In this document: one piece after another, positions 1-64,000 of the stretch
How the letters are laid out: each line of letters starts with the position of its first letter
Numbering within the stretch: position 1 is the first letter of the stretch
Position numbers and translations under genes: made by a program
The notes under the pieces: generated by a model
Seen by the model: only the letters and a program-made list of their open reading frames with translations
The model's database searches: none
Told to the model about the DNA's origin: nothing
Source of the DNA: Spongilla lacustris
Taxonomy: Eukaryota > Porifera > Demospongiae > Spongillida > Spongillidae
Reading direction: 5' to 3'
DNA length: 64,000 bases
Assembly: GCA_949361645.1 (NCBI GenBank)
Contig: OX442432.1
Coordinates: forward strand, 4,715,990 to 4,779,989

Positions 1-1627
1 GGAGGGAGGTCGTTTTGACAACTTTTTGACAGGCAATGTAAACAACTCTTTAACAGGCCAAGGTATTGAAAGGAGTGACTCCCAGACAAACTTGCTTTTG
101 ACCCAAGTTTTAGAACAGTGCACATCCCCTTTGTAAAATGGGTTTCAAGACTCTAAAAACGATATCTGAAAGCAAACAGTCTGCCGTAATGGATGGATGG
201 GTTGCAAATGGCATTGCAGTTTCGTTGGCAACAATGAAGGAGGGGTTAGAAGAAGGGGGCACCCTGTATGAAGAGGCTATGGCAATGGATAAGGTAAAAA
301 CGTTTTTGTTAAAGGTGGGTGATGCAGGGATGCTGCCATTGCTAATCTGCTTGAACAGTTAGACAAATCCGACTCAACATCCAGACAAAGAACAACATGA
401 TAGAGATGGAGGGGGTTGAGGAATTGTACTATACCAGAATGTCAATAACCCATAATGGACAGATGTAATTGAGGAAAAGGATGCAGAAGGTTAGGGTGAA
501 GAGATCGAGGAACACGGGATTGATGGCTGTACTAATAATCTTGACAAAGTAGAAACCCAACTTGCAGAAAACTGATCTGGCAAGCTGCTTCATCCCTATT
601 TGCACCACAAGAGTAGGAGTACCATCAAGATATAAATAACTGCTGACACAATTAATGTTGCTGGTACATGTTATTAAGCACTATATGCGGTGTAATACTT
701 GTTTACAAATTAAGTATTTATTACCTTGCGGAATTCTAAGTTGAGGATTACATACTCACGTTAGCCAACACATTATTTATAAAAATACGTATTCATATTA
801 CGTATTAAATTTATGCTAAATACCATAAGTCCAGTAACAACTCGTTACAATAGCCGCTTTCTTAAGTGAAACGATGAGTGGAATACAAAAGTTCAGCATG
901 GGTGAAAGAGAAACGGTGTGCAGAAAGCACAAATGTGTTTGCATGACGTCATAATTACGTTACTATGTATTTGTGTAGCGCAAGCGCTAGTGTTACTATA
1001 TTATCTCTGCTATTAGTGGAGGATAATGAGCAGTCTACAACTGAAGAGCATCAGATGTGATCCTTATCACTCCACCACCAGTCGACATACAACAACGATG
1101 AGCGTGTTGCAAGCCAGTTGCACGCTAGTCACATGTAGCTTGGCGTAGCTGTAGAGCCTCACATCCATGCAAGGGTCTAGCTATGCCGAACTACGTCACA
1201 TTAATTAGCGTGATTCGTGCGCATTGCCACTTGGAAGTGTAGGAAAGGCCAATGTATTGGGCTATTGAATTCACTGCAATTCAGTTTTTTTTTTTTTTAA
1301 ACAAATCAGTGGAGATAAAACTTTAGAACCCTAAAGTCCAAAACGGCCTATGGAAACGATTTGCTTTAAACCATTTATTTTGCTAATTCTGGGACCAAAA
1401 TGAATTGTTACTGGAACTACGATATAGGAGTATTATTATTTATTTTTCATCCACCTTCAAATCCTTATATACCACCTATTTTTATTACTTGTGGATAATC
1501 GACTGAAACGTAATGTCCATTTTTTCAAGTGATTTGATATAAATTGACAGAGTCATTTTGTACAGTTAAATGTGTATGCTTATGCTCTACTTCCTATGTC
1601 CTGTCTTCTTTCCCCATCCAATAATAG
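1..1627. other. Probable WARS1 intron and unassigned DNA
   Basis: No exon of the upstream part of WARS1 was found here, so this is probably intron or an insertion within it. An open frame at 138-362 (+) encodes about 74 residues that I do not recognise. It has no splice-site context that ties it to WARS1 and may be a transposon relic. Around 1451-1478 a short stretch resembles the inner arm of the foldback element at 41038-41329. An oligo-T run lies at about 1285-1297. Confidence 0.4.
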
Positions 1628-4600
1628 GACCCTTATTTTCGTATGACTCGGGATGTTGCTCCTCGTCTTGGTTACTTCAAGCCAGCTTTGCTCCACTCTT
1701 CATTCTTCCCAGCACTACAGGGGCCACAGTCCAAGATGAGTGCTAGTGATGCCTCTTCTTCCATTTTCCTCACAGATTCACCCAGTGAAATCAAAAATAA
1801 GGTACCCAAAGAGTTGGAAATACTTTTTTTTGTAATTTAGAATGTTTATGAGGTATGTTATACTGTGGGTTATGCAATCATGTTTATTGTTTTATACCAA
1901 GTATAAAGTACTTTACATTAATTAGTGATCCTGAACAGTTTTTGATAGTTTTCCAAATGAAAAGATCTTTGCTATTTTTCTTGTTGCATTTGAGCCCTTC
2001 AAGCTGTAACATTCCACTATGGATTGACATAGGAATGTGCTTCCAATCTTGATATAATATTCAAGTTCATTTATGGAGTTAATAACCTTAATGGTTCTCT
2101 TGGTTCTTGAATTTAATTTGCAACTTAGCAGGCTCATATCAGTTCCTTTGATTCTCTGGTAAGGATTTGTTTGGTTCAAATTGAAGCTCAATTTAAGTAC
2201 AACCCAATATTAATAATCTTTTTTTTTTGTGGTGACAGGGTTAAATAAGCATCACCTCTATACCACAGGTAGTTAACTTGGGAGGTCATGATACTCAACT
2301 TTTTCAGTTTGCAGAGTAAAGGGACCGTTAAGATTATTGCTTAATTTTGTGTGTCAATTCAGGGAGTGGTGAAGTTGTCATCATGTAGTGCAGACATTTG
2401 TCCACCAGCTAAGGGTTTAAGCGAAAGAATGAATTCTGTATAGCATTGGTAATTAATACTGTCATACTATTATTTCTGCAGGTGATGAAATATGCCTTTT
2501 CCGGCGGAAGGGACACTATTGAGGAGCATCGGAGATTGGGAGGCAACACTCAGGTTGATGTTTCATATCAATACCTCACATTCTTCCTCAATGATGATGA
2601 GAAGTTGGAAACAATAAAGAAGGTACATTACATGTACAATTGTAACTTGTACTTTGTGCATATGTGATTAGTTCTACTTGCAGTATTTTGCCAATCAGTG
2701 GCTCAATAGTTCAGTCTGAACCTTGATCAGTTGTATTTTTTTCAACATCACACCAAATGCGATATTTTAATGTGGAAACAATGCTGTGGTAATTTAGTGT
2801 TCCCAATGTATAGCTTTCACCAGAAAATATATCAATAGGTTGTCTATGAGCTCAAAAGTGCAACTAATCATTCAGCATATTTTAAATTGAGCTACCATGC
2901 ACATTTGGGTAAACAACATTTCATCCATCTCATTCTTATTAAGTTCCTTTCTGTCCACAAATTGATGCTTTTTTTTCAATTGCAATCTGGCACCTTTGGT
3001 GTAACGTCAAATGGTAGAGTAGCTCCTGTCATTGAGCCTGTGGAATGGAGATCAACACACTCCCAGTCACTGCAAGTATTGCCAAACCAATATGTGTAAA
3101 CTACTGGAAGCACTCTCATCCCAGATTAACATTAATTACCATATCTTTCGATATTCTGTTCAATAGCGTATTAGTTTAGTTCACCGTTATTGGGTTTGCT
3201 TGCCTTATTGTATACATCATATTATCCTTCACTCCATCCCTTTCGTATGTGACTGTTTGGGCACATACATATAGAGAGCTACACCACTGGTGGCCAGGGC
3301 ATTTGCAGATCTGAGTGGTCCCTAACTCCCCAACTTCGTCAGCCACATGTTACCAGATGACCTAGTGGAGACAAATCCAAACAGACACCGAGAATGAACA
3401 TAATTAGGGTTTTAATCAAATCATTTACCTAGACTTAGGGGTCCTAAATCTTTTTCCCCACCAGATCTCGTTTTTGGAAAAATCCAAATTCTAGCCCAGA
3501 AGTGGCAACATTGCCCCTAATACAGTACTGAACAACATACAGTCACGCATGAATGACTTGCAAGTGACTGGTGCGCCACTCACGCAGATACACTCACTGA
3601 AGCATTATTTTCTTTGCGCTATTAGCAGTACTGCAGATAAGGTGCAAATTACGTTCACTTTGCATACCGCTACAAGAACAATGCACTTGCAAATGATATG
3701 AACTTAATTAGATTGGAGTTTCACTTTCACCACGGCTTAGCTTTTCATTTCGGTGTATTGTTTCACTTATAGAAAATGCCTATTGTAAGGAGAACCCTCT
3801 TAAACAATGGCATACTTTATTGTCTGCCTTGTATCTATCGTGGACTCCCTACATGCATATGCTTTCAAAGTGATACTGTTTTATGTTTTTCGGTCATGAA
3901 GCATTATGGATACACATATAAATGTCATTTGGTTCGACTAGTAGGCCACAATGGACACTGTGTTGGTAGTTAGCTTAGTTCGTGTGGAAAACTCACTTAC
4001 ATTTGTGTACCTACAGTATGCATCAGATTAAAGTTGGCGCTACGCATTACGGTGTAAAAGTACTACGCTCCGATTGCAAAAAATTACGATCGGAATGCAA
4101 TTACCTCGTAAAATATTACGTTCCGTTATGATCGGAAAATATTCCGTTATGGCCGTAATACGATTATGATGCTACTCCCACGCATTGTTTGGACATATGT
4201 CGGGTACATGATGAACATATCGAGATATGTTCCGACAGGCGGTGAAATCTCTCGCGCTAAACGTCCAATCATATCGTTGCGCCCCTGTAGTTGAATGAAC
4301 TAAAGCTGCTCGTAATCCCGCACTAGGGTATCTAACTTATACAGAAACGCCCCTTGTGTGTACGATCAGTTTTTTAAAAATGAAAAAGGCTATTATTATT
4401 TTCTGGTTTATGCTTTTAGAGCTCTTTCATCTTGTCCTTTTGTCTGTTCTGCAATCACGTCTTCTGTTGGCAACAGTGGCGAGGTTTTGTACAGGCAGCA
4501 ATGTTATTACTTCAGGTAAACCACAAGCGTTCTACAGGGCACATGCGTATGATATCATTAGCCACAGTCCGTTGCAAAGGAGCATTAAATGAGATGTTGG

Positions 4601-6972
4601 TACCGTTCCTCTTTATCACTCGAAGTAGTATGCGAGGGAATTATGTACATTGAAAAGTATTCATTGAATTCATTTTCAAGGAAGTTCCCTGCTTTAGATC
4701 GAGTTCGCTCGTATATAAAAATGTAGAAAGCTTATCTTATGCCCCAATCTTATAGCTAAACCAGCCAAAACAAACTTGCGAATTTTAACAGAAAGTTACT
4801 ATGTATGTACATGTAATTCTACTTTAAAATTCATTTAGGGACAATCGTCAGCATAGTTGAAGGAAGATAACGTGCTACATGTGAAAGTTCCAAATCATGC
4901 GGTGAATGAGTTTCCAGCTCTTATAAGAGCCCTGTTTGTGCCCATGGGATGAACTCTCCGGCTAAGAGGGCCCATGGGTGTGGTCAATGGATGAGAAGTC
5001 ATGGGGTTAATGAACTCTCTGGCTATGAGGGCCTATGGGTGTGGTCAATGGGTGAGAAGTCATGGGGTTATTGAACTCTCCGGCTAAGAGGGCCTATGGG
5101 TGTGGTCAATGGATGAGAAGTCATGGGGTTAATGAACTCTCCGGCTATGAGGGCTTATGGATGTGGTCAATGGATGAGAAGTCATGGGGTTAATGAACTC
5201 TCCGGCTATGAGGGCCTATGGGTGTGGTTAATGGATGAGAAGTCATGGGGTTAATGAACTCTCCGGCTAAGAGGGCCTATGGGTGTGGTCAATGGGTGAG
5301 AAGTCATGGGGTTAATGAACTCTCCAGCTAAGAGAGCCTATGGGTGTGGTCAATGGGTGAGAAGTCATGGGGTTAATGAACTCTCCAGCTAAGAGAGCCT
5401 ATGGGTGTGGTCAATGGGTGAGAAGTCATGGGGTTAATCAACTCTCTGGCTAATAGGGCCTATTCAGTATCATTTTTATCTGTAAGCATGACTTCTGAAA
5501 TAACATATATGAGGTATCAGGGGGGAGGTGCCTGTTTACTCTCCGATAACCGCAACAGTGGTTTTAATAACCGCTAACGTACCACCGCTAACGTACCACT
5601 GTAAACAAGGGGATAGCCAAGCTAGCATCTTACACTGCGTTCACACTACCGCGATAGAACGGTTCCAGAACCGTTCTATCACGGAAGTATCATATACAGG
5701 TGTGTCGCCTCGGGCACCCATTTGGCCATTACTCTAGCTAATAGGAGGTCGGAGGGGCGTGCCTGTTTACTCTGACGACCTACTCCTTGAATCAACACTT
5801 ACAGCTGCCTGCCCATTTGCAGTTCCTGGACATGTGTTTTGGACATGTGTTTAGATGTAAGCCTTTTAGCGACCGTAACGGAACGTAACAGCCTTCTAAT
5901 TACATTGCCATCAGAGCGTAATTTTTTTACGGTCATAACAGAACTAATTCCGATCGTAACGCAATTACGGTGCAACGTAATAATCTGAACCGTAATGCGT
6001 AGCGCCAACTTTATTCTGACGCATACTGTAGCTCGAGTACTTACGTAGATCAGTATAGCTGTTTATGTCTGGGTACGAGATAATGAATAACCAGACGGGA
6101 ACAAACAATGGGAGGAAAGAAGGCGGTGTACTTGTCTCACTTGCTGCATGCAACTTATTATGTAGATAGCAATATACATAGTGTAACTGAGACCCACGTG
6201 ATATTAATCAATGCATTACAACATTGCATGATGGCCAAACATTAGGCATTTGGGCCTGTGCACAATCAATGTGTGGGTCCGGAGTCAAGATCCAATGGAG
6301 TTTTAGTGTTTGTTTCAATGCTAACACGAAAATGTTAATGCCAGAATTTGTTCAAGCGCTACCTACATTTGAGCGTTATTTAAATTCAGAAAACTTGTCA
6401 GAAAAGTGTCCTGTTTCCTAATAATAGTCTTGCCCTCTCGACTCTAAACAAACGTAGGTCCTCAGTGGATGTAGTTACAAGAATGGTAGTAGCTCCAAAT
6501 TAACATTTTTAACTACTTACATGTATGTACTACAATACACTATCCTTCAAAAGCGATCGAGACAAACGTTTTGCGATATAGTCCCTTTAATCAAAAATGA
6601 AGGTAACAAGATATAAAAAACATTCTCTCCGAGAAAATTGATGGTATATAGGATTTGAAGGCAATGGTGGTGTAAAAAGGAAGGGAAAGTCCTGTATTTA
6701 GCACTTTTGTAATACATACATTTTAATGTTATTATTAGTGTAAGGTCCAGATATTTGCTACATCACAAATCCAAATCCTGATTATTTTAATGCTCTGCTG
6801 TTCTTAACTGTAGAGCTATGAGAGTGGCAGTATGTTGACTGGAGAGCTGAAGAAGGAGTTGGTCTCCGTGCTGCAGAAGTTGGTCAGTGATCACCAGGAG
6901 AGGAGGAAGGCTGTGACTGATGAGGTTGTGTACCAGTATATGGCTTCTAGGCCACTGAATTTTAAGCAGTAG
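1628..6972 (+). CDS. WARS1: Cytoplasmic tryptophanyl-tRNA synthetase, C-terminal three exons (5' part outside the window)
   Basis: WARS1 is a class I aminoacyl-tRNA synthetase that charges tRNA-Trp with tryptophan in the cytosol. Three exons are visible: 1628-1801, 2482-2622 and 6814-6972 (stop TAG). All junctions are GT-AG and phase 0, giving 157 residues. Exon 1 opens with [16 protein letters not shown] and carries KMSAS, the animal WARS form of the class I KMSKS ATP-binding loop (codons near 1731-1745). Exon 2 encodes [18 protein letters not shown] and the YLTFFL anticodon-domain helix. Exon 3 encodes [18 protein letters not shown] and ends in a family-typical tail. The reading ends where human WARS1 ends, so only the N-terminal two thirds is missing. 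The last intron (2623-6813) is unusually long for this window because a TIR transposon and a foldback fragment sit in it. The family call is very secure. Confidence 0.94.
4951..5460. repeat. 61-bp tandem repeat, about 8.4 copies
   Basis: The unit starts GAACTCTCCGGCTAAGAGGG, continues through a TGGGTGTGGTCAATGG segment and ends GTCATGGGGTTAAT. Copies differ by a few substitutions (CCGG/CTGG/CCAG, TATG/CATG). The array lies wholly inside the TA-flanked transposon. It has no spacer-versus-repeat structure, so it is an ordinary minisatellite. Confidence 0.9.
5654..5681. repeat. 28-bp near-perfect palindrome
   Basis: GATAGAACGGTTC, two bases, then GAACCGTTCTATC. It lies inside the TIR transposon near its right half and could form a hairpin. 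Its function is unknown. Confidence 0.8.
6616..6704. mobile_element. Single-arm fragment of the foldback (long inverted repeat) family
   Basis: This stretch is similar in order and content to one arm of the hairpin at 41038-41329. It shares AAAACATTCTCT, GGTATATAGGATTTGAAGGC, TGGTGGTGTAAAAAG and TCCTGTATTTAGCAC with a few substitutions and an internal deletion. It sits in the last WARS1 intron, about 110 bp before the final exon. Confidence 0.75.
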
Positions 6973-7249
6973 AGAATGGATGATGAAATCATTTGTAAAT
7001 TGATTTTTGATATTGAATAATTCGATGTTATGCCCAAATTTACTATATTGCATGTGTTGTACAGTTACAGCATCCATGCACTTATGAATATTTTCATCAA
7101 TGCCACATGTTGTCCAGTGCTTGCAAAGTGATTATGTAATGATGGGTAACTGTTTCAATAACAGGTTATGCACACTCATTGAGCCATCTACATGCAGATG
7201 TTGTATATTATCAATATGTGCACTAAGTTAATATATTTCGATACATGTA

Positions 7250-8127
7250 CATTATTTTATCCTTATTTCCCCCTCCTCTGCTCATTATATTGTAACATTG
7301 TGTCGAGGAGTTTTGATACATTTGCTGTTTGTCATTCAATAGCTGTAGTGGCTCAGATCAATGTATGTCAACAAAAGGATTCATTTTTCTAAAAACTATG
7401 CTATTTGAAAGTTAATTGCATCAAAACCTAAAAATATTACTTTATAACTCACCACTAACTGCATTTTCATATTTTAAAGCCTTTATAATGCAAGTTTCTT
7501 GGCTAATACACAGTGCTCATACATTAAGAGGTACTAAGATATAGTTCTGACCTATAGATCCAGTGATTATTATGAATTAAATATCTTCATGAAAGACACA
7601 AACACCTGGTTTGGCATCTGTTGTTGAGCTACAGCTAGTTAAATTTACCTCAGAAGTGGTTTTAGTTAAGGATACATTAACCACTAAGGATGAGTCCAAT
7701 TATATAATTGTGTACACAGCCCTAGTGGTTAAGTATAGAGTAACTTGACATGACCACAGTTATGATTGGGCTGCTATAGCAGCTGTTCTTCTCCATGTGT
7801 ACAGCAGTCATACAGTCTACAATTTAGACCAGTGAAGTGTTTTGCAATTCAAACATTTGCAGGAGCAATTTAAATTCAGCTTTCAACTTGATGTGTTTAT
7901 TCACCACAATATGCATCCAAGTACTATAAAATGATTTTTACCCTATGTTTTGTATCTAGCTGTCTCTCGTTATTGCCCAATAATTCAATTCTTCACCAAA
8001 CCAACAGATATTTGTTTGAGTTCATTACTGCATGCATGCCTCAACAAACACTGATCATAGTCTAAGAGGGTTTTATCCCCCCTTATAAGCTTCCGAGTTA
8101 TATCACAGTACTGCTTGTCACTGACCC
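7250..8127. repeat. Segmental duplication, copy A
   Basis: This non-coding stretch is repeated with small indels at about 9711-10794 in the same orientation. Shared landmarks are ATTTTATCCTTATT, CATTCAATAGCTGTAGTGGC, CACAAACACCTGGTTTGGCA, TATGATTGGGCTGCTATAGC and, at the distal end, TGCTTGTCACTGACC. No coding capacity was seen. Confidence 0.85.
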
Positions 8128-8768
8128 CAATAGGATTTGCTCTCAAGAGTACACTGTACATGTATGTGTGGGTCATCATTGTATCCAAAATATTGTATGT
8201 CAACATTGATGCCAATTCTTAGGCCCGGCATACACGAGGCTACCATTTTGTCTGTATTTTTGTCCGTAATCTACACCGGACAGTTTCGCGAGGCCCGCTC
8301 TGAACGGCTGTGGTTTGTTTGAAGTCGTCACCTGAAGTAATCAAATGCTCTACTTTCCAAGTGACTTCCTTCAAACAATTAATCGCTGGCGATGTTGTGA
8401 GTGAGTTGCTGTGTAATATGCTGATCATGACCATTAGATAAACCCAACAAGACAACGAATTATTATTTTTTCCTGTCAGTGAAACTCACTGTTACAATTG
8501 ATTTAAAATCCGTTGCGAAATCAATCATTGATTTGATGCGTGTTTTTTTGCTGTGACGTTTATAGAGGCTATACTTAGAAACTTAGGTGAAGCAGTACTG
8601 AGAAACACATGCATCCCGCTGCAGCCACACGGAAAGTGATCCGGACGGATCAATTTTCGCAGATTACTTAACAATGTAATAATAAAGACTACTCAGTTGC
8701 ATAGTCTATACTATTCAAACTCAGAACCACTTGCTTTTATAAAGTACAGCTATTTTAATCAGTCTCAT

Positions 8769-8886
<118 letters not shown>

Positions 8887-9583
8887 ACACTTACTGCATC
8901 AACTGCATGACATATAATAATGTCTAATGTAGACCCGGCGTCATCCCGGGTGTACATTTGTCTACCGTGGTGCATGTATACAGAAAATAGATTTATTTCT
9001 GTCCTGCCAGTTTAGCATCTCCTTTACATTTGATTGTACAGGTCCTTTAGAGCTTGGCCCGAAATGGCCAAGCCGGCTCTAATTCTTTTTCTCTGGTCCC
9101 AAGCTAGCGAAGCTATTCGATTACGATTCGTTTTATCGCTACAACGTTACCATGTTACATGTAGCCCATAGAGGTTTATAGGCCGATTTCGTCTCTCAGG
9201 TCTTAGAGGCATTGCGTTTCACCCGTTGGAGATAATAACCATTTTGTCGCGAAAAAGAGCTACGTCTATAAGCCGAGATTATAAATTTGTAAGGCAGTAG
9301 CCTTTGTTTAGTGGTATATAGCATCCCTAGTTTATCTTTAACGGGCACTTTATATAACACTTAATAACTATAGATCGAATGCCTAAAGTGAAAAAGAGTA
9401 CGAAGAAATTCAGACAAAACTCTGGCGTTAGTGGCGTACACTCCTGTGCGCCTCTGTGATCTAGCTCTGAAGCAGCCATGGCTCATGAATAATTTATGTA
9501 ACGAGGGTAGCGACACAAATTTTTGCGGGTCTCCAATCCATGTAATGTTAACAATCCGTGCTATAACGTCGGTAACTCCACAA

Positions 9584-9677
9584 AACTCGACCTAGGGTGG
9601 CTGAAAAACCTGTTAAGGACGTTTATACCATGTTTTTTACGTCCTAAGCGTGTTTTTTAGCCACGCTAGGTCGAGTT
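9584..9677. repeat. About 94-bp imperfect inverted repeat (snapback or small MITE)
   Basis: AACTCGACCTAG with GTGGCTGAAAAAC on the left pairs with GTTTTTTAGCCACG and CTAGGTCGAGTT on the right. A nested arm pair (TTAGGACGT-like and ACGTCCTAA) lies in the centre. Almost the whole stretch can fold on itself. Confidence 0.8.
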
Positions 9678-9710
9678 ACCACTTACCAGGTGTTATGTAA
9701 AATTGCTACA

Positions 9711-10794
9711 CTATTTTATCCTTATTGCGCCCTCCTCTGCTCATTGTTGTAACATTGCGTTGCATGGGGAGTTTAGACACATTTGCTGTTTTGTAGGAAA
9801 GCTAGCTGTTTGTCATTCAATAGCTGTAGTGGCTCAGATCAATGGGTGTCAACAAAAGGATTCATTAAAAAAACTATGCTATTTGAAAATTAATTGCATC
9901 AAAACCTAAACTGAAATACTACTTTATCACTCACCACGAACTGCATTTTAATATTATAAAATTGAGGGCTTTTAATGCAGGTATGTGAAGGATCAATCTA
10001 GCCGCAGCCTGCGCGCCGCTCCTTCCCCCCAACTGCTAGACATCCATCACCGTACCAGACAAAGGAATACGTGCACAATACACATTATATATGTATATAG
10101 CATAAGGTCCGCATAAACGTCATTCTAGATTTGGAGGCTCCCTTTGTCAGGGTGGTAGGTCATGAACCCTGACAAAGTAAGATAAACCAGTTCTTGGCTA
10201 ATTTCAATAAACAGTGCTCATACGTACATTAAGCTAAAGAAGTACTATAAAAGTAGGCTGGTAAGATAGTTCTGACCTAGATTATTATGAATTGTATTGA
10301 AGTTAAATATCTTCATGAAAGACACAAACACCTGGTTTGGCATCTGTTGTTTAGCTACAGCTAGTTAAATTTACCTCAGAAGTGGTTGTAGTTAAGGATA
10401 CATATAAGGATGAGTCCAATTATATAATTATGTACACAGCCCTATCGGTTAAGTATAGAGTAACTTGACATGACCACAGTTATGATTGGGCTGCTATAGC
10501 AGCTGTTCTTCTACATGTGTACAGCAGCCAGAGAGATTGTTTTGTAATTCAGCAGTAGCAATTTAAATTCAGCTTTCATGACAACTTGATGTGTTCATTC
10601 ACCATAATATGCATCCAAGTACTAAAACGATTTTTACGGAACCCTATGTTTTGTCTCTAGCTGCCCAATAATTCAATTCTTCACCAAACTATTACTGCAT
10701 GCATGCCTCAATAAACAATGATCATAGTTAAAGAGGGTTTTATCCCCCTAAGCTTCTGAGTTATATCACAGTACTGCTTGTCACTGACCAGTGT
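9711..10794. repeat. Segmental duplication, copy B, carrying a roughly 200-bp insertion
   Basis: Homologous to 7250-8127 in the same orientation. It differs by small indels and by an extra segment of about 9985-10190 that is absent from copy A. The copies stop matching right after TGCTTGTCACTGACC. No coding sequence was recognised. Confidence 0.85.
10142..10177. repeat. Perfect 12-bp stem, 12-nt loop hairpin
   Basis: CTTTGTCAGGGT (10142-10153) and its exact reverse complement ACCCTGACAAAG (10166-10177) flank a 12-nt loop. It lies in the segment present only in duplication copy B and may be the end of the inserted element. Confidence 0.8.
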
Positions 10795-12073
10795 TGCCGC
10801 GAAATAAACTTCCTCGTTAATCGTCTTAGTTCGTCTATATCGCGATATATATCGCATTTAATCTACATGTATCGCGAAATAATGAAATTATTCATGATCA
10901 ATTTTTGCTTGGTTATTCATTGATATTGTTGGAGTGAAATTATCCAATAAAACCTAACGTTTCTTGCTACCAAAGGCGATTTAATTTCAAATGCGTTGAC
11001 CGCAGAGCGTTCAAAGGTGCCGTATGAGACTATTGGTTCTTGCTGAGTGGTTTTGCAGCAGCTTGTGCTACGGCTCGAACATGATGATGTATCACATACT
11101 AAACGTCCGTGCATGGAATAAAGGAAAGACAGCAAAAGTGAATATATATGGACCTATCTAGATATTGTGAAATGTATATACACGCGCAGCTGCAAGAAGG
11201 AAAGAGTGAGCACTGAAAAAGCCAAATTAAAGGTGCCGGATGTATTGATAACTTTATTTCCCAAGGCATGCACCGCCTGTCATGAAAAGGGAGCTAGAAA
11301 TTTGCCCAGCACATACAAGATGAACTTGAACGATGCCTTAAGGAAGCTTAAAGGTTTGCCTTCTCACTTGTTGTTGAGCTAATACGTACAGCAAATTGCA
11401 TTTGCGGTAGCTAATTGTATTAGTTAGATATATACCACTAATTGTACACAGCCCAATATCAGATCACGTTTTCAAGGTCCTTTTACGAACGTATAGTGTA
11501 ACTTGTATTAGCCACAGCCTTGGATGAATTAGTAATTTATTGTTACAACGGATGTTTCACTAATAGATGCAATATGATTTATTAAAAGGTTGCAGTTTCT
11601 TACATGTACATCAAATTTGCAATAACCATGCATTTCCATTTTAAAGAATTCCGCTTTGGCTAGCCGTCAAACTTTATTGGCAAAATTAAAAATTCAACAG
11701 ATTGTTATCCATCTGCCAGTCCATCGATGGTCTGATTTACGTATAAGGAAATGCTTTTGAATGCGCAAGGAATTTTATACATTCATTTCAAAAGATGTTT
11801 AACCCCGCTCTATGCCTAATAAATTTCTGGATCAGCGCCTGAACAGAGAACGCATTGAACACTGTAATTCGAAAGAATAACAATTTTTAAATAAGGAAAT
11901 GGGGGCCGGGCCACGCAGCACATGGCACCCTGCTAATTAATCATTGAGACTTACCACTACCAGAGCCTTCCTTTGAGCTAGATTTAGGTTGAAATGACCC
12001 CTATGCTATGCAAATTGATTCTTATTTTTCACTACACATGAGTAGATCAGTGGTAAAAATGTATCGGATTGTA

Positions 12074-12110
<37 letters not shown>

Positions 12111-12847
12111 CCCCCTGCATGAATTTGCAGTGATACCAGCTGTTGCGCACTGTACTGTACCTTGCATGTATCAGGCCGACAAATAACAGCTGTATAACAA
12201 ATCCTTTTGGTATTCAGTTTGATGCTTTCCTTGGGAAGGGTATAAAGTTCTTCAATATCATAACTTGATTCTGTTGCATTTTCACTGCTTTGTCTATAGT
12301 TCTGCCAAGTTTGCTGGAGAAACCCATACAAAATTAATATCACACACAAACTGAAAAATTGGTTACTGACTGCAAAACACCTGAAACAGGAAGATCGCAA
12401 TAGCTTGCATTGAGCCATCGATCTTGTCGTAAATTGGGCCTGCCTCGGGCCACTTGCTGACATAAAAGTTGTAAACATAGGTTAGTTCACTACTACGACT
12501 ATAAGGACTTAATTAACCTTTTGCCACACTTGTGCACGGACTGGAATTGGTACTATCGCGCATGCTTGCACGTCGCACTAGAAATCGCGATTCATATGCA
12601 CTATATACAATCTTTGAAACGTGAACCGCTATCGCCGAGAGCAGAAATTATTAATACGCATAGACTTTAATATTCAATTTATTAACACGTATAGACATTA
12701 ATACTGATTCAATTGAGAGCCCTAACGTTATAGCGATTCCATCCTGTCCTACACATCCCTACACATATATAATTTACCACAGCAATCGGGAAGATTTATT
12801 ATAGAGCTGCCAATCATATTTTTGTTAGAGGTGCATGCATTACAAAT
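10795..12847. other. Intergenic, no gene recognised; contains a poly-C tract
   Basis: There is a C homopolymer of about 32 bases at about 12075-12106, continuing as TCCCCCC. A 71-residue open frame at 11167-11382 (+) and a 143-residue frame at 12047-12478 (-) resemble no family I know; the second runs through the poly-C as poly-Gly. The last 100-200 bp should hold the promoter of the gene at 12848. ACACATATATAATTT near 12762-12776 is a possible TATA-like element about 75 bp upstream of the ATG, which is weak evidence. Confidence 0.4.
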
Positions 12848-15800
12848 ATGTTATTTGCATTATCTGCTCTTGTTCTTGGAATCCAAGTGCATGCGTTCTT
12901 ATCTGATCAGGTCACGGCCAATTTAACGGTCACCATTCCGCCTGGCGAAAAGCTTCGTGAATATTTTTGCAACGAATCTTTTGTACTACCTCCCAATATC
13001 ACTTTTTTGTTGGAAGCTGGTGAACACCAAATATTCTCTAGATCTTTCTGCTCCGTCATTGGCGAAAGTATTCGGATTATTGGCTCTAATGTGGGAAAGA
13101 CCACAGTTCGTTGTGATGGAGAGGAAACAAAGTTGAAGTTTACTTTGGTACAAAACTTTACAATGGAGAAAACCATATTCGTCAACTGCGGCATACAATT
13201 AGTGTCGACCGTATATACTCTTGTTATAGATTGCACATTTCAGAGCAATTCTAACGGCGCAATATCGTCAGAATCAAGTATAAACACATCTATCACAAAT
13301 TGCGTATTTCAGAATAACCGCGCTAATAATGGTGCTGCTATATTGGTGAATGGATCAGCAGGCTATGTTAGCATTGCAAACTGCACACTACAGGACAATA
13401 GTGCGACAGAAAGGGGTGGAGCTATATATCTGGCTAATTTAACAGGCAGTGTGGACATCACAAACTGCATCTTTTACAGCAACAGTGCTAGAATGAGTGG
13501 TGGAGCTGTGTATATAGATGTGTTAGCCGCAGATTTTGTAAGCATCACAAATTGCGCATTTGAAAGCAACAGTGCTGATCACGGTGGAGCTTTACGATTG
13601 TATGGATCAAGATATATTGTCATGATTGCCAACAGTACATTTCAGAACAACAGTGCTACTAGCTATGGTGGTGCTATAAATAAAAGCGGTTCAACATCAG
13701 ATAGCGGTGTCGATGTTAGCATAACAATTTGTACATTTGTGAATAACAGTGCAGCTAATGGTGGAGGAGCTGTGTATTTGGGAACATTTACAGGAAATGT
13801 TGCTATCTCAGTTTGTACATTTCACAACAACAGAGCTGCTGGCTATGGTGGAGCTATAGAATTGTATGAATCAACAGCAGACATTGATGTTAGCATAACA
13901 ATTTGTACATTTGTGAATAACAGTGCAGCTAATGGTGGAGGAGCTGTGTATTTGGGAACATTAACAGGAAATGTTGCTATCTCAGTTTGTACATTTCATA
14001 ACAACAGAGCTGCTGGCTATGGTGGAGCTATAGACTTGTATGAATCAACAGCAGACATTGATGTTAGCATAACAATTTGTACATTTGTGAATAACAGTGC
14101 AGCTAATGGTGGAGGAGCTGTGTATTTGGGAACATTTACAGGAAATGTTGCTATCTCAGTTTGTACATTTCATAACAACAGAGCTGCTGGCTATGGTGGA
14201 GCTATAGACTTGTATGAATCAACAGCAGACATTGATGTTAGCATAACAATTTGTACATTTGTGAATAACAGTGCAGCTAATGGTGGAGGAGCTGTGTATT
14301 TGGGAACATTAACAGGAAATGTTGCTATCTCAGTTTGTACATTTCATAACAACAGAGCTGCTGACTATGGTGGAGCTATAGACTTGTATGAATCAACAGC
14401 AGACATTGATGTTAGCATAACAATTTGTACATTTGTGAATAACAGTGCGGCTATTGATGGAGGAGCTTTGTATTTGATTAATTTAACAGGAAATGTTGCT
14501 ATCTCAAATTGTACATTCCACAGCAACAATGCTATTCATTATGGTGGAGCTATACTGTTTTATGAATCAACAGCAGACATTGATGTTCGCATAACAATTT
14601 GTACATTTGTGAATAACAGTGCAGCTAATGGTGGAGGAGCTGTGTATTTGGGAACATTTACAGGAAATGTTGCTATCTCAGTTTGTACATTTCATAACAA
14701 CAGAGCTGCTGACTATGGTGGAGCTATAGACTTGTATGAATCAACAGCAGACATTGATGTTAGCATAACAATTTGTACATTTGTGAATAACAGTGCAGTT
14801 AATGGTGGAGGAGCTGTGTATTTGGGAACATTTACAGGAAATGTTGCTATCTCAGTTTGTACATTTCATAACAACAGAGCTGCTGGCTATGGTGGAGCTA
14901 TAGACTTGTATGAATCAACAGCAGACATTGATGTTAGCATAACAATTTGTACATTTGTGAATAACAGTGCAGTTAATGGTGGAGGAGCTGTGTATTTGGG
15001 AACATTTACAGGAAATGTTGCTATCTCAGTTTGTACATTTCACAACAACAGAGCTGCTGGCTATGGTGGAGCTATAGAATTGTATGAATCAACAGTAGAC
15101 ATTGATGTTAGCATAACAATTTGTACATTTGTGAATAACAGTGCAGCTATGGATGGTGGAGCTGTGTATTTGGGAACATTAACAGGAAATGTTGCTATCT
15201 CAGTTTGTACATTTCACAACAACAGTGCTGCTGGTGATGGTGGAGCTATAGAATTGTATGCATTCACAGGCCATGGCAGTGTTAGCATCACTTTTTGTAC
15301 ATTTTACAACAATGCTGCCACAAAAGATGGTGGAGCTATGAATTTGGAAAATCTAAGAGGCAGCAGTGTTAACTTTACAAATTGCATCTTTTGGTATAAC
15401 AGTGCTGCGATAAGTGGTGGAGCTATACAATTGTTGGAATCAACAACAAATGTTGGTATTATGAACTGCATTTTTTACTACAACAGTGCTGCAATAAGTG
15501 GTGGGGCTGTGTTTCATTATAACAAAGAATCAAAACACTTCGTTAGGATCACCAATAGCACATTTGAGAGCAACAGTGCTGATCATCACGGTGGAGCTTT
15601 AGAATTGTATGTATCGGAAGATACTGATATAATTACCCACAGTACATTTCAAATGAACAGAGCTAACATAAGTGGTGGTGCTATATTTGCAAAAGGCAAA
15701 TTTCATATCACAATCTGTACATTTCTTAGTAATAAGGCTACTTATGGTGGAGCTTTACAATTGTATGGATCAGTTAATATCACAAATGGCACATTTCAGG

Positions 15801-18547
15801 AAAATAGTGCATTGTTTGGTGGAGCTATATTCACCGTTTCAAATGACATAATATTCATTATCAAGTCAAACTATATCAACAACACTGCATTCAGAGGAGC
15901 TGCTGCTTATGTCAGTAATAAAGTGCAAATGGAATCATCCGTGCAGATTTATGACTTCATTCTTGAAGATGTTGTTGTCAAAGATAACTATTGCATTTGT
16001 AATGAATACAATAAAACTAGGGGAGGGGCCATTTACTTTAGTGGACTTACAGTAAAGATATATGGGATCACAGGAAGCCAGTTCTCATCCAACTCTCCCC
16101 AAGGAGCCATTCAAGGAGTAAATGGTTATCTTCACCTCCATGGTAAGATCACATTCACTGACAATAAAGGAGAGAATGGAGGGGCAATAAGTCTGTCAAA
16201 CAATGTTCCAGTATATTTCAATCAAGATTGTAGTGTGGAGTTCTCGAGAAATGTAGCAACCAGATTTGGTGGTGGTATCTACAATGAGGGTGACCAAACA
16301 ACACTTCAACCAAAGGAGAGTGAAGTTGACAATGTCACGGTATTCATAATATCAAATCCAAATTGTGTGTTCAACTTCATGGGTGACAACATCTCCATTA
16401 CCTTCATTCACAATCATGCACAGCAAGGAGGTCATGCTGTATATGCCACACCCATTTATCACTGTGACCAGTCTGATAGTAACATGGGGTATTTGAACAA
16501 CCATTTCATAATTCAACCATTACCAGAGGACAGAAGTGAACCCCAAGTATTGTCCTTTCCATCATACGTGCAGTTCTGTGACTGTAATGATCAGAATGTT
16601 TGCATTATATCCACATATCCTGGTAGGGCTGTGAAACTTCATGTTACTTCAGTAGATTATGGGTATAATACATCTCCCAGTGTGATTTATGCACAATATG
16701 ACCGCTCTCTAAATATAAGTCTTGGACCCTTCCAGGATGTGCAGTGGGTACAGAAAAATTGTAGCACATTAGAGTATCAAATCTATGGACCTGAAAACGC
16801 TTCATTCCAACTGCTTCTGTCCAATTATCCAGGAAATGTTCCAGCAGTCATTGAGGTCAAGCTGTTACCATGTGAACCAGGCTTAATACTGGTGACTGAT
16901 CCCTCTACTGGTCTGATGAAGTGCGATTGTTCACTGTTCCTTGAATCACTAGGAGTGGTCTGTAATGCATCAGATGGTAGTGTGGCCAGGCAAGGGATTA
17001 ACTGGATTGGTTTGTATCATAACACTCTTCCTGCAGTGGCTTCAACCTGTCCTTTGGACTACTGCAATAGTACCATAAATAAGCTGTTTCTATCAAGGCC
17101 TGACTCAGGCTTGTGCAGTAATGGCCGTACTGGCATTCTCTGTGGACACTGCCATGATGGTGATAGTGTGATTCTTGGTTCTTCACGATGCCAAATGTGC
17201 CCAGATGTGTGGTTGATCACACTTGTGATGTTTGCAGTGTTAGGTGCCTTACTGGTGGCAGCACTGTTCTTCCTCAACCTCACTGTAACACAAGGCACAC
17301 TCTATGGGCTCATCTTCTATGCCAACATTATCCAAGTCAATTCCACAATATACTTCAGTCGAAAAAAACTACAATCATTGCAGGTCATAGTGTCATTCAT
17401 CAACCTAGACCTTGGTATCCCTATGTGCCTTTACAATGGCATGGATGATGCTGACAAGGCTGGCCTTCAGTTTGTGTTCCCAGCCTACCTCCTCGTCCTC
17501 ACCATCACAATCATAGTGGTATGCCACTACTGTCTTCATAGATCTCCAAATGATTCTAATTCATGTGTTTATAGATTTCCTATCATGATTGGAGAAAGAG
17601 CAGTTGGTGTCCTATCTACTCTCATCTACTTGTCATATTCCAAATTCCTACGAGCAGTCATTGATGTTCTCACATATTCCACACTCCACCTACCCAGTGG
17701 TGATATGCATGTCTGGTTCTATGATGGAAACATTCAATACCTTCATGGGAAGCATAATGCATTATTTGCAGTTGCCATGGGGACAGGTATCCTTTTCCTC
17801 CTCCCCTACACCTTTGTCCTCACTTTCATTCCAATTGTTGAGCACTACAGTGAACACAACAGATTGATCAACTATCTCCACAAGAAGGTCAATCGGATCA
17901 AACCAATGAATGATGCCCACTATGCCCCCTATAAGGGGGAGTGGCAATGGTGGCTGGGAGCAAGGCTTTGGCTTCTAGTTGTGATGTACATTTTAAATCC
18001 AGTCTACAGCTCTGACAATCCATCACTTCTTTTGTCTATCCAGGCTACTATGCTGATCTTGTTCATGCTGCTACAGGCAGGAATAAAACCATTTGGACAG
18101 TCACTTCAAAAGAATGAGCATATGAACTTCTACAATCAGTTGTACAATTGCCTTGACCTGTTTTACCTCCTCAACTATACTGTACTGGCTCTGTCAATGT
18201 CATACATCCTAGACCATGGTTCTGACCAAACTCATATCACTCTATCTGTCGGTATTTTGGTGGGACTCTTTGTAGTGGTGTTGATGGTCACATTCTTGTA
18301 CCATCTCATTGTGGCCACTCTGAAGGCAGGCAATATGTATGACATAGTCAGGGAGAAGATCAACGGAATATTTAAACAACCAAGAAGAACCCCACTTTCT
18401 ATTGAGCTCAATGAACCCATCAACAATAGTGTCAGCACCACAATTGTAACAGTCGGCAGCAATGTGAGTGATCTGCGAGAACCACTAATGGAAGAATTCA
18501 CCTCTGATGAACCCACATGTAATACACCTCTGTTGACTGACATGTAA
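12848..18547 (+). CDS. Giant intronless membrane protein: polymorphic-membrane-protein-like beta-helix repeats plus Cys-rich domain and multi-pass C-terminus
   Basis: A single 1899-residue open frame. Residues 1-17 (MLFALSALVLGIQVHA) form a signal peptide, which supports this start. From about residue 110 to 1180 there are short repeats of the GGAI/GGAV...FxxNxA type (for example TFHNNRAAGYGGAI), the pattern of right-handed beta-helix polymorphic outer-membrane-protein repeats, with many N-x-S/T sites. Residues about 288-810 are nine near-identical 58-residue units. A Cys-rich segment (about 1400-1450; motif NGRTGILCGHCHDG) precedes roughly nine hydrophobic helices from about 1455 to 1840, such as VWLITLVMFAVLGALLVAAL and LFYLLNYTVLALSMSYIL. 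A short cytosolic tail follows. The protein should sit in the plasma membrane with a large glycosylated ectodomain. Function is unknown; adhesion, receptor or transporter roles are all possible. It is paralogous to the gene at 45210-49130 (shared CPxDYCN, LCG.C..G, DGNI.Y..GKH). Its last codons run into a 26-bp minisatellite. Confidence 0.92.
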   Translation: MLFALSALVLGIQVHAFLSDQVTANLTVTIPPGEKLREYFCNESFVLPPNITFLLEAGEHQIFSRSFCSVIGESIRIIGSNVGKTTVRCDGEETKLKFTLVQNFTMEKTIFVNCGIQLVSTVYTLVIDCTFQSNSNGAISSESSINTSITNCVFQNNRANNGAAILVNGSAGYVSIANCTLQDNSATERGGAIYLANLTGSVDITNCIFYSNSARMSGGAVYIDVLAADFVSITNCAFESNSADHGGALRLYGSRYIVMIANSTFQNNSATSYGGAINKSGSTSDSGVDVSITICTFVNNSAANGGGAVYLGTFTGNVAISVCTFHNNRAAGYGGAIELYESTADIDVSITICTFVNNSAANGGGAVYLGTLTGNVAISVCTFHNNRAAGYGGAIDLYESTADIDVSITICTFVNNSAANGGGAVYLGTFTGNVAISVCTFHNNRAAGYGGAIDLYESTADIDVSITICTFVNNSAANGGGAVYLGTLTGNVAISVCTFHNNRAADYGGAIDLYESTADIDVSITICTFVNNSAAIDGGALYLINLTGNVAISNCTFHSNNAIHYGGAILFYESTADIDVRITICTFVNNSAANGGGAVYLGTFTGNVAISVCTFHNNRAADYGGAIDLYESTADIDVSITICTFVNNSAVNGGGAVYLGTFTGNVAISVCTFHNNRAAGYGGAIDLYESTADIDVSITICTFVNNSAVNGGGAVYLGTFTGNVAISVCTFHNNRAAGYGGAIELYESTVDIDVSITICTFVNNSAAMDGGAVYLGTLTGNVAISVCTFHNNSAAGDGGAIELYAFTGHGSVSITFCTFYNNAATKDGGAMNLENLRGSSVNFTNCIFWYNSAAISGGAIQLLESTTNVGIMNCIFYYNSAAISGGAVFHYNKESKHFVRITNSTFESNSADHHGGALELYVSEDTDIITHSTFQMNRANISGGAIFAKGKFHITICTFLSNKATYGGALQLYGSVNITNGTFQENSALFGGAIFTVSNDIIFIIKSNYINNTAFRGAAAYVSNKVQMESSVQIYDFILEDVVVKDNYCICNEYNKTRGGAIYFSGLTVKIYGITGSQFSSNSPQGAIQGVNGYLHLHGKITFTDNKGENGGAISLSNNVPVYFNQDCSVEFSRNVATRFGGGIYNEGDQTTLQPKESEVDNVTVFIISNPNCVFNFMGDNISITFIHNHAQQGGHAVYATPIYHCDQSDSNMGYLNNHFIIQPLPEDRSEPQVLSFPSYVQFCDCNDQNVCIISTYPGRAVKLHVTSVDYGYNTSPSVIYAQYDRSLNISLGPFQDVQWVQKNCSTLEYQIYGPENASFQLLLSNYPGNVPAVIEVKLLPCEPGLILVTDPSTGLMKCDCSLFLESLGVVCNASDGSVARQGINWIGLYHNTLPAVASTCPLDYCNSTINKLFLSRPDSGLCSNGRTGILCGHCHDGDSVILGSSRCQMCPDVWLITLVMFAVLGALLVAALFFLNLTVTQGTLYGLIFYANIIQVNSTIYFSRKKLQSLQVIVSFINLDLGIPMCLYNGMDDADKAGLQFVFPAYLLVLTITIIVVCHYCLHRSPNDSNSCVYRFPIMIGERAVGVLSTLIYLSYSKFLRAVIDVLTYSTLHLPSGDMHVWFYDGNIQYLHGKHNALFAVAMGTGILFLLPYTFVLTFIPIVEHYSEHNRLINYLHKKVNRIKPMNDAHYAPYKGEWQWWLGARLWLLVVMYILNPVYSSDNPSLLLSIQATMLILFMLLQAGIKPFGQSLQKNEHMNFYNQLYNCLDLFYLLNYTVLALSMSYILDHGSDQTHITLSVGILVGLFVVVLMVTFLYHLIVATLKAGNMYDIVREKINGIFKQPRRTPLSIELNEPINNSVSTTIVTVGSNVSDLREPLMEEFTSDEPTCNTPLLTDM
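13712..15277 (+). repeat. 174-bp in-frame coding tandem repeat, nine units
   Basis: Each unit encodes 58 residues beginning VSITICTFVNNSAA and ending ESTADID. Spacing is a constant 174 bp and most units differ by only a few bases (GCTGGC/GCTGAC, TTTACA/TTAACA), so the amplification is recent or homogenised. Units near 14430-14580 and 15130-15280 are more diverged. Confidence 0.93.
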
Positions 18548-18760
18548 TACACCAACATGTATACACCTCTGTTGACCCCCCTTATAATACACCTCTGTTG
18601 ACTCCACATGTAATACACCTCTCTTGACTGACATGTAATACACTTCTGTTGACCCAACATGTAATACACCTCTGTTGACCCCAAATGTAATACACCTCTG
18701 TTGACCCCACATGTAATACACCTCTGTTGACCCCACATGTAATATACCTCTGTTGACCCC
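18521..18760. repeat. About 26-bp minisatellite overlapping the 3' end of the giant gene
   Basis: Unit ACATGTAATACACCTCTGTTGACCCC, given here as ACATGTAATACACC then TCTGTTGACCCC, about nine copies, some shortened. The first copies encode the last residues and the stop codon of the upstream gene (CNTPLLTDM), so array slippage could change the C-terminus. Confidence 0.88.
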
Positions 18761-18764
18761 TGCA

Positions 18765-18925
18765 GGGGAGGATCCAGGATTTCAGATAAGGGGGGGTTGT
18801 TAATGAATAATAATTAATTAAAGAGGGGGAAGGTGTGGGAGGGGGTACCCGCCCACCCAGCTAGGGGGCCTGGGGGAGCGCTGTAAGCTCCCCCATCGGG
18901 GTCTGGGGTGGAGCAATGGTACTGA
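18765..18925. mobile_element. Dispersed G-rich repeat, copy 1
   Basis: It shares GGATCCAGGATTT, a following G run, CCACCCAGCTAGGGG and GTCTGGGGTGGAGC with copies at 24013-24245 and 39497-39722. This looks like a short non-autonomous element family. The class is unknown because the termini are not clear. Confidence 0.6.
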
Positions 18926-19395
18926 TGGTTCTGGCCATAGACTACAAGAAAAGATATAATAATTTTAATTGTGATTATAATATATTTTAATTCATGAAAG
19001 CAGATGCTGCCAGTTATTTTAAATCCAACTGTACCTTGTACAAATATGGGAAGAGAAACATAATTAATAAAACAAATTATCTCAACTTCAATAGTTACAT
19101 ATTAAGCCTCCAATTTCAAGATCAAGCACTTATTATAACTTGGCTCATATTCCGATTGGAAGTATTGAAACACGTGGCACTCTTCTGCTTGGCCTCCTGT
19201 TCTTTTCTGTTAAAGACATCTGATGACATGCATGGAGGTCTGGGCACCCAACGGCACAAAGTCTGCTTAGACAGTGTGAATTAAATAGCGCGTGTGTGTG
19301 TGTGATCATGTTTGTGCTTTTGTGTTGTGAACTTACACCAAATAAATGCTTACATCATATTAGAGGCAATACGTACACAAGGCGAGGTGACATGA
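18926..19395. other. Intergenic, no gene recognised
   Basis: AT-rich spacer between the 3' ends of two convergent genes. An open frame at 18994-19284 has no recognisable domain. A short (GT) tract lies at about 19292-19303. Confidence 0.5.
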
Positions 19396-20216
19396 CTAGG
19401 ACCTGTGGACCTGTAGCACAGCATACTGTCCCGTGATCATCCAGTCCTTGTTCTCACTGGCAGCTCTGTCAGCCACACCTGGACTGAGCCCAGTCACCAG
19501 GTCAGCCTTCAGGGTCCTCAGCGCACATATATTGGTGGGCTCAAACCCTCCTAGGGCAATGCTGAAGCTCTCCGTGTACAGCCAGTTCCTGTCAGCCAAC
19601 AGCTTCCTGTAGTTGAGGTCACCTTTGAAAATCACGAGGTAGGACTCCGACAGCCGCTGGTACAGATCCGGTGCAACGGTCTTCATAGCCGCATACTCGT
19701 ACGAAGTGGTCCAAAATGGATGGTCCACCACCACATAGGACCTGTCCAGCACCCTGGCTTTCCACTTACCGCCCAGCTGGGAGAGGTTGCCATTGTTTGA
19801 TGCGGAGAGTGCATCCAGTGTCCAGTTGAAGTCCTTTACGAGGGCATCAGAGACGAACCACGGCAGCTGCTTGACGTGGAACTGGATCTGGTCTGCAAAC
19901 CCCACACTGAGGAGCCACTCGGCCAGGCACATGTCTACAAAGATCTCGAAGCCACAGTTGTCCAGGACAAAGTCGATCCTCCTTGGGGTCGGCTTGGGCT
20001 TGCTGATGAGCTGGAGGACCTCCCACAGAGCTGCACTGTGGTCAGCGAGGACGTTGGTCTTGAGGAGTTGGGACTGGGCACCTTGCTCCATGGAAAACAT
20101 GGAGCGACCGCTGTCATAATTTTCAACAGTGGTGATCATCGAGAGGTCCATCTTGTTGCCCCAAAGTGTGAGCTACTTGTGGGAAGAAGCGTGTGTGTGT
20201 GTGTGTGTGTGTGTGT

Positions 20217-20249
<33 letters not shown>

Positions 20250-22442
20250 ATTTGTGTGTGTGTGTGTGTGTGTGTGCATGTGTGTGTGTGTGTGTGTGCA
20301 TGTGTGTGTGTGTGTGTGCATTTGTGTGTGTGTGTGTGTGGTGTGTTTGGGGGGAGGGAGGTATAAATGACACAGTTAAATGGATTCAAGTGGTTATAAT
20401 TAATATCCACTATCTCAATTACAAAGGTGCAAGAAAATTAAAGATTATACAAATTAACTACTACTGTACCATCAGTAAACAAAGGTAGTACATATTTATT
20501 CTAGCCGCAGTACATGTATGTGTTTTATATGAACCCAATGTTAAACAAGATGACCCATAGCACATGTCTACAGGTGTCCCAAACAGCCCAATACACATAG
20601 AGCGTGAGACGTACCAATAGGAGGTGCTCAAATTCCACCCTGAGTTGGTCTGGGGACCTGCCTGTGCTTGGCACTGACAACAGACTGTTGAGGTACTTTC
20701 CAACAGCAGAGATGTCCTCCAGACATGAGGTGAATGATTGCACCTTTTGGGCTCCAAATGGATCGAAATCCTTCAAATGTTTGCTTTGGAATGGAGATAA
20801 CGCATGTAGTCAATATTAATGCCTATATATATATCTGTGCAAGCATCGTGTTCCCCAGGGGTAATGTGTATAACATAACATGTATGGAGCACTATCAGTT
20901 AAGTACAGGCAGATGTTGGGATCAGACAATAATGCCACATAGTGAAGGACTTGTTTGTAGTCAGTGAGAGTTAGAGGCCCGCAAATGTACGTTACCCTTG
21001 TGGAACCCAAGGGTAACGCATGATCATGTAAACATCACGCTGGAACAATTAGAACATGGTGATCTGGAGAACTAGGCAAAAGCTATGTACGTAAATTTTT
21101 GGCAGGTTATATTATTGTGACAACTATGAGGTAACTAGGGATATGAAAGCAGGACCTTTGAATTAGTTTTATGCAAAGCTATAGCTTTGGTAATCTTATC
21201 TCCATTCGTGGACACGGTATTATTTTATGACGTTGGTATAGAAATATGGGGCTACATTATGTCCTTATGATTGCATTTTGATGGCCATTTTTATTACTGG
21301 CTAGTCACATTGTTCATATGCTGTAAGGTTGGCAGTCCTACTCAGAAAAAAATGTGCTTCATTTCTTTCCTCTGCAGTAATCACATGATTTGTAGTGTGT
21401 GGGATAATAAGTGTGTAGGTCACACTTCATGTGCAAGTTTACCAGTTCATAAGTGTGTTGAGCCTGTGGGTGAATATGAAAAAGGGGGGGGGGGGGGGGA
21501 CTAAGGGGAGGAGCAAGGGGAACTAAGGGCCGGGAGGAGCAAGGGGAACTAAGGGGAGGAGCAAGGGGAACTAAGGGCCGGGAGGAGCAAGGGGAACTAA
21601 GGGGAGGTGCAAGGGAAACTAACGGGAGGAGCAAGGGAAACTAAGGGGAGGAGCAAGGGAAACTAAGGGGAGGAGCAAGGGGAACTAAGGGGAGGAGCAA
21701 GGGAAACTAAGGGGAGGAGCAAGGGAAACTAAGGGGAGGAGCAAGGGGAACTAAGGGGAGGAGCAAGGGAAACTAAGGGGAGGAGCAAGGGGAACTAAGG
21801 GCCTAGAGGAGCAAGGGGAACAAGGGGAGGAGCAAGGGGAACTAAGGGCCGGGAGGAGCAAGGGGAACTAAGGGGAGGTGCAAGGGGAACTAAGGGCCGG
21901 GAGGAGCAAGTGAGTGAGGGAGCAAGGTTAGTTGTTATTCTATAATAAAGAGCATTAATTATCTCTACATTGAACAGGGGACATTTCTTAATGCCTGCAC
22001 TACACATAGGCATCTCTTCACTCTAATGACTGCAACAAGGCCAGCTAGTGCTGTGACTAAGAAAAATAAAAATGTCAGAACAAATGGCATCGTCAGGTTT
22101 AACAACCAGACATGCCCCTCTTCTTTTAGTATGACCTACTCCACACCAACAAGAAGACGAGCTGGAAACCTTGACTAGCATTTTATGCTTAGTAAGCATA
22201 GGACATGATTTCTCCTCTGGCCACTCCCTCACCCCTAAAATTCGTGTATCTAAGGTACGGATGATTGAACACCAAATGAGTTTTACAATCTGCATTTTGA
22301 GCCAACATCACGTACATGTACGTTTGAAATGTTTTGACACCAGGCCACTGAACCATGGGTGAAGTACAGATTGCATTTATACCCAAATGTAGGCATGCAG
22401 TCTATCCTGAAGTAGCAAATATAGCAGTCATAACGTGAATAT

Positions 22443-22510
<68 letters not shown>

Positions 22511-25403
22511 GCACCTAAATAAATATCAAAAAGGGTGCACACTATCTCTCGTACATCATACCACCCAGCAGGTTAAACACTGCACTTTTCTAGCGTCACT
22601 TCACCTGCATGACAACACACACTTACCTAGACTTAAGGATATCGGCAATCTTCCGATACATAAAGCACTCAGCAAAGAGCCAGGAGACAGAGTACCAAGA
22701 TGGCTGGTTACCCTGGAGCCTCTTACACTTGCGAATAGAGTCAAACGCGGCACTCCATTCTTTCACATCTGGCCCACTTGTAATGGACGACATAGGCTTG
22801 TTGGTCTGCATCTGGTATCGGAGTTCTGACAGTTGAGAAAGCACGCCCTTCACATCCTCTGTTCCATCCTGAGAAACAGTAGGTGGGCAGTAAATAGAAA
22901 CCTTATACATACGCATAAAAACATCTTCAGCAAGCCACATCAACTTGGCATCAAATTATTTGATCTTCACCTCTCCCAACTTGTAGATTCAGTGGACAAC
23001 TACTGCATGTATGTGAAGGGTACACATATGTACATCACTGACCTCTCCAAATTGAGAAAAAAGTGTCTTTTCCTGCATGTGAATGGTATCAATCACTTGA
23101 GTAAGGACTCGAGGCATCCGGTCCTTCAGCGTTACATGAGCAAATGTCCTGAGGAAATATTGTAAAGGGAGCACTAAAATGAACAGCAACTGCACAAATG
23201 GCTCAGCACCTCAAAGGGCCTCCCCTCTCACCTGGGCCTCCCCTCTCACCTGGGCCTCCCCTCTCACCTGGGCCTCCCCTCTCACCTGGGCCTCCCCTCT
23301 CCCCTGGGCCTCCCCTCTCACCATCACTGCTTCTCCATTTCCACTCTCTCCCTCACCTCTGCACACCACCCCTCATCTCTCCCTCACCTCTGCACACCAC
23401 CCCTCATCTCTCCCTCACCTCTGCACACCACCCCTTATCTCTCCCTCACCTCTGCACACCACCCTCACCTCTCCCTCACCTCTGCACACCACCCCTCACC
23501 TCTCCCTCACCTCTGCACATCACCCCTCACCTCTCCCTCACCTCTGCACACCACCCCTCACTTCTCCCTCACCTCTGCACACCACCCCTCATCTCTCCCT
23601 CACCTCTGCACACCACTCCCTCACCTCTGCACACCACCCCTCATCTCTCCCTCACCTCTGCACACCACCCCTCACCTCTCCCTCACCTCTGCACACCACC
23701 CCTCATCTCTCCCTCACCTCTGCACACCACCCCTCATCTCTCCCTCACCTCTGCACACCACCCCTCATCTCTCCCTCACCTCTGCACACCACCCCTCACC
23801 TCTCCCTCACCTCTGCACACCACCCCTCACCTCTCCCTCACCTCTGCACATCACCCCTCACCTCTCCCTCACCTCTGCATACCACCCCTCACCTCTCCCT
23901 CACCTCTGCACACCACCCCTCATCTCTCCCTCACCTCTGCACACCACCCCTTATCTCTCCCTCACATCTGCACACCACCCCTCACCTCTCCCTCACCTCT
24001 GCATGCCATGCCTCATGCAGGGGCAGATCCAGGATTTTAAGTTAGGGGGGGGGGGGGGGGGGCAGAATAGGCAGAGGGTAGGGAAGGGGGTGGGCCCCCT
24101 CCCACTCCAGCTAGGGGTATGACAGCTGCAAATACGCTGTCCCGACCGATTCAACCAGCGGGGGGGGGGGGGGGGGGGGGGGGGGGCAGCGCTTTCGGCT
24201 GATTCAACCAGTGAGGGGGGGAGGGGGAGGAGGATGCCACTTTGAGCCGATTCAGTATGCATGTATGTTAACTTTATTATTAGAGCAATAGGATTAATTA
24301 AATTCATATTTAGGATCGGCTTGTTAGGGGGGGGCGTACACCGCTTCCACCCTGTCATCTCCCGCTCACCTCTGCATGCCATGCCTTCCCGTCCTCTCCA
24401 CTCCACATTACCTCCCACTGTCATTACCACACATTCTACTCTCCTCTCCACAACACAGACTAAGAGAATCCAGCACCTGTTGTCATTGATTGAGCAAAAT
24501 GTGCCTGTTGACAACACTAACTGTTACTTAACTAATCATTGCAGCTGGTGTTTACAACTTATTACTGTATTTCAAGGGGATCAAAATTTTTAATTTTGGT
24601 TATAAACATTACAATATTTGCCATTTTCACAAGTTTATGAACCGTTTAAAACGGGCCCCCAACAAATTTCAAAGCGTTATTAATTGTGTTAGGACAGGCA
24701 CAACTTTATTCTTCTCCATGTTTGATGTGTCAGCCTTTTCTGAACATCAATCCATAGATGGTGTGAAGGATGGTAATTCAACCATTCTTTCCACTTAAGG
24801 TCCTAATTCAAGCACACCTTCCTTTGCTCGGACCGGCAATTCTCCAAATCTTGAAGGTCCCCATCCCATTGGCCTTATAAACTTGATCAGTTGTTGGTCC
24901 AAAGAGGCACTTTTTAACCTTGTGGTCAGCAAGTCTTCATTCAGCACAATGGGTCTCAGTTGGCTATCCAAATGCATGCATTTTTGTAGCATGGGATATC
25001 CCTAGGCCATCTGGCAGTCGCACTAGTTCACTACTGCTTTGAAACCTGAAAAGTGTGCTTTACACATGTGTCTATTTCCTTGAACATTGGCTGTTTTGCC
25101 TACACTTAGTGATGCACTTAATCCTTCATTTAACTCTTTGGTGGGTGGATAAAGCCCCTCCCACGCAGTGCAAAGGTTGGTGCATAACACGGTACAACGC
25201 AATGCTCCATTGGTAAAAAGTTAACGCCAACTCAAGTGAAGTGCACGCGTGTACTAAATATTCATATGGTCTGCATGTTTTAAGTGGCTTTACAATGCAA
25301 CTAGTAAGCTTATTCGAATGCATCACAGGCACACTTACCCTTCATGTTTAGGGGACATTCGCTTAGCGACAGGATACCCTGGCGTCTGTACTAGTTCTGC
25401 CAT
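19396..25403 (-). CDS. ARMT1: Acidic residue methyltransferase 1 / DUF89 damage-control phosphatase family protein, five exons
   Basis: ARMT1 (DUF89 subfamily III) is reported as a metal-dependent phosphatase acting on phosphometabolites, and also as a carboxyl methyltransferase. Exons on the minus strand are 25403-25339, 23148-23043, 22868-22627, 20783-20615 and 20172-19396. All have GT-AG borders and compatible phases and sum to 1359 nt (452 residues plus stop), against about 441 in human. Exon 1 starts [16 protein letters not shown]. Exon 2 gives [20 protein letters not shown], the N-terminal helical hallmark. Exon 3 has [17 protein letters not shown]. Exon 5 carries the catalytic core: [11 protein letters not shown] (Asp-Asn metal site), [18 protein letters not shown] (metal Asp) and the subfamily III RTxK motif in ALRTLKADL. 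The introns are packed with mini- and microsatellites. It is divergent from the phospho-lyase gene at 27310. The start is the first ATG of a well-formed exon; no upstream alternative was seen. Confidence 0.94.
20193..20339. repeat. Compound (GT)n microsatellite in ARMT1 intron 4
   Basis: GT runs interrupted by GCATTT and GCATG, ending in GGTGTGTTTGGGGGGAGG. The open frames through it in several registers are artefacts. Confidence 0.95.
21495..21912. repeat. About 21-bp G/A-rich minisatellite in ARMT1 intron 3
   Basis: Unit GGGGAGGAGCAAGGGGAACTAA with GGCCGGGAGG and GGGAAACT variants, about 20 copies, preceded by a G homopolymer at about 21484-21499. One strand is purine-only over long stretches, so it is a candidate for G-quadruplex or triplex formation. 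Confidence 0.92.
22444..22508. repeat. (AC)n microsatellite in ARMT1 intron 3
   Basis: Uninterrupted AC run about 120 bp from the exon 3 donor site. Confidence 0.97.
23213..23325. repeat. 19-bp minisatellite in ARMT1 intron 1
   Basis: Unit CCTCCCCTCTCACCTGGG, about six copies. On the transcribed (minus) strand each unit contains CAGGTGAGA, a consensus-like 5' splice site. Confidence 0.9.
23336..24005. repeat. 31-bp minisatellite in ARMT1 intron 1, about 21 copies
   Basis: Unit reads CTCTCCCTCACCTCTGCACA followed by CCACCCCTCAT. On the ARMT1 sense strand each copy offers GTGTGCAG (acceptor-like) and AGGTGAGG (donor-like). The proline/serine-rich open frames on the plus strand are an artefact of the repeat having no stops. 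Confidence 0.93.
24013..24245. mobile_element. Dispersed G-rich repeat, copy 2, with two poly-G tracts
   Basis: GGGGCAGATCCAGGATTT, a G run at about 24045-24062, CCACTCCAGCTAGGGG, then a second G run at about 24162-24186 between two CCGATTCAACCAG-like segments. It is related to 18765-18925 and 39497-39722, and lies in ARMT1 intron 1. Confidence 0.6.
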
Positions 25404-27309
25404 AGAAAGGCGTAGTGCCTAAAAATGAATCCAAGCTACAGAAGTTCAGGGAGGCACTACTGTCATGAATACGCGTAACGAAATAGCGTTATCGCAGATA
25501 TACCGTAAACACATTTTATGTTGCCTTAATTGGACAATGTCTAAGGATCTTCACCTTTGCCTGGATGAACAAGTTGAGAGCGCATTGGCCTGTGCTTGGA
25601 TTGAGCAGTACAAAAAAGATAACAAGAAGACACTTCAAAAATCTAAACCACTCCAGAATATGTGCTTAGACGTCAGCCTGTCTATTAAACTTCATTATTT
25701 ACAAACCTAAATAGCAATGATTCAGTGCACCGCCATCATGTTAGTTTGGCTTTTTTTGCTGTACCGTTGAATTGTTTTGCATCTTCAACTTGACCCAAAA
25801 TATACGTAGGAACCTTGAAAAAAAAGAAAAAAAAAAGAATAAAAAACAAGTCTGCATATCGCATTATCGGCGAAATTTTACATAACTGCAACAGGCATGG
25901 GGTACGTTAGAACTTTCTATGTAAGATCAGGATTTGAAGTGTCGTGAATAAAACAGCCATAGGGCTAGGGGGGCGGAGCGGCTCGGAACAACGGAAAATT
26001 ACGGAATTAACGCGGGTTAATTACTGGCATGGGGCAGCGGGGCCCAATCAGTAATCTCATCGTTCAGCAAAACAATATTGAGACAACTTCTAGAATGCTG
26101 ATTTTTTTAAGCGAATGACGTACATGTACATCAATAATATTTTCACTTCAATTTTTAAAAATGCATGAATATTATATTCACATAAACACTTAATCTAAAC
26201 TATATACATACAAGTCACAAAAATGATGCCGATCGAGCCAGGAGGGCTCGGGCATTTTGCCTCATCAGAACAGTGCCGAGGCGACAATATATTTCAGTAT
26301 TGAATGAGTGGGAGTGGATGGCCAAACGCCTAGCAATTCTTGAGAATGTTTAAGAATTTATGGAAATTACAGACCTTAAGGCTACAATTATCATGTACAT
26401 TTTAAGCTTGTGTGCACTTTGGGCGTCAATACACTTTTCCACATATAAATGCATGCACAGTGTAATTTTTGTGTTGTACAGCTAAGTGGCAAACATTAAA
26501 TCTTAATACCCGCAAAAAAATGCAAATGTAGGTCTGTGATTTTCATAAATTCATAATGCACTATGATTTGTGCTCACAAATCGTACAAAATTGGAATGAA
26601 GTCTCAGTTTTAAATCTCAGATTTAAAAAAAAAAACCCTATGATTAGGGGTGGTTTTTTATTATTATTTTTTTCTCCAGCTACATTCCCTGCAGGCTATA
26701 GCTAGAAGAGGTTGCTTATAAGTGTATACATGGCAGCTTCGACAATTGACACCATACCTTTGGCTTAGGAAGCCTTTCAATTGTATTTTGAAGGTAAAGA
26801 CCCGGCACCTCTTTGCATACTCAGTGTACTTTCCACGAGAACACATCAACTTGGAAACCCTGGCCAGGCATTCGAGGTGCAGCAGGCCTTCTTTATTCAT
26901 AGCTGCCACACTGTAGTATCACCACAAATCCTTGCTCGTTTTTTAATTTCATTTTATGTGTGTATTATTATTTATTTGTTTTTTCATTACTCTCACATCA
27001 CGTCTTTTAAGATGTTATTCAGGCTTCCACTTTCATCCCATAGACACAAAAGTGTATGTAACAATCTTATCTACATGTAGGCAGCTTCGTTTGTTACACT
27101 GACACAATACTGCTCGTTGGTCTTTGCCATGTAAAATCCCGTGTATTCGTGAATAAGGGAAAAACATTGCCGCTCTTTTTGGCGTATAGCAGCCAAACAT
27201 GCGAATCACTGAATGCCAGCAAACAGAGGCAGGTACGTTTATGTAATGATTAATTTTCTGCAGACACTCACGTGATTATTTTAAATGACATTATTATAAA
27301 CGTTCCACG
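25404..27309. other. Divergent intergenic region between ARMT1 and the phospho-lyase gene
   Basis: It should carry the promoters of both genes, which start 1.9 kb apart on opposite strands. No TATA box is clear at either end. Short open frames at 25465-25710 (+) and 26664-26909 (-) encode nothing I recognise. A-rich runs occur near 25820-25845 and 26620-26640. Confidence 0.5.
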
Positions 27310-32306
<4,997 letters not shown>

Positions 32307-32739
32307 ACACCCTTCACATCTCTTGGGACATTAGCTTTGTGATAATCCTTTTAGACAGCATTCATTTTATTAGGTATATATGTGTATTGCATTATTATTT
32401 TTTATATGTACTTCAATGATGTGCTGGTTGAAGGTATGATGGAGGCTATGTTGTTCAGAGGACGCACTGAAGCTCTGATAGATCTTGTGTACAAAAACAA
32501 AAACATCATTTTGCCTCCAGTATAGACCGCGCTAAAAGGCATCTCTGGATAGAGGCAATAAAAATAAATTAAAATATGATTTCATGCTCCACAACTGGTT
32601 TCCCGTGATTTTTTTCATTACCTGGCTACCAGCGTGGTTTACAAGAGGGAGAGGAGTTATACTACGTCCCAAAAGTGAAAGAGTGATTGTGCTTAGCTTG
32701 ATGCTTAGAGTGCTATGAAAGGTAAGCTTATGGATACTT

Positions 32740-33180
32740 TCCTGAGCCCAAGAAAAGCTGTCTGATTGTTACCCCTCAATTTGAAGATGAGGCCAGGATA
32801 GTCTTTGGTGATTTGGGTGTGCAGATTGTGAACGGACATCGCTTTCTTGGGGGTGTTATTGGAGGCTGCATTATATATAGACGATTTTGTGAGGAAGAAG
32901 GTTGCAATGTGGGTAGATTGTGTTGTGAAACTCTCCAAGGCAGCTACCAAGCCGCTTATACTGCTCTCTCCAAATCCCTTCAGTGTGAATGGTCATACCT
33001 GCAGTGAGTCATGCATAACTGTGGAGGTGCTTTTGTCCCACTGCAAGATGCGATTTTAAAGGCTTTCTACCCAGCATTATTTGAAGGAGATCTGTCAGAT
33101 GCTGAATGTAAACTGTTTTCTTTATCAACTCGTTTTGCTGGCTTGGGGATCAATAATCCTACTGAAACAGTAAGCACATG
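32740..33180 (+). pseudogene. Degenerate reverse-transcriptase retroelement fragment
   Basis: Three overlapping frames read GVQIVNGHRFLGGVIG, VRKKVAMWVDCVVKLS, then QAAYTALSKSLQCEWSYLQ. After one stop come PLQDAILKAFYPALF and LFSLSTRFAGLGINNP. This succession (RFLGG, a W..V..LS helix, ..EWxxLQ, LF.L.TRxGGLGI) is the C-terminal part of a reverse-transcriptase protein common as repeats in cnidarians and sponges. At least two frameshifts and a stop make it non-functional. It begins about 430 bp after the phospho-lyase stop. Whether it is LINE-like or DIRS-like is not clear. Confidence 0.75.
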
Positions 33181-33816
33181 ACCACTGCTCTGTCCATGAG
33201 CCCCGCCCCTCCGTGCACGTGACCCCCTCTTAGCACCGTTGGGGAGGAGTGAGCTCAACCTACCTCCCAAGTCACGCCGACTATACCGGCGGAGAGACAT
33301 ACGACGAACCAAGAAAACAAAAAAAATAAAATAAAAAAAAATGATATCGTGCGTTATGCTTTCTCTGTCGCAGAGGCGTAAATTACTGAATGTGATGCAG
33401 CACCTGCTCGCTTGCAACTAGCGCATGCGCGAAGGCTGACTGAATGAGGCGCAGCAGCTGCCCTTACGCATGCGCATAGGTGTACAAACTGAAGCAGCAC
33501 CTGCCACTGGCGCAACACCCATTGTTGCGCACCCTGTTGGGTTAACTCCGTTTAACTGTGTTAAACGGTATTTAAAATTTAACTAACCATATCATACTTA
33601 GGCAAATACTGGTTAATTGGATTTACATTATTCTAAGCGGTTAAGTAATTACAAATCTCTGCTTGCGTGGTTCTCGCACCAAGTGGAGAAGTGGTGTTGG
33701 AATGGATGATGGTGCTGGATTGCTGGGCTACCGGCAGAATTGCTAAAATTGGATTAACACTTGTATTTCATTCTTTTGTTCTGTCGTTTTGTTGTTTATG
33801 TTTCCTCTTTTACTGT

Positions 33817-33858
<42 letters not shown>

Positions 33859-36806
33859 ATAAAATCCGTGCATTGTGTAATTTTTTCGTTGTTGGTATTA
33901 AATTATTGTAAATTTTGATATTACATTCCACTTATCAAAATCCTTGATTATCAAAATATTCAAACCCCTCGATTATCAAAATTATTCAAGATTAAAATTG
34001 GATATAATAATAAGTAATGGAAGATCTGAATATGCAGTGAAACAGCATTGATTTCAAGTAACCGAGTTCAATAGTGAGTTATTATCATTTAAGACCATAA
34101 TAAGTTATTAATGTTAAAGCAGCTAAGGTTTAACTAATTTTAATCATCACCACTAATTATTCAATTATTAAATGACGTAGGAACCACCATTTTATTTGGT
34201 ATTGAATTATGTAGTGGTGAGTTATTAAAACTCAATCAAAGATCATTAAAATTATAGTTGTCTTTTAGCATTTTCAAGTTTGATTATTTGTTTTGAATAT
34301 TGACTAGTTAAACGCCAATGAAATTTCATACTTTTTCAAACTTCCATCAAAGTTTATCTGCAGTTTATAAACCTTGCACTTAATTAAACGTTGTCGTACA
34401 TTCTTGTGTTACGTTAATCAATTGCAAGTTATTTGATTTTATCTTTCGAATTATTAATGGTAATTGAATTTTATTAATGCGGCGCGTGTTTGCCTATCTT
34501 AGTCACTGTATATTCATAAATTCATTTAGAGTGATAATCCCATTAAGATTCTTTTTAAAAAAAGCGTTGCGTTCTTTCGTGGACACCCGGTATAGAAATG
34601 TCCATATTATGCGTTTTTTTAAATATTTTTAAAAATAGATATGAATAAGTTGTTGCATAGTAAAGTGCTGCTGGAGATGCGTAAGAGGGTTGTTTAAATT
34701 GTTATACATGTATATTGTTTGGATGGTGGAGGGGAAAAAATAAATTGCGACAAACTGTGGTCAAAAAGAAGCCATGTGCACATCATGCATATTGTCGATG
34801 GGGATGCATTGTCATCCCAGGCTAATTATTTCAGTCATGCTCGAACTATTATTGGATCACTAAATACTAAATGGACATTGGTACTATAGCACATCCAGAA
34901 AAGCATTAGCAGCGATGTTCACGGTAATACTCAGGGGCACTAGATGAAAATTTGGATGAATAATGTGTTCACTTAAATTAGATAGGGTATAATGTGGCAT
35001 TCAATGAGAATTCATATTTAGTAAACTATCATATATCATATCTTCTGACTGAATGGTAATCAAAGTCAAACAACAGGGCACATAATGGCCTTGTAGCTCA
35101 CGGATGACATAAATACTGCATGGTAAGTCTGCTCTTTGCCAAATATATGTGCATGTATATTGAGCACCCCCTGTTGGCAAGTCTGAGATTTCTGTGCAGC
35201 AGCTATCTCTGAAACCCTGTCCTACAGTGCAAGCATTGAACAAAACCAACCCACAAAGAAACACATGCATTGTAACCAATCTGCTATATTTTATAATTAT
35301 AATAATTATAATTATAATTATTATATTATTGTACTAGATCCTTGGCTGATGATGTAGACCCACCATTGTGTCACATGTGTAATAAATGCACATTAGTCCT
35401 ATACAAAACCAAATGTAGCACAGCCTGCACAGGGGTGCATTAATTAGCTCATGTGATAATACATAGAGTGTTTGTCAGTTTATGCTCATATACTCTGCTG
35501 ATATTAACTTGCCACCAGTATGGTGTTTTACTCATGTAAATCGATAAATGTGCATTCAGCAAATACCACTGCATAAATCAATGGTTCAGTTTTCATTCTT
35601 TGGGGCATGTTTACTGTACAGTCTAATTTTAAACTCAGATTCCCTGCACTGATATTTTTAACACTGTCGCAAATGGTAGGGAAGGAGTGGGTTAGTTGAG
35701 CCAACTATTTATACTGCCTGTACGCTTTGTTATTAAGGAAAGGTTATATGGTCTCATATAAAAGGGGCATCACTTGGGTATCTGTCATGGGAATGTTAGA
35801 GACTGTGGAAGTATGTGAAAAAAGGACATTATATTTTAAAAAAAAATCAACAGGTGTCAAGTGGCACACAGCTAACCCAGCCCAGTGGGTTAGTTGCTGC
35901 CTTAAAGGTGTGTGCATATGATAGTATAAGTAGGCAATAGGCCTTCCTGTCTCTTGTACAAAAGCTAGGCATTGTCAAATTATTGATCACTGACACTGGC
36001 TTTTTCCAACGAGAGCCTATGGAATTGATGGACAAGTGATTTGAAAAGTGATCCTTCATTTCACAACTACAAACAGAATGCTCTCTGAGATAGCTGCCAG
36101 CCAAACAGGCCTGGCTTAATATTTCTGTTATGCGAATAAACAAATCATTTTAATGTCATACAATTGCAGTGAAAGCTTACGCTCAATAAAAACGTTTTCA
36201 AATCGCTCAACTTACCCCCATACTTGAAACTGTTCCAGTAAAGGGCGTAGTCATTAAAAAAAAAAACATAAATACAGGTGCATACTTATACTTTCAAAAC
36301 CCGGTGGATGAACTATGTGCGTAATTGTTTGTAGGTATACACTGTACAGTGTGTTGTGTGTAGAGTATATAATTAATTGGTCTTGGATCTAAACGTTTTT
36401 TGGCAGTGCATTTCTCTGTTACAATGACATTTTTTGAACTGTAAATATATATGGGCTACGCTAGTAGGTCCACAGCATTGGATACAGAACCATGCTGCTG
36501 CATTGCACTCATTATAAGTGTAGTCCTTGGGCAATTATGGCTTACACTGATATATAGCTGTGGTAGAGTGTTTTCATGAGCATTTTCTCTCCTCGAATGT
36601 CATAAGTATGATAAGTGGCTCGCAAAAACGGCTAGAAATTTTTTGGCGGCTCATATTAAATTTCGGTATCGCGTAATTATCCAACCTATATACCGCCTCG
36701 CCGCAATCACCCGTGCCAAATTATACGTACAATGTACCCGGTCCCCTTCCTCGGCGCCTACGTTGAGCTCAGCAGTTAGGGCGTCGGTGCCTTTTACTTC
36801 TATACG
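33181..36806. other. Gene-poor AT-rich DNA
   Basis: No gene was seen. At 33400-33520 GCAGCACCTGC and GCATGCGC motifs recur two or three times. A (TA)n tract lies at 33821-33862. From about 33570 to 34700 the DNA is strongly AT-rich. Short TTATAATTA repeats lie at 35289-35325. Open frames at 35001-35279 and 35847-36143 are not recognisable. Confidence 0.5.
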
Positions 36807-37668
36807 ATGAATAGCTCTGATGCAAACGTTTCCTCCGTTTTTGACGCATATGTTATCACTGCAGCCAACAGTGTCTCTGCGCTCGTGTGCATATACTGGC
36901 AGCCATCTTGGTGTTCATTCTAAAGCTCTACAAAAAGGTCGTCTATCGACTGGCCCCGTACCAGGTGTTGGCTTCGTTGGCTTTGGCAACAAATATGATA
37001 ACGCAAGCAATTTTATCAGACTACAGTTCTAGTTATGGTCGAGAATGTGATGGGTACTGGTGTACGCTCAATGGGGGAAGCTACTCTTCACGATGTGGGT
37101 AACCGTTTATCTCTTCTGCTTTGCGGTACTCCACAAGAACCTGAAGAAGCTTGAAGTGTTGTACGTTGTGACGTCACTACTCTTACCAGCGGTGATAGCC
37201 TGTGTGCCTCTGATAACCAAAACATATGGACGTAACCCGGATGGTACTTATTGTTACATGTATATTTATGCCAAAGATAGCGGCGTTGCGTCCATTGAAA
37301 GATTTGCCCTCTGGGATGGTCCAGCAATGATTATTCTTTTAGCAGCCTCCATAGCCATGGTTGTCATGGTGATAAAACTGACTGGTAGAGTGTATTTGAG
37401 ATCAAAGTATGAACCAATTACAGATCACCAGTTTTGGAAGGCTCTTGAACAGCTCCTTCCATTGGCTGCTTTTCCAATTTTGTTTTTCATCTTTGAAATC
37501 CCTGTGTTCATATTTCATGTATTTGCAACAACAATCTCCACACCTAACACGGCACTGGAAATATCAAAGATTTTGTTTATCTCCTTGTGGAGTATGACCT
37601 CTGGTGGAGCTCTTTTGGTACACATCTTTGTAGTCAGATGTTGGACAAAAAAAGTTTTTTTTTTTTAA
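36807..37668 (+). pseudogene. Single-exon 7TM G-protein-coupled receptor with two frameshifts
   Basis: Seven hydrophobic segments can be followed across three frames. TM1 (VITAANSVSALVCI, then AAILVFILKLYKKV) and TM2 (VLASLALATNM) precede an extracellular CDGYWC. TM3 is LLFTMWVTVYLFCFAVL, TM4 VLYVVTSLLLPAVIACVPLI, then a loop with GTYCYMYIY that would supply the second disulphide Cys. TM5 is MIILLAASIAMVVMVIKL, TM6 PLAAFPILFFIFEIPVFIF and TM7 ILFISLWSMTSGGALLVHIF. The start ATG at 36807 gives a short glycosylatable N-terminus (MNSSDANVSS). Frame changes lie near 36895 (an extra TA in ATATA) and near 37059 (one base missing). The 3' end runs into a T12 tract. The style suggests a lineage-specific orphan receptor. 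Either a young pseudogene or assembly errors would explain it. Confidence 0.78.
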
Positions 37669-39496
37669 ATCACACCTTTAATTTTAGCATTGCGAGAAAT
37701 TTCGGACGCTCATGAACAACTGGCCAATTTTGCAAATGTCCATCACATTTCCCGTTTTTATATAAAAACCACACATCGTATGCAGAGAGGGTTTTGGTGG
37801 TGATGGCATGGGGCTTTTGCATTAGTCCTGGTGCCATAAACTTTTTAAAAAAATCAAGTACATATGTGATGGGAGGGGAATGGAGTGTGCTTTGGGCCTA
37901 ATGCTGGACAACGAGCTGAACGAGTGAACTAGAGTCATTACTGGACAGTTATACATACCACATGATACGAATTGCAGCGAACAACATTGATTTCAAGAAC
38001 AGTTTGCTAGCACTAACGCTTATTAAAACTCAAAGTTCAATAAAATTGCTATAGCCACACCCTCGCGTACGCGTGTCGCTCTACTACATCTATACATTGG
38101 AGAAAACATTCAAGCAATTCAAGTAGGTAGGCATGCAGTCTGTATAGTAGTTCGTAGGCCCAGTGTATTGTTTTTAAAAATGTACTGTACGAGCAAATGT
38201 TTGTGGTGAAGATGTATAACTTAGAGGTCAGGTGGTAGCGATCTGGACTGAGCTGTCTGTGTAAAGAGGAAATTGACAGAAAGTAAAATTTATGAAGGTA
38301 GCTAGGCAGAGAATATCCCTACGTTTTGTACTATTTACCAACCTATAACCTAACCCTAAACCTAACATAAGCCCAGCAGCTTCGCTTGCAACGCACGCTA
38401 AACAACGCTTCGATCGCTTGAAACGTACGCTAACCAATGAGTTGCCAAGAGATCGGCTCCAGGCCATTCAGTCCGTTTCATAGTCGTCAATGACACGGTC
38501 ACACCCCTAAAGTTTGACTCACTACACCACGCAGTTTGTGTGTTGGGGGGGGGGGGGGGGGTAGGGTTCTCGAAGGCCAACTCGGCCTGACAGGTCGGCC
38601 TGCCAGTCCGGACTGTCCGCTTGGCCTGGCAGGTCAGACCCTGGCCTAATTGAATGGCTGGGATCCACCCACAAGGCAAGAAGATTGTCACATCAAGCAT
38701 TATGGTGTTATACATGTACATGTATATATCATGATCATCCTAATTTGTTAACTCTATGCATGTGTGCTTTGACTGATTTTGCCCTGAATCAGTTATAGAA
38801 AGCTATTTAAACTACAGATTGTGTGTTATTGGCAGTATGTATTCTGGTATTCAAAGACAGTGATTTTACACAGATACCTTCATGTACTGTACATAGCATT
38901 ATAAATGTAAACTGCTTGATCACATAGGGCGATATATAGGCCCAAGCACATTTCAGTGCCAAGTGTTCCACACTACATATACCCTGTCACATATTGTTGC
39001 AACAAGTAACCCTTTTTATGGGTGAAGGGGTAGTGGGTGGGAGTGGGGGGAGGGAATAAACTGGCCAGCAATTCTCAACCCTTTTAGCATAATGTGCTTC
39101 ATTGAGTGGGTTACAGATTCCTGTTCCAAGTGATTACCAAGTACATGGTGCATTAGAGAAGTCATGTTGTGCACGGGACTGAGAAACACACTTAGTATAG
39201 TAACCAAAAAAGTTACTTTATAGTTAGTGATTTGTTTTTGACTTTGTGGCCACGTACATGGGAATTCAAACTGTATGACGATTAGTTATGAATTTGTCTG
39301 GATGATCAGGGTTGGAGGAAGCACAGCTGATAAAAGGGGAGTATCTGAAGTGGATTCGTGCGCAGCACAAATGAATTTGAAGCAGCATAAATTCACTGAA
39401 AGCAATTTGTACAATTGTAGTGATCAAATTTAATCAACTATGAATACGTAACTTTCTGACCTGACAGGCCGGACCCCGGCTTGACTTTTGCCAACC
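37669..39496. other. Intergenic repeats, no gene recognised
   Basis: At 38575-38650 GGCCTGACAGGTCGGCCTGC-type blocks occur, and a related block (CTGACCTGACAGGCCGGACC) is at 39458-39480. Each is next to a G homopolymer (38544-38562 and 39500-39524), so the two are probably parts of one dispersed repeat. No convincing coding region was seen. Confidence 0.45.
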
Positions 39497-39722
39497 CTGG
39501 GGGGGGGGGGGGGGGGGGGGGGGGTATAAGTGGACTCAACCAGTGGAGTAGCCAGGATAATACATGTACATGTATGTGTGGTCGGGTATGGCACACACTG
39601 CCAGATGTAGGTTTTGTATGAAATTGAGATAGCCCTGGGAAAGGTGTGGGAGGGGTGCACCCCTCCAGCCTAGGTAGGGGCAGCGCTCCCCCATCGAAGT
39701 CTGGGGCGGAGCCACAGGAGCC
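39497..39722. mobile_element. Dispersed G-rich repeat, copy 3
   Basis: A G run of about 25, a segment with GACTCAACCAGTGG, then GGTGTGGGAGGGGTGCACCC, CTCCAGCCTAGGTAGGGG, CTCCCCCATCGAAGTCTGGG and GCGGAGCCACAGGAGCC. Compare 18765-18925, which has GCTCCCCCATCGGGGTCTGG. Confidence 0.6.
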
Positions 39723-40667
39723 AACACTTTTTATGCATAATTATAAACATTGTGAATTAAATTAATATTATTCAGTTCATGCATGTTCTACTGACTAGTG
39801 TAATAATTTATTCACATTTGAAAACAAGTCAGAACCAAGCATGCAGATGACAACTGTAACATGCAGGCATTTTTTTTTCTATGGAGCACTCTTAAACTCT
39901 TTGGGTGCCAGATGTGTATAATAATGATATTATTATGTACATGAACATGGTATGTACATTGTACAATTTATATGTATAATCAAATAATGTTTGCATATCA
40001 CTCAAGTAGTTTCTCCCACATAAAAAAATGTGCACACGTCCTGTGGGATGCACTGGTAACAGTTTGTGTAGCGTTGCTGAAATTTGAAGAGTTGTAGTAC
40101 ATGCTGAAATTTATAGTTTATGCATGTATACCATATTCCTCCTTAACTCATTGCACCCATCTTCAAGAACAGAATGGAGTTATTATTGTACATCCATTTA
40201 AATGTATGTCCTGTTATATCATGGACGTTGGACTGCGATATATATGGCTAAAATAATAAATTACATATAGGAGCCAGACCGGAGTTCTTGTTCAGTATTG
40301 GGATGGGGTATACTAGATAGGGAGCTGTTTATGCTGAATATGATACATGCACGATGCCTTGTAGCTAACTTAGCTTTCTGATCCTACATTATCTTACCAG
40401 TGCTCTTACATGCACTGACACTTGCACAACATACAAGCAGTCAGCTGGCAGACTGATTCAAATATGCATGTGTAGATTGCACTGCAATAAACAATCAAGT
40501 GAATACTATTCATAGCCTGCCAAGCATCCAGTATGTATGTATGTATGTATGTGTGTGTGTGTGTGCAGTCATGTATGATCTAGGCTATATGTAACTCCCC
40601 AGTCATTTTGCGGTTGTGCACCGACGACACACATGCGCGGGGCTACTACAGAGGCGCTGGCTAGCTT

Positions 40668-40758
40668 AGTCTCATCCCCAGACCTATACACGGCAGTAGT
40701 GGATGGATTACATCACCGCTACGCGAAATGCGAATGCATATCAGACTGGGGACGAGAC
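40668..40758. mobile_element. About 90-bp MITE-like inverted repeat
   Basis: Left TTAGTCTCATCCCCAGAC and right CAGACTGGGGACGAGACTAT are imperfect reverse complements around a 55-bp centre. TA-containing flanks are present, but the target duplication is not certain. Confidence 0.6.
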
Positions 40759-41037
40759 TATAGGCTAAGGTACCACATGTATATGTGCCTATTCCTACAT
40801 GTATAAAGGAAGTCAAAAGCTTTAGGAAGTTGCGACTTTCCGCTGCCAGTTAGAAGACTGACAAATATGTCTTTTCCTCTCAGGACAGTTGACGTAACTG
40901 ACTCTCGCAAAGCTCACCATAGTTGAAGCACACTGACAGTCAGTTTAAAAGTATCACCAAATGGCAATAGCTTCACTGATCGCAGATTCCGAATAACCTG
41001 CCATTACATTGTCACGTGACATTACGCAATCTATAAT

Positions 41038-41329
41038 ACAAGTAAATAAAAACATTCTCTATGAGAAAGTTGGTGGTATATAAGATTTGAAGGCAATAGT
41101 GGTGTAAAAAGCAGGGAAACAAGGGTTGAATGATAAGGAAAAACGAAATAGTCCTATATTTAGCTGGCACACATTGTAGGACAATACATTGTTCATGCAT
41201 GTGCTAAATATAGGACTATTTCGTTTTTCCTTATCATTCAACCCTTGTTTCCCTACTTTTTACACCACTATTGCCTTCAAATCCTATATACCACCAACTT
41301 TCTCATAGAGAATGTTTTTATTTACTTGT
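41038..41329. mobile_element. Foldback element with 127-bp near-perfect inverted arms
   Basis: Left arm 41038-41164 and right arm 41203-41329 are reverse complements with about two mismatches, separated by a 38-nt loop. The arms begin ACAAGTAAATAAAAACATTC. There is no coding capacity. Related arm fragments are at 6616-6704 and, faintly, 1451-1478, so this is a dispersed family rather than a chance palindrome. A target duplication is not obvious. Confidence 0.9.
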
Positions 41330-44300
41330 TTCATTGCTTTTTATTTATAATTGGATGCTTTCAACAGTCACGCTGCATCTAAATATATTCACTTAGCTAC
41401 AGACATTTCATCACTCATAATCTTATATACCCCGATAATGGAAAGAGAGTACTTTGCATTTTAAAAGGCAAAAAGGACCATTAAATAAGAGCCTCCGACG
41501 TTGCAATTATGATACCATAGAGAAACACTGATCACTTAGCTACGATCTGAACTTGGTATGTGTCATTTACATAGTAATTATGTATATCTACATGTCATAA
41601 CCAGAAATAACTCAGCCATGGATGATACATATTGTTCAGTACATAAACAATGTTGTATTGGTACTAATACCAGTGAAACTTTTACTCTCTTGATATGACA
41701 GCAACAGGAGTGTCCACCATCTCTTCCTTTATTACAACGTTCTGTAAATTAAAGTGATCTGTGTCAACTCGACTTGTAAACAGTATCCATGTAGATATGT
41801 TTCATACTCTGGCAGTAGTGTATCAGTGAATTTGTCATCATCACATACGTGACCATTGAGGTCACCTTACTCCATGCACCAGGGGAATAGTAGGTAAGGG
41901 GAGGAGTAGGGGTAGTGGTAGGTAAGGGGAGGGGGAGGAGTAGTAGTAGGTAAGGGGAGGAGTAAGGTATGCAGGTATCTCGTCCGCCATTACACATGCC
42001 TACCATTAGAGTACCAAGCTTCCCTATGTGGTTGTAAGAGGTATCACAAAAGAAAGGTTCTGTAATTTTGATTGCATCAATAGCACGAATATTCACCTAT
42101 TTTTTCTATGCATGCTCAGTGCCTTGTTAAGCAATGCACCTGCACTAACTTCACAAACAGCTGACCTTTTGTGCTAACCATGGGTGGGATTGCAAAAGGC
42201 ATCATTTAGCCCATTTAACAGTATGCTATTCCTTACAATAGCAGTTTTGAGGCTACCTTTATATTCCCTCAGTATGCTTTTTTGGTTCATACAAGGAGAA
42301 GCTAAAAGGTACAGAAAATGAACACATGCAATGAAATTACAATTACTCACAAAATCATGTATGGGGTACTTGATAAACAGAAGCCATGTTAAAACTGTTA
42401 ATTGACCTGGGCAGACCTTTTTTTATTGATGACAGGGCACTGCAGTTTTCCCAAGTACACAATGAATTCTGACCTCTACTGCTATAGTTTACATAGGATA
42501 GCCCTAGGTCTGCACACTTTTGCTACTTTCTAAAAAATAAGTTGTAGAGTAAAATGTAAAGAATAGAAAGGTTTTTTAATGATGTCACACGAACGTGTAT
42601 GTATAGATCTACATGACATTTGTATACGTGTACAAGGTATGCGTGTGACCTCTCAGTCACGTGGATACACAAGGGTCAACTGATGTACATCTAACCCAAT
42701 TACTATCATGTATCATGCACTCAGTCGAATTCGAACGTACCTATTGGGTTCGGTAGCTTTCCAAGCCGATTACCCTGCGCTGTAGCATTTTTCTAGCAGC
42801 ATGTTTGGCTTCGGTCGACGGTCGTGCGTTCTCATCCTTTTCGCAGAAGGAAAAGCGATGGAATCGTCCCGATGTTCTGCACTCTTCATGGCCGCTGAAT
42901 CGTTGCCTCTTTAAAGTTTAGTTTAAGCTCGAGGTTCCGGCGATGCCCTCACCGGTTAGTTATGGCTCGGGGTTCCGATGATTCGTATTAAATAGCCGCC
43001 TAAAAGCGCTATCGCTAGTGCCCAAAACGGATACGTGCCACGATTTCACTAGGTTAATTCATAAATTATTTAGACAAATTAATCTATACCTAATAGGTGT
43101 AGTGCCCAGACCGTACGCATTAGATTACATTAATTTACATATATACATGTACCTACATGTACTGGAGCAAAATATGAACAAGTTCTAAACTATTTGATCG
43201 TTTTGAGTCCTGTCAGATACAGGATGCTTTTAAAAATATACGTCATTTGCTAACACAACCACCGATATATACATGTAGCCTCAATACATTTTGACCACTG
43301 AAGAATGCCAATGAATTCTGAAGCTATTGGTGTGATTTTCATTTCTTAGGGACCCGGCCCAAGTGCTCTGAGCTGGGGTGGGTTTGTGTCCCACCCGCTG
43401 TGGAGACATATTGTAACTGGGGCAAAGAAGCTCACACCACCTTCTCCCACCTCACATCCTGCATTGCCACCACTTCTTCCTGCCACAGGAGTCAAGTCTT
43501 GGCTGAAATGTATGGCAGGCTAAACTTCACCCTCGTCCGAGCCATTGCCAGGGCCATTCTGGGTAGATGTTTACCCACCGATAACAAATTAGTACATGTA
43601 TTTTAAAGTGTGTTGATGCTATTTAATAGTTACGTAATATAGAAGTGTTCCTATCTCCAGTTATGCAACAACGAGAAATACGGTAGGACTGGGTACGAGT
43701 TTAAACAAGCGTTCTGTTCTCCACAACCACGCGGTTTTATGACATCAAACAAACACGAAACTGCTCGTTTTTGACTGCTTGTTCGACGATGATAAAAAGC
43801 TAATCAATATAAGCGATCTGATTGATAGGAGTCCCGTTAGAAGCGGGTCCCTTTTTAAAAAATAACTTCATAATCGGGGTCAAATCCGATATGAGAGTTA
43901 CTAACGTAACTCTCGATAATTGGTTTGCAGAAATTTGGCTGGCGTTATGTTTAGTTCCCAGCCTATTTGAAGTTCGATGTACGCCTTGCTAGCGAGAGTA
44001 GTTGTTGCCTCAAGTTAGACATAAATAGCATCATAGATAGCTATACTTATTTGGGCATGAATAGCATATAAAGGTATGTATATATCTACATGTATCCACT
44101 TGGTCTCATAATTAGAAAAGAATGAACGCAAGGATAAATAAAATCACAATTGCTTGCTCCTTACATTGATTGACAGTAACACTTTTTTTCCTCATGCAGC
44201 TGAAATAGTACCACTGCCATACTTGCATTGGAATCAGAATATTCTGGCAGCATGCACATGCATATTTTTAAAAAAGTTCAATAATAATAATAATAATCAA

Positions 44301-45209
44301 AAGTGCTTCTTCTTATTCCTTTTTACTGTAATGGATTCATAGAGTGAAGACAACTGAAGATTTTAAAAGGCTTTACCCTCTAATTGCGGATTTTTAAAGC
44401 TTTTTGCAAACCTTTACTTTTATTAGCATAAACAACGTACAAATAACTTAAATCCTAGTGAGTTGGTCTGCCAGATTCCTGTAACTTTTCTTCTGTTAGG
44501 ATATAGTTTGTCCTACATGTACATGTACATGTAACTTGATGATACTTGGGTGAATGGCTAGATTTTGATACAACACTTATAGTTACTACTGGGAATTTAG
44601 GCACATGTTACAAGTGCATGATAAAGGTATGTCAAAGAAATGTATATTTTGGGGGAAACTTTGTTTTATTTTGGCCCCTGTGGTTGTGGGGCAGCTAACT
44701 AAACTTAACATGAAATCGTAATGAATTGTAAACTGTTATTTCCATGTGCCTGGTACACATGTACCAGATGATATCGTATAGTGGCCTTCAGTTCATAATC
44801 ACATCAAATATAGAGTAATCATTACTACCTTAAAAGGCAACTGAGCAGTGAGTGGTAAGAAATCGCTTTATGACCTGTCATTAAATGTATTACGGACAGA
44901 CAGACAAGGCAAACATATCAAATGCATATAGATTTCTATTCTTATCTCACAAACAGGGGGGATTACAAATACAGATATGCAGTAAGATATTGTTATGTAT
45001 ACAGCAGGAATACGTTCAAGATAGCAGGCAGTATGTGTTCAATTCAGTGTGGACCTTATCATGTATCAAACAGACCATATATGGTGCAGATCTAGTAGGA
45101 AAATACATAGGCAGGGCAAGACTCCACCCCCAAACCCAATATTCTCATTTCCCATACATATATTTACATATACATATGTAAATACACGTGTTGTACAAAA
45201 ATTATTATT
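41330..45209. other. Intergenic, with a possible retroelement fragment and a small minisatellite
   Basis: At 41883-41965 a GGTAAGGGGAGGAGTAG-type minisatellite occurs. At about 43330-43580 an open stretch ends VLAEMYGRLNFTLVRAIARA, which resembles the extreme C-terminus of the reverse-transcriptase family seen at 32740-33180 (weak). Around 42800-42915 a short CpG-rich open frame (37 codons) is unrecognised. Otherwise nothing is seen. Confidence 0.4.
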
Positions 45210-48200
45210 ATGTTTAAGAGTGGCATTTCATTTCAATACAGGATGCTGTTACTTCATCTGGTTGTCTGCTATTACTTTGCATTTTGCATATATCAAGCCA
45301 GAGCAGACCAATCTTGGACCGATTGTACCTATATTGTTACTCCCAATGGTGCATGTTTACAATCCAACACCATACCCTGCCATACCCTCAACAGCTATGT
45401 TCAAAATGCATCAATGTACTTTATATCAAATGCAACATTTTGCTTCTTAAATGGTACACATGTACTGAATGTAGGTATTACAATCAGCAGTGTCTCAAAC
45501 ATAACTTTCGTTGGTTTTGGAGCCTCTGTTCAAAGAACTGTACAAGACAAAGTAAGACAATTCCACTTCATTGAAATCCCTGAAGATCAAAATGTTAAAT
45601 TTGAATTTGTAGAGCCAACAGCAATCATTGAGTGTAAAAACTTTTCAGGTTTTATTTTTAGTCATATCACTAACATATCAGTTATCAATCTCACTATAAT
45701 CAACTGTGGTGCAAATGTAACAAACACATTATCTTACATACAGAAGACCACTCCAATTGATAGTATCAGACTAGTTTGCTATGTGGCTGTTCTCATGATC
45801 AATGTCTCTAACCTCCATATTGAAGCCACCTCCATACAGAACAGCACAGGGTATGGCCTCATGGGGATAAACATACTTGGACAGTCTCATATCACTGGAT
45901 CGACTTTTGTAGGAAATAATCAGTTTGTGAAGAACAATCTTTTGCTGTATACAATTAGTTGCTGTGATAATGGATTCTATAACGTTTATGTCAGCAATAA
46001 TGCGCAAAACAGAAATGCTGGTGGTAATGCTTTTTTTATTTATGACACACAATCCAATTATTCAATGGAGCCTATCTTGACCATATCTTCCTGTTTATTC
46101 ACTTTGGGTGTTGATGACTCAATAGAACTATTTCCCTATAACAATAACAATCAGAATTTTACTATTCCTCATTTTAAAAGTCTGGGAACTGGACTTGGAG
46201 TCTTGCTATTGCAGAATTCATTTCAGGTACACATTACCATCATTGACACAGTGGCATACAGAAATCAGGCGTTTTATGGTGGAAACCTTAACTTTCAGGT
46301 AAATTCATTGAGCTTTGATATCATTGTATCAAATGTTAGTAGTATAAAAGGAATAAGTGAATATGGAAGTGGTCTGTACTTCTATGATAGTTCACAATAC
46401 CCTGCTTATACATGCAGTAGTTTTAAAGTAACTGGTTCAACATTTTTGACTAATTATGGAACAGAATATGGAATTTATGTCTTGACATCAGGAGGGAATT
46501 TCTGCATAGAGTTTGAACATTGCAATCTGGCAATCGGATTAGCTTTTGTACCTTCAGAAGTTACACATAATCTAATTATAATCAGAAACACAGTTTTCAA
46601 TTCAATTTGGTGCTCAGGTGGCATAACAGTTCGTCAATTTGCAATCGCAGTACGTAATTGCAGCTTCCAAGGTAGATACACTAATATTGTTGGGTATGGA
46701 AGTTCCATTGATGTTACTAACAGTGTATTTTTGAACAATGTAGTTAGTGCTATTCAGCTTCAATATGGTAATCTATCACTTACAGGAGATGTACGCTTTA
46801 TCAATAATGTGGTTTTAAATGGTGAGGGAGGTGCACTTTCTCTGTCTTACTCAAACCTAACTTTTGTAGCTCCAGGTAGGATTTCTTTTGTTAATAATAG
46901 AGCATCTAAAGGAGGTGCTATCTTTATACGAGCAAAAGGAAGAGAAATAAAAGACACAATATTGCATTGCAGTATCTTTTATAATGATCCCAATGGTACT
47001 CTACATGATCCAGGAGTTCATCTTTACTTTGAAGGTAACAATGCAACAACTGCTGGCAATATGTTATATGGAGGAAGTATTGATACGTGTTATTTTGATT
47101 GTACACAGGCACCAGGCTACTGTCCTAATGGCATGTTTGGTTATGCATCCATTCTTAATGCTACTACTTTGTGTGGTGGCATACCATGTACTAATGATGT
47201 TGCCAATCCATCAATGATATCATCAGATCCTCTAACTATCTGCAGTTGTCCAAATGGTACAATAGATTGTTCTTCTGAACCTAGTATTCCAGAAGTGTAC
47301 CCTGGACAGACTATTGGCATTCCTATAGTAACAGTTGGTCAATTAAAGGGCATATCACCTGACACTGTTCTGAGCTACACTTGTGATGTGAGTAATTATG
47401 GTCAACACATTAACTGTAATCTAACCAACTTGTTTGGAGAACAACAGCAAACAAAGCCGTATTGTAGCAATTATTACTACCAAGTGAAAGGGAAAGATAA
47501 TCAGTATCATACATTGGCAGTTCATTTGTTATCAAACACTGCAATCATTTTTGGTAGTGCTTATGGTACCAGTGTTTCACCCTTTTCCATGTCGACCACA
47601 GTCTCTCCTTGTCCCCTAGCAAAAGGATTTATGTGGAATCAAATATCACAAGTCTGCACATGTGCTCTGGTCCTACTGAACAATTCTATAGAATGTGACA
47701 TAAATACACTAACAGTCTCCAAAACTGGTACACAGTGGGTAGGAAACAATTCAAAATCAGTTTTATCAGTTCACATGCACTGTCCCTATGATTACTGTAA
47801 TGTAACAGTGAAAAATTTTAGCCTTACACAAGATGTGCAGTGTGCCGATGGTCATAGTGGAGTGTTGTGTGGAGGATGCAAGTCTGGCTTGAGTGCAGTG
47901 TTTGGTAGTGCTCTATGCAAGCATTGTACCAATAAGGATATTTGGCTTCTTATTCCAATATTACTCATGGGCGTGGTCCTGATGATGTTGATATTTCTTC
48001 TCAACTGCACTGTGTCTGTTGGCACCATCAATGGCCTCATCCTGTATGCCAACATAGTCAGGCCCGGTATTATCAACTTTGTGCCAGCCAAAAATAGTCT
48101 TGAGTTGCTCCTGTTTGTGTTTGTAGATTGGCTGAACTTCAACCTTGGAATAGAGACATGTTTCTATGATGGCATGGACACATATGCCAAGACCTGGCTG

Positions 48201-49130
48201 GACCTTCTGTTTCCTGTGTACATTCTAGCCTTGGTGGGAGCCATCATCATTGGAAGCAGGTGGTCATCCAAACTAGCATGGCTCAGTAAGCGCAATGCAG
48301 TACCTGTTTTGGCAACATTAATTTTACTTTCATACACAAAGTTTTTTCAAACAACTTGTAAAATCTTTACACCTACTAAGTTAGACATACAAGGCAACTC
48401 ATCTGATGACAATCCACCTGTGTGGCTTGATGATGGCAACATTTTATACGCACAAGGAAAACATGCTTTTCTTTTTGCAACTGGATTGGTATTAAACGCA
48501 GGTTTCATTATTCCTTATACCTCTCTATTGTTCTTAGCACCATGGTTACAAACTAAATCACACTGGAAATTTCTTCATTGGGTAAATCAGTTGAAGCCAT
48601 TTATTGATGCATACCAAGCTCCATTCAAGGATCGGTACCGTTATTGGCCTGGGGTACAACTTATGCTACGTGTTGCGCTCTACCTTGTATTCACCACCAA
48701 TCTATCTAACGATATCAATAATAACCTCTTAGCTATCGCTGTGGCTAGCAGTTTGTATTGTGCAATTACCAACATTCTGTGTGTCTATAAAAATTGGTTT
48801 CTCAACATCTTGGAGACTTTTATTTTGATGAATTTGGTGTGCTTGTCAACCTCTATGCTGTACATCAAAGATCTATCTTCCTCTACCAACAATATTCTTA
48901 CCACAATCAGCACAGCAAGTATGTTTTTAATCTTTATTGCAATTACAGTTTTTCATATTCATATGTTAGTAAAGAATCTGTTTGAAATGTTCAAAAAATA
49001 TACATCTCCTAATCAAAGTTTATCTGTTCAGCCATATGTGCAGCCATATGTGCAGGAAGTATCTGAAATATCACCACTGTTAGACTATGACATGAACTTT
49101 CGAGAGCCTCTTATCGATAGTCAAGTGTGA
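45210..49130 (+). CDS. Intronless multi-pass membrane protein with beta-helix-type ectodomain, paralogue of the 12848-18547 gene
   Basis: A single open frame of 1306 residues. The second in-frame ATG (45243) starts MLLLHLVVCYYFAFC, a better signal peptide, so the mature protein more likely starts from there (1295 residues). The ectodomain (to about residue 860) has degenerate parallel-helix repeats rich in N-x-S/T (for example GGALSLSYSNLTF and NNRASKGGAIFIRA). A Cys-rich region follows with CPYDYCN and DGHSGVLCGGCKSG. About nine hydrophobic helices from residue 910 include IWLLIPILLMGVVLMMLIFL and FLFATGLVLNAGFIIPYTSL, and WLDDGNILYAQGKH matches WFYDGNIQYLHGKH in the paralogue. The cytosolic tail has PYVQPYVQ and ends near EPLIDSQV; the paralogue likewise ends with EPLMEE. 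Function is unknown. The ectodomains have diverged much more than the membrane part. Confidence 0.92.
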   Translation: MFKSGISFQYRMLLLHLVVCYYFAFCIYQARADQSWTDCTYIVTPNGACLQSNTIPCHTLNSYVQNASMYFISNATFCFLNGTHVLNVGITISSVSNITFVGFGASVQRTVQDKVRQFHFIEIPEDQNVKFEFVEPTAIIECKNFSGFIFSHITNISVINLTIINCGANVTNTLSYIQKTTPIDSIRLVCYVAVLMINVSNLHIEATSIQNSTGYGLMGINILGQSHITGSTFVGNNQFVKNNLLLYTISCCDNGFYNVYVSNNAQNRNAGGNAFFIYDTQSNYSMEPILTISSCLFTLGVDDSIELFPYNNNNQNFTIPHFKSLGTGLGVLLLQNSFQVHITIIDTVAYRNQAFYGGNLNFQVNSLSFDIIVSNVSSIKGISEYGSGLYFYDSSQYPAYTCSSFKVTGSTFLTNYGTEYGIYVLTSGGNFCIEFEHCNLAIGLAFVPSEVTHNLIIIRNTVFNSIWCSGGITVRQFAIAVRNCSFQGRYTNIVGYGSSIDVTNSVFLNNVVSAIQLQYGNLSLTGDVRFINNVVLNGEGGALSLSYSNLTFVAPGRISFVNNRASKGGAIFIRAKGREIKDTILHCSIFYNDPNGTLHDPGVHLYFEGNNATTAGNMLYGGSIDTCYFDCTQAPGYCPNGMFGYASILNATTLCGGIPCTNDVANPSMISSDPLTICSCPNGTIDCSSEPSIPEVYPGQTIGIPIVTVGQLKGISPDTVLSYTCDVSNYGQHINCNLTNLFGEQQQTKPYCSNYYYQVKGKDNQYHTLAVHLLSNTAIIFGSAYGTSVSPFSMSTTVSPCPLAKGFMWNQISQVCTCALVLLNNSIECDINTLTVSKTGTQWVGNNSKSVLSVHMHCPYDYCNVTVKNFSLTQDVQCADGHSGVLCGGCKSGLSAVFGSALCKHCTNKDIWLLIPILLMGVVLMMLIFLLNCTVSVGTINGLILYANIVRPGIINFVPAKNSLELLLFVFVDWLNFNLGIETCFYDGMDTYAKTWLDLLFPVYILALVGAIIIGSRWSSKLAWLSKRNAVPVLATLILLSYTKFFQTTCKIFTPTKLDIQGNSSDDNPPVWLDDGNILYAQGKHAFLFATGLVLNAGFIIPYTSLLFLAPWLQTKSHWKFLHWVNQLKPFIDAYQAPFKDRYRYWPGVQLMLRVALYLVFTTNLSNDINNNLLAIAVASSLYCAITNILCVYKNWFLNILETFILMNLVCLSTSMLYIKDLSSSTNNILTTISTASMFLIFIAITVFHIHMLVKNLFEMFKKYTSPNQSLSVQPYVQPYVQEVSEISPLLDYDMNFREPLIDSQV

Positions 49131-49497
49131 CATTATAAGCTGTGTTGCTAGATTGATGTTTGTTTCTTATATGCTAGCTAGTTACAATATGGTGTACAGT
49201 GCATTTCTAATATGAAACACCCATTTAGCCATTCATTAAAATATTTCAGCTTGCAAAGCAGAATATTTATAGAAATTTAACTCAAGTATAGTTGCCACGA
49301 TATCAGTAGCCTGGGTATGTATTGTCAAAATCACACATGTGCAATATTTATTTATTTATTTTATTTTTATTTTTATTTAATTGGCTGAGTCTTATATGGT
49401 TGTCTGAATACCAGAATGTTCCAACACCAAAGCTACCCTAGATTCAGCTTTAAAATTACTGCTGCCATGATTATTGATGTAGTTATTACTGCTACAA
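49131..49497. other. 3' flank of the membrane protein gene
   Basis: ATTAAA at 49227 is a possible poly-A signal about 95 bp after the stop. A TTTAT repeat lies at about 49348-49378. No gene was seen. Confidence 0.4.
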
Positions 49498-50118
<621 letters not shown>

Positions 50119-52038
50119 ATGATATATTGACTTGTAATCATTCTACGTCCCTTAGAAACTGTAAAAAAAGAGGTCCTTACAAATCTTTGCCATAGCATAG
50201 GTGTTAGTAAATATATTTGGTTCCGGCCCTTTGTACATATTTTATAAACTAATCAAGTGTAATGGCTTCGGCTGTTCCTCTGGTGCAGACACAGGACACG
50301 AGGGACACAGTCACACTAACCATGCAGGTAGCATACACATAGGTGTTCGGAGTGTTAGTAAATATAAAACAAGTTTTCATTATGTTGCATTGTTGGGATT
50401 ATGTAGCCCATGCCCCAGATCACCAAACGTACAAACTGAGCTATGATATAAAAAGTGAAACAAGGCAATTTTCTTCGACGTCAACAGTTTAAAATGGCGC
50501 AGAGCATGTAACAAATAAAACACACATGACATAAATTTAGTTTCCATTGTGTACCCTCTATATGTAACATGCATGTGATGCAACTTAATAACTATACTAG
50601 TTTTAAGCTACACACTGATGATTTTTTGGGGTAATTATAACATTAGTTCCTGTCTCAGTCTGGGACCGTACTGCATCTTTCTCTAATTGTAGTACCGGAT
50701 GAGTATTTCCTTGCAATGGTGCAAATGGTTTTCTTGTTATGCATGGATCCAACTGCTCTGCCACATCAGTATTCTCCTGTGATACATCGGTGAAGTCTGG
50801 TTGTATACAGGTGCATGATTCGGACTGCCTTAATCTTTTCTTTGCTTTTCTCACCACCATAATGGACGCTGACAGTGTAGTGCAATGGACCAGCTGATGA
50901 CAGGATGGTACCCAGCATCCACTTGCAGGGAGCACTTGATCAAAAATCTTTGATCCACACACATGTGCCTTGACTAAACACTCGTGGGAGGATAGTCCTT
51001 CCTGTGGTTGCAACTGCTGCTCTATTACACTTCTACTCATACAAGGAATCAGCATGTCCAAATAGAATTTGAGCTCCAGAGGTCGAATGAACTGTACTCC
51101 ACAACTCTGCTTTACAGCCACTGTTTGATGTTTTTAACGATGTTCTTGGCTAGTCCATTCGTCGCTGGGTGATAAAGGAGCAGACCTTCTCAATCTACAA
51201 CTTGCATAAGCCAGATCTAATTCATTATTCAAATGTGCAATGACCGAATGGACTCGTTGGTCCCCAGTCCATTGTAATACATCGGTCCCAGACAGTTCCC
51301 AACCCCGATTCCACGGCTGTTTTGTGTTTCATGTAGATGTAGATTTTATCAGAGTACAAACTGTAAAAACATAATTTCACTCATATCATCAGAAATTTTG
51401 GCAGCATTCAAGCGAGTACAAAACAAAATAAACTGAAGCAAGCAATTACACAATATATTTTAGCATGTTTCATCTTAGTGGGGTAGATAAACTAACCCTG
51501 TGGCTTAACTAATATAACCCACTCCTCCCCTAATGTTCCCATTACATGGATTACTCAATAAGAGTCTTTGCACTGCATTTTTACAGGGTACTTTTAAATA
51601 TATAAAGCACTTCTGCACACAAATGCCAATGTCAGGAACTGTCCATTATCTTTATCAATGTTCCAGCTGGTACACTGTACATATACTCCTATGCTTACAT
51701 AAGAACGTTTTATCAACCATTCTGTTAATGGAATGCTGCATCACTAGTGAACTACATTGGTGCCTGGTACATTATGTAGGACTGTAAAACATCACCCAAT
51801 AGGAACATGTGTATGCTTCTTAGCATTAGCAGTTTCAGACACCAGCATAAAGGCACACAAACCCATGAAGCATATTATATTTGCATAGCAATGGAAATGG
51901 CCAGCACATTTAAAAATAAAATAAAATTTGAATGCGTTTAGCAACTGTGCAATTTATTGTTTGCATTTCTTCAGTTTACTATAGTACCAAATTTTATGAC
52001 TCATATCATTCATGCTTCAGTAAGTCACACGGAAATCA
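50119..52038. other. Intergenic with one unrecognised open frame
   Basis: 50603-51121 (-) is a 172-codon open frame (PLELKFYLDMLIPCM, SHECLVKAHVCGSKIFDQVL) with no domain I know; it may be a retroelement relic. The DNA just upstream of it (51125-51310) contains further out-of-frame peptide-like text. Nothing is recognised in the remaining DNA to 52038. Confidence 0.35.
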
Positions 52039-54035
52039 TTATTTATACACAAGTGGTTCAATCTGTAGTGTAGCATACATAGCGGGGTACTGGGCTTGCT
52101 CACTGCATCTCTTTGGACTCTCATAAGCCATTACAGGTACTTCATAGTCTGCTTGATCCATAGCAGCTGGCTCATAGATGGTGTTGTGCAAATCCATCAG
52201 CACTGGTGCCTCGGGCATGTGAGCTGTACCCATTGCATTTTGGTCATATACAGGATTCTCTGCATTGCCAAGGGACCGGGCATTAGGTCCACCTGAGAAA
52301 GGAGCGAGTTGGCCGAAAGATTCACTTGCTGTACCACACCCACCTCTGTGCTTCTTACTCCTCTTGTGAACTATGTACCCTGCAATGATGATGGCCCCCA
52401 CAGCCACGAGGGTCACCATGACAACCAGAGGGACCACCACCCCTGCAATCACAGCCGTAACTTGATTCCTTATTGTCACCATATCACTTGTAGGTGTAGT
52501 AGAAAGTGCAGTAGTAGGAAGTGCAGTAGTAGGAAGTGCAGTAGTAGAAAGTGCAGTAGTAGGAAGTGCAGTAGTAGGAAGTGCAGTAGTAGAAAGTGCA
52601 GTAGTAGGAAGTGCAGTAGTAGGAAGTGCAGTAGTAGAAAGTGCAGTAGTAGGAAGTGCAGTAGTAGGAAGTGCAGTAGTAGGAAGTGCAGTAGTAGAAA
52701 GTGCAGTAGTAGGAAGTGCAGTAGTAGGAAGTGCAGTAGTAGAAAGTGCAGTAGTAGGAAGTGCAGTAGTAGGAAGTGCAGTAGTAGGAAGTGCAGTAGT
52801 AGGAAGTGCAGTAGTAGGAAGTGCAGTAGTAGGAAGTGCAGTAGTAGGAAGTGCACTAGTAGGAAGTGCAGTAGTAGGAAGTGCAGTAGTAGAAAGTGCA
52901 GTAGTAGGAAGTGCAGTAGTAGGAAGTGCAGTAGTAGGAAGTGCAGTAGTAGGAAGTGCAGTAGTAGGAAGTGCAGTAGTAGGAAGTGCAGTAGTAGGAA
53001 GTGCAGTAGTAGGAAGTGCAGTAGTAGGAAGTGCAGTAGTAGGAAGTGCAGCAGTAGGAAGTGCAGTAGTATGACGTGCAGTAGTATGATGTGTAGTAGG
53101 AAGTGCAGTAGTAGGAAGTGCAGTAGTAGGAAGTGCAGTAGTAGGAAGTGCAGTAGTAGGAAGTGCAGTAGTAGGAAGTGCAGTAGTAGAAAGTGCAGTA
53201 GTAGAAAGTGCAGTAGTAGGAAGTGCAGTAGTAGGAAGTGCAGTAGTAGGAAGTGCAGTAGTAGGAAGTGCAGTAGTAGGAAGTGCAGTAGTAGAAAGTG
53301 CAGTAGTAGGAAGTGCAGTAGTAGGAAGTGCAGTAGTAGGAAGTGCAGTAGTAGGAAGTGCAGTAGTAGGAAGTGCAGTAGTAGGAAGTGCAGTAGTAGG
53401 AAGTGCAGTAGTAGGAAGTGCAGTAGTAGGAAGTGCAGTAGTATGACGTGCAGTAGTATGATGTGTAGTAGGAAGTGCAGTAGTAGGAAGTGCAGTAGTA
53501 GGAAGTGCAGTAGTAGGAAGTGCAGTAGTAGGAAGTGCAGTAGTAGGAAGTGCAGTAGTAGAAAGTGCAGTAGTAGGAAGTGCAGTAGTAGGAAGTGCAG
53601 TAGTAGGAAGTGCAGTAGTAGGAAGTGCAGTAGTAGGAAGTGCAGTAGTAGGAAGTGCAGTAGTAGGAAGTGCAGTAGTAGGAAGTGCAGTAGTAGGAAG
53701 TGCAGTAGTAGGAAGTGCAGTAGTAGGAAGTGCAGTAGTATGAAGTGCAGTAGTATGACGTGCAGTAGTATGATGTGTAGTAGGAAGTGCAGTAGTAGGA
53801 AGTGCAGTAGTAGGAAGTGCAGTAGTAGGAAGTGCAGTAGTAGGAAGTGCAGTAGTATGACGTGCAGTAGTATGATGTGTAGTAGGAAGTGCAGTAGTAG
53901 GAAGTGCAGTAGTAGGAAGTGCAGTAGTAGGAAGTGCAGTAGTAGGAAGTGCAGTAGTAGGAAGTGCAGTAGTAGGAAGTGCAGTAGTAGGAAGTGCAGT
54001 AGTAGGAAGTGCAGTGGTAGGAAGTGCAGTAGTAG
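52039..54035 (-). CDS. Single-pass membrane protein with mucin-like (Ala-Leu-Pro-Thr-Thr)n stalk and tyrosine-rich tail; 5' end lost to a retrotransposon
   Basis: The reading frame of the C-terminal part (stop at 52039) runs upstream without a stop into the minisatellite, where it reads A-L-P-T-T about 100 times (sometimes A-L-S-T-T). Thr/Pro-rich tandem repeats of this kind are typical heavily O-glycosylated mucin stalks. After the stalk come TPTSDMVTIRNQ, one membrane helix (VTAVIAGVVVPLVVMVTLVA and following) and a basic stop-transfer (HKRSKKHRGG). The tail has about 110 residues with Tyr motifs: NPVYDQ (NPxY), NTIYEP, ADYEVP, AMYATL and PLVYK, which are candidate phosphotyrosine or SH2/PTB sites. 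Upstream of 54035 the frame enters a retrotransposon LTR, so signal peptide and N-terminal domains are missing here. It is either a truncated pseudogene or continues by splicing across the insertion. It is a candidate adhesion or immune-type receptor; the family is unknown. Confidence 0.72.
52495..54035. repeat. 15-bp coding minisatellite, about 100 copies, with higher-order structure
   Basis: Plus-strand unit GTAGTAGGAAGTGCA. Common variants are GTAGTAGAAAGTGCA (Pro to Ser) and a block TATGACGTGCAGTAGTATGA followed by TGTGTAGTAGG. That block recurs four times (about 53070, 53445, 53755 and 53865) and includes a 3-bp loss, so the frame is kept. All three minus frames stay open, giving L-L-L-H-F and C-T-S-Y-Y shadows. 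Only the A-L-P-T-T frame joins the membrane-helix exon. Confidence 0.95.
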
Positions 54036-54181
54036 TGTAACGAGATAGCGTGGCAGCAACTTAATAGCAGCAGGTTTACAAGTATAGAACTGACCAACAC
54101 CGAAGAAAATATAGACTATATATGCACAAGCAGTCTGTCACCTGATTCCATGGGTTCAGTGCGCAAGCGCGTACTCTTTAC
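54036..54181 (-). mobile_element. Short LTR of the Ty3/gypsy element (3' LTR, 146 bp)
   Basis: On the minus strand it begins TGTAAAGAGTACGCG and ends CTATCTCGTTACA (TG...CA, with TGTAA/TTACA ends). It is preceded by a purine-rich AAAAGAGGGAG polypurine-tract-like segment just after the element's stop codon. TATATAG near the middle is a possible TATA box. Its outer end directly abuts the 15-bp repeat. No second LTR is in view because the element is 5' truncated. Confidence 0.75.
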
Positions 54182-54195
54182 ACTACTCCCTCTTT

Positions 54196-55140
54196 TCAAT
54201 TAATGAGCGATGAAAGGCCCATAGAAGTCTGTTTCCGTACACGGTTTGGATACCGCTTTGGAACCGGTACCATTCTCCTGTGGTCCTCTGGCACCGGTGC
54301 AGGCTCGGGAATTTCTGCGTGCCTTATCCCCGGATCAGGTTCGGGTACATGTAGGTCAATTTCTGGAGGCGGGGCTGCCAAATAATCATCATCATCCAGA
54401 AGCTGCAATCTTCTGCTTGTATGTTGTTCCTCCACTTGATGGGCTGCCTCCCCACCATCATCATTGCTGTCACGCTGTACCGTGCTATCGCCTTCTTGGT
54501 CCAGCCTGATCTTCGCTGGGCAAGGTTTAAGCCTATCAAAATGCACTAAATGCGTTTTTGTGCCCCGTATTCCTTTGATCTTATAAGTGCTGTTGCCGAT
54601 CCGCTCTACCACCTTGAATGGCCCCTTCCAGGGACAATGTAACTTCCGAGACAACCCTCGAGGTACAGCAGGAGAATGCAACCAGACAAGATCGCCTTGA
54701 TTGAAGGGTGCCCCGTGAATCTTTTCATCGTATATAGCCTTCTGTCGTTTGTGTTCGGTCACGCATCTGTCCCTCACTAGTCGATAAGAACTTTGTAGGT
54801 CTTCTTTCAACCTCTGCACATACTCTAGGACTGGAACTTCCTCAATTTTACTGCTACCATACATCAGATCAACCGGAAGCTTCACCTGTCGACCAAACAT
54901 CAGAAAGAATGGACTAAACCCTGTCGATGCGTGAACGCTTGAATTATACGCCAGGCAAACCCTGCGTATATTCTGCTCCCAATTAGAAGGATGCTTTCCC
55001 ACTGTTGTTGATAACATATCCAGCAGAGTTCGATTAAATCGTTCCACCATCCCGTTGCCCTGTGGGTGGTACGGCGTAGTGTGGGTCTTCTTTACCCCAA
55101 GAATATTGCATATCTCCTTCACCAGTGCAGATTCAAATTG
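54196..55140 (-). mobile_element. Ty3/gypsy retrotransposon, 3' fragment of pol (integrase C-terminal half)
   Basis: A single open frame encodes the end of the integrase core (TTPYHPQGNGMVERFNRTLL, with the third catalytic acidic residue), the NSSVHASTGFSPF segment and a GPF-type motif (CPWKGPFKVVERIG). A variable Pro/Asp/Glu-rich tail follows to the stop at 54196. Protease, reverse transcriptase, RNase H and the first catalytic Asp residues are absent. Homology stops abruptly at about 55140, next to CGGTCC-rich palindromic DNA, so the copy is 5' truncated and cannot be autonomous. It is unrelated in detail to the integrase gene at 59152-61439. Confidence 0.9.
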
Positions 55141-55330
55141 CCGGTGTCATAGGGTATACGGTCCGGCCCAATTTTCGGTCCGGCGGACCGTATTCCCTTA
55201 GGGAATACGGTCCCCCCCGGACCCAACTCCCTAGGGAATACGGTCCGTCTAAAAGATTGTACATCCAGGGAATACAGTCCGGGGGAGGAGGCGGACTCAA
55301 TTCCCTGACAGAATGGAGATTTGATTTTGA
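55141..55330. repeat. CGGTCC/GGGAATAC palindromic repeat cluster at the gypsy breakpoint
   Basis: GGTATACGGTCC, CGGTCCGGCGGACCG (palindrome) and CCCTTAGGGAATACGGTCC, CCTAGGGAATACGGTCCG and CAGGGAATACAGTCCGGG recur within 150 bp. GC content is higher than in its surroundings. It is probably part of a separate short element into which, or beside which, the gypsy copy was truncated. Confidence 0.65.
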
Positions 55331-55337
55331 CGACCCA

Positions 55338-55534
55338 GTTTATAGCGTGTATAATTAAAAAGAGAAATCCACCGAAATCGACGGACAGAAATTCTAATTG
55401 ATAATGAGCGTGTATAATTAAAAGGAGAAATCGATTTTATAGCGTGTCTAATTATAAAAAAGAGAAATCCACCGAAATCGACGGACAGAAATTCTAATTG
55501 ATTATGAACGTGTATAATTAAAAGGAGAAATCGA
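55338..55534. repeat. Two tandem copies of a roughly 98-bp unit
   Basis: Copy 1 is about 55338-55433 and copy 2 about 55434-55534. Shared text includes GAGAAATCCACCGAAATCGA, CGGACAGAAATTCTAATTGA and CGTGTATAATTAAAAGGAGA. A weaker partial copy (GGACAGAAGTTCTAATTGAT) follows at about 55600. Confidence 0.88.
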
Positions 55535-55970
55535 TTCTCGGCAACCGTTCTCGAAATCGCAACCGTTAAGGCAGACAATTATGAAAATAATTTAAACACA
55601 GGACAGAAGTTCTAATTGATAATGTTATATAATGAAAGACAGAAGTTATTTAATGAAATCAAGACAAGTTCCTTCACGACATTAGATGTTTAATGTAATG
55701 AATAGCTGATTGTTCGTACGATGTTTCTGGACTGTGGTTCATCCTTTGCAGGAGCGTGATCATTAGCTACAATGCAAAGAATACCTAGATTACTATTTGT
55801 CACCTCAAATGATTTTGACATCCTTTACCTCAGGGTAGAGGACATCCCAAGCAAGGGTATTTGCTTGAGGGCCCCTAAAACCTTCATCTATTGCAATCCC
55901 GAACAAGAAGTGTTGGACTGCCTCTACCTGTGCGATAAAAAATATATAAGAATTTTTACACCATCTTACA

Positions 55971-58900
55971 CTAACGCACTACTAAGATATTATTGATTGG
56001 CCATCTTGAAAAATAGAGCTTCAAGTTCCGATTTTTTGCCTCAGGCAGTGCTGATAGTAATGGATAATAGGAGGCGCCAGTGCTTCTTTCTTCTGTTCTT
56101 GGCAGAAAGAGTGTTTGAAAGAATGATTTTGTTGTATACTGACATATTGTTCTTAAAAATTCCTTCAGGATAATATAGAATAATTTGTTGTATGCATTCT
56201 TTATAGGAAAACAAACCTCCTTTTCAGAGCATATTTGAACAATATCCTTCAATGTAATCTTCATGTCACTAAATCAAAATTGACAAGAATGTTAGTATCC
56301 ACACAGTATAGGCTTACTTGTTGACATAGGGTGGGATTTTCCCTGCCTTCCACAATTTCAGTTTTTTTGCATGATTTTCATAGAAGCACCTCTCTGGCAG
56401 GGGTTCCACTGGGTTCACTTCTGGAATTGGTTGTCTAAAACTGGGTACTAAATCTTTATATGTATAACTGTGTGCTGCTTTGGAGAACCAAAAACAATGA
56501 TGATAATAGTAACTACTGGCATGTTTTAAATATTGTTTTGCTTACTGTGTACTTCCTCACACTTTGTAGGATAAGGCAAGCCACTTTGCACTCCTTCACA
56601 CATGGAGACAAGCTGCTGATCCAATACCTGCATGTGTGTCAATGTTTCGAAACCAAAAGATGTATTTTAATCATTTGGGTGCTATTCACCTTCTGAAGAG
56701 CTGTAGTGATATCTGAAGTTGCAAGCATGGCTGTAAGCATCATATTTTGAACAGCCTTATGATTAAAATATGTGACATGTGGGCTGTTGGGGTTGAATGT
56801 GTGTTAGTACAATTATTACTTGTGTGCTTTATAGCTTACCTTTCAACAAGCCATTTTGCCAGCCAAGACCGAAGCTCAGAACTGTCTGTCTGTAAAATTA
56901 AATATTGTGAGTTTAGAATAACAACATTAAGCTTGCAAAATAACACTCACAGTAAATTTCAAAGGCAAACTCTCTGCTACACACTGACCGATCTAGGTAA
57001 GAAAATTTTTACATCACATTCTGACTTGTGGTATAATACAACCTTGCAAACAAATATGCCGCAGTCTGACTGATTCTTTTGCTTTATTTCTGGTGCCTAC
57101 ATGTATAATATGGCATTAACGTGATACAGCATTCACCCCGTGCACTCTGACATACATTATAAAGTGAAATGGTCCACAAAATTCCTTCTATTTCCCAATC
57201 CTCGCATAGTACACATTGCAGAAAGTAACTGATACAAAAAAACATTAAACAATACTTTTACCATTACTATTAAGATACCTGATTATTTGTACTGTTTTGC
57301 CTTGAATTGATTCAAAATACGAATCATATATTAGCACACATTTTGAAGAGACATCAATAACCTAAATGGAAACCATATACTATCAGGCACATACATTACA
57401 TGAATGAATTGAGGTGCATTAGACATACAGCAAGAAACCAGTGGCTTGGAATGTTACATAGCAGAAGAATGTAATCATATTCGCATATACCACTTTCCTA
57501 AAATAAAATAAAATGAAACAATTATATTATTGGAACAGTTTGCACTAAAACTGTGCTTCATTAATAATAATAATATTAATAAAGAGCAATTTTCATCTAA
57601 ACTGTCCAATTATAATTATATGTACCAAAATTCAAGGCTCACTTGGAAGATCTGTTTCAAATTGTGTTTGGAATATCCATTTTCCTCAGAAAGCTTAGTG
57701 TAAACGAATGAACTTAGGCATTTTATTCTTTTCCTGTCAGAATCAAACTATAAAAGAACACATTAAGTCAGTTAATATTGTACTGGGATGATGTGAGTGC
57801 TGGGATGGTATGAGTGTGTACTGGGATGGTGTGAGTATGTATTGGGATGATGTGTGTGCTGGGATGGTGTGGGTGTGTACTGGGATAGAGGCCTTGCAAG
57901 GTTACACATCCCACTATCACCTCCACCCTCCCCACCCTCACACTGCAGTTGGATGGCCAACGGACACGAAATGGCTTTATAACTGTTGGTGAGATGGAAC
58001 AGTGTGTCCATTACAAAGCCAGTGAGTATGTTGCCATGACAACTGGTGTCATCATGTGATAGCACACCTCATGGTGTTGACTTTTGTGCCCATCAGTTCA
58101 GCAAGATAAGATGAAGTTTCTGGTCATTGGGACACATTCTTACATTTACACTACCCTTTCCAAGAATATGAAAGAAGTAATTGATAATCTGTTGTAAAAT
58201 CGTTTTTTTTTTCAAAACAAGGAAACTCATACCATTTATTGGAATCACTCACACGATCACCAATCCATGCGCCTTTCAAAAGATCGATGAATTCAGAAGT
58301 AGTCACCCAAAAGGAATCTCCTGATTTCATCAGCATGTCTGTATAGACAGCAATTTGATTGGTGCAAAAATTTTTTTGCCACTGATTTATATAGAACTAC
58401 TAGTAAGAAACAAACCTTCTGATGAGGCTGTTAATACTTCAGATTTGTAATTGTGCCCTAGTAATACATTGATGAAGGTGATTTAAAAAAAAATAGTCCT
58501 ACCACTGTCGGCTGCATTGCCAGTCACTGATGTAGATGCACTACTGCATATCACCTCCTGTGCTGCACTTCTGAAATGTATCTTGTCTGATACTCTGGAC
58601 TGGGATGGAGCTAAGCTGTAAAAGTGGAATTCCATTTCACAACCTAGAAGCAATGTAGCATCACTTGTGGCAGAATCTTTCCATTGAGGAAATAGCCAAA
58701 ACATTGCTTGTTCTTCTGCTCTGCTGTTAGTGATAATGCAAAAGGTGACATCTAGCATTGTCGCTATTGCCTGAAGTTCTAGGTGTGTTCCCCATGTTCC
58801 GGGTTTAGCCATGTTGGAGATATATGCCTCCCATGTAGGAGCAGATGTAACAAAGCTGAATAGGTGGCTGCCATCAGGCTAAAATAAAGAACAAAAATGT

Positions 58901-59096
58901 AAGAAATGATTTAAATGTATCCACTTACTGTGTATGGGTTGCTGGTCATGAAGTCAACAACCTCTCTTCTCAAAATGATGTGACGCTTTCTCCTATGAAT
59001 TCTTAGCAATTGGTCACAAACTGCAGCAAACAAGCAGTTTCCATCGCCAGGCACATTTCGACGCAGTTCCAAATCAAAATTTCGAATGTTGTTCAT
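55971..59096 (-). CDS. Two-protease protein: OTU domain followed by Ulp1/SENP-like (C48) domain, intron-rich, transposon-associated
   Basis: OTU proteases remove ubiquitin; C48 proteases act on SUMO-like modifiers. Exons 1-8 (minus) are 59096-58929, 58878-58503, 58338-58233, 57733-57643, 57497-57429, 57361-57279, 57228-57156 and 57096-57043. All are GT-AG with compatible phases and give 340 codons. The OTU domain has VPGDGNCLFAAVCDQL (catalytic Asp and Cys), GTWGTHLELQAIA and EMEFHFYSL (catalytic His). The C48 domain has CNIPSHWFLAV (His), VIDVSSKCVLIYDS (Asp) and QKNQSDCGIFVCK (Gln and Cys). Further coding exons probably follow: a tiny one at 56971-56951 (SLPLKFT), then 56889-56840 (SSELRSWLAKWLVE), 56730-56690, 56627-56546, 56453-56318 and 56268-55971 (stop). 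The 56840-to-56730 junction does not close in phase, so the 3' third is provisional. The gene starts 56 bp after the integrase stop, on the same strand. All catalytic residues of both proteases are present. Confidence 0.82.
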
Positions 59097-59151
59097 TCAT
59101 GATGGGTTGGGAGTGACAGGAAGTAGCTGTTCTGGTGGGCTGGTAATGCTT

Positions 59152-61439
59152 TCAATACATTTCCCTGCTCATGTTATGATTATGGAACATGTCATATTTG
59201 CATCCATTGTCAATATATGGTAACAAACCATGCAGAGTAGAAGGACGACAGCTCTTAGATTTTATGTACTTCTTTATGTTCCTAATTGATTGTTTTGTCT
59301 TCAAGTTCTTTCCTTCATTATTGATCAGACCAACCTTGTATTGATTAAAATTGCATTCATACAAATTGAAATGCATGCACCGAAATTTACCTGGCCTTTG
59401 TCAGATATGCTTTTCACAGTAAAAGGCCCCAGATATTTTCTCGTGAGCTTTTCTCCCATTCGGCTTTCCTGTCGTCTATTGCGTACCAGAACTTTGTCCC
59501 CCACTGATACATGTGATTTGATATCAATTTTGCCTTTCCTCTTGAGATCAGTGGCTATCTGACTGGTTTGGGCTTTGGTTATGTTAGCTTTAACCTATAT
59601 ATGCCATGAAAATCGAACATGTGTCAGGAGAGCATTCAACTCTGCATTCAAATTGAACTAACCTGTTGTGTTATCTTGGATCGATGTAATAACATTTGCT
59701 GATGCATTTCATCTCTAGAACTGTCATCTGCTGGAACTGTGTGCTCTGACCTCATAACATGTTCTATTGGGAAAGTAACTTTTCTCCCATAGGCAACTTC
59801 GTACGGTGAAAATTTAGTAGATGACTGTGGAGAGGTCCGTATTGCAAACAAAACTGACTCAATTGATTGGTCCCACACATCCAAGCAATCATTCACACAC
59901 TTTTCCAGTGATCTGTTTATAAAAAGTCTGTTCAGTACAGTTGCAATAAGAATTAAAGGAAAGAGCATCATGCAGGTACCTTATTATTGTTTGGTTCATT
60001 CTTTCACATAATCCATTAGATTGTGGATGATAGGCTGACGTCATTCGATGATCGATTTCAAATTCCTTGCATAGGCAGTCAACAACCTGCATGGAAAGTT
60101 CATATACTTGTAACGCAAATACACTTTTCTGCAGCTTAGTGGAATGCGATCCAGAGTGTGTCATTTATATATATGGATTGAAGTGCTTAGAAATGTACAT
60201 CAATATAAGGATGGCATGGTGTGGGAACTTGGGGGGGTGTATGAAAGTGAAGCTGCATCTCAGGTGAGTGTGATCTGTGGAATGAGCTGTGCGTGACTGT
60301 GAGTACATATAATATTGGTGAAGTCGTGTCACTTAATCAAATGTTACCTCGTTGATAAACTCCCTGCCCTGGTCAGTGATTATGTCTGATGCTCCAAATC
60401 GACAGTACAAAGAGTACATAAAGTGTGCCACTGTTGTAGCTTCTTTGTTTTGCAATGGTGCAGCTTCTGGCCATTTCGAAAAGTAGTCCGTTGCAACAAT
60501 TATGTACCGATTTCCACGTGGTGTTAATGTTAGTGGACCAATCAAATCCACACCCCAGAGGTTCCACAGGCCAGTTATGGGGATGGGCTGCAATGGCAGG
60601 TGTGGGGCTTTGATTGAATGGTTGGTTCTTTGACATGAATCACATTCGGTCACCTGCATGGAAATTTTGTGCAGCAATCCAAACAGAGTATATACCTCTC
60701 ATACTTATGTTAACCACATGGGAAAGTTATCATAGTCCTTTTTCTAAGGCCTCACATTGACCGGTCTTAGGACCTCTGGTGCAATGTTTTGGGATGTGCT
60801 ACATTGTATATATAATGGTGTTCCGCATGCATATTGCATGTATATAGTTGTATTCATTTTGAATACAACACATATACAACATATACAAAACATTGCACAT
60901 CTTACGACTTATAATGCATGTACATGCACAGTATACGTGTATTATACAGTATATGTATGCATGCATGCACTTACCCAACGGCGTATGTCCAGATGCATGT
61001 GCGGCCAGTAGTAGTGCCTCAATTTATCTTCGGTGCGGTCTCTTCCCTGATGGCCTCCACTTTTGGACGCATGACATTCCGAAAACGCCTTTGTTCTATC
61101 TTCTTCTGTTAAAAGCACCACTCTTGCATCTTCGTTCTTCCCTCCCACATACAGCAGAACATCGTCGTGGCTTAGCGAGAAGTCTGTCGAACGCTTTCGT
61201 ATCAGCCGCTTCTCTGACTCTGTAGCGCATAATGGGTACGTCCTGTCCTTTAGATACGACTGTACCCACTTCAGCGTTTCTTCGCATCTTTTCTGTTTAA
61301 CGTATTCCTGCTGAAGTACATGTACATGCAATGTAATTTCTTAACCGACGCATGCACTGGAAAAGAAAACAATTCAGTGTTACATTTTAAGTAGAACAAT
61401 GAGTGCTCAGATTCAGACGTTCATAACATAACCTACCAT
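59152..61439 (-). CDS. Gypsy-type integrase/transposase gene with six introns (Ginger-like)
   Basis: Exons (minus): a possible 3-nt coding exon 61439-61437 (ATG directly before a GTAGGT donor), then 61310-60975, 60653-60348, 60086-59980, 59912-59663, 59594-59391 and 59334-59152 (stop). They total 1389 nt, 462 residues. All junctions are GT-AG and phase-compatible. In order: an H2C2 zinc-binding domain (ECHASKSGGHQGRDRT, then CDSCQR after an intron); the DDE core with WGVDLIGPLTL (first Asp), DIITDQGREFINE (second Asp) and AYHPQSNGLCERMNQTI (Glu); FSPYEVAYGR; and KYLGPFTVKSI, the GPY/F motif. No reverse transcriptase, protease or LTR lies around it. An intron-split integrase without pol fits a Ginger DNA-transposon transposase or a domesticated integrase gene. 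The start exon is the weakest part. Confidence 0.85.
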
Positions 61440-61555
61440 TCCACCGCCTTCTTGTTCTCAGTCTTAGTACGTTACGCGCATGCAGAACGTGTACCACATA
61501 TTAATTCACGATTTAGCTCGGCAATGCGTAGATTTTTTATTGGTGATGTAGGATT

Positions 61556-61643
61556 TGTAGGCACCAATTTACTAAAGGGATTTCGTATATTCTGGCAATT
61601 ATGAAATATTATTTGACAAATGCTATGCTTAATTGGTGCCTAC
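61556..61643. mobile_element. 88-bp inverted-repeat element with TGTAGGCACC ends
   Basis: TGTAGGCACCAATT at the left and AATTGGTGCCTACA at the right are perfect 14-bp inverted repeats around about 60 bp. ATT precedes the left end and follows the right end. The TGTNR-type terminus is compatible with Ginger ends, and the element lies just upstream of the integrase gene. It could be a MITE or a remnant end. Confidence 0.6.
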
Positions 61644-64000
61644 AATTCATACGTAACGAATTTTATACATTTCATCTCTCTCATAGTTTGTTTGTGAGTA
61701 CATTTTTATACGTGTATCAGTACATGAGTGCTAGCCAGCAATTACGATGGTTCATGTCGAACATATACATGTACTGACATGTGTGTACACTGGAACACAT
61801 GGTTGGGATTTCTTTTCATTTTGTAACCGAACACTATAGCTAGATGAACCAACATCGCTTGCGCGTCCTATAATACCAGTTCAGATACTACGACTAGATC
61901 TCCCCTGTCTGCTAGTATCGGTCAGGTAGGATCTTGATGCAACTGAACTAACAGTCATACTGTTGGAGTGGATCACTGAACCCCTAACTGTCCCCTGTAT
62001 AGATTCCTGAATCATGGGCGGGATAAACTGTATATGTCCTGAATCATGGGCGGGATAAACTGTATGGTGTGGTGCAAGGTGCCAATTAAAACTTGTTATT
62101 CGTACTTATAAGTGGTATAGAAGCCGTACTATGGTATGGGCAAAAAAAATTATTGAGCAATTCTATACATACCTCTGGAGGCATGGAAAAGAGAAGCGAG
62201 TAAGTTCTATACTGGCGCCGCGTGAGGATTGATATCGACGATTCGTAGCTGTATTAAATTATCACAGGTACAGGTAAGATTAAAATACTATTTGCAGTTT
62301 ATCGTTTCATGACCGTTACCCTCGTAGCGCTCTACTCAGTTTGGTCTATTAAACGCTCCTTCCTTACTCCGCAATCAATGAACAGACTACGGTGAACTGA
62401 CGAGTGTGTTGGTCACTTAGATTTCGCGATAACATGAATTGCTGTGTTTTCTGGCAGTCTAAGTCATGTTGCAAACCCATATACCAAGATATGTTCATCT
62501 GGTCCCATGCATGGGTACTAGTGATAGGGGGAGCTAGGATGTATAACTGTTCTTACAGTGTGTTTCAAAGGTGCATTCTTACTGATGCACAACTCTCGAG
62601 GAAACTGGTGACAATGTGTCTGTATTGGAGAGAATCTGTGTGTTAATGTAAGGTCAATGTACATGTATCATGTGTGTTTGCACTTACTCTCAGATGATAT
62701 ATATGTATTGCATTCTTATAGGGTGTAGATGCACACCTCTCCAAGGTGATTGGAGACCATGCATGTATTCTCAAAGGTCAATGTGCTTACACTTACCCTC
62801 AGATGACATACACCTGTATGTATATGCACCTCTAAGACAAGGTTTGGCGACTGTGTGTTTCTACTGGAGGGAATCAATTTTATTTAAGGTCAGTGTGTTT
62901 GCACTTACATAGGCATGTCTTTTCTTACCGCAAAATTACATGCACACAAAGACAAGCCAGACAGCTTAAAGACATGTGAGGATATATATAACAAAGAGAT
63001 GCTGTTCCTACAAGATATGTGAATTTTCGTTAAAACCTACTCAAAGACATCCAGCCCATACAACACCACCAAAACAGTAAGTTATTCCATTTTATTGTAA
63101 TCCTTAACTCCATTAGCATGGCTTTTATCATATACAGCAACCAGTAGCTATCTTGCTAATGCTATGTGTCTAATACACAGTGACACTCGAGACTAAAAAG
63201 ACACAGGACACACAAGCAATATTAACGGATGCCGCCAAGCTTATATTTGTCTGTGAAATTCACTTTTTGGCTGATTTTACAGGTACAAAATTGAGTACAC
63301 TCAATATATCAGCATGTCTTCAACAGCTAATTAAGTACCAAGTTGTTGAGGACCCATGCAGCTTAAAGCTATGTGTCCCTGTATCTCTTCTCACTTATCT
63401 TCTCATCTCCCTTCTTTTTCCTACCTACCTCCCCCTCTGCAGAAAATCTCTGGGCACACGAGCAGCGTTATTTGTCTGTGAAAGTCACTTTTTAATCATG
63501 TACATGATTGAAAATCACTTATGCATCAAAAACAATAATGGCTAGTGTACTAATTAACACTGCATGTTTATATTATAAAATCATAGTGCAAACAAAGTAG
63601 AAATAAAGATTAATGAAATAAAAATATATAATAGTGAACTGAACATAAGAGAGATGAGGGTACTGGATAAATCTCAATTTTGTAACTGTAAAAACTTGTT
63701 CATTGTGCTGCATGTTTAGTTGCCGACCTGCACGCGATCCTTTTCAAAATAAATGGAAACATATATAAGTAGTAACAAGTACAGACCGAAGAAAAAGGTT
63801 AATCAGTTTGTTACAGAAGCTGCATACATGTATATAGTTGGCGACCTGTGATCATTGTGGTTTTTGATTTTCGAACCCGATTTTCGAATTAACCAAATGT
63901 GCTGTTACAGACCGAATTGAAACTGCTTACATAGTTGACGACATACAGCTTTTGCTTTTCGAACCAAATTGTTACGTGCATGCAAGGGTAGGAAATATAT
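61644..64000. other. Repeat-bearing DNA without recognised genes
   Basis: At 62000-62067 a 34-bp unit (CCTGAATCATGGGCGGGATA and following) is duplicated. At about 62560-62910 three or four diverged copies of a roughly 100-bp unit recur (AAGGTCAATGTGCTTACACT, CTCAGATGA, ACTGGAGGGAATC). At 63230-63270 and 63460-63500 a segment reading TATTTGTCTGTGAAA(A/G)TCAC is repeated. Near the end a unit with GTTGGCGACCTG and TTTTCGAACC recurs at about 63838, 63880 and 63940. Open frames at 62404-62912 and 63180-63545 follow these repeats and encode nothing I recognise. Confidence 0.45.

Follow-up and report, generated by a model that had tools for sequence, protein, structure and literature searches.

A degraded Ginger1-like DNA transposon in Spongilla lacustris with integrase, OTU and Ulp1/C48 protease domains

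The stretch analyzed here (the window; 64,000 nucleotides of Spongilla lacustris contig OX442432.1) contains a gypsy-type integrase frame lying 56 bp from a frame with OTU and C48 protease domains, and raises the question of whether these are two genes, a domesticated host gene, part of a retrotransposon, or one DNA transposon. The initial annotation had read them as paired separate genes of an autonomous Ginger-like transposon or of a domesticated derivative. The locus is very probably a degraded copy of a cut-and-paste element of Ginger1, the group defined by Bao, Kapitonov and Jurka in 2010 (PMC2836005), intact members of which would encode one integrase-OTU-C48-C-terminal transposase.

The domain calls made from the letters alone held. 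In the window integrase, PF17921 (H2C2) scored 60.4 bits and PF00665 (rve) 43.9 bits, and in the remainder of the element PF02338 (OTU) scored 53.4 bits and PF02902 (Peptidase_C48) 43.5 bits, all above the Pfam cut-offs. The integrase D-D-E and GPF were found by reading, as were all catalytic residues of the OTU (D-G-N-C...H) and C48 (H-D-Q-C) domains, the latter two sets being invariant in three family sequences. A TYP...DF...LLY stretch in exon A resembles Y/F-P-Y/F-Y/F, as judged by eye.

Element ends were located by comparing repeat edges among copies and by reading past the window. The element spans 55145..64207 on the minus strand (9,063 bp; final 207 bp past the window end), with TGTCA...TGACA ends, perfect terminal inverted repeats (TIRs; inverted, not direct), and CCGG target duplication on both flanks. 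It interrupts a Ty3/Gypsy pol on the same strand, within the integrase ORF, and this ORF is open again at the empty site once the element is removed in silico. The features are as follows.

55145..64000, minus strand: Ginger1 element, part within the window (from repeat edges and from the sequence past the window in L049).
55145..55246, no strand: left TIR, 102 bp, identical to the right TIR at 102/102 positions.
64106-64207 (in L049, past the window), no strand: right TIR, partner of the left TIR.
55141..55144, no strand: left CCGG target-site duplication; right copy at 64208-64211, past the window.
54196..55144, minus strand: 3' part (integrase end) of the interrupted Ty3/Gypsy pol; remainder past the right end of the element.

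TGTNR TIRs with a 4-bp duplication, proposed as a check by the initial annotation, are therefore present; the right end lies beyond the window and the ranges named there, and a search near those ranges gave nothing convincing.

Genome-wide, the end pattern occurs 334 times vs 2 for the reversed pattern, and CCGG stands outside the end in 86 of the first 100 of the 334 ends listed (hand count); the proposed search for further copies thus returned many ends, and sibling copies as well. OTU and C48 occur in order at 18 loci (55 OTU and 55 C48 loci, clustered), and 37 of each do not show both in this order. Some single-domain loci arise because the other domain falls under the threshold (in L050, C48 is present by direct comparison); the others have probably lost a domain by deletion. 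In the window copy and in each of the four siblings studied, the gene is damaged by stops, frameshifts, deletions or missing exons, and no copy proved intact. The autonomy first proposed does not hold for the window copy, given its internal stop and a probable frameshift at the 5' end, and 0/4 siblings are intact over all exons.

With predicted splice sites, picked by reading to keep the frame open, 22 coding segments join into a single frame of 1,058 codons that is interrupted by one stop (TGA, 59097-59099). At the position of the 56-bp gap, three sibling copies hold ~370 bp more, a linker in which splice sites and an exon of PEQLLPVT repeats can be read; the gap is therefore a deletion junction, and on sequence comparison the "two genes" are one transposase gene split by a ~370-bp deletion that left an in-frame stop. 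The window copy has 21 exons because two of the 22 segments abut at this deletion. A probable first exon matches an Ephydatia gene model and is out of frame with exon A in the window copy, so that the 5' end of the gene is only tentative. The gene features are the following.

61877..61958, minus strand: probable first coding exon (MTVSSVASRSYLTDTSR..., ATG at 61958); end placed by comparison with the E. muelleri model.
60975..61307, minus strand: exon A, with a putative YPYY-like motif and the first part of the H2C2 zinc finger (Pfam, frame reading).
60348..60653, minus strand: exon B, with the remainder of H2C2 and the first two catalytic D of the integrase (Pfam, frame reading).
59980..60086, minus strand: exon C, catalytic E (NGLCERMNQT; frame reading).
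59663..59912, minus strand: exon D, C-terminal part of the integrase (frame reading).
59391..59594, minus strand: exon E, GPF motif (frame reading).
59225..59334, minus strand: exon F, last stretch of the integrase; donor choice uncertain (siblings, frame reading).
59097..59148, minus strand: what is left of the linker exon with PEQLLPVT repeats; it closes with the TGA (59097-59099) at the deletion junction and abuts exon G (siblings).
58929..59096, minus strand: exon G, OTU, Asp-Gly-Asn-Cys (Pfam, family comparison).
58503..58878, minus strand: exon H, OTU, catalytic His region (Pfam, family comparison).
56840..58338, minus strand: exons I-O, Ulp1/C48 with H, D, Q, C, at 58253-58338, 57643-57747, 57429-57497, 57279-57361, 57156-57228, 56989-57096 and 56840-56889 (Pfam, family comparison).
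57781..58131, no strand: ~350-bp stretch in intron I/J with a 17-38-bp tandem repeat, missing in siblings C13, C12 and C11.
55805..56783, minus strand: exons P-T, C-terminal part, no Pfam match, at 56690-56783, 56546-56627, 56318-56477, 56217-56268, 55980-56162 and 55805-55927 (frame reading).

A model in which one terminal exon reaches 55971 was dropped; exon T (55805-55927) matches an E. muelleri model and families 2 and 3, which moves the 3' limit of the coding region from the earlier 55971 to 55805. Counterparts of exons R, S2 and T are present in other families. The inferred family protein would comprise an H2C2-DDE-GPF integrase, OTU, Ulp1/C48, and a conserved C-terminal part, encoded in >20 exons.

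Two models, Em0023g876a and Em0006g1085a, assigned to Ephydatia muelleri from the Em prefix, share 95-96% identity with the query (best local alignment, 21% of query) and, as judged from their sequences, are of the same family as the window element. Em0023g876a holds integrase, linker, partial OTU and C48 in one predicted protein; its OTU (20.0 bits, cut-off 23.3) and rve (29.3 bits, cut-off 32.6) stay below cut-off because exons are skipped, including the catalytic-E exon. Em0006g1085a has the integrase joined to C48, with no OTU match and with exons skipped. Neither model is annotated as a transposon in the protein listing.

PF02338 and PF02902 occur together in none of the best 120 of 383 protein matches (precomputed domains; P0058 only in part); OTU-only and C48-only integrase proteins both exist among the matches listed. 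The protein searches showed no double-protease relatives outside sponges. Two cassette searches, which rely on 5-residue words in common and overlook distant relatives, returned 2 and 5 proteins, only P0123 (OTU only) not being tied to Ephydatia. No report of a Ginger with both OTU and Ulp1 was found in a limited literature search (including PMC2836005, PMC12863088, and PMC10045372). The sea-urchin protein LOC100889000 (P0003) likewise joins an H2C2 and rve integrase to a deubiquitinase-type domain, which differs in being UCH (85.7 bits), not OTU/C48.

Published marks of Ginger1 are TGTNR ends, a 4-bp CCGG or CCGT target duplication, and a YPYY motif before the zinc finger, with TIRs of 40-270 bp, 0-4 introns (table) and a length of 2.6-7 kb (PMC2836005). 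The window element agrees in its H2C2, DDE and GPY/F integrase, OTU/Ulp1 C-terminal domains, TGTCA ends, 102-bp TIRs and CCGG duplication; it differs in having ~20 introns and 9.1 kb. It differs also in that its family has both OTU and Ulp1 in one transposase, whereas Ginger1 families were described with OTU or Ulp1 "but not both", an observation on families and not a criterion of the group (PMC2836005). Ginger2/TDD elements, in contrast, have an AT-rich RTATAY target and lack GPY/F, against CCGG and GPF here. Ulp1-bearing MULEs of plants (KAONASHI/KIU-type Vandal) are alike in a transposon protein with captured Ulp1. Their transposase is not known to be related to the integrase-type transposase of the window. 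KIU-carrying Vandals induce hypomethylation of related copies, the function of the Ulp1 part being unknown, and the accessible part of the source mentions no OTU, in which these elements differ (PMC13317346).

Three other readings of the locus were weighed. Two separate genes or a bicistronic unit, with the integrase and OTU-C48 proteins made independently across a true 56-bp intergenic spacer, would fit the window copy, in which the integrase frame closes and the OTU frame then starts at an ATG of its own; this is improbable given the three siblings with the ~370-bp linker in place of the junction and the Em0023g876a model, which reads from integrase through linker to OTU, and the earlier pairing of separate genes was given up. 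A host gene domesticated from Ginger1, as Gin-1/Gin-2, would suit the intron-rich structure, Gin-type genes having six to eight introns (PMC2836005); such genes are without TIRs and non-repeat, whereas the window element is TIR-bounded and multi-copy, inserted in a Gypsy pol with a target duplication, with hundreds of related ends and several broken siblings, so that domestication, the other half of the first proposal, is very improbable. That the integrase belongs to a Gypsy retrotransposon with the proteases as chance neighbors merits almost no credence: a Ty3/Gypsy pol with reverse transcriptase (RT) does adjoin the element on the same strand, but the integrase of that pol is a separate one, which the element interrupts and which reads through once more across the empty site. 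The earlier statement that no RT or LTR accompanies the genes holds inside the element (no RT in ORFs of 55145-64000) and fails for its surroundings, where the RT and integrase belong to the interrupted element. In a quick integrase tree of 67 rows (64 hand-chosen from 120 listed proteins, the window, and families 2 and 3; published Repbase Ginger1 sequences not included), the 52 RT-less rows, including the window, split from all 14 RT rows (SH-aLRT 97); P0014, labelled RT-less but bearing PF17919/PF17917, was placed among the RT rows. With the TIRs, TGTNR ends, CCGG duplications, empty site and many copies, this grouping with RT-less Ginger1-like proteins upholds the Ginger-like assignment.

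Three diverged families in this one genome have both OTU and C48 in identical domain order, and TIRs and CCGG were found at both ends in 4/4 elements fetched from families 2 and 3. In these, best-fitting exon lengths match the window for K (69 nt, 4/4), L (83 nt, 3/4) and O (50 nt, 3/4); the search, which covered only exons with the window's phases, gave no counterpart of exons M, P and Q in the four elements, of exon H in L051 and L052, or of exon J in L051. Integrase identity to the window is 62.8% for family 2 vs 39.8% for family 3; the corresponding values are 52.4/57.1% for OTU, 48.6/59.0% for C48 exons J-L, and 63.8/63.3% for exon R. The protease part is thus near-equally similar among the families, yet one of the integrases stands much further off. 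This contrast suggests an exchange of modules, in which the OTU-C48-C-terminal cassette may be a unit combined with at least two integrase lineages. Against this, a single clade for the double-protease integrases was not rejected (AU test, p = 0.101). OTU and C48 are, on the estimates obtained (pN 0.25-0.31 vs pS 0.75-0.94), under purifying selection across the three families.

A rather unlikely account, which concerns history only, has the OTU-C48 cassette ancestral to Ginger1, with other lineages losing one or both proteases, instead of later capture or exchange. The existence of OTU-only and C48-only proteins and the placement of family 3 apart from families 1 and 2 in the integrase tree agree with it. 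Against it, the OTU tree unites the three double-protease sequences in a clade (100/100) and places them far (3.55 changes per column) from the OTUs of 21 OTU-only Ginger1-like proteins, the double-protease C48 profile scores only 8.8-20.6 bits on six C48-only proteins, and the cassette is similar among families with far-apart integrases.

Under the favored reading as a Ginger1 transposon, the integrase part would bind the TGTCA ends and insert at CCGG with a 4-bp stagger, as in known integrase chemistry. OTU and C48 may be kept because ubiquitin and SUMO have to be removed by the transposase where it acts; the targets may be the transposase itself or repair proteins during transposition or, in line with the anti-silencing role first proposed, silencing complexes on the chromatin of the element. 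In a more speculative and unlikely extension, the OTU-SENP cassette (~600 aa, with introns of its own) would serve DNA transposons as a dedicated counter-silencing module, passing from one integrase lineage to another, recognizing a ubiquitin/SUMO-marked silencing complex and stripping both marks from it; if so, it would be profitable to distantly related transposases.

The family runs counter to the published observation on Ginger1 of OTU or Ulp1, never both, and would add a sponge subgroup with an unusually long, intron-rich transposase gene. Two ubiquitin-type proteases appear to be kept jointly under purifying selection in three transposon families, which opens to testing, domain by domain, the long-standing question of what transposons gain from deubiquitinase- and deSUMOylase-like domains.

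Compared across copies in the genome, similarity to the element begins at about 55138-55141, where the left edge reads CCGG followed directly by TGTCATAGGG; the matching inverted end is found 207 bp past the window end. The element is 9,063 bp long, with CCGG on both outer sides. The locus had initially been annotated as a possible Ginger-like transposon, and the terminal inverted repeats (TIRs) with 4-bp target duplications sought on that basis were recovered as repeats identical at 102/102 positions plus CCGG, the right end falling outside the window. The element is flanked by a same-strand Ty3/Gypsy pol, whose integrase frame is unbroken across the joint once the element and one CCGG are removed, which is direct evidence of transposition of a Ginger1 element into this pol. 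A gypsy reverse transcriptase (RT) adjoins the element because the pol is the interrupted host of the insertion.

Features at the insertion site.
55145-64207, minus strand: Ginger1 element
54196-55144 and L049 (sequence fetched past the right end of the window) from base 298 on, minus strand: Ty3/Gypsy pol, RT and integrase frames, interrupted by Ginger1

An open frame of 673 aa (52039-54060, minus strand) consists of roughly 100 tandem 15-bp units (TTALP) and then a hydrophobic stretch; it resembles a mucin-like membrane protein.

The integrase, OTU, and C48 exons reported initially are real, on the minus strand and above Pfam cut-offs; the division into two genes was not upheld. Instead, one frame, spread over 22 coding segments, runs for 1,058 codons and has its sole internal stop, a TGA, at 59097-59099, splice sites being predicted by reading and picked so that the frame remains open. 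Because a linker remnant abuts exon G, the window copy has 21 predicted exons (A-F, integrase; G-H, OTU; I-O, Ulp1/C48; P-T, C-terminal part). Sibling copies on contigs C13, C12, and C11 carry about 370 bp extra at this deletion junction, comprising a PEQLLPVT-repeat exon and further splice-signal-bounded stretches leading into the OTU frame. The Ephydatia muelleri model Em0023g876a reads through integrase, the same linker, OTU, and C48; it omits several exons, including the catalytic-E exon, and as a result scores below the cut-offs for both rve (29.3 bits) and OTU (20.0 bits). That integrase and OTU-C48 proteins are made independently, from two genes or a bicistronic unit, would agree with a second model, Em0006g1085a, where C48 was matched and no OTU match was found, and with exon choices that had an open frame as their aim, but the sibling linker and the span of Em0023g876a make it very unlikely. 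The window element is with high probability a degraded copy from a Ginger1 family whose intact members would encode a single transposase of integrase, OTU, C48, and C-terminal part. One intron of the window copy holds about 350 bp absent from three siblings. The 5' end of the predicted gene is provisional, since the probable first exon does not share a frame with its neighbour, as also in the C11 copy and apparently in C13.

By sequence, the top solved relatives are OTUD3 and OTUD5 for the OTU domain, and SENP1, Ulp1, and SENP2 for C48. The top protein relatives are E. muelleri gene models (95-96% identity in the best local alignment, which spans 21% of the query), pointing to a probable freshwater sponge. 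Invariant in three family sequences, the family 2 row being composite, are OTU residues D18, N20, C21, and H141 and C48 residues H264, D281, Q326, and C332 (window cassette numbering); single copies vary, with GDGNS replacing GDGNC in the C13 sibling and GDGIF in L053. Between families, OTU and C48 pN is 0.25-0.31 vs. pS 0.75-0.94, nonsynonymous change being far lower and synonymous sites saturated. The C-terminal part had no Pfam match. E. muelleri P0121 (H2C2 finger, PF17921) and P0122 (OTU domain) also match the cassette profile, which suggests further such families or copies there. In Strongylocentrotus purpuratus P0003, a UCH deubiquitinase domain is fused to a Ginger-like integrase; UCH is possibly a third ubiquitin protease type recruited by this group.

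On sequence grounds, the joint presence of both proteases is a family trait, with the same order in two further families of this genome.

Fetched elements of the further families.
L050, 5,819 bp; L053, 5,924 bp: family 2
L051, 6,168 bp; L052, 6,177 bp: family 3

All four have TGTCA ends with CCGG on both sides and match the window integrase, OTU, and C48 in order. Exon K (69 nt) has the window length in 4/4; exon L (83 nt) in 3/4, with 95 nt in L053; exon O (50 nt) in 3/4; a stretch 55-74% identical to exon T occurs in 4/4. The exon script sought only exons having the window's phases, and within this scope found no counterpart of exons M, P, and Q in any of the four, of H in L051 and L052, or of J in L051. 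OTU followed by C48 was found at ≥18 loci (among 55 OTU and 55 C48 loci), a lower bound because the queries all came from the window family. The TIRs of the three families (window 55174-55250; ends of L050-L053) contain many short palindromes centred on GGTCC or ATTCC, which might fold into hairpins.

Identities of the window family to families 2 and 3, whose sequences are partly composite, are 62.8% and 39.8% for the integrase, 52.4% and 57.1% for OTU, 48.6% and 59.0% for C48 exons J-L, and 63.8% and 63.3% for exon R. The A/B, B/C, and C/D introns are common to families 1 (the window family) and 2; the L052 integrase match is continuous across these positions, and L051 has inserts at other places. 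In a quick 67-integrase tree with SH-aLRT support only, families 1 and 2 are sisters (100); family 3 branches apart from them among RT-less proteins and does not belong to a 41-row group (95). A single clade of all four double-protease integrase rows is nonetheless not rejected (p = 0.101). In a 24-row OTU tree the three double-protease OTUs cluster at 100/100, and a very long branch separates them from the 21 OTU-only domains. With moderate confidence, the cassette appears to have been combined with different integrases; an ancestral cassette with unequal rates is rather unlikely.

Further genomic copies, also sought after the initial annotation, are numerous: in 248.6 Mb a 21-base end pattern (≤3 mismatches) occurs 159 + 175 times, and its reversed control 1 + 1 times. 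Among the 100 places listed (all exact matches; manual counts), exactly CCGG stands outside in 86, and 24 plus-strand ends have a minus-strand end as the next one, 2.9-9.1 kb further along. Many copies share internal gaps relative to the window sequence, as would be expected of non-autonomous deletion derivatives; none of the siblings on C13, C12, C11, and C1 is both complete and undamaged. Among relatives of 56065-57617 (e.g., G000:C3:6363980-6369809), many have identical internal gaps with both ends kept, and probably represent an amplified non-autonomous subfamily.

In the paper that defined Ginger1 (PMC2836005), OTU or Ulp1 was found in the transposases, not the two together, in contrast to the families here. 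A term look-up in the main texts of PMC12863088 and PMC10045372 returned no mention of OTU, Ulp1, or protease, and the literature searched, mostly at listing level and with subscription papers and Repbase outside its scope, yielded no Ginger described as carrying OTU and Ulp1 together. Ulp1-bearing plant MULEs are reported to be linked with hypomethylation of related copies, Ulp1 itself having no known function there (PMC13317346).

The units described here are TIR-bounded, with insertion accompanied by a 4-bp CCGG duplication. Integrases of the gypsy type in general attach the paired ends of an element to its target DNA at positions a fixed stagger apart. A single polypeptide would carry OTU and SENP-like activities to the element ends, where removal of ubiquitin and SUMO might make the transposase more stable, direct repair, or counter silencing; all three uses fit the data alike.
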